Assembly: GCA_944358535.1 (NCBI GenBank) | Contig: CALVRH010000008.1 | Span: 1 to 44,684, forward strand | DNA from: an uncultured Bacilli bacterium | GTDB taxonomy: Bacteria > Bacillota_I > Bacilli_A > RF39 > UBA660 | Direction of reading: 5' to 3' | Length of the DNA: 44,684 nt | In this document: positions 1 to 44,684 of the stretch, one piece after another | Numbering within the stretch: position 1 is the stretch's first letter | How the letters are laid out: every line of letters begins with the position of its first letter | Notes under the pieces: model-generated | What the model saw: only the letters and a program-made list of their open reading frames with translations | What the model was told of the DNA's origin: nothing | The model's database searches: none | Program-made: the position numbers and the translations under genes

Positions 1-83
<83 letters not shown>

Positions 84-192
84 AAATAAAACTTTATTTA
101 GTTTTGAATTTGTTATTTAATCCTAACTATTTTGAATTGACATTTTGCTCAGTTTTCAAAGATCATTCATACCACTTTGCAGCGGTACTTCA

Positions 193-221
193 AATATATC
201 AAATGTGCTTTTGAATGTCAA
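193..221 (-). promoter_or_regulatory. rrn promoter P2
   Basis: On the minus strand TTGACA (216-221), a 17-base spacer and TATATT (193-198) preceded by TGA form a consensus-like promoter. It lies about 110 bases before the 16S start and is the second of a tandem pair, the usual arrangement in Bacilli rRNA operons. Confidence 0.88.
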
Positions 222-286
222 GAGTTTTTTGAAATTTTCTTGAAATTTTTTTATTGGCTTAACGCCCTCCTCAAAAGTACTCACTT

Positions 287-315
287 AATATATCAGAAGC
301 ATTGACATAAGTCAA
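287..315 (-). promoter_or_regulatory. rrn promoter P1
   Basis: On the minus strand TTGACT (310-315) is followed by a 17-base spacer and TATATT (287-292), with a TG one base before the -10 (extended -10). This is a near-consensus housekeeping promoter upstream of the rRNA gene. Confidence 0.85.
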
Positions 316-476
316 CAGTTTTTTTCAAATTTTTTAATTTTTTTTGAAATATTTGTTTTTCCTTGTCGAATGCATAAATAATATAACACTTTTTGCATGT
401 TTGGTCAACAAAAAAATTAATTTTTTTCTATTTTTTTGTTTTCTCTATAATATATGAATCAAAACAAAAAAAATGA

Positions 477-1010
477 TTACTTTTTACGTAATCTTTGATA
501 TTCCTCTTCATACTTTAAATTAGTATTTAAATCAAACATTAAAGCTCCAGATTGATAATCTGTTATAAGTTCAGAAAGTGCGCTACAAATAGCCACATCC
601 AATTCATCAGAATAATGCATCTTCTTTTTATGATACTTATACTCCTGTCTATCAAGAATCTTAAAACTGCCATTAGGAAATATTCTTAAATCCAAATCAT
701 AATCAATATATTTAATTGTCCCATCTTCAATAATATATGGAGTAGCAATATTACAATAATATGTAACTCCAGTTTTTTTTAATTGCACGATAATGTTATA
801 CCAACGATCTTTAAAAAAATACATAATAGCCGGTTCTTTTGTACGCCATCTATTTCCTTGAGCTTCAGTAACCAATGTTCTCTCATTGCCAAAAACCATA
901 TAATCTTTTTTTACATCAAGTAAAATGGCTTCATCCCAACATCTATGAATCTTGCCATCATGTTTATAACATTGTATTTGTAAATGATCTCCTTTTTGTA
1001 AATCTTTCAT
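477..1010 (-). CDS. DUF402 nucleoside tri/diphosphate phosphatase (Ntdp family)
   Basis: This 177-residue protein matches the DUF402/UPF0374 family in length and layout. Characterised members such as S. aureus Ntdp are cytosolic metal-dependent phosphatases that hydrolyse nucleoside tri- and diphosphates. The N-terminal KGDHLQIQCYKHDGKIHR segment and the acidic central stretch YIDYDLDLRIFPNG are typical. A longer reading frame begins with GTG at 1022, but that GTG lies inside the AGAGG ribosome binding site, so the ATG at 1010 is the real start and gives the usual family length. It stands alone, downstream of the S41 protease gene, with its own TATAAT -10 box near 1034-1039, and reads toward the rRNA operon. 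The family call is confident; the physiological substrate is not shown by sequence. Confidence 0.85.
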   Translation of the reverse strand: MKDLQKGDHLQIQCYKHDGKIHRCWDEAILLDVKKDYMVFGNERTLVTEAQGNRWRTKEPAIMYFFKDRWYNIIVQLKKTGVTYYCNIATPYIIEDGTIKYIDYDLDLRIFPNGSFKILDRQEYKYHKKKMHYSDELDVAICSALSELITDYQSGALMFDLNTNLKYEEEYQRLRKK

Positions 1011-1069
1011 ATTACTACGCACCTCTTTTTAAATATTATAACATCTAAAAAAAAGAAAAGGCAAGAAAG

Positions 1070-2305
1070 TTACTTAAAAATAACTTCCAAAGCCTTTTGC
1101 AATTGATTATCATTTTCATCAGATGGGTTTTCTAAATACTCATTATTTAAAGTTATTGAATAATCAGGTTCAATTCCTTTCTTATCTATACCCTTACCCT
1201 TAGAAGTGAGCCAAGTTTTTGTTGTAAGCTTATATTGTTCACCATTTGATAAAGTTTGAAGTTCCTGTACCGTTCCCTTCCCATAACTATTTTCACCAAC
1301 TACTGTTGCTCCATACTGCTCTTTCAATGCCGATGTAACAACCTCTGAAGCAGACGCACTTGAACTATCAATTAAAACAGCAATTTTATATTTTTTAGTC
1401 TCTTTACCATTAGAATAAAACTTTTTCTGGCCATCTTTTGATTTAATCTGATAAATAGGATGTGACGAATCTAAAAACAATGAAATAATATTTTCAGCAG
1501 TCTTTAAATGCCCTCCTGAATTTCCTCTCAAATCAATAACTAATCCATCAATATCTTGCTTTTCTAAATTATTAAGTGCTTTTTCAAATTGCTCATCGCT
1601 ATTATTAGCAAAAATAGTTAACCTAATATAACCAATATTTCTATTATCTCTTTCAATCGTTTTAGACGAAACAGACTTAAGCTCAACTATATCATTCTTT
1701 AACTTAACTGTTTTTTCAGTGCCATCCCTTTTATAAGTAATAGTAAATGAACCATCTTGAGACTTAACAAGCTTAGAAAACTCCTCTAAACTCATATTAG
1801 ATGTATCTTTATCATTTAACTTAACAATAACATCTCCACTTTTAAGTCCTGCTTTACTAGCTGGTGTTCCATCAAACACACTATAAATTATAATATTATT
1901 GTTATCAGTGGTTGTAACTTGAATTCCAGCACCTTCATAATTTCCTTCTAAAAAAATACTAAAATTAGAATCAGAACCACCAACATATGCCGAATTATTA
2001 TCTAAGGAACTAAGCATACCAGCAATAGCCGAATCAATCAATTTATTTTTATCAACATTACCATAATAATTATCAACAACATAATCATAATTTTCTATAA
2101 ATTCCTGAAGCTCATCATCAACTTTCGCACCTTTTAAAATAACATTATAAGTAACAAGTCCTCCCATAACAAGACTTACAACCACAGTTACCAATAAAAG
2201 ACACACCACTTCTTTTGTTTTAAAAGTAGGTAAACTTTTACGTTTATTTACCTTAATATCTAAAGACTTTGATAACCTCTCAACACTACTTTTTTTATTA
2301 TCCAT
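1070..2305 (-). CDS. S41 family C-terminal processing peptidase (CtpA/CtpB type)
   Basis: This is a membrane-anchored serine protease of the carboxy-terminal processing family, 411 residues. A membrane segment lies at about 33-57. A PDZ domain follows (about 115-200, with the GAGIQV and KAGLKSGDVIV signatures), and then the TSPc catalytic domain. The Ser/Lys dyad is visible: Ser in SSSASASE (about 318) and Lys in SYGKGTVQ (about 343), 25 residues apart as in B. subtilis CtpB. The active site should face outside the cell. Three ATGs occur close together. AAAGG abuts the first and sits 9 bases before the third (2305), which I take as the start. The gene has a TATACT -10 box and appears monocistronic. 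Substrates cannot be inferred. Confidence 0.93.
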   Translation of the reverse strand: MDNKKSSVERLSKSLDIKVNKRKSLPTFKTKEVVCLLLVTVVVSLVMGGLVTYNVILKGAKVDDELQEFIENYDYVVDNYYGNVDKNKLIDSAIAGMLSSLDNNSAYVGGSDSNFSIFLEGNYEGAGIQVTTTDNNNIIIYSVFDGTPASKAGLKSGDVIVKLNDKDTSNMSLEEFSKLVKSQDGSFTITYKRDGTEKTVKLKNDIVELKSVSSKTIERDNRNIGYIRLTIFANNSDEQFEKALNNLEKQDIDGLVIDLRGNSGGHLKTAENIISLFLDSSHPIYQIKSKDGQKKFYSNGKETKKYKIAVLIDSSSASASEVVTSALKEQYGATVVGENSYGKGTVQELQTLSNGEQYKLTTKTWLTSKGKGIDKKGIEPDYSITLNNEYLENPSDENDNQLQKALEVIFK

Positions 2306-2398
2306 AAGCATCATCCTTTAAACACTATTAAAAGTATAACACAAAACATAAACCAAAAAAACTAAAAAATTAAAAAAATACGAATGTATACACTCGCA

Positions 2399-3157
2399 TT
2401 AATCTAATTCATCTAATTTCTTTATAATATCATCATAATTATCGTAGACATCTACAATTTCATGATCTTCAATTTTAACCAAAGTAGTACCTTTAACCTT
2501 AAACTTTTCCATATCAGAATCATAATTACTTTCATCACTTAAATATGCTTTATTAAAAGTACTACTTAAATCAGCAGTATAAACTGTTGGTGCATCATCA
2601 TTAGCTTTTATAGTTTGAATCATTGTTGTATATTCACTTAATCTAATATCATCAATATCTTCAATCAAAACATAAAATGAGCCATTAATATTAAGCATTG
2701 ATCCAATCATTATACTGTCATATTGAATTTCAACTTTTTGACTATTAGCCTCTTTAGTAGCTTCCTCAGCTTTTTTAGTCACAACAACAGTTACCCCATA
2801 AAATACTATAATAATTAACGTTACAATCAATACAATCTTAAATAACTTAGAAAATTCATCATTTTCATTTTTATTACTATAATAAAGTTGTTTTCTAGCT
2901 TGTTTTAAATTAGCTTTTTTCTCCTTCTCAGTTTTTATAACATTTTCTGTCTGTTTAGAATTTTCTTTAATATTTTTCTCTTCTTCAAGAATTTTTGGAC
3001 TAACTTTTTTAAGCTCACTATTCGTTGTATTATTCTTTTTTTTAGCCTTATTATTTGTCGTACTAGTTTTCTTTGTAGTTTTAACATTTGTCTTTACATT
3101 TTTTACTTTATTAGTGCTAGCTTTTCCCTTTTTACTATTTTTCTTATTTTCTGCCAT
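2399..3157 (-). CDS. Lysine-rich single-pass membrane protein, unknown function
   Basis: I do not recognise a family. The 252-residue protein has a very basic, low-complexity N-terminal half (about 1-105, rich in Lys, Asn, Thr), likely cytoplasmic and disordered. One membrane helix follows (about 107-128, FKIVLIVTLIIIVFYGVTVVV), then a roughly 120-residue soluble C-terminal domain, probably outside the cell. The ATG at 3157 is preceded by AGGTG at good spacing; the longer frame starts with ATT inside that site. An extended -10 promoter (TGCTATAAT) lies just upstream, so it is probably transcribed alone. It sits between the S41 protease and a LolA-like lipoprotein gene. The topology suggests an envelope-associated anchor protein, but this is inference. 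Confidence 0.75.
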   Translation of the reverse strand: MAENKKNSKKGKASTNKVKNVKTNVKTTKKTSTTNNKAKKKNNTTNSELKKVSPKILEEEKNIKENSKQTENVIKTEKEKKANLKQARKQLYYSNKNENDEFSKLFKIVLIVTLIIIVFYGVTVVVTKKAEEATKEANSQKVEIQYDSIMIGSMLNINGSFYVLIEDIDDIRLSEYTTMIQTIKANDDAPTVYTADLSSTFNKAYLSDESNYDSDMEKFKVKGTTLVKIEDHEIVDVYDNYDDIIKKLDELD

Positions 3158-3381
3158 TTCAATCACCTGAAAGCATTATAGCACATTTTTCTTTAAAATT
3201 AAAACTTTATAGAAAAAAACTAACAATAAATATTATTTTATAATTACTTGCCACTATATTTTTAATCAATGAATTTAATTACCAACTTTTATATACTTAT
3301 TACATTAAAAGTTTTTCACTCTTGCACAGCAATAAATAAAAAGATGAATAATTTAAATTTTCATCTTTTAAAAGTTTTAAT

Positions 3382-4374
3382 CTATTTACTAACTGGAAGT
3401 ACTGAGACCGAATTAGCCACACTTAAAAGTTCACTCTCACTCATATTATCAGCCACTACATAATATTCAATTCCATTATCTATCCAAGAAACCATATTGT
3501 CAGAAACTGCAGCTACACTTGTAGCCATTTGAATAGGATCACCCAATACTGATACAATTGCCGCCTCATCACTAACTGAAGCCGTTTGCTGAACTAACAT
3601 AAATGGATTATCACCTTCAAACGTCATAATAATACGTTCGCCACCATCTAAATTAACCACTTCTTTATCAGCAAGTTTAGTATTCTCTGGTATATACATT
3701 GGATAAATTTCTGATTCTATCTTACTAACTGCATTAACATCTTCTTCAACCTTAGCCGTCTTCATATTATTATCTAAAGAAAAATAATTATCTTTAAACT
3801 TTGCATCAAAATCCACTTTCTTAAAAGTCATTTTAATTAACACATCATCTTCTTCATTCATCACTTCTACCTTTGATGGATTTAATTTTTTATCAAAATA
3901 AATTTTTTGTTTTACTAAATCACTATTATTTGGATAATTTACACTAGTTGTAAAAATATAATTTTGACCTGTTTCCTTAAATTCCTTATTTTCATCATTT
4001 TGAATATCTGAAAGTAATGTCTGAAGTAAATAAACCTGTGAATTATTGTATGGCCAATCACTTTGAAATTTAAAACTCTTATTTAATGTCGGCGTTAAAA
4101 CATACACACCATCACTATTTTTCAAAATTATTTGCTCATGATTATTTGTTTTGTTTTTTAACGAAACTCTAAACTTATCAGTTTTACTATAAGAAACATC
4201 AACATCATACTTATAAACATCATCATTATTTATTATTTCCATCTCTCCAGTTAAATTATAACTATCTGTCTTATTAATTTTTTTCTCTAAATCACCTTGT
4301 GCATCTTTAACCGTATATTTTCCACAACCTACCATTAAAAAACAAACAAACAAAATTAAACAAAATTTTTTCAT
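3382..4374 (-). CDS. LolA-like lipoprotein (YdcC/GerS-like)
   Basis: The protein of about 330 residues begins with a lipoprotein signal peptide ending in the lipobox LMVGC, so it should be lipid-anchored on the outer face of the membrane. The region from about 25 to 210 (SYNLTGEMEI, DKFRVSLKN, IYFDKKLNPSKVEV, MTFKKVDFD) has the repeating beta pattern of the LolA/YdcC fold, which binds lipids or peptides in a half-barrel. The last ~110 residues look like a DUF4367-type domain. The frame opens at a TTG at 4398; the ATG at 4374, preceded by GGTGAA, fits best (the adjacent ATG at 4377 is possible). YdcC and GerS relatives act in spore formation or germination, but sporulation here is not established. 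Confidence 0.72.
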   Translation of the reverse strand: MKKFCLILFVCFLMVGCGKYTVKDAQGDLEKKINKTDSYNLTGEMEIINNDDVYKYDVDVSYSKTDKFRVSLKNKTNNHEQIILKNSDGVYVLTPTLNKSFKFQSDWPYNNSQVYLLQTLLSDIQNDENKEFKETGQNYIFTTSVNYPNNSDLVKQKIYFDKKLNPSKVEVMNEEDDVLIKMTFKKVDFDAKFKDNYFSLDNNMKTAKVEEDVNAVSKIESEIYPMYIPENTKLADKEVVNLDGGERIIMTFEGDNPFMLVQQTASVSDEAAIVSVLGDPIQMATSVAAVSDNMVSWIDNGIEYYVVADNMSESELLSVANSVSVLPVSK

Positions 4375-4479
4375 CATTTCACCATCTTTCAATTTCAATT
4401 AATTATATGGAAAATATTTTTTAAATATGAATATTTTTTTAACAATTGACCATTATAAATATTAAAGGAAGGTGAAATA

Positions 4480-4680
4480 ATGGAAACTTTGCAAAAAGTA
4501 TGTTTAGTTATAACAATTATTGGAGCAATAAACTGGGGCTTAATTGGACTTTTTGACTTTAATTTAGTAACTAGTTTATTTGGTTCTGGTTCAATGTTAA
4601 GTAAAGTTGTATATTCTTTAGTAGGTATTACAGGCTTAATTAACATTGGATTATTATTTGTCCACTTAGGCACAAAATAA
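4480..4680 (+). CDS. DUF378 small membrane protein (YuzA-like)
   Basis: This 66-residue protein has two membrane helices and the signature GAINWGLIGLFDFNLVTSLFG that defines DUF378 (B. subtilis YuzA and relatives). The family's function is unknown. A strong ribosome binding site (AAAGGAAGGTG) precedes the ATG. It is the only plus-strand gene in the first 14 kb. It converges on the DUF308 gene, and the two share a bidirectional terminator hairpin that overlaps both stop codons. Confidence 0.9.
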   Translation: METLQKVCLVITIIGAINWGLIGLFDFNLVTSLFGSGSMLSKVVYSLVGITGLINIGLLFVHLGTK

Positions 4681-4706
4681 ATCTACCAACCAAGGTAGAT
4701 TTATTT
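4675..4706. terminator. Bidirectional terminator between DUF378 and DUF308 genes
   Basis: A perfect 13-bp inverted repeat (AAATAAATCTACC at 4675-4687, GGTAGATTTATTT at 4694-4706) with a 6-base loop lies between the convergent genes. A/T-rich arms serve as the U-tract in either direction. Both stop codons fall within the stem. Confidence 0.85.
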
Positions 4707-5228
4707 AATTTTAGAATAACTATAAATCGTAAATATATTTGATATCGCATCTACAATCAATAATGCCCCAATAATCTGAACACTAACAGCTAATGCTTCA
4801 AAAGGATTAAACACAAGTAAAAGTCCACATCCTAAAAGAATAAAAGCTACGATTAACATCTGCCACCAATTTTTATATGAAGCATTTTTCAAATCAAAAG
4901 CCATTGATAACTTACTAACAGAATCCACAAGTAAAAATATTCCCATCACAAGTGGTAAAAATGAAGCAAATGATTCAGGATTTAAAAGTACATAAATACC
5001 AAAAGCTCCAAAAATTATTGACATTACTAAAGTAAAACTTGTAAACATAGTCTTAAGCTCAGTCTTCATATACATAACAATTCCCGATACACCAACAAAT
5101 AAAAACATAATTCCCACTAAATAACAAACAGAAGTTATAACCATAGTAGGAAAAAATAACATTATAATTCCAAATACCAAATATAAAACCGATGTGGCAA
5201 CTAAAGTATTTCTAATTTTTTCAAACAT
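4701..5228 (-). CDS. DUF308 (HdeD family) membrane protein
   Basis: The 175-residue protein consists of six predicted membrane helices in pairs separated by short polar loops, the layout of DUF308/HdeD proteins. The recurring GI..L..P......L....G repeats are visible (FGIIMLFFPTMV, FGIYVLLNPESF, GCGLLLVFNPFEA). E. coli HdeD is linked to acid resistance; most Firmicutes homologues have no known role. AAAGGAG lies 10 bases before the ATG. It shares its terminator with the convergent DUF378 gene and appears to be transcribed alone. Confidence 0.88.
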   Translation of the reverse strand: MFEKIRNTLVATSVLYLVFGIIMLFFPTMVITSVCYLVGIMFLFVGVSGIVMYMKTELKTMFTSFTLVMSIIFGAFGIYVLLNPESFASFLPLVMGIFLLVDSVSKLSMAFDLKNASYKNWWQMLIVAFILLGCGLLLVFNPFEALAVSVQIIGALLIVDAISNIFTIYSYSKIK

Positions 5229-5300
5229 ATATCAAACGCTCCTTTAATATAATAATAATATTTTTTATAATTAAAGTCAATGCAAAAAGTAGCCATTAAG

Positions 5301-6656
5301 CTACTTTTCCACAACCCTAATTTTAACCTTTTTCGTTTTCGATAAATATTGTACTCTCGAATCAGTACCTTCAACTTGAACTTCAACCTCATATTCACCT
5401 GGTTTATAATCCTCCAAATCAATATAGGCCGTAATATCATCAGCAGTCAAACTATTAAGTACCGACTCAACCCCCTTAACATTTACCGTAACTTGAATAT
5501 CATTTTGTGATAATCCCTGTACACTATACCTATCATCTAAATTACGAACATCTATGTTAACATTTGAAATATCCTTATCAGTAGCCACACCTAAAGTAAT
5601 TTGAACTGTCACATTATTAACACTCATAGACTTAATCCCCTTAGGCTTTTCTAATTCGAGTTTATATTCCCTATTCTCTTTTAAAGCGTCAACATCGACT
5701 TCGACTGGAACATATTCAAGCTCATCAAGTACACTCTGCTGTCCATAAACAGTTACATTACTCTCATTAAGTGTAATTGAACTAATTGCTTGACCAAAAG
5801 TTACATCACCTTTAGGAATAACCCTAATAAGTACCGTCTTGCTTGGCGAAGATAATGAAGCCGTAACTTGAATTTTAGAAGGAACAATTTCAATATCCAA
5901 ACTATTACCATTTGAATCATAAGCCTTAAGTGGTACATCTTTTAAAGTAACTGTTCCAACCTCCTGATTATTTAAAGAAGATACATCCACAAGTGCTTTA
6001 ACTGTAGCAACTTTCTTCAAACTATTAATAGCACTCTCATCATCAGTACCCTTAATAACTACTTTATCAACTTCTGGAGTAACATTATCAACAACTAACT
6101 TATCATCCAAACTATCTTGGTTAAGTAAATCCATCGTTAACGTTTTAGATTCTGAAACCTTTGGATAAACATTAACTGTCGCCACTGATGGATTAACACT
6201 ATATTCAACAGAATCATTAGGTCTCATATACTCAATATTAACCTTATGAGTTCCCGGCTTTAAACCAGTTAAATCAACTGTAACCTTTGAAGCTGTTGAT
6301 TGCTTAGCTATAAACAAGTCACTTCTACTTCCCATAAGCGTAATATCTACTTTATCAGGTAAACCTTCTACCACATATGCCTCTTCATTATAAATAGCTT
6401 CAACTTTCTGATCTTTCAAAACTTCCGCACTAGTATCATTAAAAAGCATTTTTTTCTGATCAAATAAGAAAAATACCAAAACAGCTAAAAATAAAGAAAC
6501 AAAAAGCAATGTATTACTTCTAGAAAGCCACGTTTCAAGCGATCTATTAGAACCACCAAATTTAGTTACCTTCATAACCAATTTGGTAACTGGAACAATA
6601 ATCTTTTTATCAATAAAACGCGCAATTCTCTTAAAAATTCCCGGTTTTTTATTCAT
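5301..6656 (-). CDS. cdaR: YbbR-domain protein, regulator of diadenylate cyclase (CdaR)
   Basis: CdaR is a membrane-anchored extracytoplasmic protein that binds the cyclase CdaA and modulates c-di-AMP synthesis. This copy has about 451 residues: a short basic cytoplasmic N-terminus, one membrane helix (about 48-66), and repeated YbbR domains. Each has a pattern such as LPDKVDITLMGSRSDL and VTPEVDKVVIKGTDDE. A longer frame begins at 6680, but AAGG positioned 8 bases before the ATG at 6656 marks the start. It overlaps the end of cdaA by 8 bases, so the two are translationally coupled. In most Firmicutes glmM follows; here the next gene downstream is an unrelated DUF308 gene. Confidence 0.9.
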   Translation of the reverse strand: MNKKPGIFKRIARFIDKKIIVPVTKLVMKVTKFGGSNRSLETWLSRSNTLLFVSLFLAVLVFFLFDQKKMLFNDTSAEVLKDQKVEAIYNEEAYVVEGLPDKVDITLMGSRSDLFIAKQSTASKVTVDLTGLKPGTHKVNIEYMRPNDSVEYSVNPSVATVNVYPKVSESKTLTMDLLNQDSLDDKLVVDNVTPEVDKVVIKGTDDESAINSLKKVATVKALVDVSSLNNQEVGTVTLKDVPLKAYDSNGNSLDIEIVPSKIQVTASLSSPSKTVLIRVIPKGDVTFGQAISSITLNESNVTVYGQQSVLDELEYVPVEVDVDALKENREYKLELEKPKGIKSMSVNNVTVQITLGVATDKDISNVNIDVRNLDDRYSVQGLSQNDIQVTVNVKGVESVLNSLTADDITAYIDLEDYKPGEYEVEVQVEGTDSRVQYLSKTKKVKIRVVEK

Positions 6657-7458
6657 TAATTCCACCTTCTTTCGCTCCATCTAAAATCTTATGTGAAGGT
6701 GCTAAAGCCTCTAACAAACGAATTCTTACTTCATCTAAAGAAAGATTGTAAATAAGTTCGCCATTCATTGCAATAGAAATTCTACTAGTTTCTTCAGATA
6801 CAACTAATGCAATTGCATCAGTTCTCTCAGCAATTCCCAAAGCAGCTCTATGACGAGTACCAAGTCTCTTACTTATTGCCATACTATCACTTGTTGGAAA
6901 TACTGCACCTGCACAAATAATCTTATCCCCACGAATAATTACACCACCATCATGAAGAGGATTATTTGTAAAGAAAATAGATGATAAAAGTGGTCCAGAA
7001 ATATCCGCATAAATTTTCTGAGCCTTCTCTACATAACTTGCTAAACTATTTTCTCTTTCAATAACAATCAAAGCCCCAATATGCATTTTTCTCATATAAT
7101 CAACTGAACTTGTAATCTCCGCAATTGATTTTTCAAGTTCACTTAAGGATAATGTCTTATGTCTACCAAGTAACTGTGCCCTTCCAAGTTGTTCCAAAGC
7201 ATCCCTAATTTCTGGTTGAAATATAACAATCAAAGCTAAAGGCGCCCATTCAATTACATAATCAATTAAATAGCCTATTGTCACTAAATCCAAAGCATCA
7301 GCCAAAAACTTTGTAATAACAATAATCAAAATTCCTTTAAAAAGCATAATCATCTTAACATTTTTTCTTAAACTCTTTAAAATAAAATAAAACAATGCCC
7401 AAACCAATAAGATATCAAGTATCTTTCTAGCAAGTTCCATTAATGTTTCTATTGTCAT
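6649..7458 (-). CDS. cdaA: Diadenylate cyclase CdaA
   Basis: This enzyme condenses two ATP into cyclic di-AMP, a messenger controlling potassium, osmolyte and cell-wall homeostasis. The 269-residue protein has three N-terminal membrane helices (to about residue 90) and a DAC domain. The ATP-binding motifs are LHDGGVIIRG, where most homologues read DGA, and GTRHRAALG, which is canonical. The ATG at 7458 has GGAGG 8 bases upstream; the in-frame ATG at 7473 is part of the region before that site and is rejected. A strong extended promoter precedes it (TTTTAC, 17 bases, TGATATAAT). It forms an operon with cdaR. Confidence 0.95.
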   Translation of the reverse strand: MTIETLMELARKILDILLVWALFYFILKSLRKNVKMIMLFKGILIIVITKFLADALDLVTIGYLIDYVIEWAPLALIVIFQPEIRDALEQLGRAQLLGRHKTLSLSELEKSIAEITSSVDYMRKMHIGALIVIERENSLASYVEKAQKIYADISGPLLSSIFFTNNPLHDGGVIIRGDKIICAGAVFPTSDSMAISKRLGTRHRAALGIAERTDAIALVVSEETSRISIAMNGELIYNLSLDEVRIRLLEALAPSHKILDGAKEGGINE

Positions 7459-7478
7459 TAAAATAACCTCCATCTAAC

Positions 7479-7520
7479 TTAATTAATTATATCACACTTA
7501 TGCCGAAGGTAAAACCCTTT
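7479..7520 (-). promoter_or_regulatory. Promoter of cdaA-cdaR
   Basis: On the minus strand TTTTAC, a 17-base spacer and TATAAT preceded by TGA lie about 25 bases before the cdaA ribosome binding site. The combination is a good housekeeping promoter. Exact edges are approximate. Confidence 0.7.
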
Positions 7521-7569
7521 ATTTTTTTAACACCTCAAAAACCCGCATAAAAAAAGATGAAATTCATTT

Positions 7570-8070
7570 TCAAGAATTCCATACATTGTTACTTTTATCA
7601 GATGTATCGGTCGTGTTTTCGTTATCTGTACTGCTAACACTTGTAGACATATCTGGCGTTGCTAGAGGTTCTACTGGAGATACATTTAAAGCTTCTGGCG
7701 TTGCTAGAGGTTCTACTGGAGATACATTTAAAGCTTCCGGCGTTGAAACAGGTTCTACCGGAGTCATATTTAAAGTATCTGGCGCTGAAGCCACGTTAGT
7801 CTCAGCCTGTGTTTGTGCATTATTTTCAACATTAAGCGGTGCCACACTAACTTCCGGCATAGTAGTCCAATCGTCATTTTTAACCGCACTAACCGCATCA
7901 GTAGTTGTACTAGCCACTACATTTGGATTATCATTTATAGATGTCTCATTTTTATTTTCTTCTTTTTTCTTAGACCTCTTTCGACTTTCAGATAAATATC
8001 CGATAATTGCTAAAATAAATAAAATAGCAGCTAAAACAACCCAAAATATCCAATTTGAAAATATATCCAT
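7570..8070 (-). CDS. Membrane-anchored Pro/Glu-rich repeat protein
   Basis: I recognise no family. The 166-residue protein has an N-terminal membrane helix (about 5-25) followed by a basic cluster (SESRKRSKKKEE). By the positive-inside rule the rest should be cytoplasmic. The remainder is low-complexity, acidic and Pro-rich. It includes a 14-residue tandem repeat (TPEALNVSPVEPLA) in about three copies, encoded by 42-bp DNA repeats at 7652-7777. AAAGGAG lies 9 bases before the ATG. The gene stands just upstream of cdaA but has a separate promoter region between them. The repeat looks like a flexible spacer; copy number probably varies between strains. Confidence 0.7.
   Translation of the reverse strand: MDIFSNWIFWVVLAAILFILAIIGYLSESRKRSKKKEENKNETSINDNPNVVASTTTDAVSAVKNDDWTTMPEVSVAPLNVENNAQTQAETNVASAPDTLNMTPVEPVSTPEALNVSPVEPLATPEALNVSPVEPLATPDMSTSVSSTDNENTTDTSDKSNNVWNS
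7652..7777. repeat. 42-bp tandem repeat, three units
   Basis: Units at 7652-7693 and 7694-7735 are identical over 42 bases; 7736-7777 is a diverged third copy. The repeat is in frame and encodes a 14-residue Pro/Glu-rich unit of the membrane-anchored protein. Identity of the first two copies points to a recent duplication or gene conversion. Confidence 0.95.
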
Positions 8071-8131
8071 ATTTTTTAACTCCTTTCTATTCTAATCAAA
8101 TAATATCATGTTTTATACTAATAATCAAGCA

Positions 8132-8638
8132 TCATTTTTCTAAATAATCCGCACCCTTAAAAGGCTCTTCAAATAACAACCCTTCATAATTTTGCTGTCT
8201 TAAAACCTCATATATCATAATTGCTACTGTATTTGAAAGATTTAATGCTCTTACCTTATCAGTCATCGGTATTCTAAGACATGTATCTAAATGTTCTTTC
8301 AATACATCTTTAGGAATACCGGTACTTTCTTTACCAAACACTAAATAAATTTTTTTACTCTTATCACTATAATCAAAAGAAGTATGTGGCTTACGACCAT
8401 AACGTGTTAAAAAGTAAAATTCACCAGAATTTTTAGTTAAAAAATCATCCCAATTTTCATAAAGTGTATAATCACATTCATCTACATAATTAGCGCCACT
8501 TCTTTTAACCACTTTTTCATCTAAACTAAACCCTAAAGGTTTTATTAAATGAAGTTTAGTATTAGTAGCCGCACATGTTCGCATAATATTACCAGTGTTT
8601 TGAGGAATCTCTGGTTCATATAAAACTACATTAAGCAT
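8132..8638 (-). CDS. trmL: tRNA (cytidine(34)-2'-O)-methyltransferase TrmL
   Basis: TrmL methylates the ribose of wobble nucleotide 34 in certain leucine tRNAs using S-adenosylmethionine. The 168-residue protein is a minimal SPOUT methyltransferase and opens with LNVVLYEPEIPQNTGNIMRT, nearly diagnostic for the family. The knot motifs LVFGKESTGIP and IPMTDKVRALNLSNTVAI are intact. Two adjacent ATGs exist; the second (8638) gives the family-typical MLN start and better spacing from GGGGTG. The start lies inside the 3' end of the upstream gene, so translation is probably coupled. It is the last gene of a five-gene operon. Confidence 0.95.
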   Translation of the reverse strand: MLNVVLYEPEIPQNTGNIMRTCAATNTKLHLIKPLGFSLDEKVVKRSGANYVDECDYTLYENWDDFLTKNSGEFYFLTRYGRKPHTSFDYSDKSKKIYLVFGKESTGIPKDVLKEHLDTCLRIPMTDKVRALNLSNTVAIMIYEVLRQQNYEGLLFEEPFKGADYLEK

Positions 8639-9146
8639 CATCTACACCCCAACTTTTAATAATATTCTCTAATCTTTTTATCGAATAATCACTAACATTA
8701 TTTAAAACACCCGAAACCTTACCATCAGTAAATAAATACAAACTAGAATTAGAATCAACAATTTGATTTTTTATTTTTGAATTACGCACATAATTATTCT
8801 TAAGTAAATCATAAAAGCTTTCCGAATTCACACCATCTAAATTCATATAAAGTACATCATCAGTAATATCTAAACTCTGAATCAAATTTTTAAAATCATC
8901 TTCAAAATTTTTAATTCCTGAATCATGACCAGAAGAAACATATAAAATAAATCTTTGATTTTCTAAGATATAATTAGAAATTTCTTCGCTTTTAATTTCT
9001 CTAACAACCTTTGTCATCACTGAGTTTTGAGCATAATAATTCTTTGTTGTATTATACCAATCACGTACATAAAAAACTGCCACAATAGTCACTAAAAACA
9101 CTAAAATTAATATCACATAATTCTTAACTGGTATTTCTCTTTTCAT
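8631..9146 (-). CDS. Membrane-anchored thioredoxin-fold-like protein without CxxC
   Basis: The 171-residue protein has a short basic N-terminus, one membrane helix (about 8-28) and an extracytoplasmic domain. The pattern RFILYVSSGHDSGIKNFEDDF ... VLYMNLDGV ... SSLYLFTDGKVSG resembles a thioredoxin fold (beta-alpha-beta, then the cis-Pro side). The active-site cysteines are absent, since the usual CxxC place reads SSGHDSG. It is therefore unlikely to be a disulfide oxidoreductase. AAGGAGG lies 6 bases before the ATG at 9146; upstream Met codons are rejected. The gene sits between the AAA+ ATPase and trmL in one operon. The fold assignment is inference from pattern only. Confidence 0.62.
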   Translation of the reverse strand: MKREIPVKNYVILILVFLVTIVAVFYVRDWYNTTKNYYAQNSVMTKVVREIKSEEISNYILENQRFILYVSSGHDSGIKNFEDDFKNLIQSLDITDDVLYMNLDGVNSESFYDLLKNNYVRNSKIKNQIVDSNSSLYLFTDGKVSGVLNNVSDYSIKRLENIIKSWGVDDA

Positions 9147-9172
9147 TTTTACCCTCCTTTTCAAATAATAAA

Positions 9173-10186
9173 TTAAAGTTCATCTTCTACATCGATATCT
9201 TCAATTCTAACATCAGGTAAAACAATATTCTTATCCTCGCAAATACGTAAAAATTTTTCTCTAAACGCCGCACATTCTTTTACCCTACTATCAGGATAAA
9301 TACGCTTGCTATCACGTATTGCAATATATACATCTAGTATTCCGACCTCTTGTTTATTTTCAAATAAAGCATTTGAAAAAGATCCAGACAATACTGAAAG
9401 TGAAACATCAGGATACATAGCTGAAAGCCCATAAACCCTTTTATATTGACTTGTCGCATCCACAATAGATTCCATAAGTAAACGTCTAATAAAACTATTT
9501 TGAATCATATGTATTCCTGTTTTATATTCAATTTTTGGAATTGTTCCAAGTAAAATTTGAATAGTAGCCTCTCTATCAGGCTCCAAAACATCAATTCTAT
9601 CGAAACGTCTTAAAAATGCTCTATCACGAACAATATATGTCTCATATTCAATCGTAGTTGTTGCTCCAATTGCCTTAATATCTCCACGGTCCAAAGCCGG
9701 TTTTAAAATATTTGCCAAATCCATCGGACCATCAGCCGCACCACCAATTAAAGTATGAACCTCATCAATAAATAGTATTGTTTTAGGTGCTCTTTTAAGC
9801 TCAGCTACAAGTAAATTAACTACTGACTCTGGCTTGCCATTAACTACCATAGTTCCAAGCATTGAAGAAGAATTTATTTTTACAATATGAAATCCCTTTA
9901 AAGCATTAGGAACATCCTCCCTTTGGATTTTATAGGCAATCCCTTCAACAATCGCAGTCTTACCGATACCCGCCTTACCAATAAGTAATGCAGATTTATC
10001 AGGCGTAAGTAAAACTAACATTGTCTTTTTTATCTCCTCTTCACGGGCAATTGCTGGATTAGTTACATATTGTTTTGCAGTCAAATCCTCACAGTATGTA
10101 GTAATAATAGGAAATTCTGTAGAATCCAAAGGTTTAATTTCATTATTAACCACACCATTTGATAAACCATTCATATTTTCATCCAT
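9173..10186 (-). CDS. Stand-alone ClpA/ClpB D1-type AAA+ ATPase
   Basis: The 337-residue protein aligns in pattern with the first AAA+ module of ClpA/ClpB/ClpC unfoldases. It has Walker A GKAGIGKT (about 73-80), a KINSSSMLGTMVVNGKPES segment like the Clp pore region, Walker B ILFIDEVHTLIGG, sensor 1 IKAIGATTTIEY and the arginine finger RDRAFLRRFD. It has no Clp N-domain, no inserted coiled-coil M domain, no second AAA+ module and no ClpP-binding loop that I can see. It is thus not a normal Clp chaperone. AAAGG lies 9 bases before the ATG. It follows the thioredoxin-like lipoprotein gene by 4 bases, and both neighbours are envelope thioredoxin-fold proteins. Its role is unknown. Confidence 0.82.
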   Translation of the reverse strand: MDENMNGLSNGVVNNEIKPLDSTEFPIITTYCEDLTAKQYVTNPAIAREEEIKKTMLVLLTPDKSALLIGKAGIGKTAIVEGIAYKIQREDVPNALKGFHIVKINSSSMLGTMVVNGKPESVVNLLVAELKRAPKTILFIDEVHTLIGGAADGPMDLANILKPALDRGDIKAIGATTTIEYETYIVRDRAFLRRFDRIDVLEPDREATIQILLGTIPKIEYKTGIHMIQNSFIRRLLMESIVDATSQYKRVYGLSAMYPDVSLSVLSGSFSNALFENKQEVGILDVYIAIRDSKRIYPDSRVKECAAFREKFLRICEDKNIVLPDVRIEDIDVEDEL

Positions 10187-10190
10187 TATA

Positions 10191-10595
10191 TCAATCCTTT
10201 ATATATCCATTTTCTTTAAACTTTTCTATAATTTTACTTTTTTTCTCATTTCCATCAATTCTATTATGCGTATCTTTTTCATCACCGTCAGTAATAAATA
10301 TAGTTGCTGGTGTACCTGTTATTGGAAACTCACTCACTAAAGCAGATTCATCCCCATCAGATAATTTAGATAAATCTATATATTTAACATCTACATTATA
10401 CTCTTCAATAATGTCATTTAATGTAATTTCATAGGCAGCACACGCACTACAAGTACTTGATCCAATAAATAAAATAAAATCTTCTTTATTTTCTAACTTT
10501 TCATTTAATTCACTATAACTTATCTCATCATAAGTCGTTTTAGAGCAGCCTGTAAGCATAAAAAGTATCGTTACTAAAATAGCTATTTTTTTCAT
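10191..10595 (-). CDS. Thioredoxin-fold lipoprotein with CSAC motif
   Basis: The 134-residue protein begins with a short lipoprotein signal peptide (lipobox LTGC, lipidated Cys at residue 17). A thioredoxin-like domain follows, with the redox motif CSAC in LFIGSSTCSACAAYE and the cis-proline segment TGTPATIFI. It is probably a membrane-tethered extracytoplasmic thiol oxidoreductase or reductase. The reading frame extends upstream to 10685, but the ATG at 10595 (GGTGG upstream, lipoprotein signal directly following) is clearly the start. A TATAAT box overlaps the region just before it, so it may also have its own promoter. It is 4 bases upstream of the AAA+ ATPase gene. Confidence 0.85.
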   Translation of the reverse strand: MKKIAILVTILFMLTGCSKTTYDEISYSELNEKLENKEDFILFIGSSTCSACAAYEITLNDIIEEYNVDVKYIDLSKLSDGDESALVSEFPITGTPATIFITDGDEKDTHNRIDGNEKKSKIIEKFKENGYIKD

Positions 10596-10668
10596 TTTAC
10601 CACCAATATCATTATATAACAAAATATGGCAAAAAAAAAGACAAATAAAAAAACAAAGCATAAAAACT

Positions 10669-11124
10669 TTATTTTTTATAAACAATTAATTGATCATTAG
10701 TTAAATATATCGTACCATTTTGCCTAACAATATCGTTCGCACTAGCCTTAAAAAACTTCGTTAAATCACTAAACGTATCATCATCCGAAGTAATATAAAA
10801 CATCACCTCATTACGTGGAAGCATAATCTTTTGGCCTGGATAAATTATATCCGTATCATTTAGCCCATTTAACCTTAAAAGCTGACTTGGATTAACATTA
10901 TTACTTCGGGCAATTTCATAAATATTATCCCCTTTTTTTACTACATATTCTCTAAAATAAGGATTTTCCACCTTTACCTGTGGAACTACAATAAAATCAC
11001 CTGGCGTTAAAATACTTCCCACCATAATACCATTTAAATTAGATAAATCTTCAGCTGAAATTCCAAAATTACTAGCCACACTAGCTAATGTATCACCATT
11101 TTTAACCTGATATATTGTATACAT
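10669..11124 (-). CDS. LysM-repeat protein
   Basis: The 151-residue protein consists almost wholly of LysM motifs: YQVKNGDTLASVASNFGISA (about 5-49), YVVKKGDNIYEIARSNNVNP (about 60-104) and a degenerate third (about 108-151). LysM binds N-acetylglucosamine polymers such as peptidoglycan. No signal peptide or membrane helix is visible. It is either exported without a classical signal or acts in the cytoplasm or forespore, as some spore-coat LysM proteins of Firmicutes do. GGGGTGA precedes the ATG and a TATAAT box lies upstream. It is the first gene of the operon running to trmL. Confidence 0.88.
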   Translation of the reverse strand: MYTIYQVKNGDTLASVASNFGISAEDLSNLNGIMVGSILTPGDFIVVPQVKVENPYFREYVVKKGDNIYEIARSNNVNPSQLLRLNGLNDTDIIYPGQKIMLPRNEVMFYITSDDDTFSDLTKFFKASANDIVRQNGTIYLTNDQLIVYKK

Positions 11125-11168
11125 AATCTCACCCCATTTTATTATATGTTTTTAAAAAAAAAGGGTCT

Positions 11169-12257
11169 CTAATCATTCAAACCCATTTTCTTCAAAATAA
11201 CATCATATATTATACCAACACCAATTAATGTAGAAAGTACTGATACAATAAAACTAATTCCTGGTATTAAATTAAATATAAATAATATTGCAAGCCCAAA
11301 AATTCCTACTACAAGCATATTAATATCTTTATCAAAAAATTTCTGCCATAATTTATAACCTAATAAATACCCTGAAAAAACCGTTGATAAATACATAATA
11401 ATAAAGTATAATGCAAGTAAAATTAATGAAAGCGGAATACCAATTGACATCAAAAATAATATAAAAATTATAATTGGTACAATAATTAAAAACATAAGAC
11501 CTTTAGTAAAAGATTCTAAACCCTTATTAAAATCAAACTTATCATATTCTTTCTGCACTCTAACAAATAATTTTGGAGCTGCTAAACTTAAAACAGCAAA
11601 CACTAAAATAAGTGACATAAATGCCCAAAATTTACCCATCATTGTCGTCATAAACTTATCATCATTATTTTGAATCGCATCAGTCTTAATAACCTCACCC
11701 TTAATAGCATCATCAGCCACCCTAACTATTGCATCCTCAGGATAAGATAAATTACCATTAATAACTGTATCACCATCTATATTTACATTAGTGCCATATA
11801 TCTTCACATTACCTATAATATTAGCCCCATCAATTTTAATATTAGAACCATATATACTAATATTTCGGCCAATCTTACCTCTAATTTCAACATTAGCTCC
11901 AACTACAATAACATCTCTTTGTAATTCAGTTTTATCATTAAATTTGATTATATTGCCAGCAATAAAAGCATCTTTATCAACGATTCCCTTAACTTCTATA
12001 GAATTACCAGCCGCAACCAAATATTCACTGTTACCAGTAAAAGAAACATTATTTCCAATCACAAAACTAACACCATCAGCCTTGCCACTCATCTTCGCCT
12101 CATTACCAATAACTGCCGCAGAACCATTAATATCATCTTTTATCTCGGCATTATTATCAACCTTACCTTTAAAATGATTGACCTCCTCAGCCATAACAGG
12201 GCTGTTCACCATAAAACAGGCCATAAAAACCATCAAAACCTTTAAAAATCTCTTCAT
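11169..12257 (-). CDS. Secreted bactofilin-like beta-helix with C-terminal membrane domain
   Basis: The 362-residue protein has a signal peptide (cleavage near VMAEE, about 23). Next comes a long run of short beta repeats (about 28-180, such as GNEAKMSGKADGVSFVIGN and GRNISIYGSNIKIDGANIIG) resembling the bactofilin/polymer-forming cytoskeletal beta-helix. About four membrane helices follow (210-350). Classical bactofilins are cytoplasmic filaments; here the signal peptide puts the beta-helix outside. GGAGG lies 7 bases before the ATG. It is downstream of a lipoprotein and a polyprenyl synthase gene. A weak GC stem followed by a T-run (11150-11168) may end the transcript. Function unknown. Confidence 0.78.
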   Translation of the reverse strand: MKRFLKVLMVFMACFMVNSPVMAEEVNHFKGKVDNNAEIKDDINGSAAVIGNEAKMSGKADGVSFVIGNNVSFTGNSEYLVAAGNSIEVKGIVDKDAFIAGNIIKFNDKTELQRDVIVVGANVEIRGKIGRNISIYGSNIKIDGANIIGNVKIYGTNVNIDGDTVINGNLSYPEDAIVRVADDAIKGEVIKTDAIQNNDDKFMTTMMGKFWAFMSLILVFAVLSLAAPKLFVRVQKEYDKFDFNKGLESFTKGLMFLIIVPIIIFILFLMSIGIPLSLILLALYFIIMYLSTVFSGYLLGYKLWQKFFDKDINMLVVGIFGLAILFIFNLIPGISFIVSVLSTLIGVGIIYDVILKKMGLND

Positions 12258-12288
12258 ATTTTTGCCTCCAATTAAATTTTATCATAAA

Positions 12289-12888
12289 CTAATATGTAAT
12301 TTCTAAATAATCATCAGGAACTTCAAACAGTTCTAAATTTTCATTATCCTTCATTAAATTATATTTAAAAAATACATTTTTTTCTGAACCATTATATCTA
12401 ATATAAACTAAATCATCCCCATCAAAATAATATGTTGTCTCTCCATTATCATGCGTATATTTTTCATAAATATAATTTTTTCCATATACTTTTTCCTCAC
12501 CAGTTTCATACCCTGAAACTTTTAACGTCGTCATATCATTCGGTAAAACTCCAAATGCGTAATCTGTAACAGGACAATCAACCACATTATAATTTTTCAT
12601 TTGAGGGTCTATTGTATACATCTTACCATCTTTCCAAATATTTATCATCTGACTAGAACCATTAATCTCATAATAATACTTACTATCGCTTCTTGCCATA
12701 ATAATCTTTGTATCATCATTTTTATGATTATTTCTGTCCCAAAGCTCTACATAATAATTATTAGGATCAAAATCTTTAAAAAATAAATATGTTTTAGAAT
12801 CTCCATTAGCTTTATCTATAACCTGCATCTCTACTCCACATCCCACTAAAAATAAAGCAAATAAACACAAAATAATTTTTTTTATCAT
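12289..12888 (-). CDS. Lipoprotein, unknown function
   Basis: The 199-residue protein starts with a lipoprotein signal peptide (lipobox FLVGC, Cys at about 17) and is otherwise a beta-rich soluble domain with many Tyr, Asn and Asp residues. The alternating pattern (KYYYEINGSS, KMYTIDPQMKNYNVV, ETTYYFDGDDLVYIRYNG) hints at a LolA-like half-barrel, as in other lipoproteins here, but that is only resemblance. Its ATG overlaps the stop codon of the polyprenyl synthase gene (ATGA), so the two are translated in a coupled manner. No better family assignment can be made. Confidence 0.75.
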   Translation of the reverse strand: MIKKIILCLFALFLVGCGVEMQVIDKANGDSKTYLFFKDFDPNNYYVELWDRNNHKNDDTKIIMARSDSKYYYEINGSSQMINIWKDGKMYTIDPQMKNYNVVDCPVTDYAFGVLPNDMTTLKVSGYETGEEKVYGKNYIYEKYTHDNGETTYYFDGDDLVYIRYNGSEKNVFFKYNLMKDNENLELFEVPDDYLEITY

Positions 12889-14159
12889 TTAGATCTAACT
12901 CTCAAAAATTCCGCAAATCCTAATAATAACTTCTTCTTATCCAAATCCAAGAAATCTAAATCTAAAATATCTTGAAAACTCTCTTTAAATAACTTATCCA
13001 TCGTCACCTCCGCATACTCATGTGCTCCTGATTCATCAAAAATCTTCTTAACCTTGTCCATGTCAGAAATATTTATATCACGTCCATAATATTTCAATAG
13101 TTCATCCTTATAACTAGTATTTATAGTATAAGCATATAAAATCGTTTGTTTAAATTCACTCACATCAGATGTCACTGACTTACCAATATGCTTCTCATCA
13201 CCATAAATTCCAAGTAAATCATCCTTAATTTGAAAAGCTATTCCTAAATTAAGTAAAGCATCCTCTAGTTTATGAATCTGCCTCTCATCTGCCCCAGCCA
13301 ATATAGCTCCTAAACAGTAAGGACCAATAACTGAATACCAAGCTGTTTTAAGCTTATATATTTCCATTACATAACTTTCTAAATCATCAAGTCCACTATA
13401 AAACTCCTCGTAAAAAGGCAAAATAACATCCACCATCTCCCCTTCACAGGTCTTAATAGCTACACTGTTATAATACTCTAAAACTTTACCTAAATTCTCA
13501 TTATCTTTATAATTTTGGGCAATAACCTGCAAGGCTAAATAAAAACCCATATCCCCTAAGCATAAAGCCATAGATGAACCAATATCATGACGCTTATCAT
13601 TAAAACTTTCATCTTCTTTAATTGGATCACTATATAATTTTTCATACTTTATAGGTATTGTATCCATGCCTCTTCTTTTATCAGCTTTATCAATAATATC
13701 ATCATGAATTAAAATAGACGTTTGAAATAACTCTAATGCACATCCTAAAGGTAAATAATTATCATCATCTTTTCCAAAATTTTGATAACCGAGTGCTATT
13801 AAACAAGCCCTTAAAAATTTACCACCTTTATTACTAGAAACAAATTGTTCTAAAGCTTCCTCTAAAAATCTATTACTATATCCTTTAACAAATAAGCTAT
13901 TGTAATCATCCATTTTTAAAGTAAACTTATCCTTAACAGATAAATAATACTTCAAAAATTCATACATTACCTCTACTTTTTTCATCTCACCATCATCATC
14001 AATAATAAAACCTATTTTCTTAGAAAATAAACTCTTATCACCCATAAACCATTTTAAAAATTCCGCACTATCTTTTATTTTAATAACCCTATCATCCTTA
14101 TATTCATCACTATTACTTATGACATAATCATATTCCAAAAGCATTTTTTTTACATCCAT
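12885..14159 (-). CDS. Polyprenyl diphosphate synthase family protein with N-terminal extension
   Basis: These enzymes condense isopentenyl diphosphate with allylic diphosphates to make C15-C35+ prenyl chains for quinones or lipid carriers. This one has 424 residues, about 100 more than usual. The first ~95 residues are an extension of unknown role. The trans-prenyltransferase fold follows, with the first Asp-rich motif LIHDDIIDKADKRRG and the second FQIKDDLLGIYGD. The latter is the DDLLG..GD variant seen in archaeal and actinobacterial geranylgeranyl-type synthases, not the common DDILD. GGGAGG lies 6 bases before the ATG at 14159. Chain length cannot be read off with confidence. It overlaps a lipoprotein gene by 4 bases. 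Confidence 0.85.
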   Translation of the reverse strand: MDVKKMLLEYDYVISNSDEYKDDRVIKIKDSAEFLKWFMGDKSLFSKKIGFIIDDDGEMKKVEVMYEFLKYYLSVKDKFTLKMDDYNSLFVKGYSNRFLEEALEQFVSSNKGGKFLRACLIALGYQNFGKDDDNYLPLGCALELFQTSILIHDDIIDKADKRRGMDTIPIKYEKLYSDPIKEDESFNDKRHDIGSSMALCLGDMGFYLALQVIAQNYKDNENLGKVLEYYNSVAIKTCEGEMVDVILPFYEEFYSGLDDLESYVMEIYKLKTAWYSVIGPYCLGAILAGADERQIHKLEDALLNLGIAFQIKDDLLGIYGDEKHIGKSVTSDVSEFKQTILYAYTINTSYKDELLKYYGRDINISDMDKVKKIFDESGAHEYAEVTMDKLFKESFQDILDLDFLDLDKKKLLLGFAEFLRVRSK

Positions 14160-14212
14160 AGTTTTCCTCCCACTACAATTATACATTAAAATAGTTAAAA
14201 TTCATAATAAAT

Positions 14213-14257
14213 AAAAAAAAAACGATAATTTAGAAAATTCTATCTTATCGTTTTTTT
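14213..14257 (-). terminator. Terminator after the small secreted-protein gene
   Basis: A 12-bp stem (minus strand AAAAAACGATAA pairing with TTATCGTTTTTT) around a loop of about 16 bases is followed by a run of T on the minus strand. It lies immediately after the stop codon of the 115-residue secreted protein gene. Confidence 0.85.
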
Positions 14258-14260
14258 ATA

Positions 14261-14608
14261 CTATGATATAATACTTCTATTACCTTCAAAAAAATTTATT
14301 CTAGTACAACTTTCTCCATTTGAATTACATCTGTAAAGATAAAATCCATTTGGAGAAACACTGCTGTACAAATTTTCAGTATAATATATATAATCTCCAG
14401 ATTGTGCTACCGAAGAACAAGTATTATAAAGTTCATCAATTGCCCCTTGTACATCACTGCTTTTAAGTCCACTTGTTTTATTATCATAAGTTACTTGATT
14501 ACTAGGAAAATAAGTTACTGCATATACACTTACTGTTCCAGTTAACAAAGCCGTTAATATACAAAGAAATATTCTACTTTTAAATACTTTTTTTATTTTA
14601 TCTTTCAT
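14261..14608 (-). CDS. Small secreted protein with DVQGAIDELY motif
   Basis: The 115-residue protein has a basic start, a hydrophobic helix (about 12-30) ending near VYA, then VTYFPSNQVTYDN and SGLKSSDVQGAIDELYN. The same N-terminal block occurs in the 310-residue protein at 24038-24970, so the two are paralogues with different C-termini. The C-terminal part has two Cys (YRCNSNGESC) and could form a disulfide loop. I do not know a function for the family. It is probably exported, either anchored by the helix or cleaved after VYA. AGGTGA precedes the ATG and a TATAAT box lies upstream. It is divergent from an XRE regulator, as is its paralogue. Confidence 0.72.
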   Translation of the reverse strand: MKDKIKKVFKSRIFLCILTALLTGTVSVYAVTYFPSNQVTYDNKTSGLKSSDVQGAIDELYNTCSSVAQSGDYIYYTENLYSSVSPNGFYLYRCNSNGESCTRINFFEGNRSIIS

Positions 14609-14733
14609 CTCTTGTCACCTACTATAAATTTATTATAATAAGTTCTATTTCTAAATTTTCATAAGGCACTCAAATAAATGCATAACAAAAAGAAAAAATA
14701 AATTATTGTTATGATTTATTAAAGGGGCATTTT

Positions 14734-14949
14734 ATGTACTTTAAAAGAATAAAAGATTTAAGAATAGACCATGACTTATATCAAAAACAAATAGCTAATT
14801 TACTAAAAATAACTAGACAGCAATATGGCTTATACGAAAGTGGTAAAAGAGATATACCTATTGATTTATTAATTAAATTAGCTGATTTTTATAATGTCAG
14901 TATTGATTATATGGTAGAACGTACCAAAAACAAAAATATCAACACATAA
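14734..14949 (+). CDS. XRE-family transcriptional regulator, small
   Basis: The 71-residue protein is a single Cro/CI-type helix-turn-helix domain. It reads KDLRIDHDLYQKQIANLLKI with TRQQYGLYESGKRDIPIDLL (recognition helix region) and ends with LADFYNVSIDYMVERT, the usual end of this domain. It probably binds DNA as a dimer. AAAGGGG precedes the ATG. It is divergent from the small secreted-protein gene, the same arrangement as the double-XRE gene at 25079 beside the paralogous secreted protein. A role in controlling that neighbour is plausible but unproven. Confidence 0.9.
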   Translation: MYFKRIKDLRIDHDLYQKQIANLLKITRQQYGLYESGKRDIPIDLLIKLADFYNVSIDYMVERTKNKNINT

Positions 14950-14980
14950 AAAATCTGAGAATCAATTTTCCTCAGATTTT
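14948..14980. terminator. Bidirectional terminator between XRE and Rpn genes
   Basis: An inverted repeat AAAATCTGAG / CTCAGATTTT with an 11-base loop lies between the convergent genes, flanked by A-run on the left and T-run on the right, so it can work both ways. It overlaps the Rpn stop codon. Confidence 0.88.
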
Positions 14981-15831
14981 ATTTTTTCAATGTCTTTTTC
15001 AGATAAACCTGTTAGTTTTGCAATCTCAGATATGTTCATGTTAGCTTTAAGCATATTTTTAGCTATTTCTTTCTTACCTTCTTTGACCGCTACATTATAG
15101 TCTATTTTTTTCATCAATTCATCCATTTTTTCTTTGTCATATAAACCGATGAGGTTTTCATCTTCATTTAAATCTTCTATTATCTTTGCCATATCCTCCA
15201 AATCTCCATCTCCTTTAGCTATCTCTCTAAGTTTTTTCCGGCTAGTTATTTGAAACATAACAAATACTTTTTCTAGCTTAGATAAACTTTCTATTCCTAT
15301 TTTATCATATATATCCAAAGGTTTGGCCATATTTATGTGAAATCTTTTAAAATTTTCTTCATCTATAAATTTTCCAGTATCATCTTTCATACTAAACTGA
15401 ATAAATAGTCTATCATCAAATCGGTTTACCGTATTAAAATTAAGTTGAATTACGTCCATATTATCTGGATCATCTCCAGTTAAATATTTCCCGTAAGCAA
15501 TTTTATGATGATATATATTATTTTTGGCAATTTGACTCGCCTGCGCACTTCTATTTGCTTCTATATTTATAATATTGCCTTTAATACTGACTAAAATATC
15601 CGTTATCTTGTTTCGTTCTTGAGCATTTTCTACTGGAAGTTCTGGATTTAAAAACTTTAAATTTTCATAAATATAGCTCTCAGAATATAAAGTGACATTA
15701 CTAATTATCATAGAAAGTATTTTTCTAAATTTTAAATGTTGGATAATTGCTTTAAAAATACGTTCATACATTGAATTCATAAGAACATCTGGATCTTTTT
15801 TAATTTGTGATTTTGATTCTACTTTATTCAT
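14962..15831 (-). CDS. Rpn family PD-(D/E)XK nuclease (transposase-like)
   Basis: The 289-residue protein belongs to the Rpn/PDDEXK_2 group. Relatives of E. coli RpnA are DNA endonucleases that promote RecA-independent recombination. The start DVLMNSMYERIFKAIIQHL corresponds to the usual DxxFKxLF region. The nuclease core is TDILVSIKGNIINIEANRS, with the Asp and the ExN active-site pattern. The C-terminus EGKKEIAKNMLKANMNISEI ... TGLSEKDIEKI is typical of the family. AAAGGCGG lies 6 bases before the ATG. It is preceded by a ~43-base element nearly identical to one upstream of the thioester adhesin gene. Often these genes are multi-copy and mobile, but no inverted repeats flank this one. Confidence 0.88.
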   Translation of the reverse strand: MNKVESKSQIKKDPDVLMNSMYERIFKAIIQHLKFRKILSMIISNVTLYSESYIYENLKFLNPELPVENAQERNKITDILVSIKGNIINIEANRSAQASQIAKNNIYHHKIAYGKYLTGDDPDNMDVIQLNFNTVNRFDDRLFIQFSMKDDTGKFIDEENFKRFHINMAKPLDIYDKIGIESLSKLEKVFVMFQITSRKKLREIAKGDGDLEDMAKIIEDLNEDENLIGLYDKEKMDELMKKIDYNVAVKEGKKEIAKNMLKANMNISEIAKLTGLSEKDIEKIKSEEN

Positions 15832-15858
15832 TAAAAACCGCCTTTCTAAGAAGCTTTC

Positions 15859-15901
15859 CGCCTCTATATATAAACATACGACGTAGAAAGAAGATTTCCT
15901 T
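15859..15901 (-). promoter_or_regulatory. Shared upstream element, copy 1
   Basis: On the minus strand this reads AAGGAAAT, ten variable bases, then CGTCGTATGTT and a short A/T stretch ending in AGAGG. The copy at 39421-39463 has the same blocks at the same spacing. Both lie just after the terminator of the upstream gene and just before a ribosome binding site, so the element is probably a promoter or 5'-leader regulatory site. I cannot match it to a known sigma factor consensus or riboswitch. Confidence 0.6.
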
Positions 15902-15915
15902 TTTTTCCATGAAAA

Positions 15916-15945
15916 AAAAGTTAAACAAATAAATGTCTAACTTTT
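15916..15945 (-). terminator. Terminator after the 297-residue membrane protein gene
   Basis: Minus-strand AAAAGTTA and TAACTTTT form an 8-bp stem around a loop of about 14 bases, followed by a T-run (15912-15919 complement). It overlaps the stop codon at 15937. Confidence 0.75.
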
Positions 15946-16830
15946 CTTATAGTTTCTATTTTCCATAACTTTATAAAATATAAATAGTATAATAGATAAC
16001 ACAAATATACCTACTCCACTATACATAATTGGCCTACTTAAACTATCAGTAATTGATGAAGCAAATAACGATAAATCAGTAGTTCCAATCATATCTACTA
16101 AAAACTCTGGCATAAGCAAACCCATTCCTAAAATAACCAAACTAGAAATAAGCAAAGCCACTCCTAAATTCGCACACCATTCAAAATTTTTTCTTTTAAT
16201 AATAATTACAATTATTCCACTAACAGCTAAACCTATACATAATATTACTTTAATTTTAGTACTAAACAATTCTTGTACTAAATTAATTTCAAAATTATGA
16301 CTACTATTAGCTAAACTCTCAGAAGTAGGTATTACTTTCACAATATCCGGAAGTTGTTTTTTCACTTCCCTTAAAAACTTCTCCTTTTGTCCATCATCAA
16401 GTGTAACATTACTAGCTTTTAATATATCATCCAAATTATCGTTAATTAAGTTATAAGCATCATCTTCCGAAAAAGCTTTTGTCTCCTTACCATTAATCAT
16501 ATAATCAGTAACATTTCCAACCGCTTCTCCTATTATCTGCTTAGTAATTTTAGAATCAATAATACTATCAACAACCTCATCAGAAACTGAAAACTGTGAA
16601 GCTAAAGAATACATCTCGTCAATAATCTGAGACACACCATTACTTCCCTCGCCGCTGCCACTATTCCTTATTTTATTAACATTTGTAAGCAAATCTGTAT
16701 TTTCCATACTTTTTACAATATTATCCTTAGTTGCAAAACTACTAATACTAAACACATAAACTGTACATATAACTAAAACAGCAAAAAACAAAGAAAATAA
16801 ACCTGCTATAAAACTTTTAAAAACATCCAT
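15937..16830 (-). CDS. Membrane protein with large extracytoplasmic loop, unknown function
   Basis: No family is recognised. The 297-residue protein has an N-terminal membrane helix (about 7-30), a soluble acidic, helical segment of roughly 155 residues (about 33-187), and three membrane helices (about 190-208, 220-240 and 262-285). With the N-terminus inside, the long segment should be outside the cell. GGTGA precedes the ATG. A strong promoter lies upstream (TTGCGA, 17 bases, TGGTATAAT). It is transcribed alone and ends in its own terminator. Confidence 0.7.
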   Translation of the reverse strand: MDVFKSFIAGLFSLFFAVLVICTVYVFSISSFATKDNIVKSMENTDLLTNVNKIRNSGSGEGSNGVSQIIDEMYSLASQFSVSDEVVDSIIDSKITKQIIGEAVGNVTDYMINGKETKAFSEDDAYNLINDNLDDILKASNVTLDDGQKEKFLREVKKQLPDIVKVIPTSESLANSSHNFEINLVQELFSTKIKVILCIGLAVSGIIVIIIKRKNFEWCANLGVALLISSLVILGMGLLMPEFLVDMIGTTDLSLFASSITDSLSRPIMYSGVGIFVLSIILFIFYKVMENRNYKKS

Positions 16831-16849
16831 AGACTCACCGCCTTATTAG

Positions 16850-16885
16850 CTATAATTATACCACATGACAGTATCACTCGCAAAT
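16850..16885 (-). promoter_or_regulatory. Promoter of the 297-residue membrane protein gene
   Basis: On the minus strand TTGCGA is followed by exactly 17 bases and TATAAT, with TGG before the -10 (extended -10). It sits about 20 bases before the start codon's ribosome binding site. Edges are approximate. Confidence 0.75.
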
Positions 16886-16943
16886 TACAAATCTTACCTA
16901 AACATATGAAAACTTGCCTCAAATTAAACCTTTTTCAAAACAA

Positions 16944-17636
16944 TTATTTAAATTTACAAATATTATTAAACATAAATATCATTTTGTCTTTTTTCTTGTC
17001 AGTGTGGTAATGACCACAATACCACACATTATATTTCGTGTTTTTCTCTATTTCATCCAAAAAATACTCTGTAGAATTATCCACCATTGATTGATCTACA
17101 CCCTCTAAAAACATCTCCCTTGGTATATATTTATAAGGACATGTATGTGACAAAATAATATCCACCTTATTATTTAAACTTTTTAAAACTTCCATAACTT
17201 TATTTTTAACCTCTATACTAGGCTGTTCACTTGAATACCATCTGTAACCCATATCCAATCTGTAATATTTATCCACGCTATATGCCCCACCAATTACTAA
17301 AACTTTATGATTATTAAAATTATAAATATCTCCATCTTTAGCAAATAATATATTAGGATATTTCTCCTCATAATAAACTATTCCAGCATAAAACGTTTTA
17401 GTCTTATATGTTCTTATATTCTCCGGCCTTTCTTCATGATTTCCATGAATACAAAAAAAAGTAATTGGAAACTGACTCAAATAATCTTTTAGTAAATTAT
17501 CCCTTCTATCCATAAAATAATTTATTCCAGCATCACCCAAAACAATTAAAATATCATTAGTAGTCGTTTTCTCCCTTAAACAAAACATAAATACATCATC
17601 GAAATCACCATGCTTATCACCAGTAACATAAATCAT
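16944..17636 (-). CDS. Metallophosphoesterase
   Basis: The 230-residue protein has all calcineurin-like phosphoesterase motifs: GDKHGDFDD (near residue 6; the usual GDxHG), VLGDAGIN (GDxxD-like), FCIHGNHEE (GNHE), a later His in IILSHTCP, and WYCGHYHTDKK (GHxH). These bind a two-metal centre that hydrolyses phosphomono- or diesters. There is no signal peptide, so it is cytosolic. The substrate is unknown; it could be a nucleotide, a nucleic acid or a phosphoprotein. AAAGG precedes the ATG, with an extended TGATATAAT promoter. The promoter overlaps that of the divergent FAD protein gene, leaving only 60 bases between the two genes. Confidence 0.9.
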   Translation of the reverse strand: MIYVTGDKHGDFDDVFMFCLREKTTTNDILIVLGDAGINYFMDRRDNLLKDYLSQFPITFFCIHGNHEERPENIRTYKTKTFYAGIVYYEEKYPNILFAKDGDIYNFNNHKVLVIGGAYSVDKYYRLDMGYRWYSSEQPSIEVKNKVMEVLKSLNNKVDIILSHTCPYKYIPREMFLEGVDQSMVDNSTEYFLDEIEKNTKYNVWYCGHYHTDKKKDKMIFMFNNICKFK

Positions 17637-17696
17637 ACCATCACATCCTTTTTTAATTATATCACACCTATGTTATAATATTATTGGTGATTTAAA

Positions 17697-18902
17697 ATGA
17701 AACAAGTTGTAATTATTGGTGGTGGTGCCTCAGGACTCACCGCCGCCATTACCGCTGCTAGAAATGGTAAAGATGTAACCATTATAGAAAAAAATAGCAC
17801 ATGTGGAAAAAAAATTCTTATTACCGGAAATGGTAGGTGTAATTTTTGGAATCAAGACCAAAATATAAACCACTACCACACATCTACTCCAAACTTATTA
17901 AAAAATTTCATAACCGAAGAAAGACAAAACGGTGTATTACAATTTTTTAATTCATTAGGTATTGTTCCAAAAATCAAAAATGGTTATTACTATCCATTTT
18001 CTAATCAAGCAAAGTGCATTCAAAACATCCTACTTTTAGAATGTCAAAAATTAAACATTAATATAATTACCGATTTAAACGTCGAAAAAATAATCAAAAA
18101 AGATTGTTTTATCATTAATCCAGACAAAGAAAATATTAAAGCTAAAAATATTATCATCTCCTCTGGATCTATTGCCGCCCCCAAAACTGGCTCTGATGGA
18201 CATGGCTATGAACTTGCTAAAACACTTAGACATAATATAATCACTCCACTGCCATCACTAGTCCAGTTAAAAGGTAATGAACCATACTTCAAAAATTGGA
18301 GTGGTATTAGATGTAACGTTATAACAAATCTTTATATAGATAATACCTTTATAAAAAATGAAAACGGTGAAATACAATTAACTGACTATGGCATAAGTGG
18401 TATATGTGTTCTCAATCTAAGTGGATATGCCTCTAAAGCATTACATAATAAACAAAAAGTCACCGTAACAATAAACTTTATGCCATTTACTAAAAAGCCA
18501 AAACAATATTTAAAAAACCTAAATAATAACTCTTATAAAAAAACAATCAGTGAACTACTAGAAGGCTTTCTAAATTATAAACTAGTAGACATCATTTTAA
18601 AAAAGTCAAATATCAAAAGAAATATTCCCCTAACTACCCTATCTCAAAATGAACTAAATAACTTAGTTCAAAACCTCACTAACTTTAAAATAAATATCAT
18701 AGATACCCATACCCTAGATCATGCTCAAACATGCTCAGGAGGTATTCCTTTAAATGAAATTAATAGCGACACCTTAGAATCTCTAAAAACTAAAAACCTA
18801 TATTTCACTGGAGAAATAATTGACATTGATGGAGATTGTGGTGGCTATAATCTAGGTTGGGCTTGGATGAGTGGTATAACCGCTGGAAAGAATGTGAAAT
18901 AA
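17697..18902 (+). CDS. HI0933-like NAD(P)/FAD-dependent flavoprotein
   Basis: The 401-residue protein is a BaiN/HI0933-type flavoprotein. It opens with the dinucleotide-binding fold VVIIGGGASGLTAAITAARN, followed by IEKNSTCGKKILITGNGRCN, which is diagnostic for the family. It ends with the FAD signature LYFTGEIIDIDGDCGGYNL and GWAWMSGITAGKN. Members reduce diverse substrates; the E. coli homologue's role is still unclear. GGTGAT precedes the ATG and a TATAAT box lies upstream. Its stop codon overlaps the start of the next FAD protein by one base (TAATG), so the two form an operon and may share a cofactor-related function. Confidence 0.92.
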   Translation: MKQVVIIGGGASGLTAAITAARNGKDVTIIEKNSTCGKKILITGNGRCNFWNQDQNINHYHTSTPNLLKNFITEERQNGVLQFFNSLGIVPKIKNGYYYPFSNQAKCIQNILLLECQKLNINIITDLNVEKIIKKDCFIINPDKENIKAKNIIISSGSIAAPKTGSDGHGYELAKTLRHNIITPLPSLVQLKGNEPYFKNWSGIRCNVITNLYIDNTFIKNENGEIQLTDYGISGICVLNLSGYASKALHNKQKVTVTINFMPFTKKPKQYLKNLNNNSYKKTISELLEGFLNYKLVDIILKKSNIKRNIPLTTLSQNELNNLVQNLTNFKINIIDTHTLDHAQTCSGGIPLNEINSDTLESLKTKNLYFTGEIIDIDGDCGGYNLGWAWMSGITAGKNVK

Positions 18903-20482
18903 TGCTTAGAATAAGACAAATAAAATTACCCATAAATCATAATAAACAAAATTTAAAACTAAAAATAGCTAAAAAACTAAAAATAAAAGAAAATGAAATA
19001 ATAAACTTTAAAATAAATAAAAAATCACTAGATGCCAGAGATAAAAAAAATTTAATATATGTCTATGAAATAGATGTTAATCTCAAAAATGAAAATAACA
19101 TTTTAAATAAAAATTTAAAAGACATCTTAAAAACCCCAAATGAAACCTACAAATTACCAACACCAGGTAATCAAAAACTAAATCATCAAATAATAATAGT
19201 TGGTAGTGGACCATCAGGATTATTTGCTGGATATACTCTAGCAAAAGCCGGATACAAACCATTAATCATTGAACGAGGAGAAGATATTGATAATCGCGTT
19301 AAAACTGTAGAAAATTTTTGGAACACAAATAAACTTAATCCTAATTCAAATGTTCAATTTGGCGCTGGTGGTGCGGGAACATTTTCTGACGGTAAATTAA
19401 ACACTGGCAATAAAGATAAATTCTTTAGAGACAAAGAAATCTTAAAAACCTTTGTCAAACATGGAGCTCCCAAAGACATATTATATTTAAATAAACCTCA
19501 TATTGGTACAGACTTACTTAGAAACATAATCAAAAACATGCTAAATGAAATAATAAGTATGGGCGGTAATATAAAATATAATACATGCTTAACTAACATA
19601 AACACTAAAAATAGTAAACTAATTTCCATTGAAATAAATCATAAAGAAATAATTCCTTGTGAAAACTTAATCCTTGCCCTAGGCCATAGCAGTAGAGACA
19701 CTTTTGAAATGCTTTTAAATAAAGGCTTAAATATAATATCAAAACCTTTTGCTATTGGCATCCGTATTCAGCACCCTCAATCCCTAATCAATGAATCTCA
19801 ATATGGAAAAAGCGACTTAAATCTTCCACCCGCAGACTATAAACTTACTTACCAAACATCTAAAAAAAGAGGCGTCTATTCATTTTGTATGTGCCCAGGT
19901 GGTTACGTTGTAAACGCTTCATCAAACCAAAACGAACTAGCCATTAATGGTATGAGCAATCACAAAAGAGACACTGAAAACGCCAATAGTGCCATCATTG
20001 TCACTATCTCCCAAAATGACTTTGGAAATAACCCTCTAGATGGCATAAAATTTCAAAAAATGTTAGAAACTAAAGCCTATCAAATAGGTAACGGAAAAAT
20101 TCCCATGCAGTTATTTAAAGACTTTGTTCAAAACAAAAAGTCTAAAAACTTTCAAAATATAAAACCCATATTTAAAGGAAAATATGAGCTTGCCAATCTA
20201 AGAAATATTTTCCCAGAATATATCTCTGAAGCTCTAATTGAAGGTATTAAAAACTTCGATAAAAAAATTAAAGGTTTCGCCATAGATGATGCAATCCTAT
20301 CAGCTGTTGAATCTAGAACCTCATCGCCAATCAAAATACCAAGAGATGAAAACTTCACTTCAAATATTCAAGGTATATATCCAATTGGTGAAGGAGCTGG
20401 TTACGCTGGAGGAATTATGACCTCAGCCATTGATGGCATTAAAATTGCCGAACAACTGATTAAAACATATCGAGCCAAATAA
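18902..20482 (+). CDS. FAD-dependent dehydrogenase-like protein (COG2509 type)
   Basis: The 526-residue protein has an N-terminal domain of about 85 residues (RIRQIKLPINHNK ...) and then the FAD-binding core: IIIVGSGPSGLFAGYTLAKA (about 98), FGAGGAGTFSDGKLNTG, and the C-terminal YPIGEGAGYAGGIMTSAIDG. This combination marks the COG2509 'uncharacterized FAD-dependent dehydrogenase' family found across Firmicutes; its substrate is unknown. A longer frame exists to 18857, but the ATG at 18902 overlaps the previous stop (TAATG) and begins the conserved N-terminus. It is co-transcribed with the HI0933-like gene and ends at a bidirectional terminator. Confidence 0.9.
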   Translation: MLRIRQIKLPINHNKQNLKLKIAKKLKIKENEIINFKINKKSLDARDKKNLIYVYEIDVNLKNENNILNKNLKDILKTPNETYKLPTPGNQKLNHQIIIVGSGPSGLFAGYTLAKAGYKPLIIERGEDIDNRVKTVENFWNTNKLNPNSNVQFGAGGAGTFSDGKLNTGNKDKFFRDKEILKTFVKHGAPKDILYLNKPHIGTDLLRNIIKNMLNEIISMGGNIKYNTCLTNINTKNSKLISIEINHKEIIPCENLILALGHSSRDTFEMLLNKGLNIISKPFAIGIRIQHPQSLINESQYGKSDLNLPPADYKLTYQTSKKRGVYSFCMCPGGYVVNASSNQNELAINGMSNHKRDTENANSAIIVTISQNDFGNNPLDGIKFQKMLETKAYQIGNGKIPMQLFKDFVQNKKSKNFQNIKPIFKGKYELANLRNIFPEYISEALIEGIKNFDKKIKGFAIDDAILSAVESRTSSPIKIPRDENFTSNIQGIYPIGEGAGYAGGIMTSAIDGIKIAEQLIKTYRAK

Positions 20483-20507
20483 AACTTCGTTTTCTAGACG
20501 AAGTTTT
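20481..20507. terminator. Bidirectional terminator
   Basis: A perfect 10-bp inverted repeat AAAACTTCGT / ACGAAGTTTT with a 7-base loop lies right after the plus-strand FAD gene and before the end of the convergent VanZ-RDD gene. Confidence 0.9.
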
Positions 20508-20521
20508 AAAATCACATTTTT

Positions 20522-21646
20522 TTAGCTTTCATCAATATTTTCCTCCACACTTTGAAAATTATCTTCTATATCTTTACCAATAGTACTTACATATTCACAC
20601 TTAGCTAACCTATCATAAATTAAAACTCTTCTCTTAAAAATATTTGTCATATTTACTAAGTAAAAAATTCCTAATAGCAAAACATAAATAGCCATAATAA
20701 CAAAGACTAATATACTAGAAATATTAACATTCCTCGTTATAAAAATCATTAAATATCCTATTCCAAAAGGTATAACTAAATAATATAAAATCATTAAAAA
20801 CAATCTAAAAAATAACCTTAAAAATCTTTTGTTAGGAACTTCAATTCGCATTTTTAAATATTTGCTTCCTAAAGTTTGTCCATTTCTCAAAGAAGGAATA
20901 AACACATAATAAATAAACAAAGAAATTATCAAAACATGCTCCACTCTAAATATTGCATATAAAATAATAATAAAAATAAAACACAAAAACATATCTAAAC
21001 AAAATCTTGTAAATCTTCTAAGACCACTTACCTTCTTACCAGCCTCTATACTAGAAATATCAATTTCATCCCTAGAAGGTAAAAACTTAATAAATAAACC
21101 CATCACAAAATATCCAGTTATACCACCTAATGTATTAATCATCAAATCATCGACATCAAAAAGCCTATATGGATGTGGATATATAAAATATAAACCTGTT
21201 AATTGTGTAATTTCTAAAAATAAACTAAACAAAAAACTAAATAATATTGTTTTCTTCAAATTATTCTTAAAATAATATCTCAAATACATACCAAAAGGTA
21301 TAAACATTAAAATATTAAATAACACTGTATATACACTAGAATCACTTAATACCTGCCACACACTATCAAATGATACAGTTTCTTTAATAATATCACTAAT
21401 AAAATTAAATGGCACAAGCTGACAAACTGGACTACTCATATCGATACTATCTCTATCTGGTAAAGGAAAAATAGCCAAAAAATACACACAAATTATATAT
21501 AAAATAAAAGAATAAATAATTAAAACCCTAAGTTTATTAATTGAACCATATTTATGATATTGCCTAAGTATAAATGGAATAGTAAATAAAAAAGCTAAAA
21601 AAGGAAAAGTTAAAAACGCAATTTTAATCGCTTCTAAATAACTCAT
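20522..21646 (-). CDS. VanZ-RDD fusion membrane protein
   Basis: The 374-residue polytopic protein joins two domains. The N-terminal VanZ domain (about 35-190) has LVPFNFI, a hydrophobic stretch with NILMFIPFGMYLRYYFKN, SLFLEITQL, and FDVDDLMINTLGGITGYFV, all family hallmarks. The C-terminal RDD domain (about 205-345) begins with RRFTRFCLDMFLCF and contains GQTLGSKYLKMRIE. VanZ relates to low-level teicoplanin resistance and is widespread in Firmicutes without known function. RDD proteins are membrane proteins, some of them transport-related. The ATG overlaps the TGA of a 28-residue upstream membrane peptide (ATGA), suggesting translational coupling. Confidence 0.9.
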   Translation of the reverse strand: MSYLEAIKIAFLTFPFLAFLFTIPFILRQYHKYGSINKLRVLIIYSFILYIICVYFLAIFPLPDRDSIDMSSPVCQLVPFNFISDIIKETVSFDSVWQVLSDSSVYTVLFNILMFIPFGMYLRYYFKNNLKKTILFSFLFSLFLEITQLTGLYFIYPHPYRLFDVDDLMINTLGGITGYFVMGLFIKFLPSRDEIDISSIEAGKKVSGLRRFTRFCLDMFLCFIFIIILYAIFRVEHVLIISLFIYYVFIPSLRNGQTLGSKYLKMRIEVPNKRFLRLFFRLFLMILYYLVIPFGIGYLMIFITRNVNISSILVFVIMAIYVLLLGIFYLVNMTNIFKRRVLIYDRLAKCEYVSTIGKDIEDNFQSVEENIDES

Positions 21647-21729
21647 CTCTTACTCCTAATCCATTTAATTAAAGCTATGGTCAAAAAAAATAAAAACAAA
21701 AGTAAAAAAGCAAAAATAATTTCTAACAT
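21643..21729 (-). CDS. 28-residue single-pass membrane peptide
   Basis: A short frame on the minus strand starts with ATG at 21729, is preceded by GAGGTGAGG, and encodes MLEIIFAFLLLFLFFLTIAL followed by IKWIRSKR. It is one hydrophobic helix with a basic C-terminal end, so the N-terminus should be outside and the tail inside. Its stop TGA overlaps the VanZ-RDD start codon (ATGA). The strong ribosome site, the coupling, and upstream TATAAT boxes support a real gene. It could be a partner subunit of the VanZ-RDD protein or a leader peptide that gates its translation; I cannot decide between these. Confidence 0.72.
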   Translation of the reverse strand: MLEIIFAFLLLFLFFLTIALIKWIRSKR

Positions 21730-21865
21730 ACTCCTCACCTCTAAATTCAATTATACTCTAAGCTATATCATTATACCATTTTTATCTATAACATAGCATT
21801 ACATTTTTGTAACATTATTGCTCATAAATAAATTTCATGGTATACTTAAAATGCGAGGTGTCCTT

Positions 21866-22486
21866 ATGCAAGATTTAATAATTGAAATTATGAATAATTT
21901 TGGCTACATAGGAGTCTTTCTTCTAATAGCAATTGAAAACATTTTCCCACCAATTCCTTCAGAAGTAATTCTATTATTTGGTGGCTTTATGACAACTTAT
22001 ACATCAATGAATGTAGTTGGCGTCATTATAGCTTCAACCTTAGGCTCACTTTTAGGTGCCATAATCTTATACTATATTGGTAAAATATTAAATAAAGAAA
22101 GACTAAAAAAAATTATTACCAGTAAACCCGGTAAACTTCTTAGATTAAAACCTGAAGACATTGATAAAGCGGATTCTTGGTTTGATAATAAAGGAAATAA
22201 AACTGTATTTTTCTGTAGATTTATTCCCGTAATTAGAAGCTTAATTTCCATTCCAGCTGGTATGAGTGAAATGCCTATGAAAAAATTCCTAATATATACT
22301 ACCGCTGGTTCACTAATTTGGAATACTGCCTTAACAGTAGCTGGAAGTATCGTTGGTGAAAATTGGACTGACATATTAAAAATCATGGACCAATATTCTC
22401 ATATAATTGTTATAATTTTAGCTATTTTATTTGTAATTGCCATCATTATTTTCTACTCAAAAAGAAGAAAGAAAAAAATTAATTAA
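21866..22486 (+). CDS. DedA family membrane protein
   Basis: The 206-residue protein is a DedA/SNARE-associated-like membrane protein. It contains IAIENIFPPIPSEVILLFGG, the re-entrant helix signature, GSLLGAIILYYIGK, and FFCRFIPVIRSLISIPAGM with the conserved F-x-R-P/F-x-P-x-x-R motif. DedA members are thought to be lipid flippases or scramblases, some recycling undecaprenyl phosphate or moving phospholipids. The frame opens at 21818, but GAGG 7 bases before the ATG at 21866 marks the start. An extended TGGTATACT -10 box lies just upstream. It ends at a strong hairpin terminator. Confidence 0.92.
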   Translation: MQDLIIEIMNNFGYIGVFLLIAIENIFPPIPSEVILLFGGFMTTYTSMNVVGVIIASTLGSLLGAIILYYIGKILNKERLKKIITSKPGKLLRLKPEDIDKADSWFDNKGNKTVFFCRFIPVIRSLISIPAGMSEMPMKKFLIYTTAGSLIWNTALTVAGSIVGENWTDILKIMDQYSHIIVIILAILFVIAIIIFYSKRRKKKIN

Positions 22487-22503
22487 TTTAATAACAAAAA
22501 ATA

Positions 22504-22536
22504 AGACTGTGGAAAAACAATAATCCACAGTTTTTT
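22504..22536. terminator. Terminator between dedA and the IS element
   Basis: Inverted repeat ACTGTGGA (22506-22513) / TCCACAGT (22524-22531) followed by TTTTTT on the plus strand and A-rich on the other side. Before the insertion sequence arrived it would have separated dedA from the convergent secreted-protein gene, probably serving both. The IS now splits it from the latter by about 1.5 kb. Confidence 0.88.
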
Positions 22537-22551
22537 CAAAATTTAATAATT

Positions 22552-22560
22552 AACTTATCG
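22552..22560. repeat. Target-site duplication, left copy (pair at 24043-24051)
   Basis: AACTTATCG is present directly outside both ends of the element, at 22552-22560 and 24043-24051. Removing the element and one copy restores a continuous gene end: on the minus strand ... ACG ATA AGT TAA. Confidence 0.93.
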
Positions 22561-22579
22561 CTTATTACTGGACAGTTTT
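22561..22579 (+). repeat. IS left terminal inverted repeat
   Basis: Sequence CTTATTACTGGACAGTTTT. Its reverse complement matches 24024-24042 with one mismatch (position 5 of the repeat). Confidence 0.93.
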
Positions 22580-22693
22580 TATATAATAAAAACAAGGGCT
22601 TTTGTACATTTTCCTTGTTTTAACTCTCATATTTGATGAAACAGCCTAATTTTGATATTATAAAGTTGTAAGAATACAAAAGGAGGCTGTTTC

Positions 22694-23875
22694 ATGAATA
22701 AAGTATATAATAAAATTAATGATGTTGTAAATGGTTTTTATGATTTTTTTAAAAATTTTTCTAGTTCTAAAACTCTTTTAAATTTTATGCCAAAATTTTT
22801 ATATTCTATTATAGATGCAGAATCTATTACTTATTCTAAAATTGCTTTATCTTTATTTTCTAGCTTTAATGGTAATATCAAATTAGATTCTCATACTAAA
22901 AGAATTTATCGTTTCCTTCACAACCCTCATTACAATATTCACTCTATTTTTGATAGTGTTATTTATGATGTTTTATCTAGATTTAAACTTGCTCATGATG
23001 ATAATAATTTTCATATTTCTTTTGACCATATGTTTGACAAAACTAATTTTACTGTTTTTATGCTTACTCTTCGTATTGGTAAACAAGGTATCCCTATTTA
23101 TTTTGAAGTCTTTAATGGCTCTAATAATGGTTATCACGGGGATGCTTTTAAAATGCTAAATATTAAAAAAGGCATTTTATATTGCCATAATTTGATTAAA
23201 AATTTCTTTCCTTCCGCCAATATTATTTTCTTAGCTGACAGATGGTTTGGTAATATTTTTCCTTTAATGAAATATATTAATTCTTTAGGTGACACTTTTG
23301 TTTTTAGATGCAAACAGAATCTGAAAGTTTTTTATCAAAAATATCCTGAAAAACATAAAATTTGGCTCCCTATTATTAAACTTCCACACCTTGTTCATGC
23401 TTCTAAATTATATACTGATTTAGAATTTACCAGAAATAAATATGTTTATAATTTAGCTTACTGTAAGAGTAAAGACCACAAAGAGGCTTGGCTTTTAATT
23501 ACTAATGGTGACCCTAAACTAGCTAAAGCTAGATATGGTTATAGATTTGGTTCTATTGAGTTTGTGTTTAAATCTCAAAAGACTAATGGCTTTTATTTAG
23601 AAGAGTCTAGTATTAAATCTTTACATGCTTTTCGTAATTTATATTCTATGCTTTGTATTATTCAACTTTATCTTACTTGTTTAGGTACTGATATTTCTAA
23701 GAATTCTAAATCTTATAAAAATATTGGTTTTACTATTACCAGAAGAAATAAAAAAACTAATAACATATATAGAGTCATATCTAGATTTAGAGCTGGTTTA
23801 ACATTATTTAAGATGGCTATTAATTGTCCAAGAAGATTTAGACTTCCTATTACTTTTACATTATATGATTCCTAA
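22694..23875 (+). CDS. IS4-family DDE transposase
   Basis: The 393-residue transposase catalyses cut-and-paste movement of its element. The RNase H-like core shows the acidic triad: Asp111 in ISFDHMFDKTNF, Asp182 in IIFLADRWFGN, and Glu289 in YGYRFGSIEFVFKSQK, close to the IS4 Y-2-R-3-E-6-K signature (R to E here is four residues). AGGAGG lies 7 bases before the ATG. It fills most of the element and is uninterrupted. Codon use is rich in T-ending codons, unlike the neighbouring genes, as expected for a mobile gene. Two hairpins follow the gene inside the element. Confidence 0.93.
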   Translation: MNKVYNKINDVVNGFYDFFKNFSSSKTLLNFMPKFLYSIIDAESITYSKIALSLFSSFNGNIKLDSHTKRIYRFLHNPHYNIHSIFDSVIYDVLSRFKLAHDDNNFHISFDHMFDKTNFTVFMLTLRIGKQGIPIYFEVFNGSNNGYHGDAFKMLNIKKGILYCHNLIKNFFPSANIIFLADRWFGNIFPLMKYINSLGDTFVFRCKQNLKVFYQKYPEKHKIWLPIIKLPHLVHASKLYTDLEFTRNKYVYNLAYCKSKDHKEAWLLITNGDPKLAKARYGYRFGSIEFVFKSQKTNGFYLEESSIKSLHAFRNLYSMLCIIQLYLTCLGTDISKNSKSYKNIGFTITRRNKKTNNIYRVISRFRAGLTLFKMAINCPRRFRLPITFTLYDS

Positions 23876-23937
23876 TTTACTATTAGTTTATATTTTTTCA
23901 AAGTAACTTTGTTACTGTTTTTGATATGTAAAAATAC

Positions 23938-23959
23938 ATAGATTTACCCTAAAATCTAT
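23938..23959 (+). terminator. Transposase terminator hairpin inside the IS
   Basis: ATAGATTT (23938-23945) and AAATCTAT (23952-23959) form an 8-bp stem with a 6-base loop, followed by ATATTTTTT on the plus strand. A smaller AGTAAC/GTTACT hairpin lies upstream near 23905. Confidence 0.7.
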
Positions 23960-24023
23960 ATATTTTTTGACTATTGAACGAACATTTATATTCACTTTTC
24001 CCTTTATTTTCATCCCATTATTC

Positions 24024-24042
24024 AAAACTGTCCAGTACTAAG
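24024..24042 (-). repeat. IS right terminal inverted repeat
   Basis: Sequence AAAACTGTCCAGTACTAAG on the plus strand. The outer CTA (24038-24040) reads TAG on the minus strand and is the present stop codon of the secreted-protein gene. Confidence 0.93.
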
Positions 24043-24970
24043 AACTTATCGTATAAGGATCAGACAAAGTTCCACTTCCAGACAATTTGACACTAGAGCT
24101 TAGATAAAGAGCCGGACGAACTGCAGCACCCGAATTGTTTGCATCGGGGGTGTAGATGCCACCGTCAGAATGCACATAAAACACAGTATAAGAATCGTTG
24201 GCAAGGGACGACAAAGTCCACCAAAAACCATAAGATGAATTAACCATCCAATTTGAATTTGTACATGTACTTTTATTATCATTATTTAAAGCAAAGGTTC
24301 TACACATACCAAAATTCGAACTAGAACGCAAATACTCTGATACCGTTACTAAACCTACTTTTCCAGTCCACCTTATATCTCCCTCTGAATTTACATTATC
24401 AGTTAAACATCCATTTTCGTTTGTTACTGAACCCATTTTCCATGAGTGTGATACTATTTGACTTTTCGCAGTTGAATTTAAACTATTGTAATAATCACCA
24501 TTTAAATACGTATTTAGACTTAAAGGCCTTGCCCAATTATTACTATTTGATGAATCCCATGCTCTATTACCAACATTTGCCGTTCTCATTATTTTTATTG
24601 TTCCATCTGATTCTAAAGAAATAATCCTCCAGCCAGCTTTTTCCCCATTAAACGTTATATAGTTATTTGGATTTTTACCCTTATAAAAATATCTTCCAAC
24701 TTCATATGAATCTGCATATAGCCCATCACCAGACGAAACAGTCCCTCCCATATCTTCTACTCTATCATCTGAACCACTTGATAATTGCTGAGCTTTCAAA
24801 TAAAGTTCATCGATTGCTCCTTGGACATCCGTACTCACAAGACCACTATCAGTATTATCATAAGTAACATCTACACTTGGAAAATATGTTGCTGCAGATA
24901 CTCCAGCAATCCCAATTATCAGAGCCATTAATATACATAAAAACACTCTACTTTTTAAAACTTTCTTCAT
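24038..24970 (-). CDS. Secreted DVQGAIDELY protein with DUF6273-like C-terminal domain
   Basis: The 310-residue protein shares its N-terminal block with the 115-residue protein at 14261: a basic start, membrane or signal helix, ATYFPSVDVTYDN and DVQGAIDELYLK. After a short linker comes a domain of about 230 residues with GWRIISLESDGTIKIMR, LNTYLNGDYYNSL, GFWWTLSS and AAVRPALYLSSSVKLSGSGT. That pattern is like the DUF6273 domain of surface proteins in Firmicutes. AAAGGGG precedes the ATG, with a TTGGCT-17-TAAAAT promoter. An IS element hit its stop codon: the original ...IS-stop now reads ...ISS and stops at TAG in the IS repeat, so the protein gains one Ser and the gene loses its nearby terminator. 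Confidence 0.82.
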   Translation of the reverse strand: MKKVLKSRVFLCILMALIIGIAGVSAATYFPSVDVTYDNTDSGLVSTDVQGAIDELYLKAQQLSSGSDDRVEDMGGTVSSGDGLYADSYEVGRYFYKGKNPNNYITFNGEKAGWRIISLESDGTIKIMRTANVGNRAWDSSNSNNWARPLSLNTYLNGDYYNSLNSTAKSQIVSHSWKMGSVTNENGCLTDNVNSEGDIRWTGKVGLVTVSEYLRSSSNFGMCRTFALNNDNKSTCTNSNWMVNSSYGFWWTLSSLANDSYTVFYVHSDGGIYTPDANNSGAAVRPALYLSSSVKLSGSGTLSDPYTISS

Positions 24971-25078
24971 TTAACTTTCCCCTTTACTTTAATATTTCAT
25001 ACTTTAATTTTATCCAATAGCACCGAAAAAGCCAATAGTAAGCTTTTTTATATTTACAATTAACATAGGTGAGCTATT

Positions 25079-25531
25079 ATGTTAATAAAATTTAAAAGAA
25101 TAGACGATTTAAGAACTGATAACGATTTAAAAATAAGAGAAATTGCCCAAATTTTAGGTATTAGTATAGATAACTATTTTGATTACGCAAATGGTCGCAG
25201 TAATTTTCCTTTAGAAAAACTAAATCTTTTAGCTAATTACTTTAAAGTAAGTTTTGACTACATAACTGGACTATCGGACATAAAAAAAGAATACCCTGGC
25301 AATATTAACCAAAATATTTTAAAACAAAGAATTAAAAAAATAAGAAAAGAACACAAACTATCCCAAGAAAAAGCCGCCAACATAATTGGCGACAAACAAT
25401 CCACATATTGGAACTATGAAAGTGGTAATTCAATTATTCCCATTTCTAAACTCTATTTACTTGCCAAATACTATAATATATCTATCGACTATTTTGTTGG
25501 CAAAACAAATTGCAAAGAAATCCTTAAATAA
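25079..25531 (+). CDS. Tandem double-XRE regulator
   Basis: The 150-residue protein contains two Cro/CI helix-turn-helix domains in a row. The first (about 4-68) contains IDDLRTDNDLKIREIAQILG and ends FKVSFDYITGLSD. The second (about 79-146) contains IKKIRKEHKLSQEKAANIIG and ends YNISIDYFVGKTN. The duplication probably arose within this gene family. Two half-operators could be bound by one polypeptide. AGGTGAG precedes the ATG. It is divergent from the DUF6273-like secreted-protein gene. A 7-bp hairpin (AAAAAGC/GCTTTTT, 25026-25048) in the shared promoter region might be an operator or a terminator-like element. Confidence 0.9.
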   Translation: MLIKFKRIDDLRTDNDLKIREIAQILGISIDNYFDYANGRSNFPLEKLNLLANYFKVSFDYITGLSDIKKEYPGNINQNILKQRIKKIRKEHKLSQEKAANIIGDKQSTYWNYESGNSIIPISKLYLLAKYYNISIDYFVGKTNCKEILK

Positions 25532-25533
25532 AT

Positions 25534-25905
25534 TTACTTTATCAAATCTAGATTTCCCTTTAAAGGAATAACCTTCCAACCTTCTAATTCATCTTTATAA
25601 GGCTCATAAATATCATTCAACAAATACACTCTTTTGTTAAAATAAAAACCAAAAGCAATTTCTGCAAAAGAATTAGGACCAATATAATTATCAATGCCAT
25701 TTTTAGTCGCATTAACAACCAAAACAATCTCATTATTAGAATCACATATTTTATCAAAATGAATTCTAGAAGCAGTAGCTTTATCTAAATCTTCAAAACA
25801 TTCTCTAGGAATTAATACATTATAACCATCTTTTTCTAATGTTTTAGCAATTTCTAAAATCTTATCTTTAACTTTCATACTTCCACATAAAATAATATTT
25901 TTCAT
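25534..25905 (-). CDS. Nucleoside 2-deoxyribosyltransferase-like protein
   Basis: The 123-residue protein has the features of the small Rossmann-like nucleoside 2-deoxyribosyltransferase superfamily: ILCGSMKVKDKILEIAKTLE at the start, YNVLIPREC, VLVVNATKNGIDNYIGPNS, and FAEIAFGFYFNKRVYLLND. Members exchange bases between deoxynucleosides or hydrolyse nucleotide bonds. The Glu of the SFAEIAF segment is in place for the catalytic role. The GTG at 25914 is part of the AGAGGTGA ribosome binding site, so the ATG at 25905 is the start. A TGCTATAAT promoter lies upstream. It converges on the double-XRE gene with 2 bases between stops. Substrate unknown. Confidence 0.75.
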   Translation of the reverse strand: MKNIILCGSMKVKDKILEIAKTLEKDGYNVLIPRECFEDLDKATASRIHFDKICDSNNEIVLVVNATKNGIDNYIGPNSFAEIAFGFYFNKRVYLLNDIYEPYKDELEGWKVIPLKGNLDLIK

Positions 25906-25956
25906 ATTTTTCACCTCTGCAATTTATTATAGCACTTTTATTAAATTATAAACAAA

Positions 25957-25990
25957 AATATAATGTAAACCAAATTTATTACACTATATT
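25957..25990 (-). terminator. thrS terminator
   Basis: Minus-strand AATATAGTGTAA and TTACATTATATT form a 12-bp stem (one G-T pair) with a 10-base loop, then a T-run. It lies just downstream of the thrS stop codon. Confidence 0.8.
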
Positions 25991-26000
25991 TTTTTATTTC

Positions 26001-27734
26001 TTATTTTAAATTTTTAACCTCATCTTGAAGTAATTTTATAAACTCATTCTTATTCATTGTATGAGTCTCTTTACTTCCAAGCTTGCGATAACTAATTAAA
26101 TTACTATCTGTTTCTTTATCACCGAGTATAAGAGTATATGGAATTTTCTGCACAGAACTCTCACGCATCTTATAACTTAATTTTTCATCACTATCATCTA
26201 ATTCCACTCTAAAATTGTTTTCTAAAAGTAAATTATAAATTTCTTTCGCATATTCTAAATGATATTCGTTATTAACTGGAATAACATTAACCTGAACTGG
26301 AGCAAGCCAAGTAGGAAATGCACCGGCATAATGTTCAATCAAAATACCAATAAATCTTTCAATAGAACCAAATATTACTCTATGTAACATAACTGGTCTT
26401 TCTTTTTCACCATCATGATTAACAAACTCTAATTCGAATCTTTCAGGTAAATTAAAGTCTAACTGTATAGTTCCACATTGCCATACTCTTCCAAGTGAAT
26501 CAGTAACATGGAAATCTAGCTTAGGTCCATAGAATGCACCATCACCAGGATTAATTTTAATTTCATGCCCAGCTTTTTCGCAGGCTTCTTTTAAAGATTT
26601 TTCAGCATGATTCCAAATTTCAATGTCACCAATATATTTTTCCTCTGGTCTAGTAGATAATTCTATATCATAAGGTAAATTAAAAATACTATATACTCTA
26701 TCAATAAAATTAATTAATCTGATTATTTCATCCTCTATTTGATCTTTAGTCAAAAATATATGTGCATCATCTTGAGTAAAATTCCTAACTCTAAATAATC
26801 CATTTAAAGCCCCACTAGCTTCATGACGATGTACTAAACCAAGCTCTCCAATGCGTAATGGAAATTCTTTATAAGAATGTAGTTCGTTTTTATAAACAAG
26901 TATTCCTCCAGGACAATTCATAGGTTTAATAGCAAACTCTTTGTCATCAATTTTGGAAGTGTACATATTTTCTTGATAATTATCCCAATGTCCAGATCTT
27001 ACCCATAAATCCTTATTAAGCATAATAGGTGTTTGAATAAATTTATATCCCTCCTTAGCGTGCTCCTTGTACCAAAAATCTTCCAAATTCTTTCGAAGTA
27101 TCATTCCTTTAGGTAACCAAAAAGGAAATCCAGGGCCATACTCACTAAACATAAATAATTCAAGTTCCTTGCCAAGTTTTCTATGATCACGTTTTTTAGC
27201 CTCTTCTAACATAGATAAATAACTATCTAAATCTTCTTTTTTATCAAAACAAATACCATAAATTCTTTGAAGCATTTTGTTGTTAGAATCACCTTTATAA
27301 TATGCTCCAGATACTTTAAGCAATTTAAAATTCTTACACTCTTTCACACTATCTACATGTGGTCCTCTACATAAATCAGTAAAATCACCTTGTGTATAAC
27401 AAGAAATGACCTCATCTTCTGGCATATTATTAATTAAATCAATCTTATATGAATCGTCTTTAAATTTTTCTAAAGCATCTTCCCTAGAAATTTCTTCTCT
27501 ATATATTCTCTTTCCATCTTTAACTAATTTCTTCATTTCCTTTTCTATTTTAGATAAGTCATCTTCAGTTAAAGTTACATCACCCAAATCCATATCATAA
27601 TAAAAGCCATCACTAATAACAGGTCCTACCCAAAATTTAGCATTTGGATACAAATGTTTAACCGCTTGTGCAAGTAAATGTGCACAGCTATGATTAAGTT
27701 TACTTAACCTTTCATCTTCTTTAATATTAATCAT
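26001..27734 (-). CDS. thrS: Threonyl-tRNA synthetase lacking the TGS domain
   Basis: This enzyme charges tRNA-Thr. The 577-residue protein starts directly in the editing domain (LNHSCAHLLAQAVKHLYP with HxxxH; TDLCRGPHVDS with the Cys/His of the zinc-like editing site). The class II core follows, with motif 2 region LVHRHEASGALNGLFRVRNF, MNCPGGILVY, and motif 3 PVMLHRVIFGSIERFIG. The C-terminal anticodon-binding domain comes last. The ~60-residue N-terminal TGS domain found in most bacterial ThrRS is absent. The frame opens at 27794, but the extra part lies in the T-box leader. GGAGGG 6 bases before the ATG at 27734 sets the start. It is controlled by a T-box riboswitch. Confidence 0.96.
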   Translation of the reverse strand: MINIKEDERLSKLNHSCAHLLAQAVKHLYPNAKFWVGPVISDGFYYDMDLGDVTLTEDDLSKIEKEMKKLVKDGKRIYREEISREDALEKFKDDSYKIDLINNMPEDEVISCYTQGDFTDLCRGPHVDSVKECKNFKLLKVSGAYYKGDSNNKMLQRIYGICFDKKEDLDSYLSMLEEAKKRDHRKLGKELELFMFSEYGPGFPFWLPKGMILRKNLEDFWYKEHAKEGYKFIQTPIMLNKDLWVRSGHWDNYQENMYTSKIDDKEFAIKPMNCPGGILVYKNELHSYKEFPLRIGELGLVHRHEASGALNGLFRVRNFTQDDAHIFLTKDQIEDEIIRLINFIDRVYSIFNLPYDIELSTRPEEKYIGDIEIWNHAEKSLKEACEKAGHEIKINPGDGAFYGPKLDFHVTDSLGRVWQCGTIQLDFNLPERFELEFVNHDGEKERPVMLHRVIFGSIERFIGILIEHYAGAFPTWLAPVQVNVIPVNNEYHLEYAKEIYNLLLENNFRVELDDSDEKLSYKMRESSVQKIPYTLILGDKETDSNLISYRKLGSKETHTMNKNEFIKLLQDEVKNLK

Positions 27735-27739
27735 AAATA

Positions 27740-27965
27740 TCCCTCCTATAATAAAAAAACTCCATATATAAATTACTTTATATAAGGAGTGCATGACACG
27801 GTACCATCCTAAATTTTACTTAATTAAAGATAACGGTTCACACCGGGAATCTCTTTCGAGTCCTATTCATAAGTAGTAATGTTTAAAACCCGTATTATCT
27901 TACACCAACCGATAACTCTCTTCAAACAAGTATTTTAAACACCATGTCTTAATCAAAATATTTAA
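27740..27965 (-). promoter_or_regulatory. T-box riboswitch controlling thrS
   Basis: The thrS leader carries a T-box core (AGGATGGTACCGTG on the minus strand, 27797-27810). It is followed by a terminator hairpin (27752-27790, GGAGT arms then a T-run) that would form when tRNA-Thr is charged. Upstream the Stem I features AGAGAG and GGTTGGTG are visible. Uncharged tRNA binding should favour the antiterminator. I see ACT triplets in the expected specifier region but could not fold the stem confidently enough to fix the specifier codon. Confidence 0.92.
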
Positions 27966-27977
27966 AAATACAATTCG

Positions 27978-28006
27978 ATTATAGCATTATTAAAAGTTAT
28001 TTTCAA
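27978..28006 (-). promoter_or_regulatory. Promoter of the thrS T-box leader
   Basis: On the minus strand TTGAAA, a 17-base spacer and TATAAT preceded by TGC form a strong promoter, placed just before the T-box leader and after the end of the amidohydrolase gene. Confidence 0.82.
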
Positions 28007-28023
28007 TATAATATTGTTAAACT

Positions 28024-28821
28024 TTATCTAATTCTTAACTTTTTTATCATTTTTTTCGCATTTGAATATAAAATTTTATCTCTTTGTTCATCAGATAAAT
28101 CAATATTTTGCAAAATTAGTGTTTGTTCTTCTACTGGTGTAATATCATTAGAAAAATATGGATAATCACTTCCAAAAAATATTCTATCTTCTCCATACCT
28201 ATCTACTGCATATTTAATCAAACCTTTATTGCTAATTGACGAAATATCAGTATAAATTCTATCATCTTTAGATCCGAAATCAATCATATCTTTAGTAAAT
28301 TGTTCATCACATTGTCCATTTCTACCTAAATGAGCAACAATAATATTCATATTTGGATACTCACTTCTTAAAGTCTCAATATATTGCTTTGAAATTGTAG
28401 ATAAGGAATGTAAAATCAAAAAGCCCTGATTATCAGACAAATATTGATAACCTAAACTTCTATCTTTATAATCATTATAATCATGTACTAAAAAATGCTC
28501 TTTTAAAATATTATATTTCATAATTCTAAAATTATTATCAAAATCTTTATCATCAGGTACAAGTAAAACTGGCACAGCACGTAAATTATCATTAAAATAA
28601 TTAATTATATCGTTGTTTGCTTCATTAATATCAGTTTCTTTAAAAACCATTGGCATTACAATAAAAGAATCTAAATTTTTAACATAATCATCAAAAGAAC
28701 TCAAAGCAGTAACATTTACTGAATTATAAAGTTTATAGACATTTCTATATAAAGAGTTCTGAACTATATTTTCACAACTTTTTTGATTACCAAAATGAAT
28801 ATGGGTATCAATTATTCTCAT
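28024..28821 (-). CDS. Amidohydrolase (TIM-barrel metallohydrolase) of the RiPP cluster
   Basis: The 265-residue protein is an amidohydrolase-2-type metal-dependent hydrolase: IIDTHIHFG at the start (HxH metal ligands), IIVAHLGRNG (metal-binding His), IYTDISSIS, and RIFFGSDYPYFSNDITP with the catalytic Asp. Such enzymes cleave C-N or C-C bonds; the substrate here is unknown. It is the last gene of the precursor/RRE/radical SAM operon and follows the third radical SAM gene by 26 bases. It may therefore act on the modified peptide or on a fragment of it. GAGG lies 9 bases before the ATG at 28821; the TTG at 28824 is rejected. Confidence 0.85.
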   Translation of the reverse strand: MRIIDTHIHFGNQKSCENIVQNSLYRNVYKLYNSVNVTALSSFDDYVKNLDSFIVMPMVFKETDINEANNDIINYFNDNLRAVPVLLVPDDKDFDNNFRIMKYNILKEHFLVHDYNDYKDRSLGYQYLSDNQGFLILHSLSTISKQYIETLRSEYPNMNIIVAHLGRNGQCDEQFTKDMIDFGSKDDRIYTDISSISNKGLIKYAVDRYGEDRIFFGSDYPYFSNDITPVEEQTLILQNIDLSDEQRDKILYSNAKKMIKKLRIR

Positions 28822-28847
28822 CAAATATCACCTCTTATTACTAAAAA

Positions 28848-29816
28848 CTAATCATTTACACATGGCTCTTTCAAAGGGCACAAACTGTCTTTGCTAAACA
28901 TACCAGAAAACGCTCTACAGCCTCCACAAGAAAATTTATATTTACACGAACCACACTCTTGAATTTCTCTATTTCTTAATTTCTTTAAAATAGAACTACT
29001 ATTCCAAATTGTCATTAAACTAGTCTCCATCAAGTTTCCAACTTTTTCTCTTAAAAATATACATGGATAAACATCACCATCGCTAGATATACCCACGTTA
29101 TTTATACCAGCTCCACATCCCAAATAATTATTAACATCACGATTTAACAAAACATTTAAAATAGGATCATCAATTGCTACTACCAAATCATCAGTACTCA
29201 ATTTGGATAATTTTTTTATTTTAGTATAATATTTTTCTTTATCTGGAAGAACGTAATCATTTTCTTTAGCTTTGCCATAAGGAACAACACGTCTATAAAA
29301 CACTTTATCAACTTTTAATTTTTTTGCCTCATAAAAGTTCCACTCTAAAGTATCTAAATTTTCAGCAGTAATTGTCACATTCATTTGAGTAAACATACCA
29401 TCTTCTTTAGCCAAAGTTAAAGCTCTTATAGCCCTATCATAGGAACCTTTTACTCCTCTAAATTTCTCATGAACTTCTTTCGGACCATCCAATGAAACCT
29501 GAACAAATTTTACTCCAGATTCAACAATATCATTTCTAAACTTTTCATAAAACCAACCATTTGTAGAAATACCAACATATATATTGTTAGATGTTAATTT
29601 TTTTATAATATTGAAAACCCTACTATTTAACAAAGGTTCTCCACCAGAAATGTTTACTGCCAAAACTTTTGCTTTAATTATTTCTGAAACAATTCGATTT
29701 TCAATCTCTTCATTATCTTCTTCATGAATACAATAAGCTCGACAATGTGGACATAAAAAGTTGCAATTATTAGTAACCTCCCAAACAACAGAAACAGGTG
29801 CCTTAAGATTCAACAT
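28848..29816 (-). CDS. Radical SAM/SPASM enzyme 3 of the RiPP cluster
   Basis: The 322-residue enzyme has the radical SAM motif CNFLCPHC (CX3CX2C) near residue 16, NISGGEPLL (GGE motif), VSLDGPKEVHEKFRG, and a SPASM region: CGAGINNVGISSDGDVYPC then CGSCKYKFSCGGCRAF and a final Cys. It should bind one SAM-cleaving and at least one auxiliary iron-sulfur cluster. SPASM enzymes typically modify peptides. A long frame opens at 29885, but GGAG 7 bases before the ATG at 29816 sets the start. It overlaps the end of the second radical SAM gene by 14 bases. The probable substrate is the 30-residue precursor at 32678. Confidence 0.93.
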   Translation of the reverse strand: MLNLKAPVSVVWEVTNNCNFLCPHCRAYCIHEEDNEEIENRIVSEIIKAKVLAVNISGGEPLLNSRVFNIIKKLTSNNIYVGISTNGWFYEKFRNDIVESGVKFVQVSLDGPKEVHEKFRGVKGSYDRAIRALTLAKEDGMFTQMNVTITAENLDTLEWNFYEAKKLKVDKVFYRRVVPYGKAKENDYVLPDKEKYYTKIKKLSKLSTDDLVVAIDDPILNVLLNRDVNNYLGCGAGINNVGISSDGDVYPCIFLREKVGNLMETSLMTIWNSSSILKKLRNREIQECGSCKYKFSCGGCRAFSGMFSKDSLCPLKEPCVND

Positions 29817-30810
29817 AATAACACTCCGAATCTTCTCCCAAATAATCACCAGACAACATATAAGCTGCAGCTCGACAACCACCACAAATCATTTTATATT
29901 TACACGAACCACACTTTCCTTTCAAAGCTCTTTTCTTTAATAAATTAATCGGTTCAGAATCCAATATTTCAGATAAATCTTGTTTTAAAATATTTCCACA
30001 TGAAATGTATAATAATGAACAAGGAGATACAGTACCATCATTTCTAACACATATTCCATTTACACCAGCAGAACATCCTGCACAATCTAATTTATATTTA
30101 TCCATAATCTTTTTTACCAAATCTTTTTGATAAACATTCTTTAATGGAAAATCAGCCACAATCTGTACTTTATCTTTATATTCAACTTGTAATTTTTGTA
30201 AATTTTCAAACATTTTTTTTAGCCCAGCTGTACCCAAATTACATATACCAGCCATTTCATTATTAGGAATAAATCTTTTAAACCCTAATATTTCAACATC
30301 AATTTTATTAACATCAATAATTTGATGAACAAATTCTTCCATCTGATCAACATTTAAACTAGATACTAAACTGCTTATATGCAATTTAATTTTTGAATTA
30401 TACTTATTAATTAATTTAAGTTTTTCAATAACTCTGTCATAGGTGCCAACACCTCTCACTTTATCATGTTCTTCTTTGATGCCATCTAAACTCACTTGAA
30501 TATAATTAGTTCCAGCATCAATTAAATCTTTAAGCAATTCTTCAGTTAACAACAACGAATTAGTATTTATTATTGTGATAGGTGCTAATTTTTTAAATTT
30601 TTTCACTATATCTAAAATATCTTTTCTTACTAATGGTTCCCCACCACTTATAAAGACTGCACGGGGTTTAAAAGGTTTACATTTTTCTATAATTGTATCT
30701 ATCTCACCCATACTCAATTCATGATTAATAGCATTTGTTCTACAATGCTTACATTTCAAATTACATTTTGTTGTTATATCGACAGTAATATTCATGTTTT
30801 CATATTTCAT
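29803..30810 (-). CDS. Radical SAM/SPASM enzyme 2 of the RiPP cluster
   Basis: The 335-residue enzyme starts near ITVDITTKCNLKCKHCR (CX3CX2C) and has FISGGEPLVRKD and VSLDGIKEEHDKVRG. A SPASM region has CAGCSAGVNGICVRNDGTVSPC, CGSCKYKMICGGCRAA and a late Cys (EDSECYY). It is closely similar in plan to the third enzyme but clearly diverged. Its ATG overlaps the TGA of the small RRE gene (ATGA), and GGTGATG precedes it. It probably catalyses one step of maturing the Cys-rich precursor; thioether or other C-S/C-C bonds are typical for SPASM enzymes. Confidence 0.93.
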   Translation of the reverse strand: MKYENMNITVDITTKCNLKCKHCRTNAINHELSMGEIDTIIEKCKPFKPRAVFISGGEPLVRKDILDIVKKFKKLAPITIINTNSLLLTEELLKDLIDAGTNYIQVSLDGIKEEHDKVRGVGTYDRVIEKLKLINKYNSKIKLHISSLVSSLNVDQMEEFVHQIIDVNKIDVEILGFKRFIPNNEMAGICNLGTAGLKKMFENLQKLQVEYKDKVQIVADFPLKNVYQKDLVKKIMDKYKLDCAGCSAGVNGICVRNDGTVSPCSLLYISCGNILKQDLSEILDSEPINLLKKRALKGKCGSCKYKMICGGCRAAAYMLSGDYLGEDSECYYVES

Positions 30811-31040
30811 TTTTCATCACCACTTTTAATCAAAATATTCTTATTAACTAAATAATCAACATATGGTTTAGATAACATTACATCAGTACTATTAGTAGAC
30901 AATAAATCTTCTATATATTGTTTAACTTTTCCAATAACAAATATCATTTCAGCTGTCCTAACATTATATATTAACAATCTATTTTCATCTTCGTTTCTAA
31001 ACCTATAATCCTTTACATTGAGGCTCAACTTTTCCAACAC
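30807..31040 (-). CDS. PqqD-like RiPP recognition element protein
   Basis: The 77-residue protein has the pattern of a stand-alone PqqD-type RRE. It has three beta strands (YRFRNEDENRLLIYN, EMIFVIG) and then helices ending in VDYLVNKNILI, like the dv..fl..L...Gll ending of PqqD. RREs bind the leader of the precursor peptide and deliver it to modifying enzymes. The start is a GTG with AAGG 9 bases upstream. It overlaps the first radical SAM gene by 16 bases and the second by 4. The assignment rests on pattern and context, not on a profile search. Confidence 0.7.
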   Translation of the reverse strand: MLEKLSLNVKDYRFRNEDENRLLIYNVRTAEMIFVIGKVKQYIEDLLSTNSTDVMLSKPYVDYLVNKNILIKSGDEK

Positions 31041-32029
31041 AAATCATCACCTTCCAAATAATCACCATATTTTATATATGCATTCGCTCTACAGCCACCA
31101 CAATATGGCAAATGTTCACACCTACCACAATTCCCTTTAATCTTATTTTTATTTCTAAAATCAGAAAATATTAATGAATGTTTCCAAACATCTTTAATAT
31201 CATCAACTTTAAAATTACCACCAATAATAGGTATTTGACAGCACGGAGATACATCACCGTTCGCAAAAATCATCATTTCAGTTATAGCTGCTGGACAAGA
31301 TGCAAAACATGTATGATTTTTACTCAATTCTGGAAGTAAAATGGCATAAGGAATATCCAACCTAGCATCAATATCATACTTTTGAACAATTTCATTTATA
31401 CTTAATAAAAATCTTTTTACTTGAAATGGAGATAAAGACTGATCTTTAATATTAACCCCTCTACCAGCCGGCGATAACAAAGGTAAAAACCATTTTTTTA
31501 CATTCAATTTTTTCAACAGTTTAGCAATTTCTTCTAACTCATCGACATTAAGTTTAGATACGCAAGTAACAACAGCAACATCAATTCCATTAGCAACTAA
31601 TAATTTAATATTACTAATCGTTCTATCAAAAATATTAGTACCGTTTCTTAAAAAATCGTGGGTTTCTTTATTACTACCATCCAAACTAATTCTTACCAAT
31701 TCAAATTTATAAAATTGTTCTTCAACCATTCTTGGAGTTAACAATAAACTATTAGTAGTTACACTTACGAAAATGCCTTTAGAAATAGCATAATCAACTA
31801 TATCAAAAAAATCTTGTCTAATTAAAGGTTCTCCGCCAGAAAACATAATTTTTTGAACATTCTCATTAGATAACAAATCTATTACGTTACAACACTCTTC
31901 TAATGTTAATTCATCTTTTAATTTTTTACCACTATTCATATTACAATGTTTACAATTTAAATTACATTGATTTGTAATAGCCCACCCAACAGAATAAGGG
32001 TAATATGATACATTAATTTCTTCTTTCAT
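31025..32029 (-). CDS. Radical SAM/SPASM enzyme 1 of the RiPP cluster
   Basis: The 334-residue enzyme has WAITNQCNLNCKHCNMN (CX3CX2C), MFSGGEPLIRQD, VRISLDGSNKETHDFLRNG, and a SPASM region with CFASCPAAITEMMIFANGDV and SPCC, then CGRCEHLPYCGGCRAN and a final Cys (DDLCWKS). It is the most diverged of the three in the SPASM part (paired CC). Two starts are possible: ATG at 32029 and TTG at 32035, the latter closer to GGAG. I give the ATG. It overlaps the end of the 203-residue RRE-fusion gene. Its partner is likely that RRE protein and the adjacent precursor. Confidence 0.93.
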   Translation of the reverse strand: MKEEINVSYYPYSVGWAITNQCNLNCKHCNMNSGKKLKDELTLEECCNVIDLLSNENVQKIMFSGGEPLIRQDFFDIVDYAISKGIFVSVTTNSLLLTPRMVEEQFYKFELVRISLDGSNKETHDFLRNGTNIFDRTISNIKLLVANGIDVAVVTCVSKLNVDELEEIAKLLKKLNVKKWFLPLLSPAGRGVNIKDQSLSPFQVKRFLLSINEIVQKYDIDARLDIPYAILLPELSKNHTCFASCPAAITEMMIFANGDVSPCCQIPIIGGNFKVDDIKDVWKHSLIFSDFRNKNKIKGNCGRCEHLPYCGGCRANAYIKYGDYLEGDDLCWKS

Positions 32030-32624
32030 AAGCAATTAAGACTCCTTTACTAATTAAAAGATTCAAACGTTTTATACATTTATCATCAACAGTCTTATCA
32101 TTGGTCAACAAATCAGATAAAAAGATTCCTTTTAGAATTTTTTTCCATAACTCACATAATGCCCCACCAACAAAAAATAATGTTCCTTTATAATAAATTG
32201 AATATTCTCCATCTTCTTCTTCACGACTAACAACTAAAGGATTTCTCTCAAAAAAAATATTTTTATTTACTAGAGTCAATATTTCTTTTAACTCTACATT
32301 TTTTACATCTTTATAATTATCAAGCAAATAACTTTTCTTACTTATAATTACATTATCTATCTTATAAAAATCAGAAAAATTGAAATTAAAATAATATTGT
32401 TTTTTTTGTATAATTTTTCCTTGTTGAATAAATTGAATTACTAGCTTATATTTTTTCCCATCTAAATCATTATCATAAAGCAATTTAATCTTTTCATTTT
32501 CCAAATATATAACATCATTAAATAAAACTTCACTTCCCTGATTAACAGTAACTAATTTTATATTCAACAGTACTACTCTATTAAAATTTATTGTTAAATT
32601 AGACAAATCTATATTTATAAACAT
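32013..32624 (-). CDS. Protein with C-terminal PqqD-like RRE domain
   Basis: The 203-residue protein has an N-terminal ~115 residues I do not recognise (beta-rich, many Asn/Lys) and a C-terminal part (about 125-203). There NPLVVSREEEDGEYSIYYKG, TLFFVGGALCELWKKILKG and CIKRLNLLISKGVLIAYE follow the PqqD/RRE plan. It probably captures the precursor leader for the first radical SAM enzyme. GAGGAG lies 7 bases before the ATG. It follows the precursor gene by 53 bases across a hairpin. No catalytic residues are evident. Confidence 0.68.
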   Translation of the reverse strand: MFINIDLSNLTINFNRVVLLNIKLVTVNQGSEVLFNDVIYLENEKIKLLYDNDLDGKKYKLVIQFIQQGKIIQKKQYYFNFNFSDFYKIDNVIISKKSYLLDNYKDVKNVELKEILTLVNKNIFFERNPLVVSREEEDGEYSIYYKGTLFFVGGALCELWKKILKGIFLSDLLTNDKTVDDKCIKRLNLLISKGVLIAYERRN

Positions 32625-32660
32625 TATTAAACTCCTCTCAATTTTTCTAATTAATTTTCT

Positions 32661-32680
32661 TAAAGGAAAGAATTCCTTTA
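32661..32680 (-). terminator. Hairpin between the precursor gene and the enzyme genes
   Basis: On the minus strand TAAAGGAA and TTCCTTTA form a perfect 8-bp stem with a TTCT loop, starting at the precursor's stop codon. No long T-run follows. It could be a partial terminator or an RNA stability element that keeps peptide output above enzyme output, as is common in RiPP operons. Confidence 0.6.
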
Positions 32681-32770
32681 GTTAACATCACAAGTTCCAC
32701 AATTAATTGCACAAATTTCTTTTAATTCTTGTTCTTCTTGTGCTTTAACCTTTTCAGCATTATTTTGCAT
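32678..32770 (-). CDS. Cys-rich RiPP precursor peptide (30 residues)
   Basis: A short frame with AAGGAGG 8 bases before its ATG encodes 30 residues. A charged, helical leader begins MQNNAEKVKAQEEQELK, and the peptide ends EICAINCGTCDVN. Three Cys lie in the last 11 residues with spacing CX3CX2C. It sits first in the operon, directly before RRE and radical SAM genes, the classic place of a precursor. There is no double-Gly leader cleavage site. The three Cys, Asn and Thr residues offer sites for thioether crosslinks or cluster binding. No clear promoter lies in the 64 bases before it; it may be read from the rel promoter. Confidence 0.82.
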   Translation of the reverse strand: MQNNAEKVKAQEEQELKEICAINCGTCDVN

Positions 32771-32834
32771 TTGTTTTCCCTCCTTTTTATTTATTTAGTT
32801 TTTTGACAATGAGATCCCTATAAACTCAAAAATA

Positions 32835-34277
32835 TCACTTGCTAAATTGTTTTATTAATCTCTTTGCTCTCATAGTTTTAGCCTTATCTTGCCATTCTAA
32901 TCTTGGACCAAAAGACAAAGGATTAGTTAAAATTTTAACACGATCTTTATTTTTTAAAGTATAATCCACATTAACCATCTCATCATTAACTATCGCTGCA
33001 ATCATAGTGTTACCAATATCTGTATGTAACTTATAAGCAAAATCTATTGGTGTACTTCCTTTAGGTAATTCTATAATATCACCTTTAGGAGTATAAACAT
33101 ATATAGTTGTATTAAAAAGTTCTCTTTTAACACTATTAACAAATTCTGAATTATCAGAAATAATTGCATTCAACTCTGTAATAGATTTAAAAAATTGAAA
33201 CTTGCTTTTTAAATCATCTTGCATATTTTCTTCCGCATCGTTTTTGTGCAAATCCCAATACGCAGGAAGTCCATATGTATCAATTTTATCCATATCATGT
33301 GTTCTTATTTGCATTTGTACTAACCTGTCATTTGGTCCAAACACAGTCGTATGCAGTGACTGATACATATTAGTTTTAGGATTAAAAATATAATCTTTAA
33401 ATTTACTATTAATAGGTGGATAAACACTATGCACATAACCTAATGTTCTAAAACAATCATTTATATCATTTACCATTAATTTAATTGCCACTAAATCATG
33501 TACATCAACTATTTTCCTACCTTTATTAATTTGTTTATATAATCCATAAATACTTTTAACTCGTTCTTTATGTTCAAAAGAAATATTATTATCAGCCAAT
33601 ATATTACCTGCTTTTTCTAAACACTCGTAAATCACTTTATCCATATCATCTCTAATTTCATCTAACACTGTTGCAATATTATCATATACATCTCTTCTTA
33701 AATAATATAATGATAAATCCTCAAGCTCTGATTTTATTTGATAAGCTCCTAAATAATATGCTAAAGGAGAAAAAATTTCCATTGTTTCAAGAGCATTTTC
33801 TTTTTGTTTAAACTCACTTTTATATTCTAAAGTTCGCATATTATGAAGTCTATCAGCTAGTTTAATAATAACAATCCTAACATCCTCTTCTAAACTAGTA
33901 ATAATTTTTCTCGTATTAGTAGCAACTTGTTCATCCCTTGAAGAAAAATTCATTTTACTAATTTTTGTAACTCCATCAACTAAAGTAGCAATCATTTCAT
34001 TAAATTGAACTGCAATCTTATCTTTACTCATACTTGTATCTTCTATTGTGTCATGTAAAAGTGCAGCACATATTGTATCAGCATCTGCTTTCATTTCGGA
34101 TAATATAAAAGCGACAGAGAGGGGATGAACAATATAATCCTCACCACTCTGACGCTTTTGTCCCTCGTGCAATCTATTAGCACACCAAAACGCTCTAGAA
34201 ATCATATCTAAAGGTTTTTCATCATCAATATAGTTTTTTATGTTATTCATTAAGCTGTCGTAAGTCACTTCTCTCAT
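32835..34277 (-). CDS. rel: Rel/SpoT-type (p)ppGpp synthetase/hydrolase, C-terminally short
   Basis: The 480-residue enzyme makes and degrades the alarmone (p)ppGpp. The HD hydrolase domain contains ALLHDTIEDTS (HDxxED). The synthetase domain contains GYVHSVYPPINSKFKDYIFN and PKTNMYQSLHTTVFG; the KFKD motif corresponds to RxKD of bifunctional enzymes. A TGS domain follows (about 395-455, VYTPKGDIIELPKGSTPIDF). It stops there, lacking the helical, zinc-finger/conserved-Cys and ACT domains, which makes it about 250 residues shorter than normal Rel. The frame opens at 34346, but GAGG 8 bases before the ATG at 34277 sets the start. It is upstream of the RiPP operon on the same strand. Confidence 0.93.
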   Translation of the reverse strand: MREVTYDSLMNNIKNYIDDEKPLDMISRAFWCANRLHEGQKRQSGEDYIVHPLSVAFILSEMKADADTICAALLHDTIEDTSMSKDKIAVQFNEMIATLVDGVTKISKMNFSSRDEQVATNTRKIITSLEEDVRIVIIKLADRLHNMRTLEYKSEFKQKENALETMEIFSPLAYYLGAYQIKSELEDLSLYYLRRDVYDNIATVLDEIRDDMDKVIYECLEKAGNILADNNISFEHKERVKSIYGLYKQINKGRKIVDVHDLVAIKLMVNDINDCFRTLGYVHSVYPPINSKFKDYIFNPKTNMYQSLHTTVFGPNDRLVQMQIRTHDMDKIDTYGLPAYWDLHKNDAEENMQDDLKSKFQFFKSITELNAIISDNSEFVNSVKRELFNTTIYVYTPKGDIIELPKGSTPIDFAYKLHTDIGNTMIAAIVNDEMVNVDYTLKNKDRVKILTNPLSFGPRLEWQDKAKTMRAKRLIKQFSK

Positions 34278-34474
34278 AAAACCCACCTCATACTTAACAA
34301 AAATTATATTATTGTCAATATTACTATAATTTTCAAAAGAAATCAAGAGTTTTTCAAAAAAATGTCACTATATGTTATTTAAATTCATTTTTTATTATAT
34401 ATTTCGTTTTTCATTATATATATATCAAAAAAACGATTTTTCCTTATAAAATAAGAAAAAATCGGTAATTTCTA
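34278..34474 (-). promoter_or_regulatory. rel promoter region and tRNA-Trp terminator
   Basis: The gene-free stretch between rel and the SleB-like gene (34278-34659) holds the tRNA-Trp gene, its terminator and the rel promoter region. A TTGATT-17-TAATAT candidate and a nearby TATAAT lie within about 60 bases of the rel start. I see no additional open reading frame here. Confidence 0.5.
34427..34464 (-). terminator. tRNA-Trp terminator
   Basis: Minus-strand CGATTTTTTCTTAT and ATAAGGAAAAATCG form a long stem with a 4-base loop, followed by TTTTTTT. It lies just downstream of the tRNA-Trp gene. Confidence 0.88.
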
Positions 34475-34550
34475 TGGCAGGGGAAGCAAGACTTGAACTC
34501 ACGACATTCGGTTTTGGAGACCGACGTTCTACCAACTGAACTATTCCCCT
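34475..34550 (-). tRNA. trnW: tRNA-Trp (anticodon CCA)
   Basis: The 76-base minus-strand sequence folds as a cloverleaf. The acceptor arms are AGGGGAA and TTCCCCT with an encoded CCA end. The D-arm region is AGTTCAGTTGGTAGAAC. The anticodon stem TCGGT/ACCGA encloses the loop CTCCAAA (anticodon CCA), and the T-arm contains GTTCAAG. A CCA anticodon reading UGG agrees with use of TGA as stop in this genome. Confidence 0.97.
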
Positions 34551-34659
34551 AAAACAAAGACAAGTAAATTATATCACAACATTACAAGCTTTTCAACTTT
34601 TTTAAAACGTTCTATCAATATTTTATTAGAAAAACATATAATATATTGGTGATTTTACT

Positions 34660-35088
34660 ATGTCTGTAATTAGAACAACTGATACTGAAAGAGATCTACT
34701 TGCAAGATTAATGCGAGCTGAAGCTGTTGGTGAAGGTGACTTAGGCATGCTTATGGTTGGTAATGTAGTTATCAATAGAGCCCTAGCCAACTGTCTAACT
34801 TTCAAAAACATAGATACAATAAGTGAAGTTATCTACCAAAATCCAGGAGGTTTTTCTGGAGTTGATAGTCCACTATTTTTTAGTAACCCCACAACGGTTG
34901 AAAGAAACCTGGCCAATAGAGTAATAAAAGGAGAATACTACCACCCAGCCACTCATGCTTTATGGTTCTACGCACCAAAAACTGGAGAATCTTGTAAAAC
35001 TACATGGTGGGATCAATATAATGTTGGTAGATATAAAAACCATTGCTTCTATGCCCCATCTCCTGGAGAATGTCCAGAAATACGATAA
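34660..35088 (+). CDS. SleB/CwlJ-like cell wall hydrolase
   Basis: The 142-residue protein is a Hydrolase_2 domain. It has LLARLMRAEAVGEGDLGMLM with the catalytic Glu in the AEAxGE motif, VGNVVINRALANC, ISEVIYQNPGGFSGV and NPTTVERNLANRVIKG. Family members such as CwlJ and SleB degrade cortex peptidoglycan during spore germination; others cleave vegetative wall. No signal peptide is visible, as in CwlJ. GGTGAT precedes the ATG. It is a single plus-strand gene between tRNA-Trp and the convergent HtrA gene. Presence alone does not prove sporulation. Confidence 0.9.
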   Translation: MSVIRTTDTERDLLARLMRAEAVGEGDLGMLMVGNVVINRALANCLTFKNIDTISEVIYQNPGGFSGVDSPLFFSNPTTVERNLANRVIKGEYYHPATHALWFYAPKTGESCKTTWWDQYNVGRYKNHCFYAPSPGECPEIR

Positions 35089-35094
35089 AAGACT

Positions 35095-36180
35095 CTAATT
35101 AGAGTCTCCTATTTGCTGAGTTAACTCAAGTGTTAACTCTTTTTCATTTCCATTTCTAACAATAGTTAATTTAACCGTGTCACCAATATTGTGTTTATAT
35201 AAAAGATACTTCAAATGTGCTGAATTCTTAATCTTAGTACCATCAAGCTCTATAATAACATCATTTCTCTGTAACCCAGCCTTTTCAGCATCTGAGCCAC
35301 TTTCAACAGAATCAACAACAACACCAGAATCAACATTATCATCAATACGTAAATCACTATATCCAAGTAATGGCAAACTATCTAAATCATAAAGAGATAC
35401 ACCAATAACCGGTCTTGCAATAGCCTCACCATTTTCTAATTTATCTATTTGTGACATTGCAACCTCAATTGGAATTGCAAATCCCATACCTTCAACAGAA
35501 CTTTCAACTAATTTTACTGAATTAATACCAATAACCTCGCCATTTATATTTACAAGTGGACCACCACTATTACCAGGATTAATAGATGCATCTATTTGAA
35601 TAGCCTCCATCATATATGAAGAGCCATTATTTGTCACTGTAATTTCTCTATTTTCACCAGAAATTATTCCTTTGGTAACCGTACCAGCATAATCCGTACT
35701 AACTGGTGTACCAACCGTAAATACAGTATCACCTATTTTAGCCTCTGTACTGTCGCCAATTTCAGCAACCTGTAATACTTTATCTCCATCAATTCTTAAA
35801 ACTGCAATATCCATATAAGCATCAGTTCCTAAAACCTCTGCATCAACTTCCTCACCAGAACTTAAAGTAAGCTTAACTTCTGTAGCGTTTTCAACAACAT
35901 GATTATTTGTAAGAACATAACCATACTTATTATCCTTTTTATAAACAAATCCAGAGCCATAACCTGTAAGACGACCATTTTGATAATTACTTACAACTGC
36001 CACTGAATCATAAACTTTATCAATAGATTCATTAATTGAATCATTTGAAGTAATTGTTACATTTTTCTTAACTAAACTATCACTATTATTAGAATCATTA
36101 TTCACAAAATATAAAGTTCCAGTAACTCCAAGCGCTAAAACAATTAAAATAATAACAACATTCACTATTCGTTCTCGCAT
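35095..36180 (-). CDS. HtrA-like serine protease with PDZ domain
   Basis: The 361-residue protein is a trypsin-like envelope quality-control protease. A membrane anchor lies at about 7-26. The protease domain shows the triad: His in VLTNNHVVENA, Asp in DAYMDIAVLRI, and Ser in INPGNSGGPLVN. One PDZ domain follows (about 260-350, with SDAEKAGLQRNDVIIELDG). GGAGG lies 6 bases before the ATG. It is transcribed with the Abi-type gene upstream (10 bases apart), though co-regulation is only suggested by spacing. Confidence 0.95.
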   Translation of the reverse strand: MRERIVNVVIILIVLALGVTGTLYFVNNDSNNSDSLVKKNVTITSNDSINESIDKVYDSVAVVSNYQNGRLTGYGSGFVYKKDNKYGYVLTNNHVVENATEVKLTLSSGEEVDAEVLGTDAYMDIAVLRIDGDKVLQVAEIGDSTEAKIGDTVFTVGTPVSTDYAGTVTKGIISGENREITVTNNGSSYMMEAIQIDASINPGNSGGPLVNINGEVIGINSVKLVESSVEGMGFAIPIEVAMSQIDKLENGEAIARPVIGVSLYDLDSLPLLGYSDLRIDDNVDSGVVVDSVESGSDAEKAGLQRNDVIIELDGTKIKNSAHLKYLLYKHNIGDTVKLTIVRNGNEKELTLELTQQIGDSN

Positions 36181-36190
36181 AAAATACCTC

Positions 36191-37123
36191 CTATTCTGCT
36201 TCCTTTATATCATACCAATTGCTTGGAAAACCAATTCTATTTAAAATAGTATCAAGTGGTACAACATTTATAGCTTCATCTAAAAGAGTAACTTCCCTCT
36301 TTATCTCTTCAATCATTACATCAAAATCTTCTTTTCTAAGCATAACCTTCATAATAATAACTAAACTAAATAAATCATTCTTTCCAAATATATATCCATC
36401 ATCGTCACTAGGAATAGCTAAAATCTCATGATACCTTGAATCAGGAATAACCCTTTGAGTTCTATGATCATATAAAATATCCTCATGCGCACATACATTT
36501 CTAAAATTTGAAAGTAACGACAAATATATTCCTAAAACTTCAGGATTTATCTTATAAAATTTACTTATCTCAAACTTATCCTCATCCTTTAAAATATCAT
36601 AAAACTCTGCCATTATTCCAAAAGATAATACTTTAACCAAAATCCAAAGTGGTATATAACCATAATTTTCAATATAATGATAAGTTGCTGCATGCTTACG
36701 ACCATTAACTCTAATTTGCCTCTTAACTTTATTTAAAACATCATACACCTGTCTAGACTGTAAACTATCTTGAGAAAAATTTTCGGGATTTAAATAATCT
36801 TTTTCTTTAAAACCATATTTTCTAGACAATTGATAACTCACAATCGACTTAATATTATTCTCAACAATCAAAATATTCTTAAAAAAAGTATTCCTAATAG
36901 CTCTATCAAATAAAAATGTCGCATATAACTCATCAAAAGTCGTACCAGGCAAAAACTTTTTTCCAGTTTCTCTCGTCATAAATAAATGACGATAACCACT
37001 AATAAAAAAATAATTCTCCCTAAGCAAAATTTCCCTAGTTCTTTTATCATTATCAATAATTAGGCCTTTCCGCTGTAAAATTTCTACTTGTTCATCTATC
37101 GTTTTAAATATTTTTTCTGTCAT
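36191..37123 (-). CDS. Abi family (AbiD/AbiF, Abi_2) HEPN protein
   Basis: The 310-residue protein belongs to the Abi_2 family of abortive phage infection proteins. It starts KIFKTIDEQVEILQRKGLII and has NYFFISGYRHLF and FDRAIRNTFFKNILIVENNI. It also carries the HEPN RNase-type motif R-x4-H in SNFRNVCAHEDILYDHR. Such proteins are thought to act as toxic RNases upon phage infection. The frame starts at 37138, but AGGTGA before the ATG at 37123 sets the start. It lies among housekeeping envelope genes, without an obvious antitoxin or mobile element next to it. A role in defence is inferred from the family. Confidence 0.88.
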   Translation of the reverse strand: MTEKIFKTIDEQVEILQRKGLIIDNDKRTREILLRENYFFISGYRHLFMTRETGKKFLPGTTFDELYATFLFDRAIRNTFFKNILIVENNIKSIVSYQLSRKYGFKEKDYLNPENFSQDSLQSRQVYDVLNKVKRQIRVNGRKHAATYHYIENYGYIPLWILVKVLSFGIMAEFYDILKDEDKFEISKFYKINPEVLGIYLSLLSNFRNVCAHEDILYDHRTQRVIPDSRYHEILAIPSDDDGYIFGKNDLFSLVIIMKVMLRKEDFDVMIEEIKREVTLLDEAINVVPLDTILNRIGFPSNWYDIKEAE

Positions 37124-37185
37124 ATACTCACCTATCAAACATTATAGCACAAAAACTATCCCCTTTTATGATAAAAGTGTGAAAT

Positions 37186-37848
37186 TTAATTACTAAAATA
37201 TAAATTAACAGCATTCCTAATCACAGTAGCTATCTTATTTTGGTAAGTATCACTTTTAAGTAATGCGCGCTCACTAGCATTAGATAAAAATCCAACTTCC
37301 AAAAGTACCCCAGGTCTACTAACCCTACGTTGCAAATATTTTGTACTATTTTCCTTATAATCTCTATCTGTATTCAAATTCTTTTTAAATTCCTCTTGAA
37401 AAATTTCCGCAATCTTTTTATTCTCAGGATTAATCGTATCATAATAAACCTCTGCGCCATGTAATGTACCACTATCTTCCGCATTTAAATGAATAGATAA
37501 ATATAAATCACAATTAGACTGATTTATTATATTAGCCCGTCTAGATAAATCACTACGTTTCCTGTTCCATGCATTACTAACAGATAAATCATAATCACCA
37601 TATCTTGTCAAATAAACAATTGCCCCATCTTGTCTTAAAAGATTCATTACCTTATTTACAATCTTCAAATTTAAATCAGACTCTTTAACATTCTTGTAAA
37701 AAGCCCCACTATCTGCTCCTCCATGACCAGCATCCAAATAAATAACCTTAGAAAGTAAAGAAAGATTATTATCCTTAGCACTAACATAGTTAAAAAAACA
37801 TAATAAAGCAAGTAAAAAAACTAAAGCTAAAGCCTTATATTTAAACAT
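37186..37848 (-). CDS. N-acetylmuramoyl-L-alanine amidase (Amidase_3, CwlD-like)
   Basis: The 220-residue protein cleaves the amide bond between N-acetylmuramic acid and L-Ala in peptidoglycan. An N-terminal signal or anchor helix (about 5-24) precedes the amidase domain. Zinc and catalytic residues are visible: His in YLDAGHGGADSGA, Glu in VKESDLNLK, His in LYLSIHLNAED, and Glu in GVLLEVGFLSNASE. Size and lack of binding domains fit CwlD-type amidases, which in spore formers act in cortex maturation. AGGTGAT precedes the ATG. It is a single gene between the Abi protein and the sortase. Confidence 0.93.
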   Translation of the reverse strand: MFKYKALALVFLLALLCFFNYVSAKDNNLSLLSKVIYLDAGHGGADSGAFYKNVKESDLNLKIVNKVMNLLRQDGAIVYLTRYGDYDLSVSNAWNRKRSDLSRRANIINQSNCDLYLSIHLNAEDSGTLHGAEVYYDTINPENKKIAEIFQEEFKKNLNTDRDYKENSTKYLQRRVSRPGVLLEVGFLSNASERALLKSDTYQNKIATVIRNAVNLYFSN

Positions 37849-37922
37849 AAAATCACCTATAATATTTTATTCCTTTATTTTCTTCTTATTCTCTTATTTG
37901 AAACAGTCCAAAGGAAACCATT

Positions 37923-38540
37923 CTATTTTAAATAGCCAATTACAACTAATTGTCGGTCATTTCCAAAACAAGTAATTAAAGTAATTGTCGTCTTACTCTT
38001 ATCTCTTTTAATTGCCACTTTTCCAGTCTTTAAAACATCATAAATCTTGGAAACCTCATAAATATACATATTACCTTTATAACTTACCATCACCTCATCA
38101 CCAATCTTAAGCTTGTGTAAATTTCTAAAATATCCTAAAGATGTATTGCCATTATGAGCTGCCAAAATTAAATTTCCGCCTAATACATCAGGCCTAGTAG
38201 AAGGTTTTAAAATTTCAACATTCTTATTAACATCATTTTGATAAGAGTCAATATTATATAAACTTTTTTTTAAACTAATTTTTGGAATTTCAAGTATTCC
38301 AAAATAATCTTCAACTAAATTTTTTTGATTCGTCAAAACCTTATTCACATTTTCATTCACTTTATTTTCATTACTCTTAATTTCCTTATCACTTTCATCA
38401 TAAGCATTAACCACCACTGGTTCATAATCTTTAATTTCATGAACCTCGTTTAATACATAACTGCAAAAATAATAATGTCCAAGAATCACTAAAATTAAAC
38501 CTATATTTTTAATGCATTTTCGAAAGAACAATTCCTGCAC
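37923..38540 (-). CDS. Sortase
   Basis: The ~205-residue protein is a cysteine transpeptidase that links surface proteins to the cell wall. A membrane anchor lies near the N-terminus (about 12-30). The catalytic residues are all present: His in NLILAAHNGNTS, Cys in TITLITCFGNDR, and Arg in the same segment. The start is uncertain: the frame overlaps the end of the upstream surface-protein gene by 32 bases. A GTG at 38540 is the first candidate and has only a weak ribosome site. Its direct neighbour ends in VPNTG, a sortase-type signal, and is its probable substrate. The class cannot be fixed by eye. Confidence 0.92.
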   Translation of the reverse strand: MQELFFRKCIKNIGLILVILGHYYFCSYVLNEVHEIKDYEPVVVNAYDESDKEIKSNENKVNENVNKVLTNQKNLVEDYFGILEIPKISLKKSLYNIDSYQNDVNKNVEILKPSTRPDVLGGNLILAAHNGNTSLGYFRNLHKLKIGDEVMVSYKGNMYIYEVSKIYDVLKTGKVAIKRDKSKTTITLITCFGNDRQLVVIGYLK

Positions 38541-39402
38541 CCACTAACAAAGTCCCAACAAATCCAGAAATACTATAAACACCTGTATTAGGCACTTCAA
38601 CAACCTCAGGTATCTCTTCGTTAACAACACTAATATAAGTATCTTTATCATAAGTAATTCTTAAAGCCGATAATTTTTGAGAATTTCCATTACTATAAAC
38701 AAGTAATGGGGCATCATCATAATGCTTCCTCTTAAGCATTAACTTTTCTAAAGGTACCTCATCACTATTTAAAGTAATCTTAAGTTCATTATCACCTAAA
38801 GTAACCTTATGATATTTGCTATCAGATATCTCATATTCATCTAAAACATTATTTTCATCCTTCAAAGTAAGTGTCTGTCCTACTTCTCCCTTAAATATCT
38901 TCTCACTAAAACTAGGTTTTAAGTCATGGTTTTTAACCAAAGTTAATATCTCTTCTTTTTCCTTACTAATATCAATAACTTGACCAGTATAATTTTCTCC
39001 AGTAGTCCAAACAACCTCAGTCTCTGGACGAACAGCTTTCCATATCAATTCCTGGGCTGCTATATAATAATAATTTGTCTGATGCCCTGGATAATCATAT
39101 CCATAATAACCTATCTTTTCAATATACTCTTTTAAATCATCTGAAAAAGAGACTATATTCCAATCAGTATAAATATCATAATAATTATCTAAAATCTCAA
39201 CTCCAGGTTCAATGCAATAAGCAATTCGATCATCCATTTGAAACATCGTAGCAGTATTAGTTTTAAACTTTCCATCAAGCTTTCGATTATAAGCAATTCC
39301 ATGTAACTTATTATATTTAATTCTAACCTCTTTTGCATGTATATCAAAACTAGGCATTAAACAAATAGATAAAAGTAATAAAAGTGTTAAAAATTTTTTC
39401 AT
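38509..39402 (-). CDS. Thioester-domain surface adhesin with VPNTG sorting signal
   Basis: The 297-residue protein has a signal peptide (to about HAKE, 23). A thioester domain follows (about 40-165): Cys in RIAYCIEPGVEI and Gln in YYIAAQELIWKAV, the pair that forms the internal Cys-Gln thioester in Gram-positive adhesins. A beta domain comes next (about 180-270). It ends with VPNTG, a hydrophobic helix and the short tail KMH. The thioester can bind host proteins covalently. AAAGGAG lies 6 bases before the ATG at 39402. The ~43-base element shared with the Rpn gene lies just upstream. It overlaps the sortase gene. Confidence 0.87.
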   Translation of the reverse strand: MKKFLTLLLLLSICLMPSFDIHAKEVRIKYNKLHGIAYNRKLDGKFKTNTATMFQMDDRIAYCIEPGVEILDNYYDIYTDWNIVSFSDDLKEYIEKIGYYGYDYPGHQTNYYYIAAQELIWKAVRPETEVVWTTGENYTGQVIDISKEKEEILTLVKNHDLKPSFSEKIFKGEVGQTLTLKDENNVLDEYEISDSKYHKVTLGDNELKITLNSDEVPLEKLMLKRKHYDDAPLLVYSNGNSQKLSALRITYDKDTYISVVNEEIPEVVEVPNTGVYSISGFVGTLLVGAGIVLSKMH

Positions 39403-39420
39403 ATATATCTCCTTTCTCAG

Positions 39421-39463
39421 CCCCTTCATACATTAACATACGACGTCAAAAACATATTTCCTT
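39421..39463 (-). promoter_or_regulatory. Shared upstream element, copy 2
   Basis: On the minus strand AAGGAAAT, ten variable bases, CGTCGTATGTT and an A/T stretch ending in GAAGGGG. Compared with copy 1 at 15859-15901 the outer and central blocks are identical and equally spaced, with about three quarters of 43 positions matching. It sits 18 bases before the adhesin start codon and right after the preceding gene's terminator. Confidence 0.6.
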
Positions 39464-39473
39464 CAAAAAAATA

Positions 39474-39503
39474 AAAAAACTTACAATTTTATGCAAGTTT
39501 TTT
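39474..39503 (-). terminator. Terminator of the YfhO gene
   Basis: Minus-strand AAAAAACTTGCA pairs with TGTAAGTTTTTT (one mismatch) around a short A/T loop, with the T-run continuing downstream. It overlaps the end of the YfhO gene at 39489. Confidence 0.78.
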
Positions 39504-41981
39504 CTTTTCATATATCATAATAATAACAAAAATTACTATACCACATACACTAATCAATTTCCCCAATAAAGCATTAGGTGCTTTAAACTCTATATCTATA
39601 TCATGCTTACCTTGAGTAATAGGAAAACCAATAAAAGCTTCATTTACCTTCTCATAATCGACCTTTTTACCATCAACCTTAATCTCAAAACCTTTATCAT
39701 ATGGTATAGTTAAATGAAAATATCCATCCAAAGAAACATTAATCTCACCAGTTATCTTATCGCCAAATGCTTCTTTAACCTCAAACTTATCATAGTCTAA
39801 ACTATCAATAAACTCATCATAATCTAAACTATATAACTCTATTTTTTTAATATAATGTACACCTTTAGAAAACTCAATATTAAAATCTTGAATATCGGAT
39901 AAAGTATAATCAAAAGTATAATTACTATTAAAATATTTCCAACTTTTACAAGTGAGTTTATTAATCACACCATTCACACTAATAGATGTATCACCTATCT
40001 TGCAGCTTTGCGGTTTTTCTAAAGTAAATCTAAGCAAATAAACATTATCACTAGTATCTTCATCTAACTTAATTTTTAAAGTTCCACCATTATCTGAATT
40101 AACCGTATAACCATTCTTATATTTTTGAATATTTAAATCCTTAGAAACCCCATCAGAAAAACTTAAAGGAACTTCATTTACCAAGCTTTCATAATCATAA
40201 TCACCAGACTTATTTATAACATTTCCAATAAGCGCTAAAGTATCATCTGGAAAAGCTAATTTATCATAATTAGACTCACTAATCACCCTATTCGTCGCAT
40301 AACCTAAAGGTAAAGTATTCTTATTTATATAAACCTCATAATCTCCATAATCTCGCCAAAGTTCATATCCTATAGGCGCACTTTTATCAGTAATTAAATA
40401 CTTAACACCCATATAACTTTCAAACAAAATATTTTTAGTCTCACTAGTGATAAACATATTTCTAGAAGCTCTATTATTATTAAATTCATAAAATAAATCA
40501 CTATAAGACGTATTATAAGTTGAAGAATAAAGCGTCACTAAATTTTCATTTATTCCATCCACCTGATTAACAAGTTCACTAGACGCCTGCAAATTAACTA
40601 TAGTTCGGTAAAAGCCATTATCACTTTCAGCAATATCAGCCATAATTTCCTCTAACTTTGGATCATTCTGTTTTTTAAAATCACTAGCCTTAATTAAATT
40701 ATCATTTAAATTAACACCCAAACACACAAATATACTAATTATTGAAATTGGAACCAAAACAATTAACTTATTCTTAAATCTTCTATATAAATAGAAAATA
40801 ACTAATAATAAAATACACGCTAAAGTAAAATATAATTTTAAACTATTATCATCTAAATATATCCAAAGAAGACTAATAATCATAATTAAAAATATTAACT
40901 TATAATTTACTCTATCTTCTAAAATTTCTTTTAAAAACAAACCAATTGCCAAAACATATAAAGGTAAAAATGGAATCAAAGCCTTACCATCTAAATATAA
41001 TCCACCATTTAAAATATAAACAAATATTGGACAAATAATCATTAATGATAAGATAATTCCTAAAAATTTTTTCCCTTTTTTCATAAAAATTAAATAAATA
41101 ATTGCTAAAAAAGAAATCCCTAAAAGACCAACTGAATACGACTTATAAAGAAGAAAATCTAAATTAATACTAGGCCTAACTGCCTCTAATAAAGAAACAC
41201 TACCAAAACTCTCACCGCGGCCATTTATAAGAGCATATATAACCGGAAGTAAAATAATTCCCGCCATTAAAAAGCCGACAATAACTAATAAAGCAAAATT
41301 AAATCCCTTTTTAATAAAATCCTTTAAAATAAACTTATCATTTAACCTTAAATATTCATATACACCATATATCGTTAAACAAAGTATTCCCCCAACACTA
41401 TAATAATAACTAGTCATAATCATCAGAAAAATACTAATAATCATTAAGCCACTATAACCTTTAGAAAAATACCTTCTTACACCAATTAAACCCATAAGTA
41501 AAAATGGCATATAATTAACAAACATCATATGTCTATGACTGTGAAAAAGTAGTGGCCCAGCCATAGCAAATAATAAAGTCAAAACAAAACACAATTTATC
41601 TGAAAACTCAAATTCCACCGCCCAAACATAAAATAAATATATTGAAATGACCCCTAATAATAAACTAATAAATATTAAATAAAAATTCATTGACACAAAC
41701 GGTAATAAATAAGACAAAAGCACAATTGGACTCAAAAATCCATAATATGCAAAATAAAATATATTTTGTCCGCCACCAATATTTAATGCAAAATCTGGAA
41801 AAATATCGCCCGTCTTATAAAAAAGCATTCTAAAATATTCAGGAAAAGCAACATGCTGAAAGCCCCAATCAATTTTCGAACCAAATACATACTCTCCATG
41901 AGTAATAATTAAAGCAATTCCCAAATAAATTAAACAAATAATAAATATATTTAATTTAGCCTCTTTACTTAACTTTCCCAT
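39489..41981 (-). CDS. YfhO family membrane protein (putative glycosyltransferase)
   Basis: The 830-residue protein has about 12-14 membrane helices over the first ~420 residues and an extracytoplasmic C-terminal region, with a final membrane helix (about 805-823). The start IDWGFQHVAFPEYFRMLFYK, GGGQNIFYFAYYGFLSP and FAMAGPLLFHSHRHMMFVNY are typical of YfhO. That family includes B. subtilis YfhO and listerial proteins that glycosylate lipoteichoic acid using lipid-linked sugars. GGAG lies 7 bases before the ATG, which overlaps the PIG-L deacetylase gene by 13 bases. The two are coupled and may act on the same cell-surface glycolipid or teichoic acid; that is inference. Confidence 0.9.
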   Translation of the reverse strand: MGKLSKEAKLNIFIICLIYLGIALIITHGEYVFGSKIDWGFQHVAFPEYFRMLFYKTGDIFPDFALNIGGGQNIFYFAYYGFLSPIVLLSYLLPFVSMNFYLIFISLLLGVISIYLFYVWAVEFEFSDKLCFVLTLLFAMAGPLLFHSHRHMMFVNYMPFLLMGLIGVRRYFSKGYSGLMIISIFLMIMTSYYYSVGGILCLTIYGVYEYLRLNDKFILKDFIKKGFNFALLVIVGFLMAGIILLPVIYALINGRGESFGSVSLLEAVRPSINLDFLLYKSYSVGLLGISFLAIIYLIFMKKGKKFLGIILSLMIICPIFVYILNGGLYLDGKALIPFLPLYVLAIGLFLKEILEDRVNYKLIFLIMIISLLWIYLDDNSLKLYFTLACILLLVIFYLYRRFKNKLIVLVPISIISIFVCLGVNLNDNLIKASDFKKQNDPKLEEIMADIAESDNGFYRTIVNLQASSELVNQVDGINENLVTLYSSTYNTSYSDLFYEFNNNRASRNMFITSETKNILFESYMGVKYLITDKSAPIGYELWRDYGDYEVYINKNTLPLGYATNRVISESNYDKLAFPDDTLALIGNVINKSGDYDYESLVNEVPLSFSDGVSKDLNIQKYKNGYTVNSDNGGTLKIKLDEDTSDNVYLLRFTLEKPQSCKIGDTSISVNGVINKLTCKSWKYFNSNYTFDYTLSDIQDFNIEFSKGVHYIKKIELYSLDYDEFIDSLDYDKFEVKEAFGDKITGEINVSLDGYFHLTIPYDKGFEIKVDGKKVDYEKVNEAFIGFPITQGKHDIDIEFKAPNALLGKLISVCGIVIFVIIMIYEKKKLA

Positions 41982-42634
41982 TTATTAGCTCCAATCCAAT
42001 CTTCAAATGGTAATATGTGACCATAATCATCATATATGCCATCATAAGTCTTAACCATACCAATTTTCTTTTTAATTAAATCACCATTCAAAGTCGTTTC
42101 CATATCTAATTTATTAAGTTCTTTTTTACTATAATACTTACCAAAGTAATAAAGATTATTTATATCAAGCTCATTTAAAATTCTATTTATCTGTTTATGT
42201 TGATAATTGTCGTATTCACCATCAGGATTATGAGTAACAACTTCATTCCAACTTTTATAATTTAAAATATATTTTAATTGCTTCTTTATCTTCTTATAAT
42301 CTCTATTTAAATAAAATTTGTCAGAATATCCCATCATTATAACCGAATCATCGCTCTTTTTAATAACCTTTAAAAAATCATTAGTTTTTTTCTTATCATA
42401 TCCACAAGAAACACAAACAATTAAATAATTATCCGAAAGTAAATGTACTCCACCCCAAACACTTTCATCTCCAGGGTGACTTACAATCATTAACTTATTA
42501 ATATTCGTTAAATTAATCTTCTCAAGTTGTCCTTTAACTGGCATTAAATTAGGTTTTTTTAAAAAAGCATGTACAATAAAAACCATTAAAACTAAAACAA
42601 TTAAAAAAATAATAATATTTTTTAACCTTTTCAT
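41969..42634 (-). CDS. PIG-L family deacetylase
   Basis: The 221-residue protein has an N-terminal membrane anchor (about 5-25) and a PIG-L/LmbE fold. It shows MIVSHPGDESVWGGVHLL (family AHPDDE; here HPGDE), SVIMMGYSDKFY and VVTHNPDGEYDNYQHKQINR with the metal-binding His. These zinc enzymes remove acetyl groups from N-acetylglucosamine-type sugars. The change of the first DD to GD leaves the second Asp, the catalytic base position, intact. GAGG lies 8 bases before the ATG at 42634; the GTG at 42643 is inside that site. It overlaps yfhO by 13 bases, suggesting a joint surface-glycan function. Confidence 0.88.
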   Translation of the reverse strand: MKRLKNIIIFLIVLVLMVFIVHAFLKKPNLMPVKGQLEKINLTNINKLMIVSHPGDESVWGGVHLLSDNYLIVCVSCGYDKKKTNDFLKVIKKSDDSVIMMGYSDKFYLNRDYKKIKKQLKYILNYKSWNEVVTHNPDGEYDNYQHKQINRILNELDINNLYYFGKYYSKKELNKLDMETTLNGDLIKKKIGMVKTYDGIYDDYGHILPFEDWIGANKWES

Positions 42635-42652
42635 CTTTAACACCTCATTTAA

Positions 42653-43306
42653 CTATACACTTTTAAATAAAGTAAATGGATAACGTTCAGGAAGAGGAAG
42701 TTCAAAACTCATAATCTCCTTAGTAACTGGATGTTTAAACTCTAACTTAGAAGCAAATAAAGCAATTTGATCCTTTACAGCATTAGGGTTATACTTTTGG
42801 TCTCCATAAAGCGGTATTTTTCTAGAAGCAAACTGAACCCTAATTTGATGACTTCTACCAGTTTTTAAGCTAATTCTAACAAGTGATAAATTATTAACAA
42901 AACCTATCAAATTATAACTAAGTTCTGCTTCCTTACCATCCTCACTTACCTTAGTAATATTAGTTTTTTCATCTTTTTTAAGTTTATCAATAAAAGTTCC
43001 ACTTTCACTTACTTTGCCTTCTATAACTGCCATATAAATCTTTTTAAATTCATGTTTTTGAATTTGTTTAGAAAGACGACTAGCAGCTTTAGAAGTCTTA
43101 GCAAATACCATAACTCCCCCAACCGGTCTATCAAGACGATGAACTAATCCCAAATAAACATCTCCAGGCTTACTATACTTTTCTTTCAAATATTTTTTAA
43201 GCATTGCCAGTAAATCATCATCTCCACTCTTGTCTGCTTGTACCGGAACATTAATCGGTTTTTCAACTACTAACAAATGATTATCTTCATAAATAATATT
43301 AATCAT
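42653..43306 (-). CDS. RluA family pseudouridine synthase
   Basis: The 217-residue protein converts uridine to pseudouridine in rRNA or tRNA. It begins INIIYEDNHLLVVEKPINVP and has the catalytic motif GLVHRLDRPVGGVMVFAKTS (Asp of HRLD), then VRISLKTGRSHQIRVQFAS, all characteristic. There is no S4 domain, so it resembles the short RluA/TruC type. GGGAG precedes the ATG at 43306, which overlaps the RlmI-like methyltransferase gene by 8 bases. The pairing suggests a two-gene RNA modification operon. The exact RNA site is unknown. Confidence 0.93.
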   Translation of the reverse strand: MINIIYEDNHLLVVEKPINVPVQADKSGDDDLLAMLKKYLKEKYSKPGDVYLGLVHRLDRPVGGVMVFAKTSKAASRLSKQIQKHEFKKIYMAVIEGKVSESGTFIDKLKKDEKTNITKVSEDGKEAELSYNLIGFVNNLSLVRISLKTGRSHQIRVQFASRKIPLYGDQKYNPNAVKDQIALFASKLEFKHPVTKEIMSFELPLPERYPFTLFKSV

Positions 43307-44180
43307 TACTCTCCCATCTCCCATATATTCCGCAAGGTAATATCATATTATTTTTCTTTATAGGTAAGCCAACTTCTCCAGAAGAAATCTTACCATTTGG
43401 ATAAAGCGGTAACATCATCGTCTTAAGCATATTAGCAAGTACTATATTACTAATTCCAGTTGTATAAGCATTGATAAGTAAAAACAAAGGATCATCACTT
43501 AAAATTTTTAAACAAGCATCTAATAAGACTGCCATATTTTTTTCAAATTTCCAAACCTCTTTATTAGGTCCTCTACCATAACTCGGCGGATCCATAACAA
43601 TACCATCATACTTATGTCCTCTTCTATATTCTCTGAGTGCAAATTTCAAACAATCATCTACAATAAATCTAATATTATTTTCAGAAAGCCCACATAAATC
43701 TCTATTTTCTTTGGCCCACATTGTCATACCTTTAGAAGCATCAACTTGAACAACTGAAGCTCCAGCTTTACTACATGCCATACTAGCTGCTCCAGTATAA
43801 GCAAATAAATTTAAAACCCTTACTTCTCTTCCTTTAGAAACAGCTTTTTTTATTTTATCCATCATAAAATCCCAATTAGTAGCTTGCTCTGGAAATAAAC
43901 CAGTATGCTTAAAATTAGTTGGAGTCACTTTAAAAGTTAAATCTTTATATTTAACTGTCCAAAATTCTGGTAATTTATTTTTAAATTCCCAGTATCCACC
44001 GCCTTTATTAGACCTATGATAAAATCCATTAGCTTTATCCCATTTTTCATCAAAGTTTATCTCCCACATAGCCTGAGGTTCAGGTCTTCTTAAAATCACA
44101 TCACCCCAACGCTCTAACTTCTCACCATTACCCGCATCTAAACATTCATAATCTGACCAATTATCACTAACTTTAAGCAT
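43299..44180 (-). CDS. RlmI-like class I SAM-dependent rRNA methyltransferase
   Basis: The 293-residue protein resembles COG1092 methyltransferases, which methylate 23S rRNA cytosine or similar. It has the SAM-binding VLNLFAYTGAASMACSKAGA, the following VVQVDASKGMTMWAKENRDL, and the catalytic-site motif GIVMDPPSYGRGP. The N-terminus lacks the PUA domain of full-length RlmI and has a separate beta domain (about 1-90). GGTGG 8 bases before the ATG at 44180 is the better ribosome site; the ATG at 44198 lies before it. It overlaps the pseudouridine synthase gene. Target nucleotide uncertain. Confidence 0.9.
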   Translation of the reverse strand: MLKVSDNWSDYECLDAGNGEKLERWGDVILRRPEPQAMWEINFDEKWDKANGFYHRSNKGGGYWEFKNKLPEFWTVKYKDLTFKVTPTNFKHTGLFPEQATNWDFMMDKIKKAVSKGREVRVLNLFAYTGAASMACSKAGASVVQVDASKGMTMWAKENRDLCGLSENNIRFIVDDCLKFALREYRRGHKYDGIVMDPPSYGRGPNKEVWKFEKNMAVLLDACLKILSDDPLFLLINAYTTGISNIVLANMLKTMMLPLYPNGKISSGEVGLPIKKNNMILPCGIYGRWESND

Positions 44181-44253
44181 TTTCTTCACCACCAACATTT
44201 ATTTAAACTACTAAATAGTATACCATAATCTGACAATTTCTAAAAATGAACAA

Positions 44254-44297
44254 AATACCAAAATAAATTTTGGTATTAGCTTACCTCACGGTAAGCT
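44254..44297 (-). ncRNA. Possible TnpB guide-RNA scaffold hairpins at the transposon right end
   Basis: Downstream of the tnpB stop on the minus strand lie a hairpin AGCTTACC/GGTAAGCT (44278-44297, loop GTGA) and a 10-bp hairpin AATACCAAAA/TTTTGGTATT (44254-44277), the latter followed by TTTTG and able to end transcription. The ~90-base stretch between the stop and these hairpins (44298-44389) is more G/C-rich than its surroundings, as expected for a structured RNA. In IS605-type elements the omega RNA covers the tnpB 3' end and the right end. The RNA itself and its borders are inferred. Confidence 0.5.
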
Positions 44298-44389
44298 CTT
44301 TCTACTTCACAGAAACCTAAGGCTTCTCCATAGACCAGTATCGGATAGTCGCTACCCTAATTATATTATTTATTTACCAAAATTTATGT

Positions 44390-44684
44390 TTAGATAGATT
44401 GCTTTAGATATAACATATATTTTTCTAACCCCTTAAACATTATATTAACTGCTGCATTATAATCACGTTCATGCTCTATATGACATATTGGACATTCCCA
44501 TTTTCTTATACTTAAATCTTTGACTTCCTTATTTTGATAATTACAAACATTGCATATTTGACTACTTGGATAATATCTATCTATTTGTATCAGTTTTTTA
44601 TTATTAAAGTTAGCTTTATATTTAAGTACTCTAATTATTTCTGATATTGGGTTTTCATTTAAACCTTTTGCCACATAGTGATTC
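44390..44684 (-). CDS. tnpB: TnpB (IS200/IS605 OrfB) C-terminal part, partial
   Basis: Only the last ~98 residues are in the window; the frame stays open to the right edge (NHYVAKGLNENPISE). They show the TnpB C-terminal zinc ribbon (CNVCNYQ ... CPICHIEHE) and the last RuvC Asp in HERDYNAAVNIMFKGLE. TnpB is an RNA-guided DNA nuclease of IS605-family transposons. Because the gene is cut by the window edge, intactness of the first RuvC residues cannot be judged. No TnpA gene is in view. Confidence 0.92.
   Translation of the reverse strand, partial: NHYVAKGLNENPISEIIRVLKYKANFNNKKLIQIDRYYPSSQICNVCNYQNKEVKDLSIRKWECPICHIEHERDYNAAVNIMFKGLEKYMLYLKQSI

Follow-up and report, generated by a model that had tools for sequence, protein, structure and literature searches.

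What does a run of seven genes from a poorly known uncultured lineage of Bacilli make, and at what is its product aimed? The genes lie at 28024-32770 of the window (the whole 44,684-nt stretch of DNA that was analyzed), and the original prediction described them as a seven-gene, one-strand, radical SAM-based RiPP operon. An ORF check of the window bore this layout out, with all seven ORFs on the minus strand (Table 1). Neighboring genes overlap by 23 nt (p203/rS1), 16 nt (rS1/p77), 4 nt (p77/rS2) and 14 nt (rS2/rS3), the spacing from rS3 to the amidohydrolase gene is 23-26 nt and that from the peptide gene to p203 is 53 nt. The start of rS3 is the ATG at 29816, not a longer GTG form.

Table 1. 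Features of the operon and of the linked threonyl-tRNA synthetase gene (positions in the window).
Feature	Position	Strand	Remark
Leader element TGAGTTTATAGGGATCTCATTGTCAAAAAACTAAAT, 36 nt, upstream of precursor	32793..32828	(-)	
Precursor peptide MQNNAEKVKAQEEQELKEICAINCGTCDVN	32678..32770	(-)	core [SN]CGTCD[VI]N-stop conserved
Hairpin at and directly after precursor stop codon	32661..32680	(-)	
p203, 203 aa, beta-rich N-terminal domain and RRE-like C-terminal part	32013..32624	(-)	
rS1, radical SAM/SPASM	31025..32035	(-)	start TTG 32035 or ATG 32029
p77, stand-alone 77-aa RRE-like protein	30807..31040	(-)	
rS2, radical SAM/SPASM	29803..30810	(-)	Pfam
rS3, radical SAM/SPASM	28848..29816	(-)	Pfam
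Amidohydrolase, Amidohydro_2, metal-dependent hydrolase/decarboxylase-type	28024..28821	(-)	Pfam
T-box leader of linked thrS	27782..27965	(-)	RF00230 match
thrS2, second threonyl-tRNA synthetase of genome	26001..27734	(-)	editing site intact

The sister species G004 (locus L009) encodes the 30-aa precursor unchanged (100% identity), with 3 of the 93 nt differing, all synonymously. Precursors of 20 and 22 aa occur in two other genera of this bacterial family (G753 and G1022), where the core CGTCD[VI]N-stop recurs 5' of the same genes. Because the peptide is identical in G004 with synonymous changes and its C-terminus recurs in two genera, the peptide gene is, on sequence comparison, not a chance ORF. 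Conservation of the frame in homologous loci was one of the points on which the original prediction had staked its reading, and the reading survives this test. Across the three genera, only [SN]CGTCD[VI]N is fixed; therefore, the conserved core excludes the first of the three Cys in the window peptide, and the three-Cys, 11-residue Cys-rich core originally proposed shrinks to the final 7-8 residues, which contain two Cys (CGTC). The leader is acidic (...EEQELKEI-). The locus has what generally defines a RiPP, a short precursor gene encoding a leader and a conserved core beside modifying enzymes. Other occurrences of the core pattern were set aside as chance matches: L106 and L107 in viral contigs run antisense within groEL and endolysin genes, and no operon genes lie close to the one-mismatch matches in G664, G942 and G715.

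The assignment of three radical SAM/SPASM enzymes and an amidohydrolase was confirmed by Pfam, with Radical_SAM (PF04055) and SPASM (PF13186) above the cut-off in rS1, rS2 and rS3, and Amidohydro_2 in the amidohydrolase. The CX3CX2C and SPASM cysteines are all kept in the G1022 orthologues, in which rS1, p77, rS2 and rS3 stand in the same order. Identity to the window proteins in G1022 is 57% for rS1 (55-56% in G753), 46% for p77, 64% for rS2, 69% for rS3, the most conserved of the set, and 39% for the amidohydrolase, whose putative metal ligands (HxH, H, H, D) are kept. Of the two proteins first described as RRE/PqqD-like, p77 is so classed by fold and p203 by pattern only, and neither matches Pfam PqqD or the NCBIfam RRE models. 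The best structural matches of the p77 model are RREs, at a Z of 6.9, short of what the tool treats as safe; among them are the leader-bound RREs TbiB1 (Z 6.9), lasso B1 (6.2) and TigE (5.8). The AlphaFold model of p203 is poor; this protein evolves fast (28-30% identity across genera), and its C-terminus has no Pfam match and a weak profile match to p77. None of the three SPASM enzymes reached the cut-off of a named NCBIfam class, and with the conserved precursor, the RRE-like partner and the intact enzymes, the description as a RiPP-type operon of no named class is supported.

The operon was found in three genera of one family and its distribution is very patchy: 2 of the 44 genomes of the window genus carry it, as do 1/16 and 1/6 in the other genera. 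In the sister species G030, a clean deletion scar replaces the seven genes while the extra thrS gene (thrS2) is kept. Wider searches added nothing: a search of 392 genomes of the phylum with rS2 (E 1e-35) gave no further match, rS1 had none in viral contigs, and the generic matches that rS1 had in other genomes (30-34%) and on plasmids (27-32%) were taken as ordinary SPASM proteins. A p203 search of 395 Bacilli genomes returned the window only, which says little for so fast-evolving a protein. Among all fetched loci, the 36-nt leader element was confined to operon loci and the G030 scar, near-identical in three species of the window genus and in another genus. A PreQ1 riboswitch, considered for the A-rich tail of this element, is not claimed (PreQ1-I, weak alignment, 12.5 bits vs a gathering score of 39, non-significant). 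Unrelated hairpins occupy the same place after the precursor in G753 and G1022; their z-scores, weak alone, are -0.2 in the window and -2.1 and -1.6 in the relatives, and the hairpin is likely an attenuator that gives excess precursor mRNA.

In each of the three genera, a threonyl-tRNA synthetase (ThrRS) gene lies beside the operon, though the arrangement differs. Neither this link nor the G030 scar was part of the original prediction. In the window and G004, thrS2 lies directly downstream; in G753, thrS lies directly upstream, immediately before the precursor; in G1022, two thrS genes lie directly downstream, the first of which (thrSx) is in the same gene run as the biosynthetic genes. The operon thus adjoins an unusual thrS in every genus in which it was found, and this suggests that the peptide is a new natural product targeting ThrRS. 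The linked enzymes carry the active-site signature HRHEASGALNGLFRVRxFTQDDAH, GDGAFYGP and QCGTIQLD, whereas the housekeeping ThrRSs of both genera carry FRYEASGAVCGLERVR..QNDAH, GEAAFYGP and LSTCQLD, and the tree splits the two with strong support. Judged by these residues and the tree, the linked ThrRS is of another type than the usual ThrRS of the family. Window thrS2 is 62% identical to the housekeeping thrS on contig C27, and the G753 linked ThrRS is only 38-42% identical to those of its genus-mates. The G1022 thrSx and the G753 thrS have lost the editing residues and the tRNA_SAD domain while keeping the catalytic and anticodon domains; thrS2 of the window and G004 encodes an ordinary, editing-competent ThrRS under a T-box.

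We consider thrS2 an extra copy because relatives at >=90% identity occur in only 5 of the 44 genus genomes and the housekeeping copy is present in G000 (the window species), G004 and G030. In G753, the linked gene may be a replacement rather than a duplication, since no housekeeping thrS was detected in this assembly, which is 88% complete; this same observation counts against immunity by an extra copy. The T-box of thrS2 (RF00230, 75 bits, E 1.7e-16, below the gathering score of 93) is also present in relatives, and a promoter-like TTGAAA/TATAAT, read by eye, stands just upstream of it. Control of the operon by this T-box was rejected, as the element sits after the amidohydrolase gene and before thrS.

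We put at about even chances the reading that the locus encodes a RiPP of an undescribed class, built on a fixed core and acting on ThrRS, and that the linked ThrRS is a resistant copy that confers self-immunity. The precursor and SPASM logic is well supported; the ThrRS target, the chemistry and the immunity role are what we infer. The leader would be held by the RRE-like proteins and presented to the three SPASM enzymes, which would modify the C-terminal core, probably by forming thioether or C-C links at both Cys, by oxidizing the C-terminal V/I-N, or by both. The core would then be released by a peptidase, in G1022 the M3 enzyme encoded in the operon and in the window species a host peptidase, and trimmed by the amidohydrolase. 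The original prediction that no peptidase is present accordingly stands for the window and fails for the G1022 locus, where an M3 oligoendopeptidase-like gene lies inside the operon. The product would most likely inhibit ThrRS, and the linked ThrRS, unlike the housekeeping type, would be an insensitive copy protecting the producer; in the window species, the T-box would switch thrS2 on when tRNA-Thr is uncharged, as an inhibited housekeeping ThrRS would cause. Rather less than even are the chances of the full version, in which the three SPASM enzymes turn CGTCD[VI]N into a ThrRS inhibitor of a new RiPP class and immunity comes from the linked, partly editing-free, foreign-type ThrRS.

Several observations speak against a ThrRS-directed product. 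The operon contains no exporter or uptake gene, and the core is invariant across genera, unlike that of most antimicrobial RiPPs. Moreover, thrS2 occurs without the operon in G026, G031 and the scarred G030, and second thrS genes under a T-box are known elsewhere without any RiPP, such as B. subtilis thrZ.

A PQQ- or mycofactocin-like pathway, in which the SPASM enzymes and the amidohydrolase would turn CGTCD[VI]N into an intracellular cofactor or a redox/metal carrier with the thrS genes as accidental neighbors, is the best surviving alternative, although we consider it unlikely. Such a pathway would agree with a core that stays invariant while leader and enzymes diverge, with an operon lacking an exporter, with a precursor that is about as long as MftA (MQENAGTENSVAAEELVEETLVEEVFIDGMCGVY) and, like it, has an acidic leader end with EEV and a short tail with Cys-Gly, and with the MftC model being among the matches of all three SPASM enzymes. 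However, the patchy distribution and the clean loss in G030 do not fit an essential cofactor, no dedicated client oxidoreductase stands beside the operon, and three ThrRS neighborhoods of unusual type would be left unexplained. The proposal that the product stays in the cell like a cofactor keeps some ground; the recurring association with a divergent ThrRS favors a product directed at that enzyme instead.

It is improbable that the linked ThrRS takes part in the biosynthesis, activating Thr or charging tRNA-Thr for aminoacyl addition, or charging a non-standard amino acid that originates from the core. The Thr within the core, the position of thrSx in the biosynthetic gene run and of the G753 thrS immediately 5' of the precursor, and the loss of the editing site in both would suit this role, and peptide ligases that depend on aminoacyl-tRNA are known (PEARLs, PMC11962472). 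Yet the operon has no LanB/PEARL-like or other aminoacyl-tRNA-using enzyme, the anticodon domain is kept in full, and in the window and G004 the linked enzyme is an ordinary ThrRS able to edit, its gene under a T-box. More doubtful still is a sactipeptide or ranthipeptide bacteriocin, with Cys thioethers placed on the core by the SPASM enzymes, action on the envelope of competitors and a coincidental thrS link: the core has two invariant Cys and the maturase models StsB and AlbA are among the enzyme matches, but no enzyme comes near an NCBIfam cut-off for these classes (StsB, AlbA, PapB, SkfB; all far below), exporter and immunity membrane protein are absent, known members are far longer than the core of roughly 7 residues here, and neither class, to our knowledge, includes a set of three separate SPASM enzymes with an amidohydrolase.

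If a ThrRS-directed RiPP is indeed encoded, the linked ThrRS reveals the likely target of a peptide pathway that would otherwise be an orphan, and the function is therefore testable by one aminoacylation assay. We know of no radical-SAM peptide that targets an aminoacyl-tRNA synthetase, and the product would be the first; ThrRS inhibitors are, as far as we know, rare, and those known to us (borrelidin, obafluorin) are not products of the ribosome. A genetically encoded scaffold of 7 residues would lend itself readily to study, and even with an accidental ThrRS link, precursors of 20-30 residues with three SPASM enzymes rank among the most compact multi-enzyme RiPP systems.

Among known systems, mycofactocin (mftABCDEF) shares a short acidic precursor, a C-terminal mini-core with Cys-Gly and a terminal Val-X, a small RRE-like protein beside a SPASM enzyme, hydrolase-type release and the lack of an exporter. 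It differs in having one SPASM enzyme instead of three and a precursor ending in Val-Tyr instead of V/I-Asn; MftD, MftE and MftF are absent from the operon loci here, which are linked to thrS, and the three enzymes score 121, 80 and 142 bits against the MftC model (TIGR03962, cut-off 265). p77 is not recognisably MftB-like by profile, and hhalign of MftB with the RRE-like proteins gave no signal, which is uninformative with one MftB sequence. PQQ (pqqABCDE) has a comparable 20-30-aa precursor, PqqD-type chaperone logic and a SPASM enzyme, but the precursor here has no Tyr, PqqB and PqqC are missing, and the enzymes reach 89, 95 and 101 bits against PqqE (TIGR02109, cut-off 381). GeoRSP and SynChlorMet cassettes also have more than one SPASM enzyme, and GeoRSP_rSAM is the top model for rS3; the scores are 160, 100 and 159 bits for GeoRSP (TIGR04303, cut-off 400) and at best 122 for ScmE (cut-off 400), and we know of no thrS association in these cassettes.

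For the ThrRS link, a precedent is ObaO, a second ThrRS that protects obafluorin producers (PMC11252418) and is encoded with the biosynthetic locus while another ThrRS lies elsewhere in the genome. Likewise, thrS is adjacent to the biosynthetic genes in all three genera, with two thrS in G000 and G004, two adjacent ones in G1022 and one detected in G753. Obafluorin is a beta-lactone and not a RiPP, and all linked copies keep AFYGPK, so that Gly463Ser of ObaO is absent, a point against the putative ObaO-type immunity here; in G1022 thrSx, the one ObaO change present is the second, with Met in place of Leu489. Microcin C is modified by a ThiF-like adenylating enzyme without radical SAM chemistry, and we know of no immunity to it through a second synthetase. 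Nevertheless, it resembles the proposed product in being a RiPP with a tiny precursor ending in Asn (MRTGNAN) whose processed form inhibits an aminoacyl-tRNA synthetase, AspRS (PMC7136475).

The open reading frames of the window bear out, position for position, all seven minus-strand genes of the original prediction. Of the six junctions between adjacent genes, four are overlaps; directly 3' of the peptide gene lies a 53-nt gap that contains a hairpin, and 3' of rS3 a short one. Many NCBIfam SPASM models match the operon enzymes, none close to its own curated cut-off. The window operon is real, compact and rare, encodes a RiPP pathway that belongs to no named class, and is likely linked functionally to threonyl-tRNA synthetase (ThrRS), which we infer to be the target. 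At the contig edge (1-83) lies the 5' end of a 16S rRNA gene.

Coordinates of operon genes and associated features
Feature	Coordinates	Strand	Content
precursor peptide	window 32678-32770	-	no meaningful Pfam match
p203	window 32013-32624	-	no meaningful Pfam match
rS1	window 31025-32035	-	Pfam Radical_SAM + SPASM
p77	window 30807-31040	-	no meaningful Pfam match
rS2	window 29803-30810	-	Pfam Radical_SAM + SPASM
rS3	window 28848-29816	-	Pfam Radical_SAM + SPASM
amidohydrolase	window 28024-28821	-	Pfam Amidohydro_2
two added genes, G1022 operon	L108 8653-10813		233-aa protein + 485-aa protein
36-nt leader element	window 32793-32828; L108 14668-14703; L077 6479-6514		non-coding

A sister species, G004 (L009, CALVIE010000025.1, 'uncultured Bacilli bacterium'), carries all seven genes in the same order. 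The two peptides are identical, with three nucleotide differences in the gene, each at a third codon position, while 6-8% of residues differ in the SPASM enzymes. However, the flanking non-coding DNA is as well conserved as the peptide gene, and the peptide was therefore sought in more distant genomes. In G753, from another genus of the family, the precursor MEKKEEQLEEIVSVSCGTCDVN (start placed after the ribosome-binding site GGAGGGAGGTG; the longer frame adds six residues) lies directly 5' of homologues of p203 and rS1, at which point the contig stops. When 386 genomes of the family were scanned for DNA with the coding pattern of CGTCD-x-N-stop, a third genus emerged, G1022, whose precursor MEEKELEEVVSVSCGTCDIN is followed by p203, rS1 (57% identity to the window), p77 (46%), rS2 (64%), rS3 (69%) and the amidohydrolase (39%). 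Both genera have the core [SN]CGTCD[VI]N, so no protein of the system is as conserved as this stretch; where the window peptide has its first Cys, the relatives have Val. Pattern matches on two viral contigs (L106 1131-1154, L107 3444-3467) lie antisense in groEL and endolysin genes and are chance.

The enzymes of G1022 retain the CX3CX2C and SPASM cysteines of rS1-rS3 and, in the amidohydrolase, HxH, two further His and one Asp. Since the SPASM enzymes share ~30% identity within one genome but 57-69% between genera, each of the three is old and conserved in its own right, presumably with its own task. The best structural matches of the p77 predicted model (pLDDT 77) are RREs, namely TbiB1 with leader (Z 6.9), lasso B1 (6.2), TigE (5.8) and cyanobactin heterocyclases (4.9), intermixed with oxygenase winged-helix domains at Z 6.4; these matches support an RRE assignment, short of proof. 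The p203 model is poor, its C-terminal strand-strand-helix pattern is RRE-like by eye only, and p203 matches p77 weakly by profile. The 485-aa protein added in G1022 is related to oligoendopeptidase F (M3; E 4e-43, under the family cut-off) and is a plausible leader peptidase; the 233-aa protein is beta-rich, without a Pfam match.

What the original prediction overlooked is a ThrRS: downstream of the amidohydrolase, in the window and G004, lie a T-box (RF00230, E 1.7e-16, score under gathering) and thrS2. The other thrS of the window genome (contig C27, housekeeping) is 62% identical to thrS2 and likewise sits behind a T-box. Genes at least 90% identical to thrS2 occur in 5 of 44 genomes of the genus, most others having only the C27 type. 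In G753 a thrS lies immediately upstream of the precursor, and in G1022 two follow the amidohydrolase, first the divergent thrSx (53%) and then, beyond a T-box, a copy that shares 75% identity with thrS2. We estimate the chance of thrS adjoining the operon in two further genera at ~1e-5, assuming independence and ~1,100 genes per genome. The linked enzymes have common active-site signatures, unlike the housekeeping ThrRS of both genera, and this split is strongly supported; thrSx and the G753 ThrRS (38-42% identical to those of genus-mates) form long branches whose exact placement is unsure. The editing motifs HxxxH and DxCxxxH have been lost from both thrSx (L108 5921-7657) and the G753 ThrRS (L076 93-1847), as has the tRNA_SAD domain; both retain the zinc Cys and His, class II core and anticodon domain and, judged by these features, should charge tRNA-Thr without proofreading. 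In thrSx, Met occupies the Leu489 position, the second change seen in ObaO.

G030, of the window's genus, has a clean deletion scar of the whole seven-gene unit between relA and thrS2 (L077 6470-6620). The interval retains the 36-nt leader element and a decayed precursor start (AAAAAGCGGGAAAACTAATTCAAAATAACG versus AAAAAGGAGGGAAAACAAATGCAAAATAATG), followed directly by the last amidohydrolase codons and 3' flank, the T-box and intact thrS2; the seven genes were therefore lost together and thrS2 retained, as would be expected if it confers resistance or is useful as a second thrS. In G004 the operon and thrS2 occupy another site as a pair, among other genes, and thus moved together. The leader element is nearly identical across genera where coding genes are just 57-69% identical. 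Its hairpin and CAAAAAACUAA tail are reminiscent of small riboswitches such as PreQ1-I (Rfam score not significant); candidate identities are an RNA switch, an operator and the end of a mobile unit. Near the window operon are a tRNA-Trp gene close to relA (34475-34550) and genes for a cell-wall hydrolase (Hydrolase_2, 34660-35088) and an HtrA-like trypsin/PDZ protease (35095-36180); the latter two are conserved in operon-free sister species and probably unrelated to the operon.

Most likely, the pathway makes a RiPP that inhibits ThrRS, with the linked ThrRS as replacement. The acidic leader would be held by the RRE-like proteins while CGTCD[VI]N is modified by one SPASM enzyme after another, three in all; the core would then be freed by a peptidase and trimmed or decarboxylated by the amidohydrolase. 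The product would inhibit ThrRS, the T-box would raise thrS2 once the housekeeping enzyme is blocked, and the linked ThrRS would take over. This reading is weakened by the lack of an exporter in the operon and by thrS2 occurring without the operon in two congeners (G026, G031). The invariant core weakens it too, being compatible with a cofactor as well. We found no paper treating threonyl-tRNA synthetase, radical SAM and RiPP jointly, in a literature search that covered at most a minority of subscription journals. Among known systems, the precursor resembles MftA of mycofactocin, but no mycofactocin gene is present at the operon loci and no mycofactocin cut-off is reached. A second ThrRS as immunity has a precedent in ObaO of obafluorin producers (PMC11252418), and a tiny RiPP directed at a synthetase has one in microcin C (PMC7136475).
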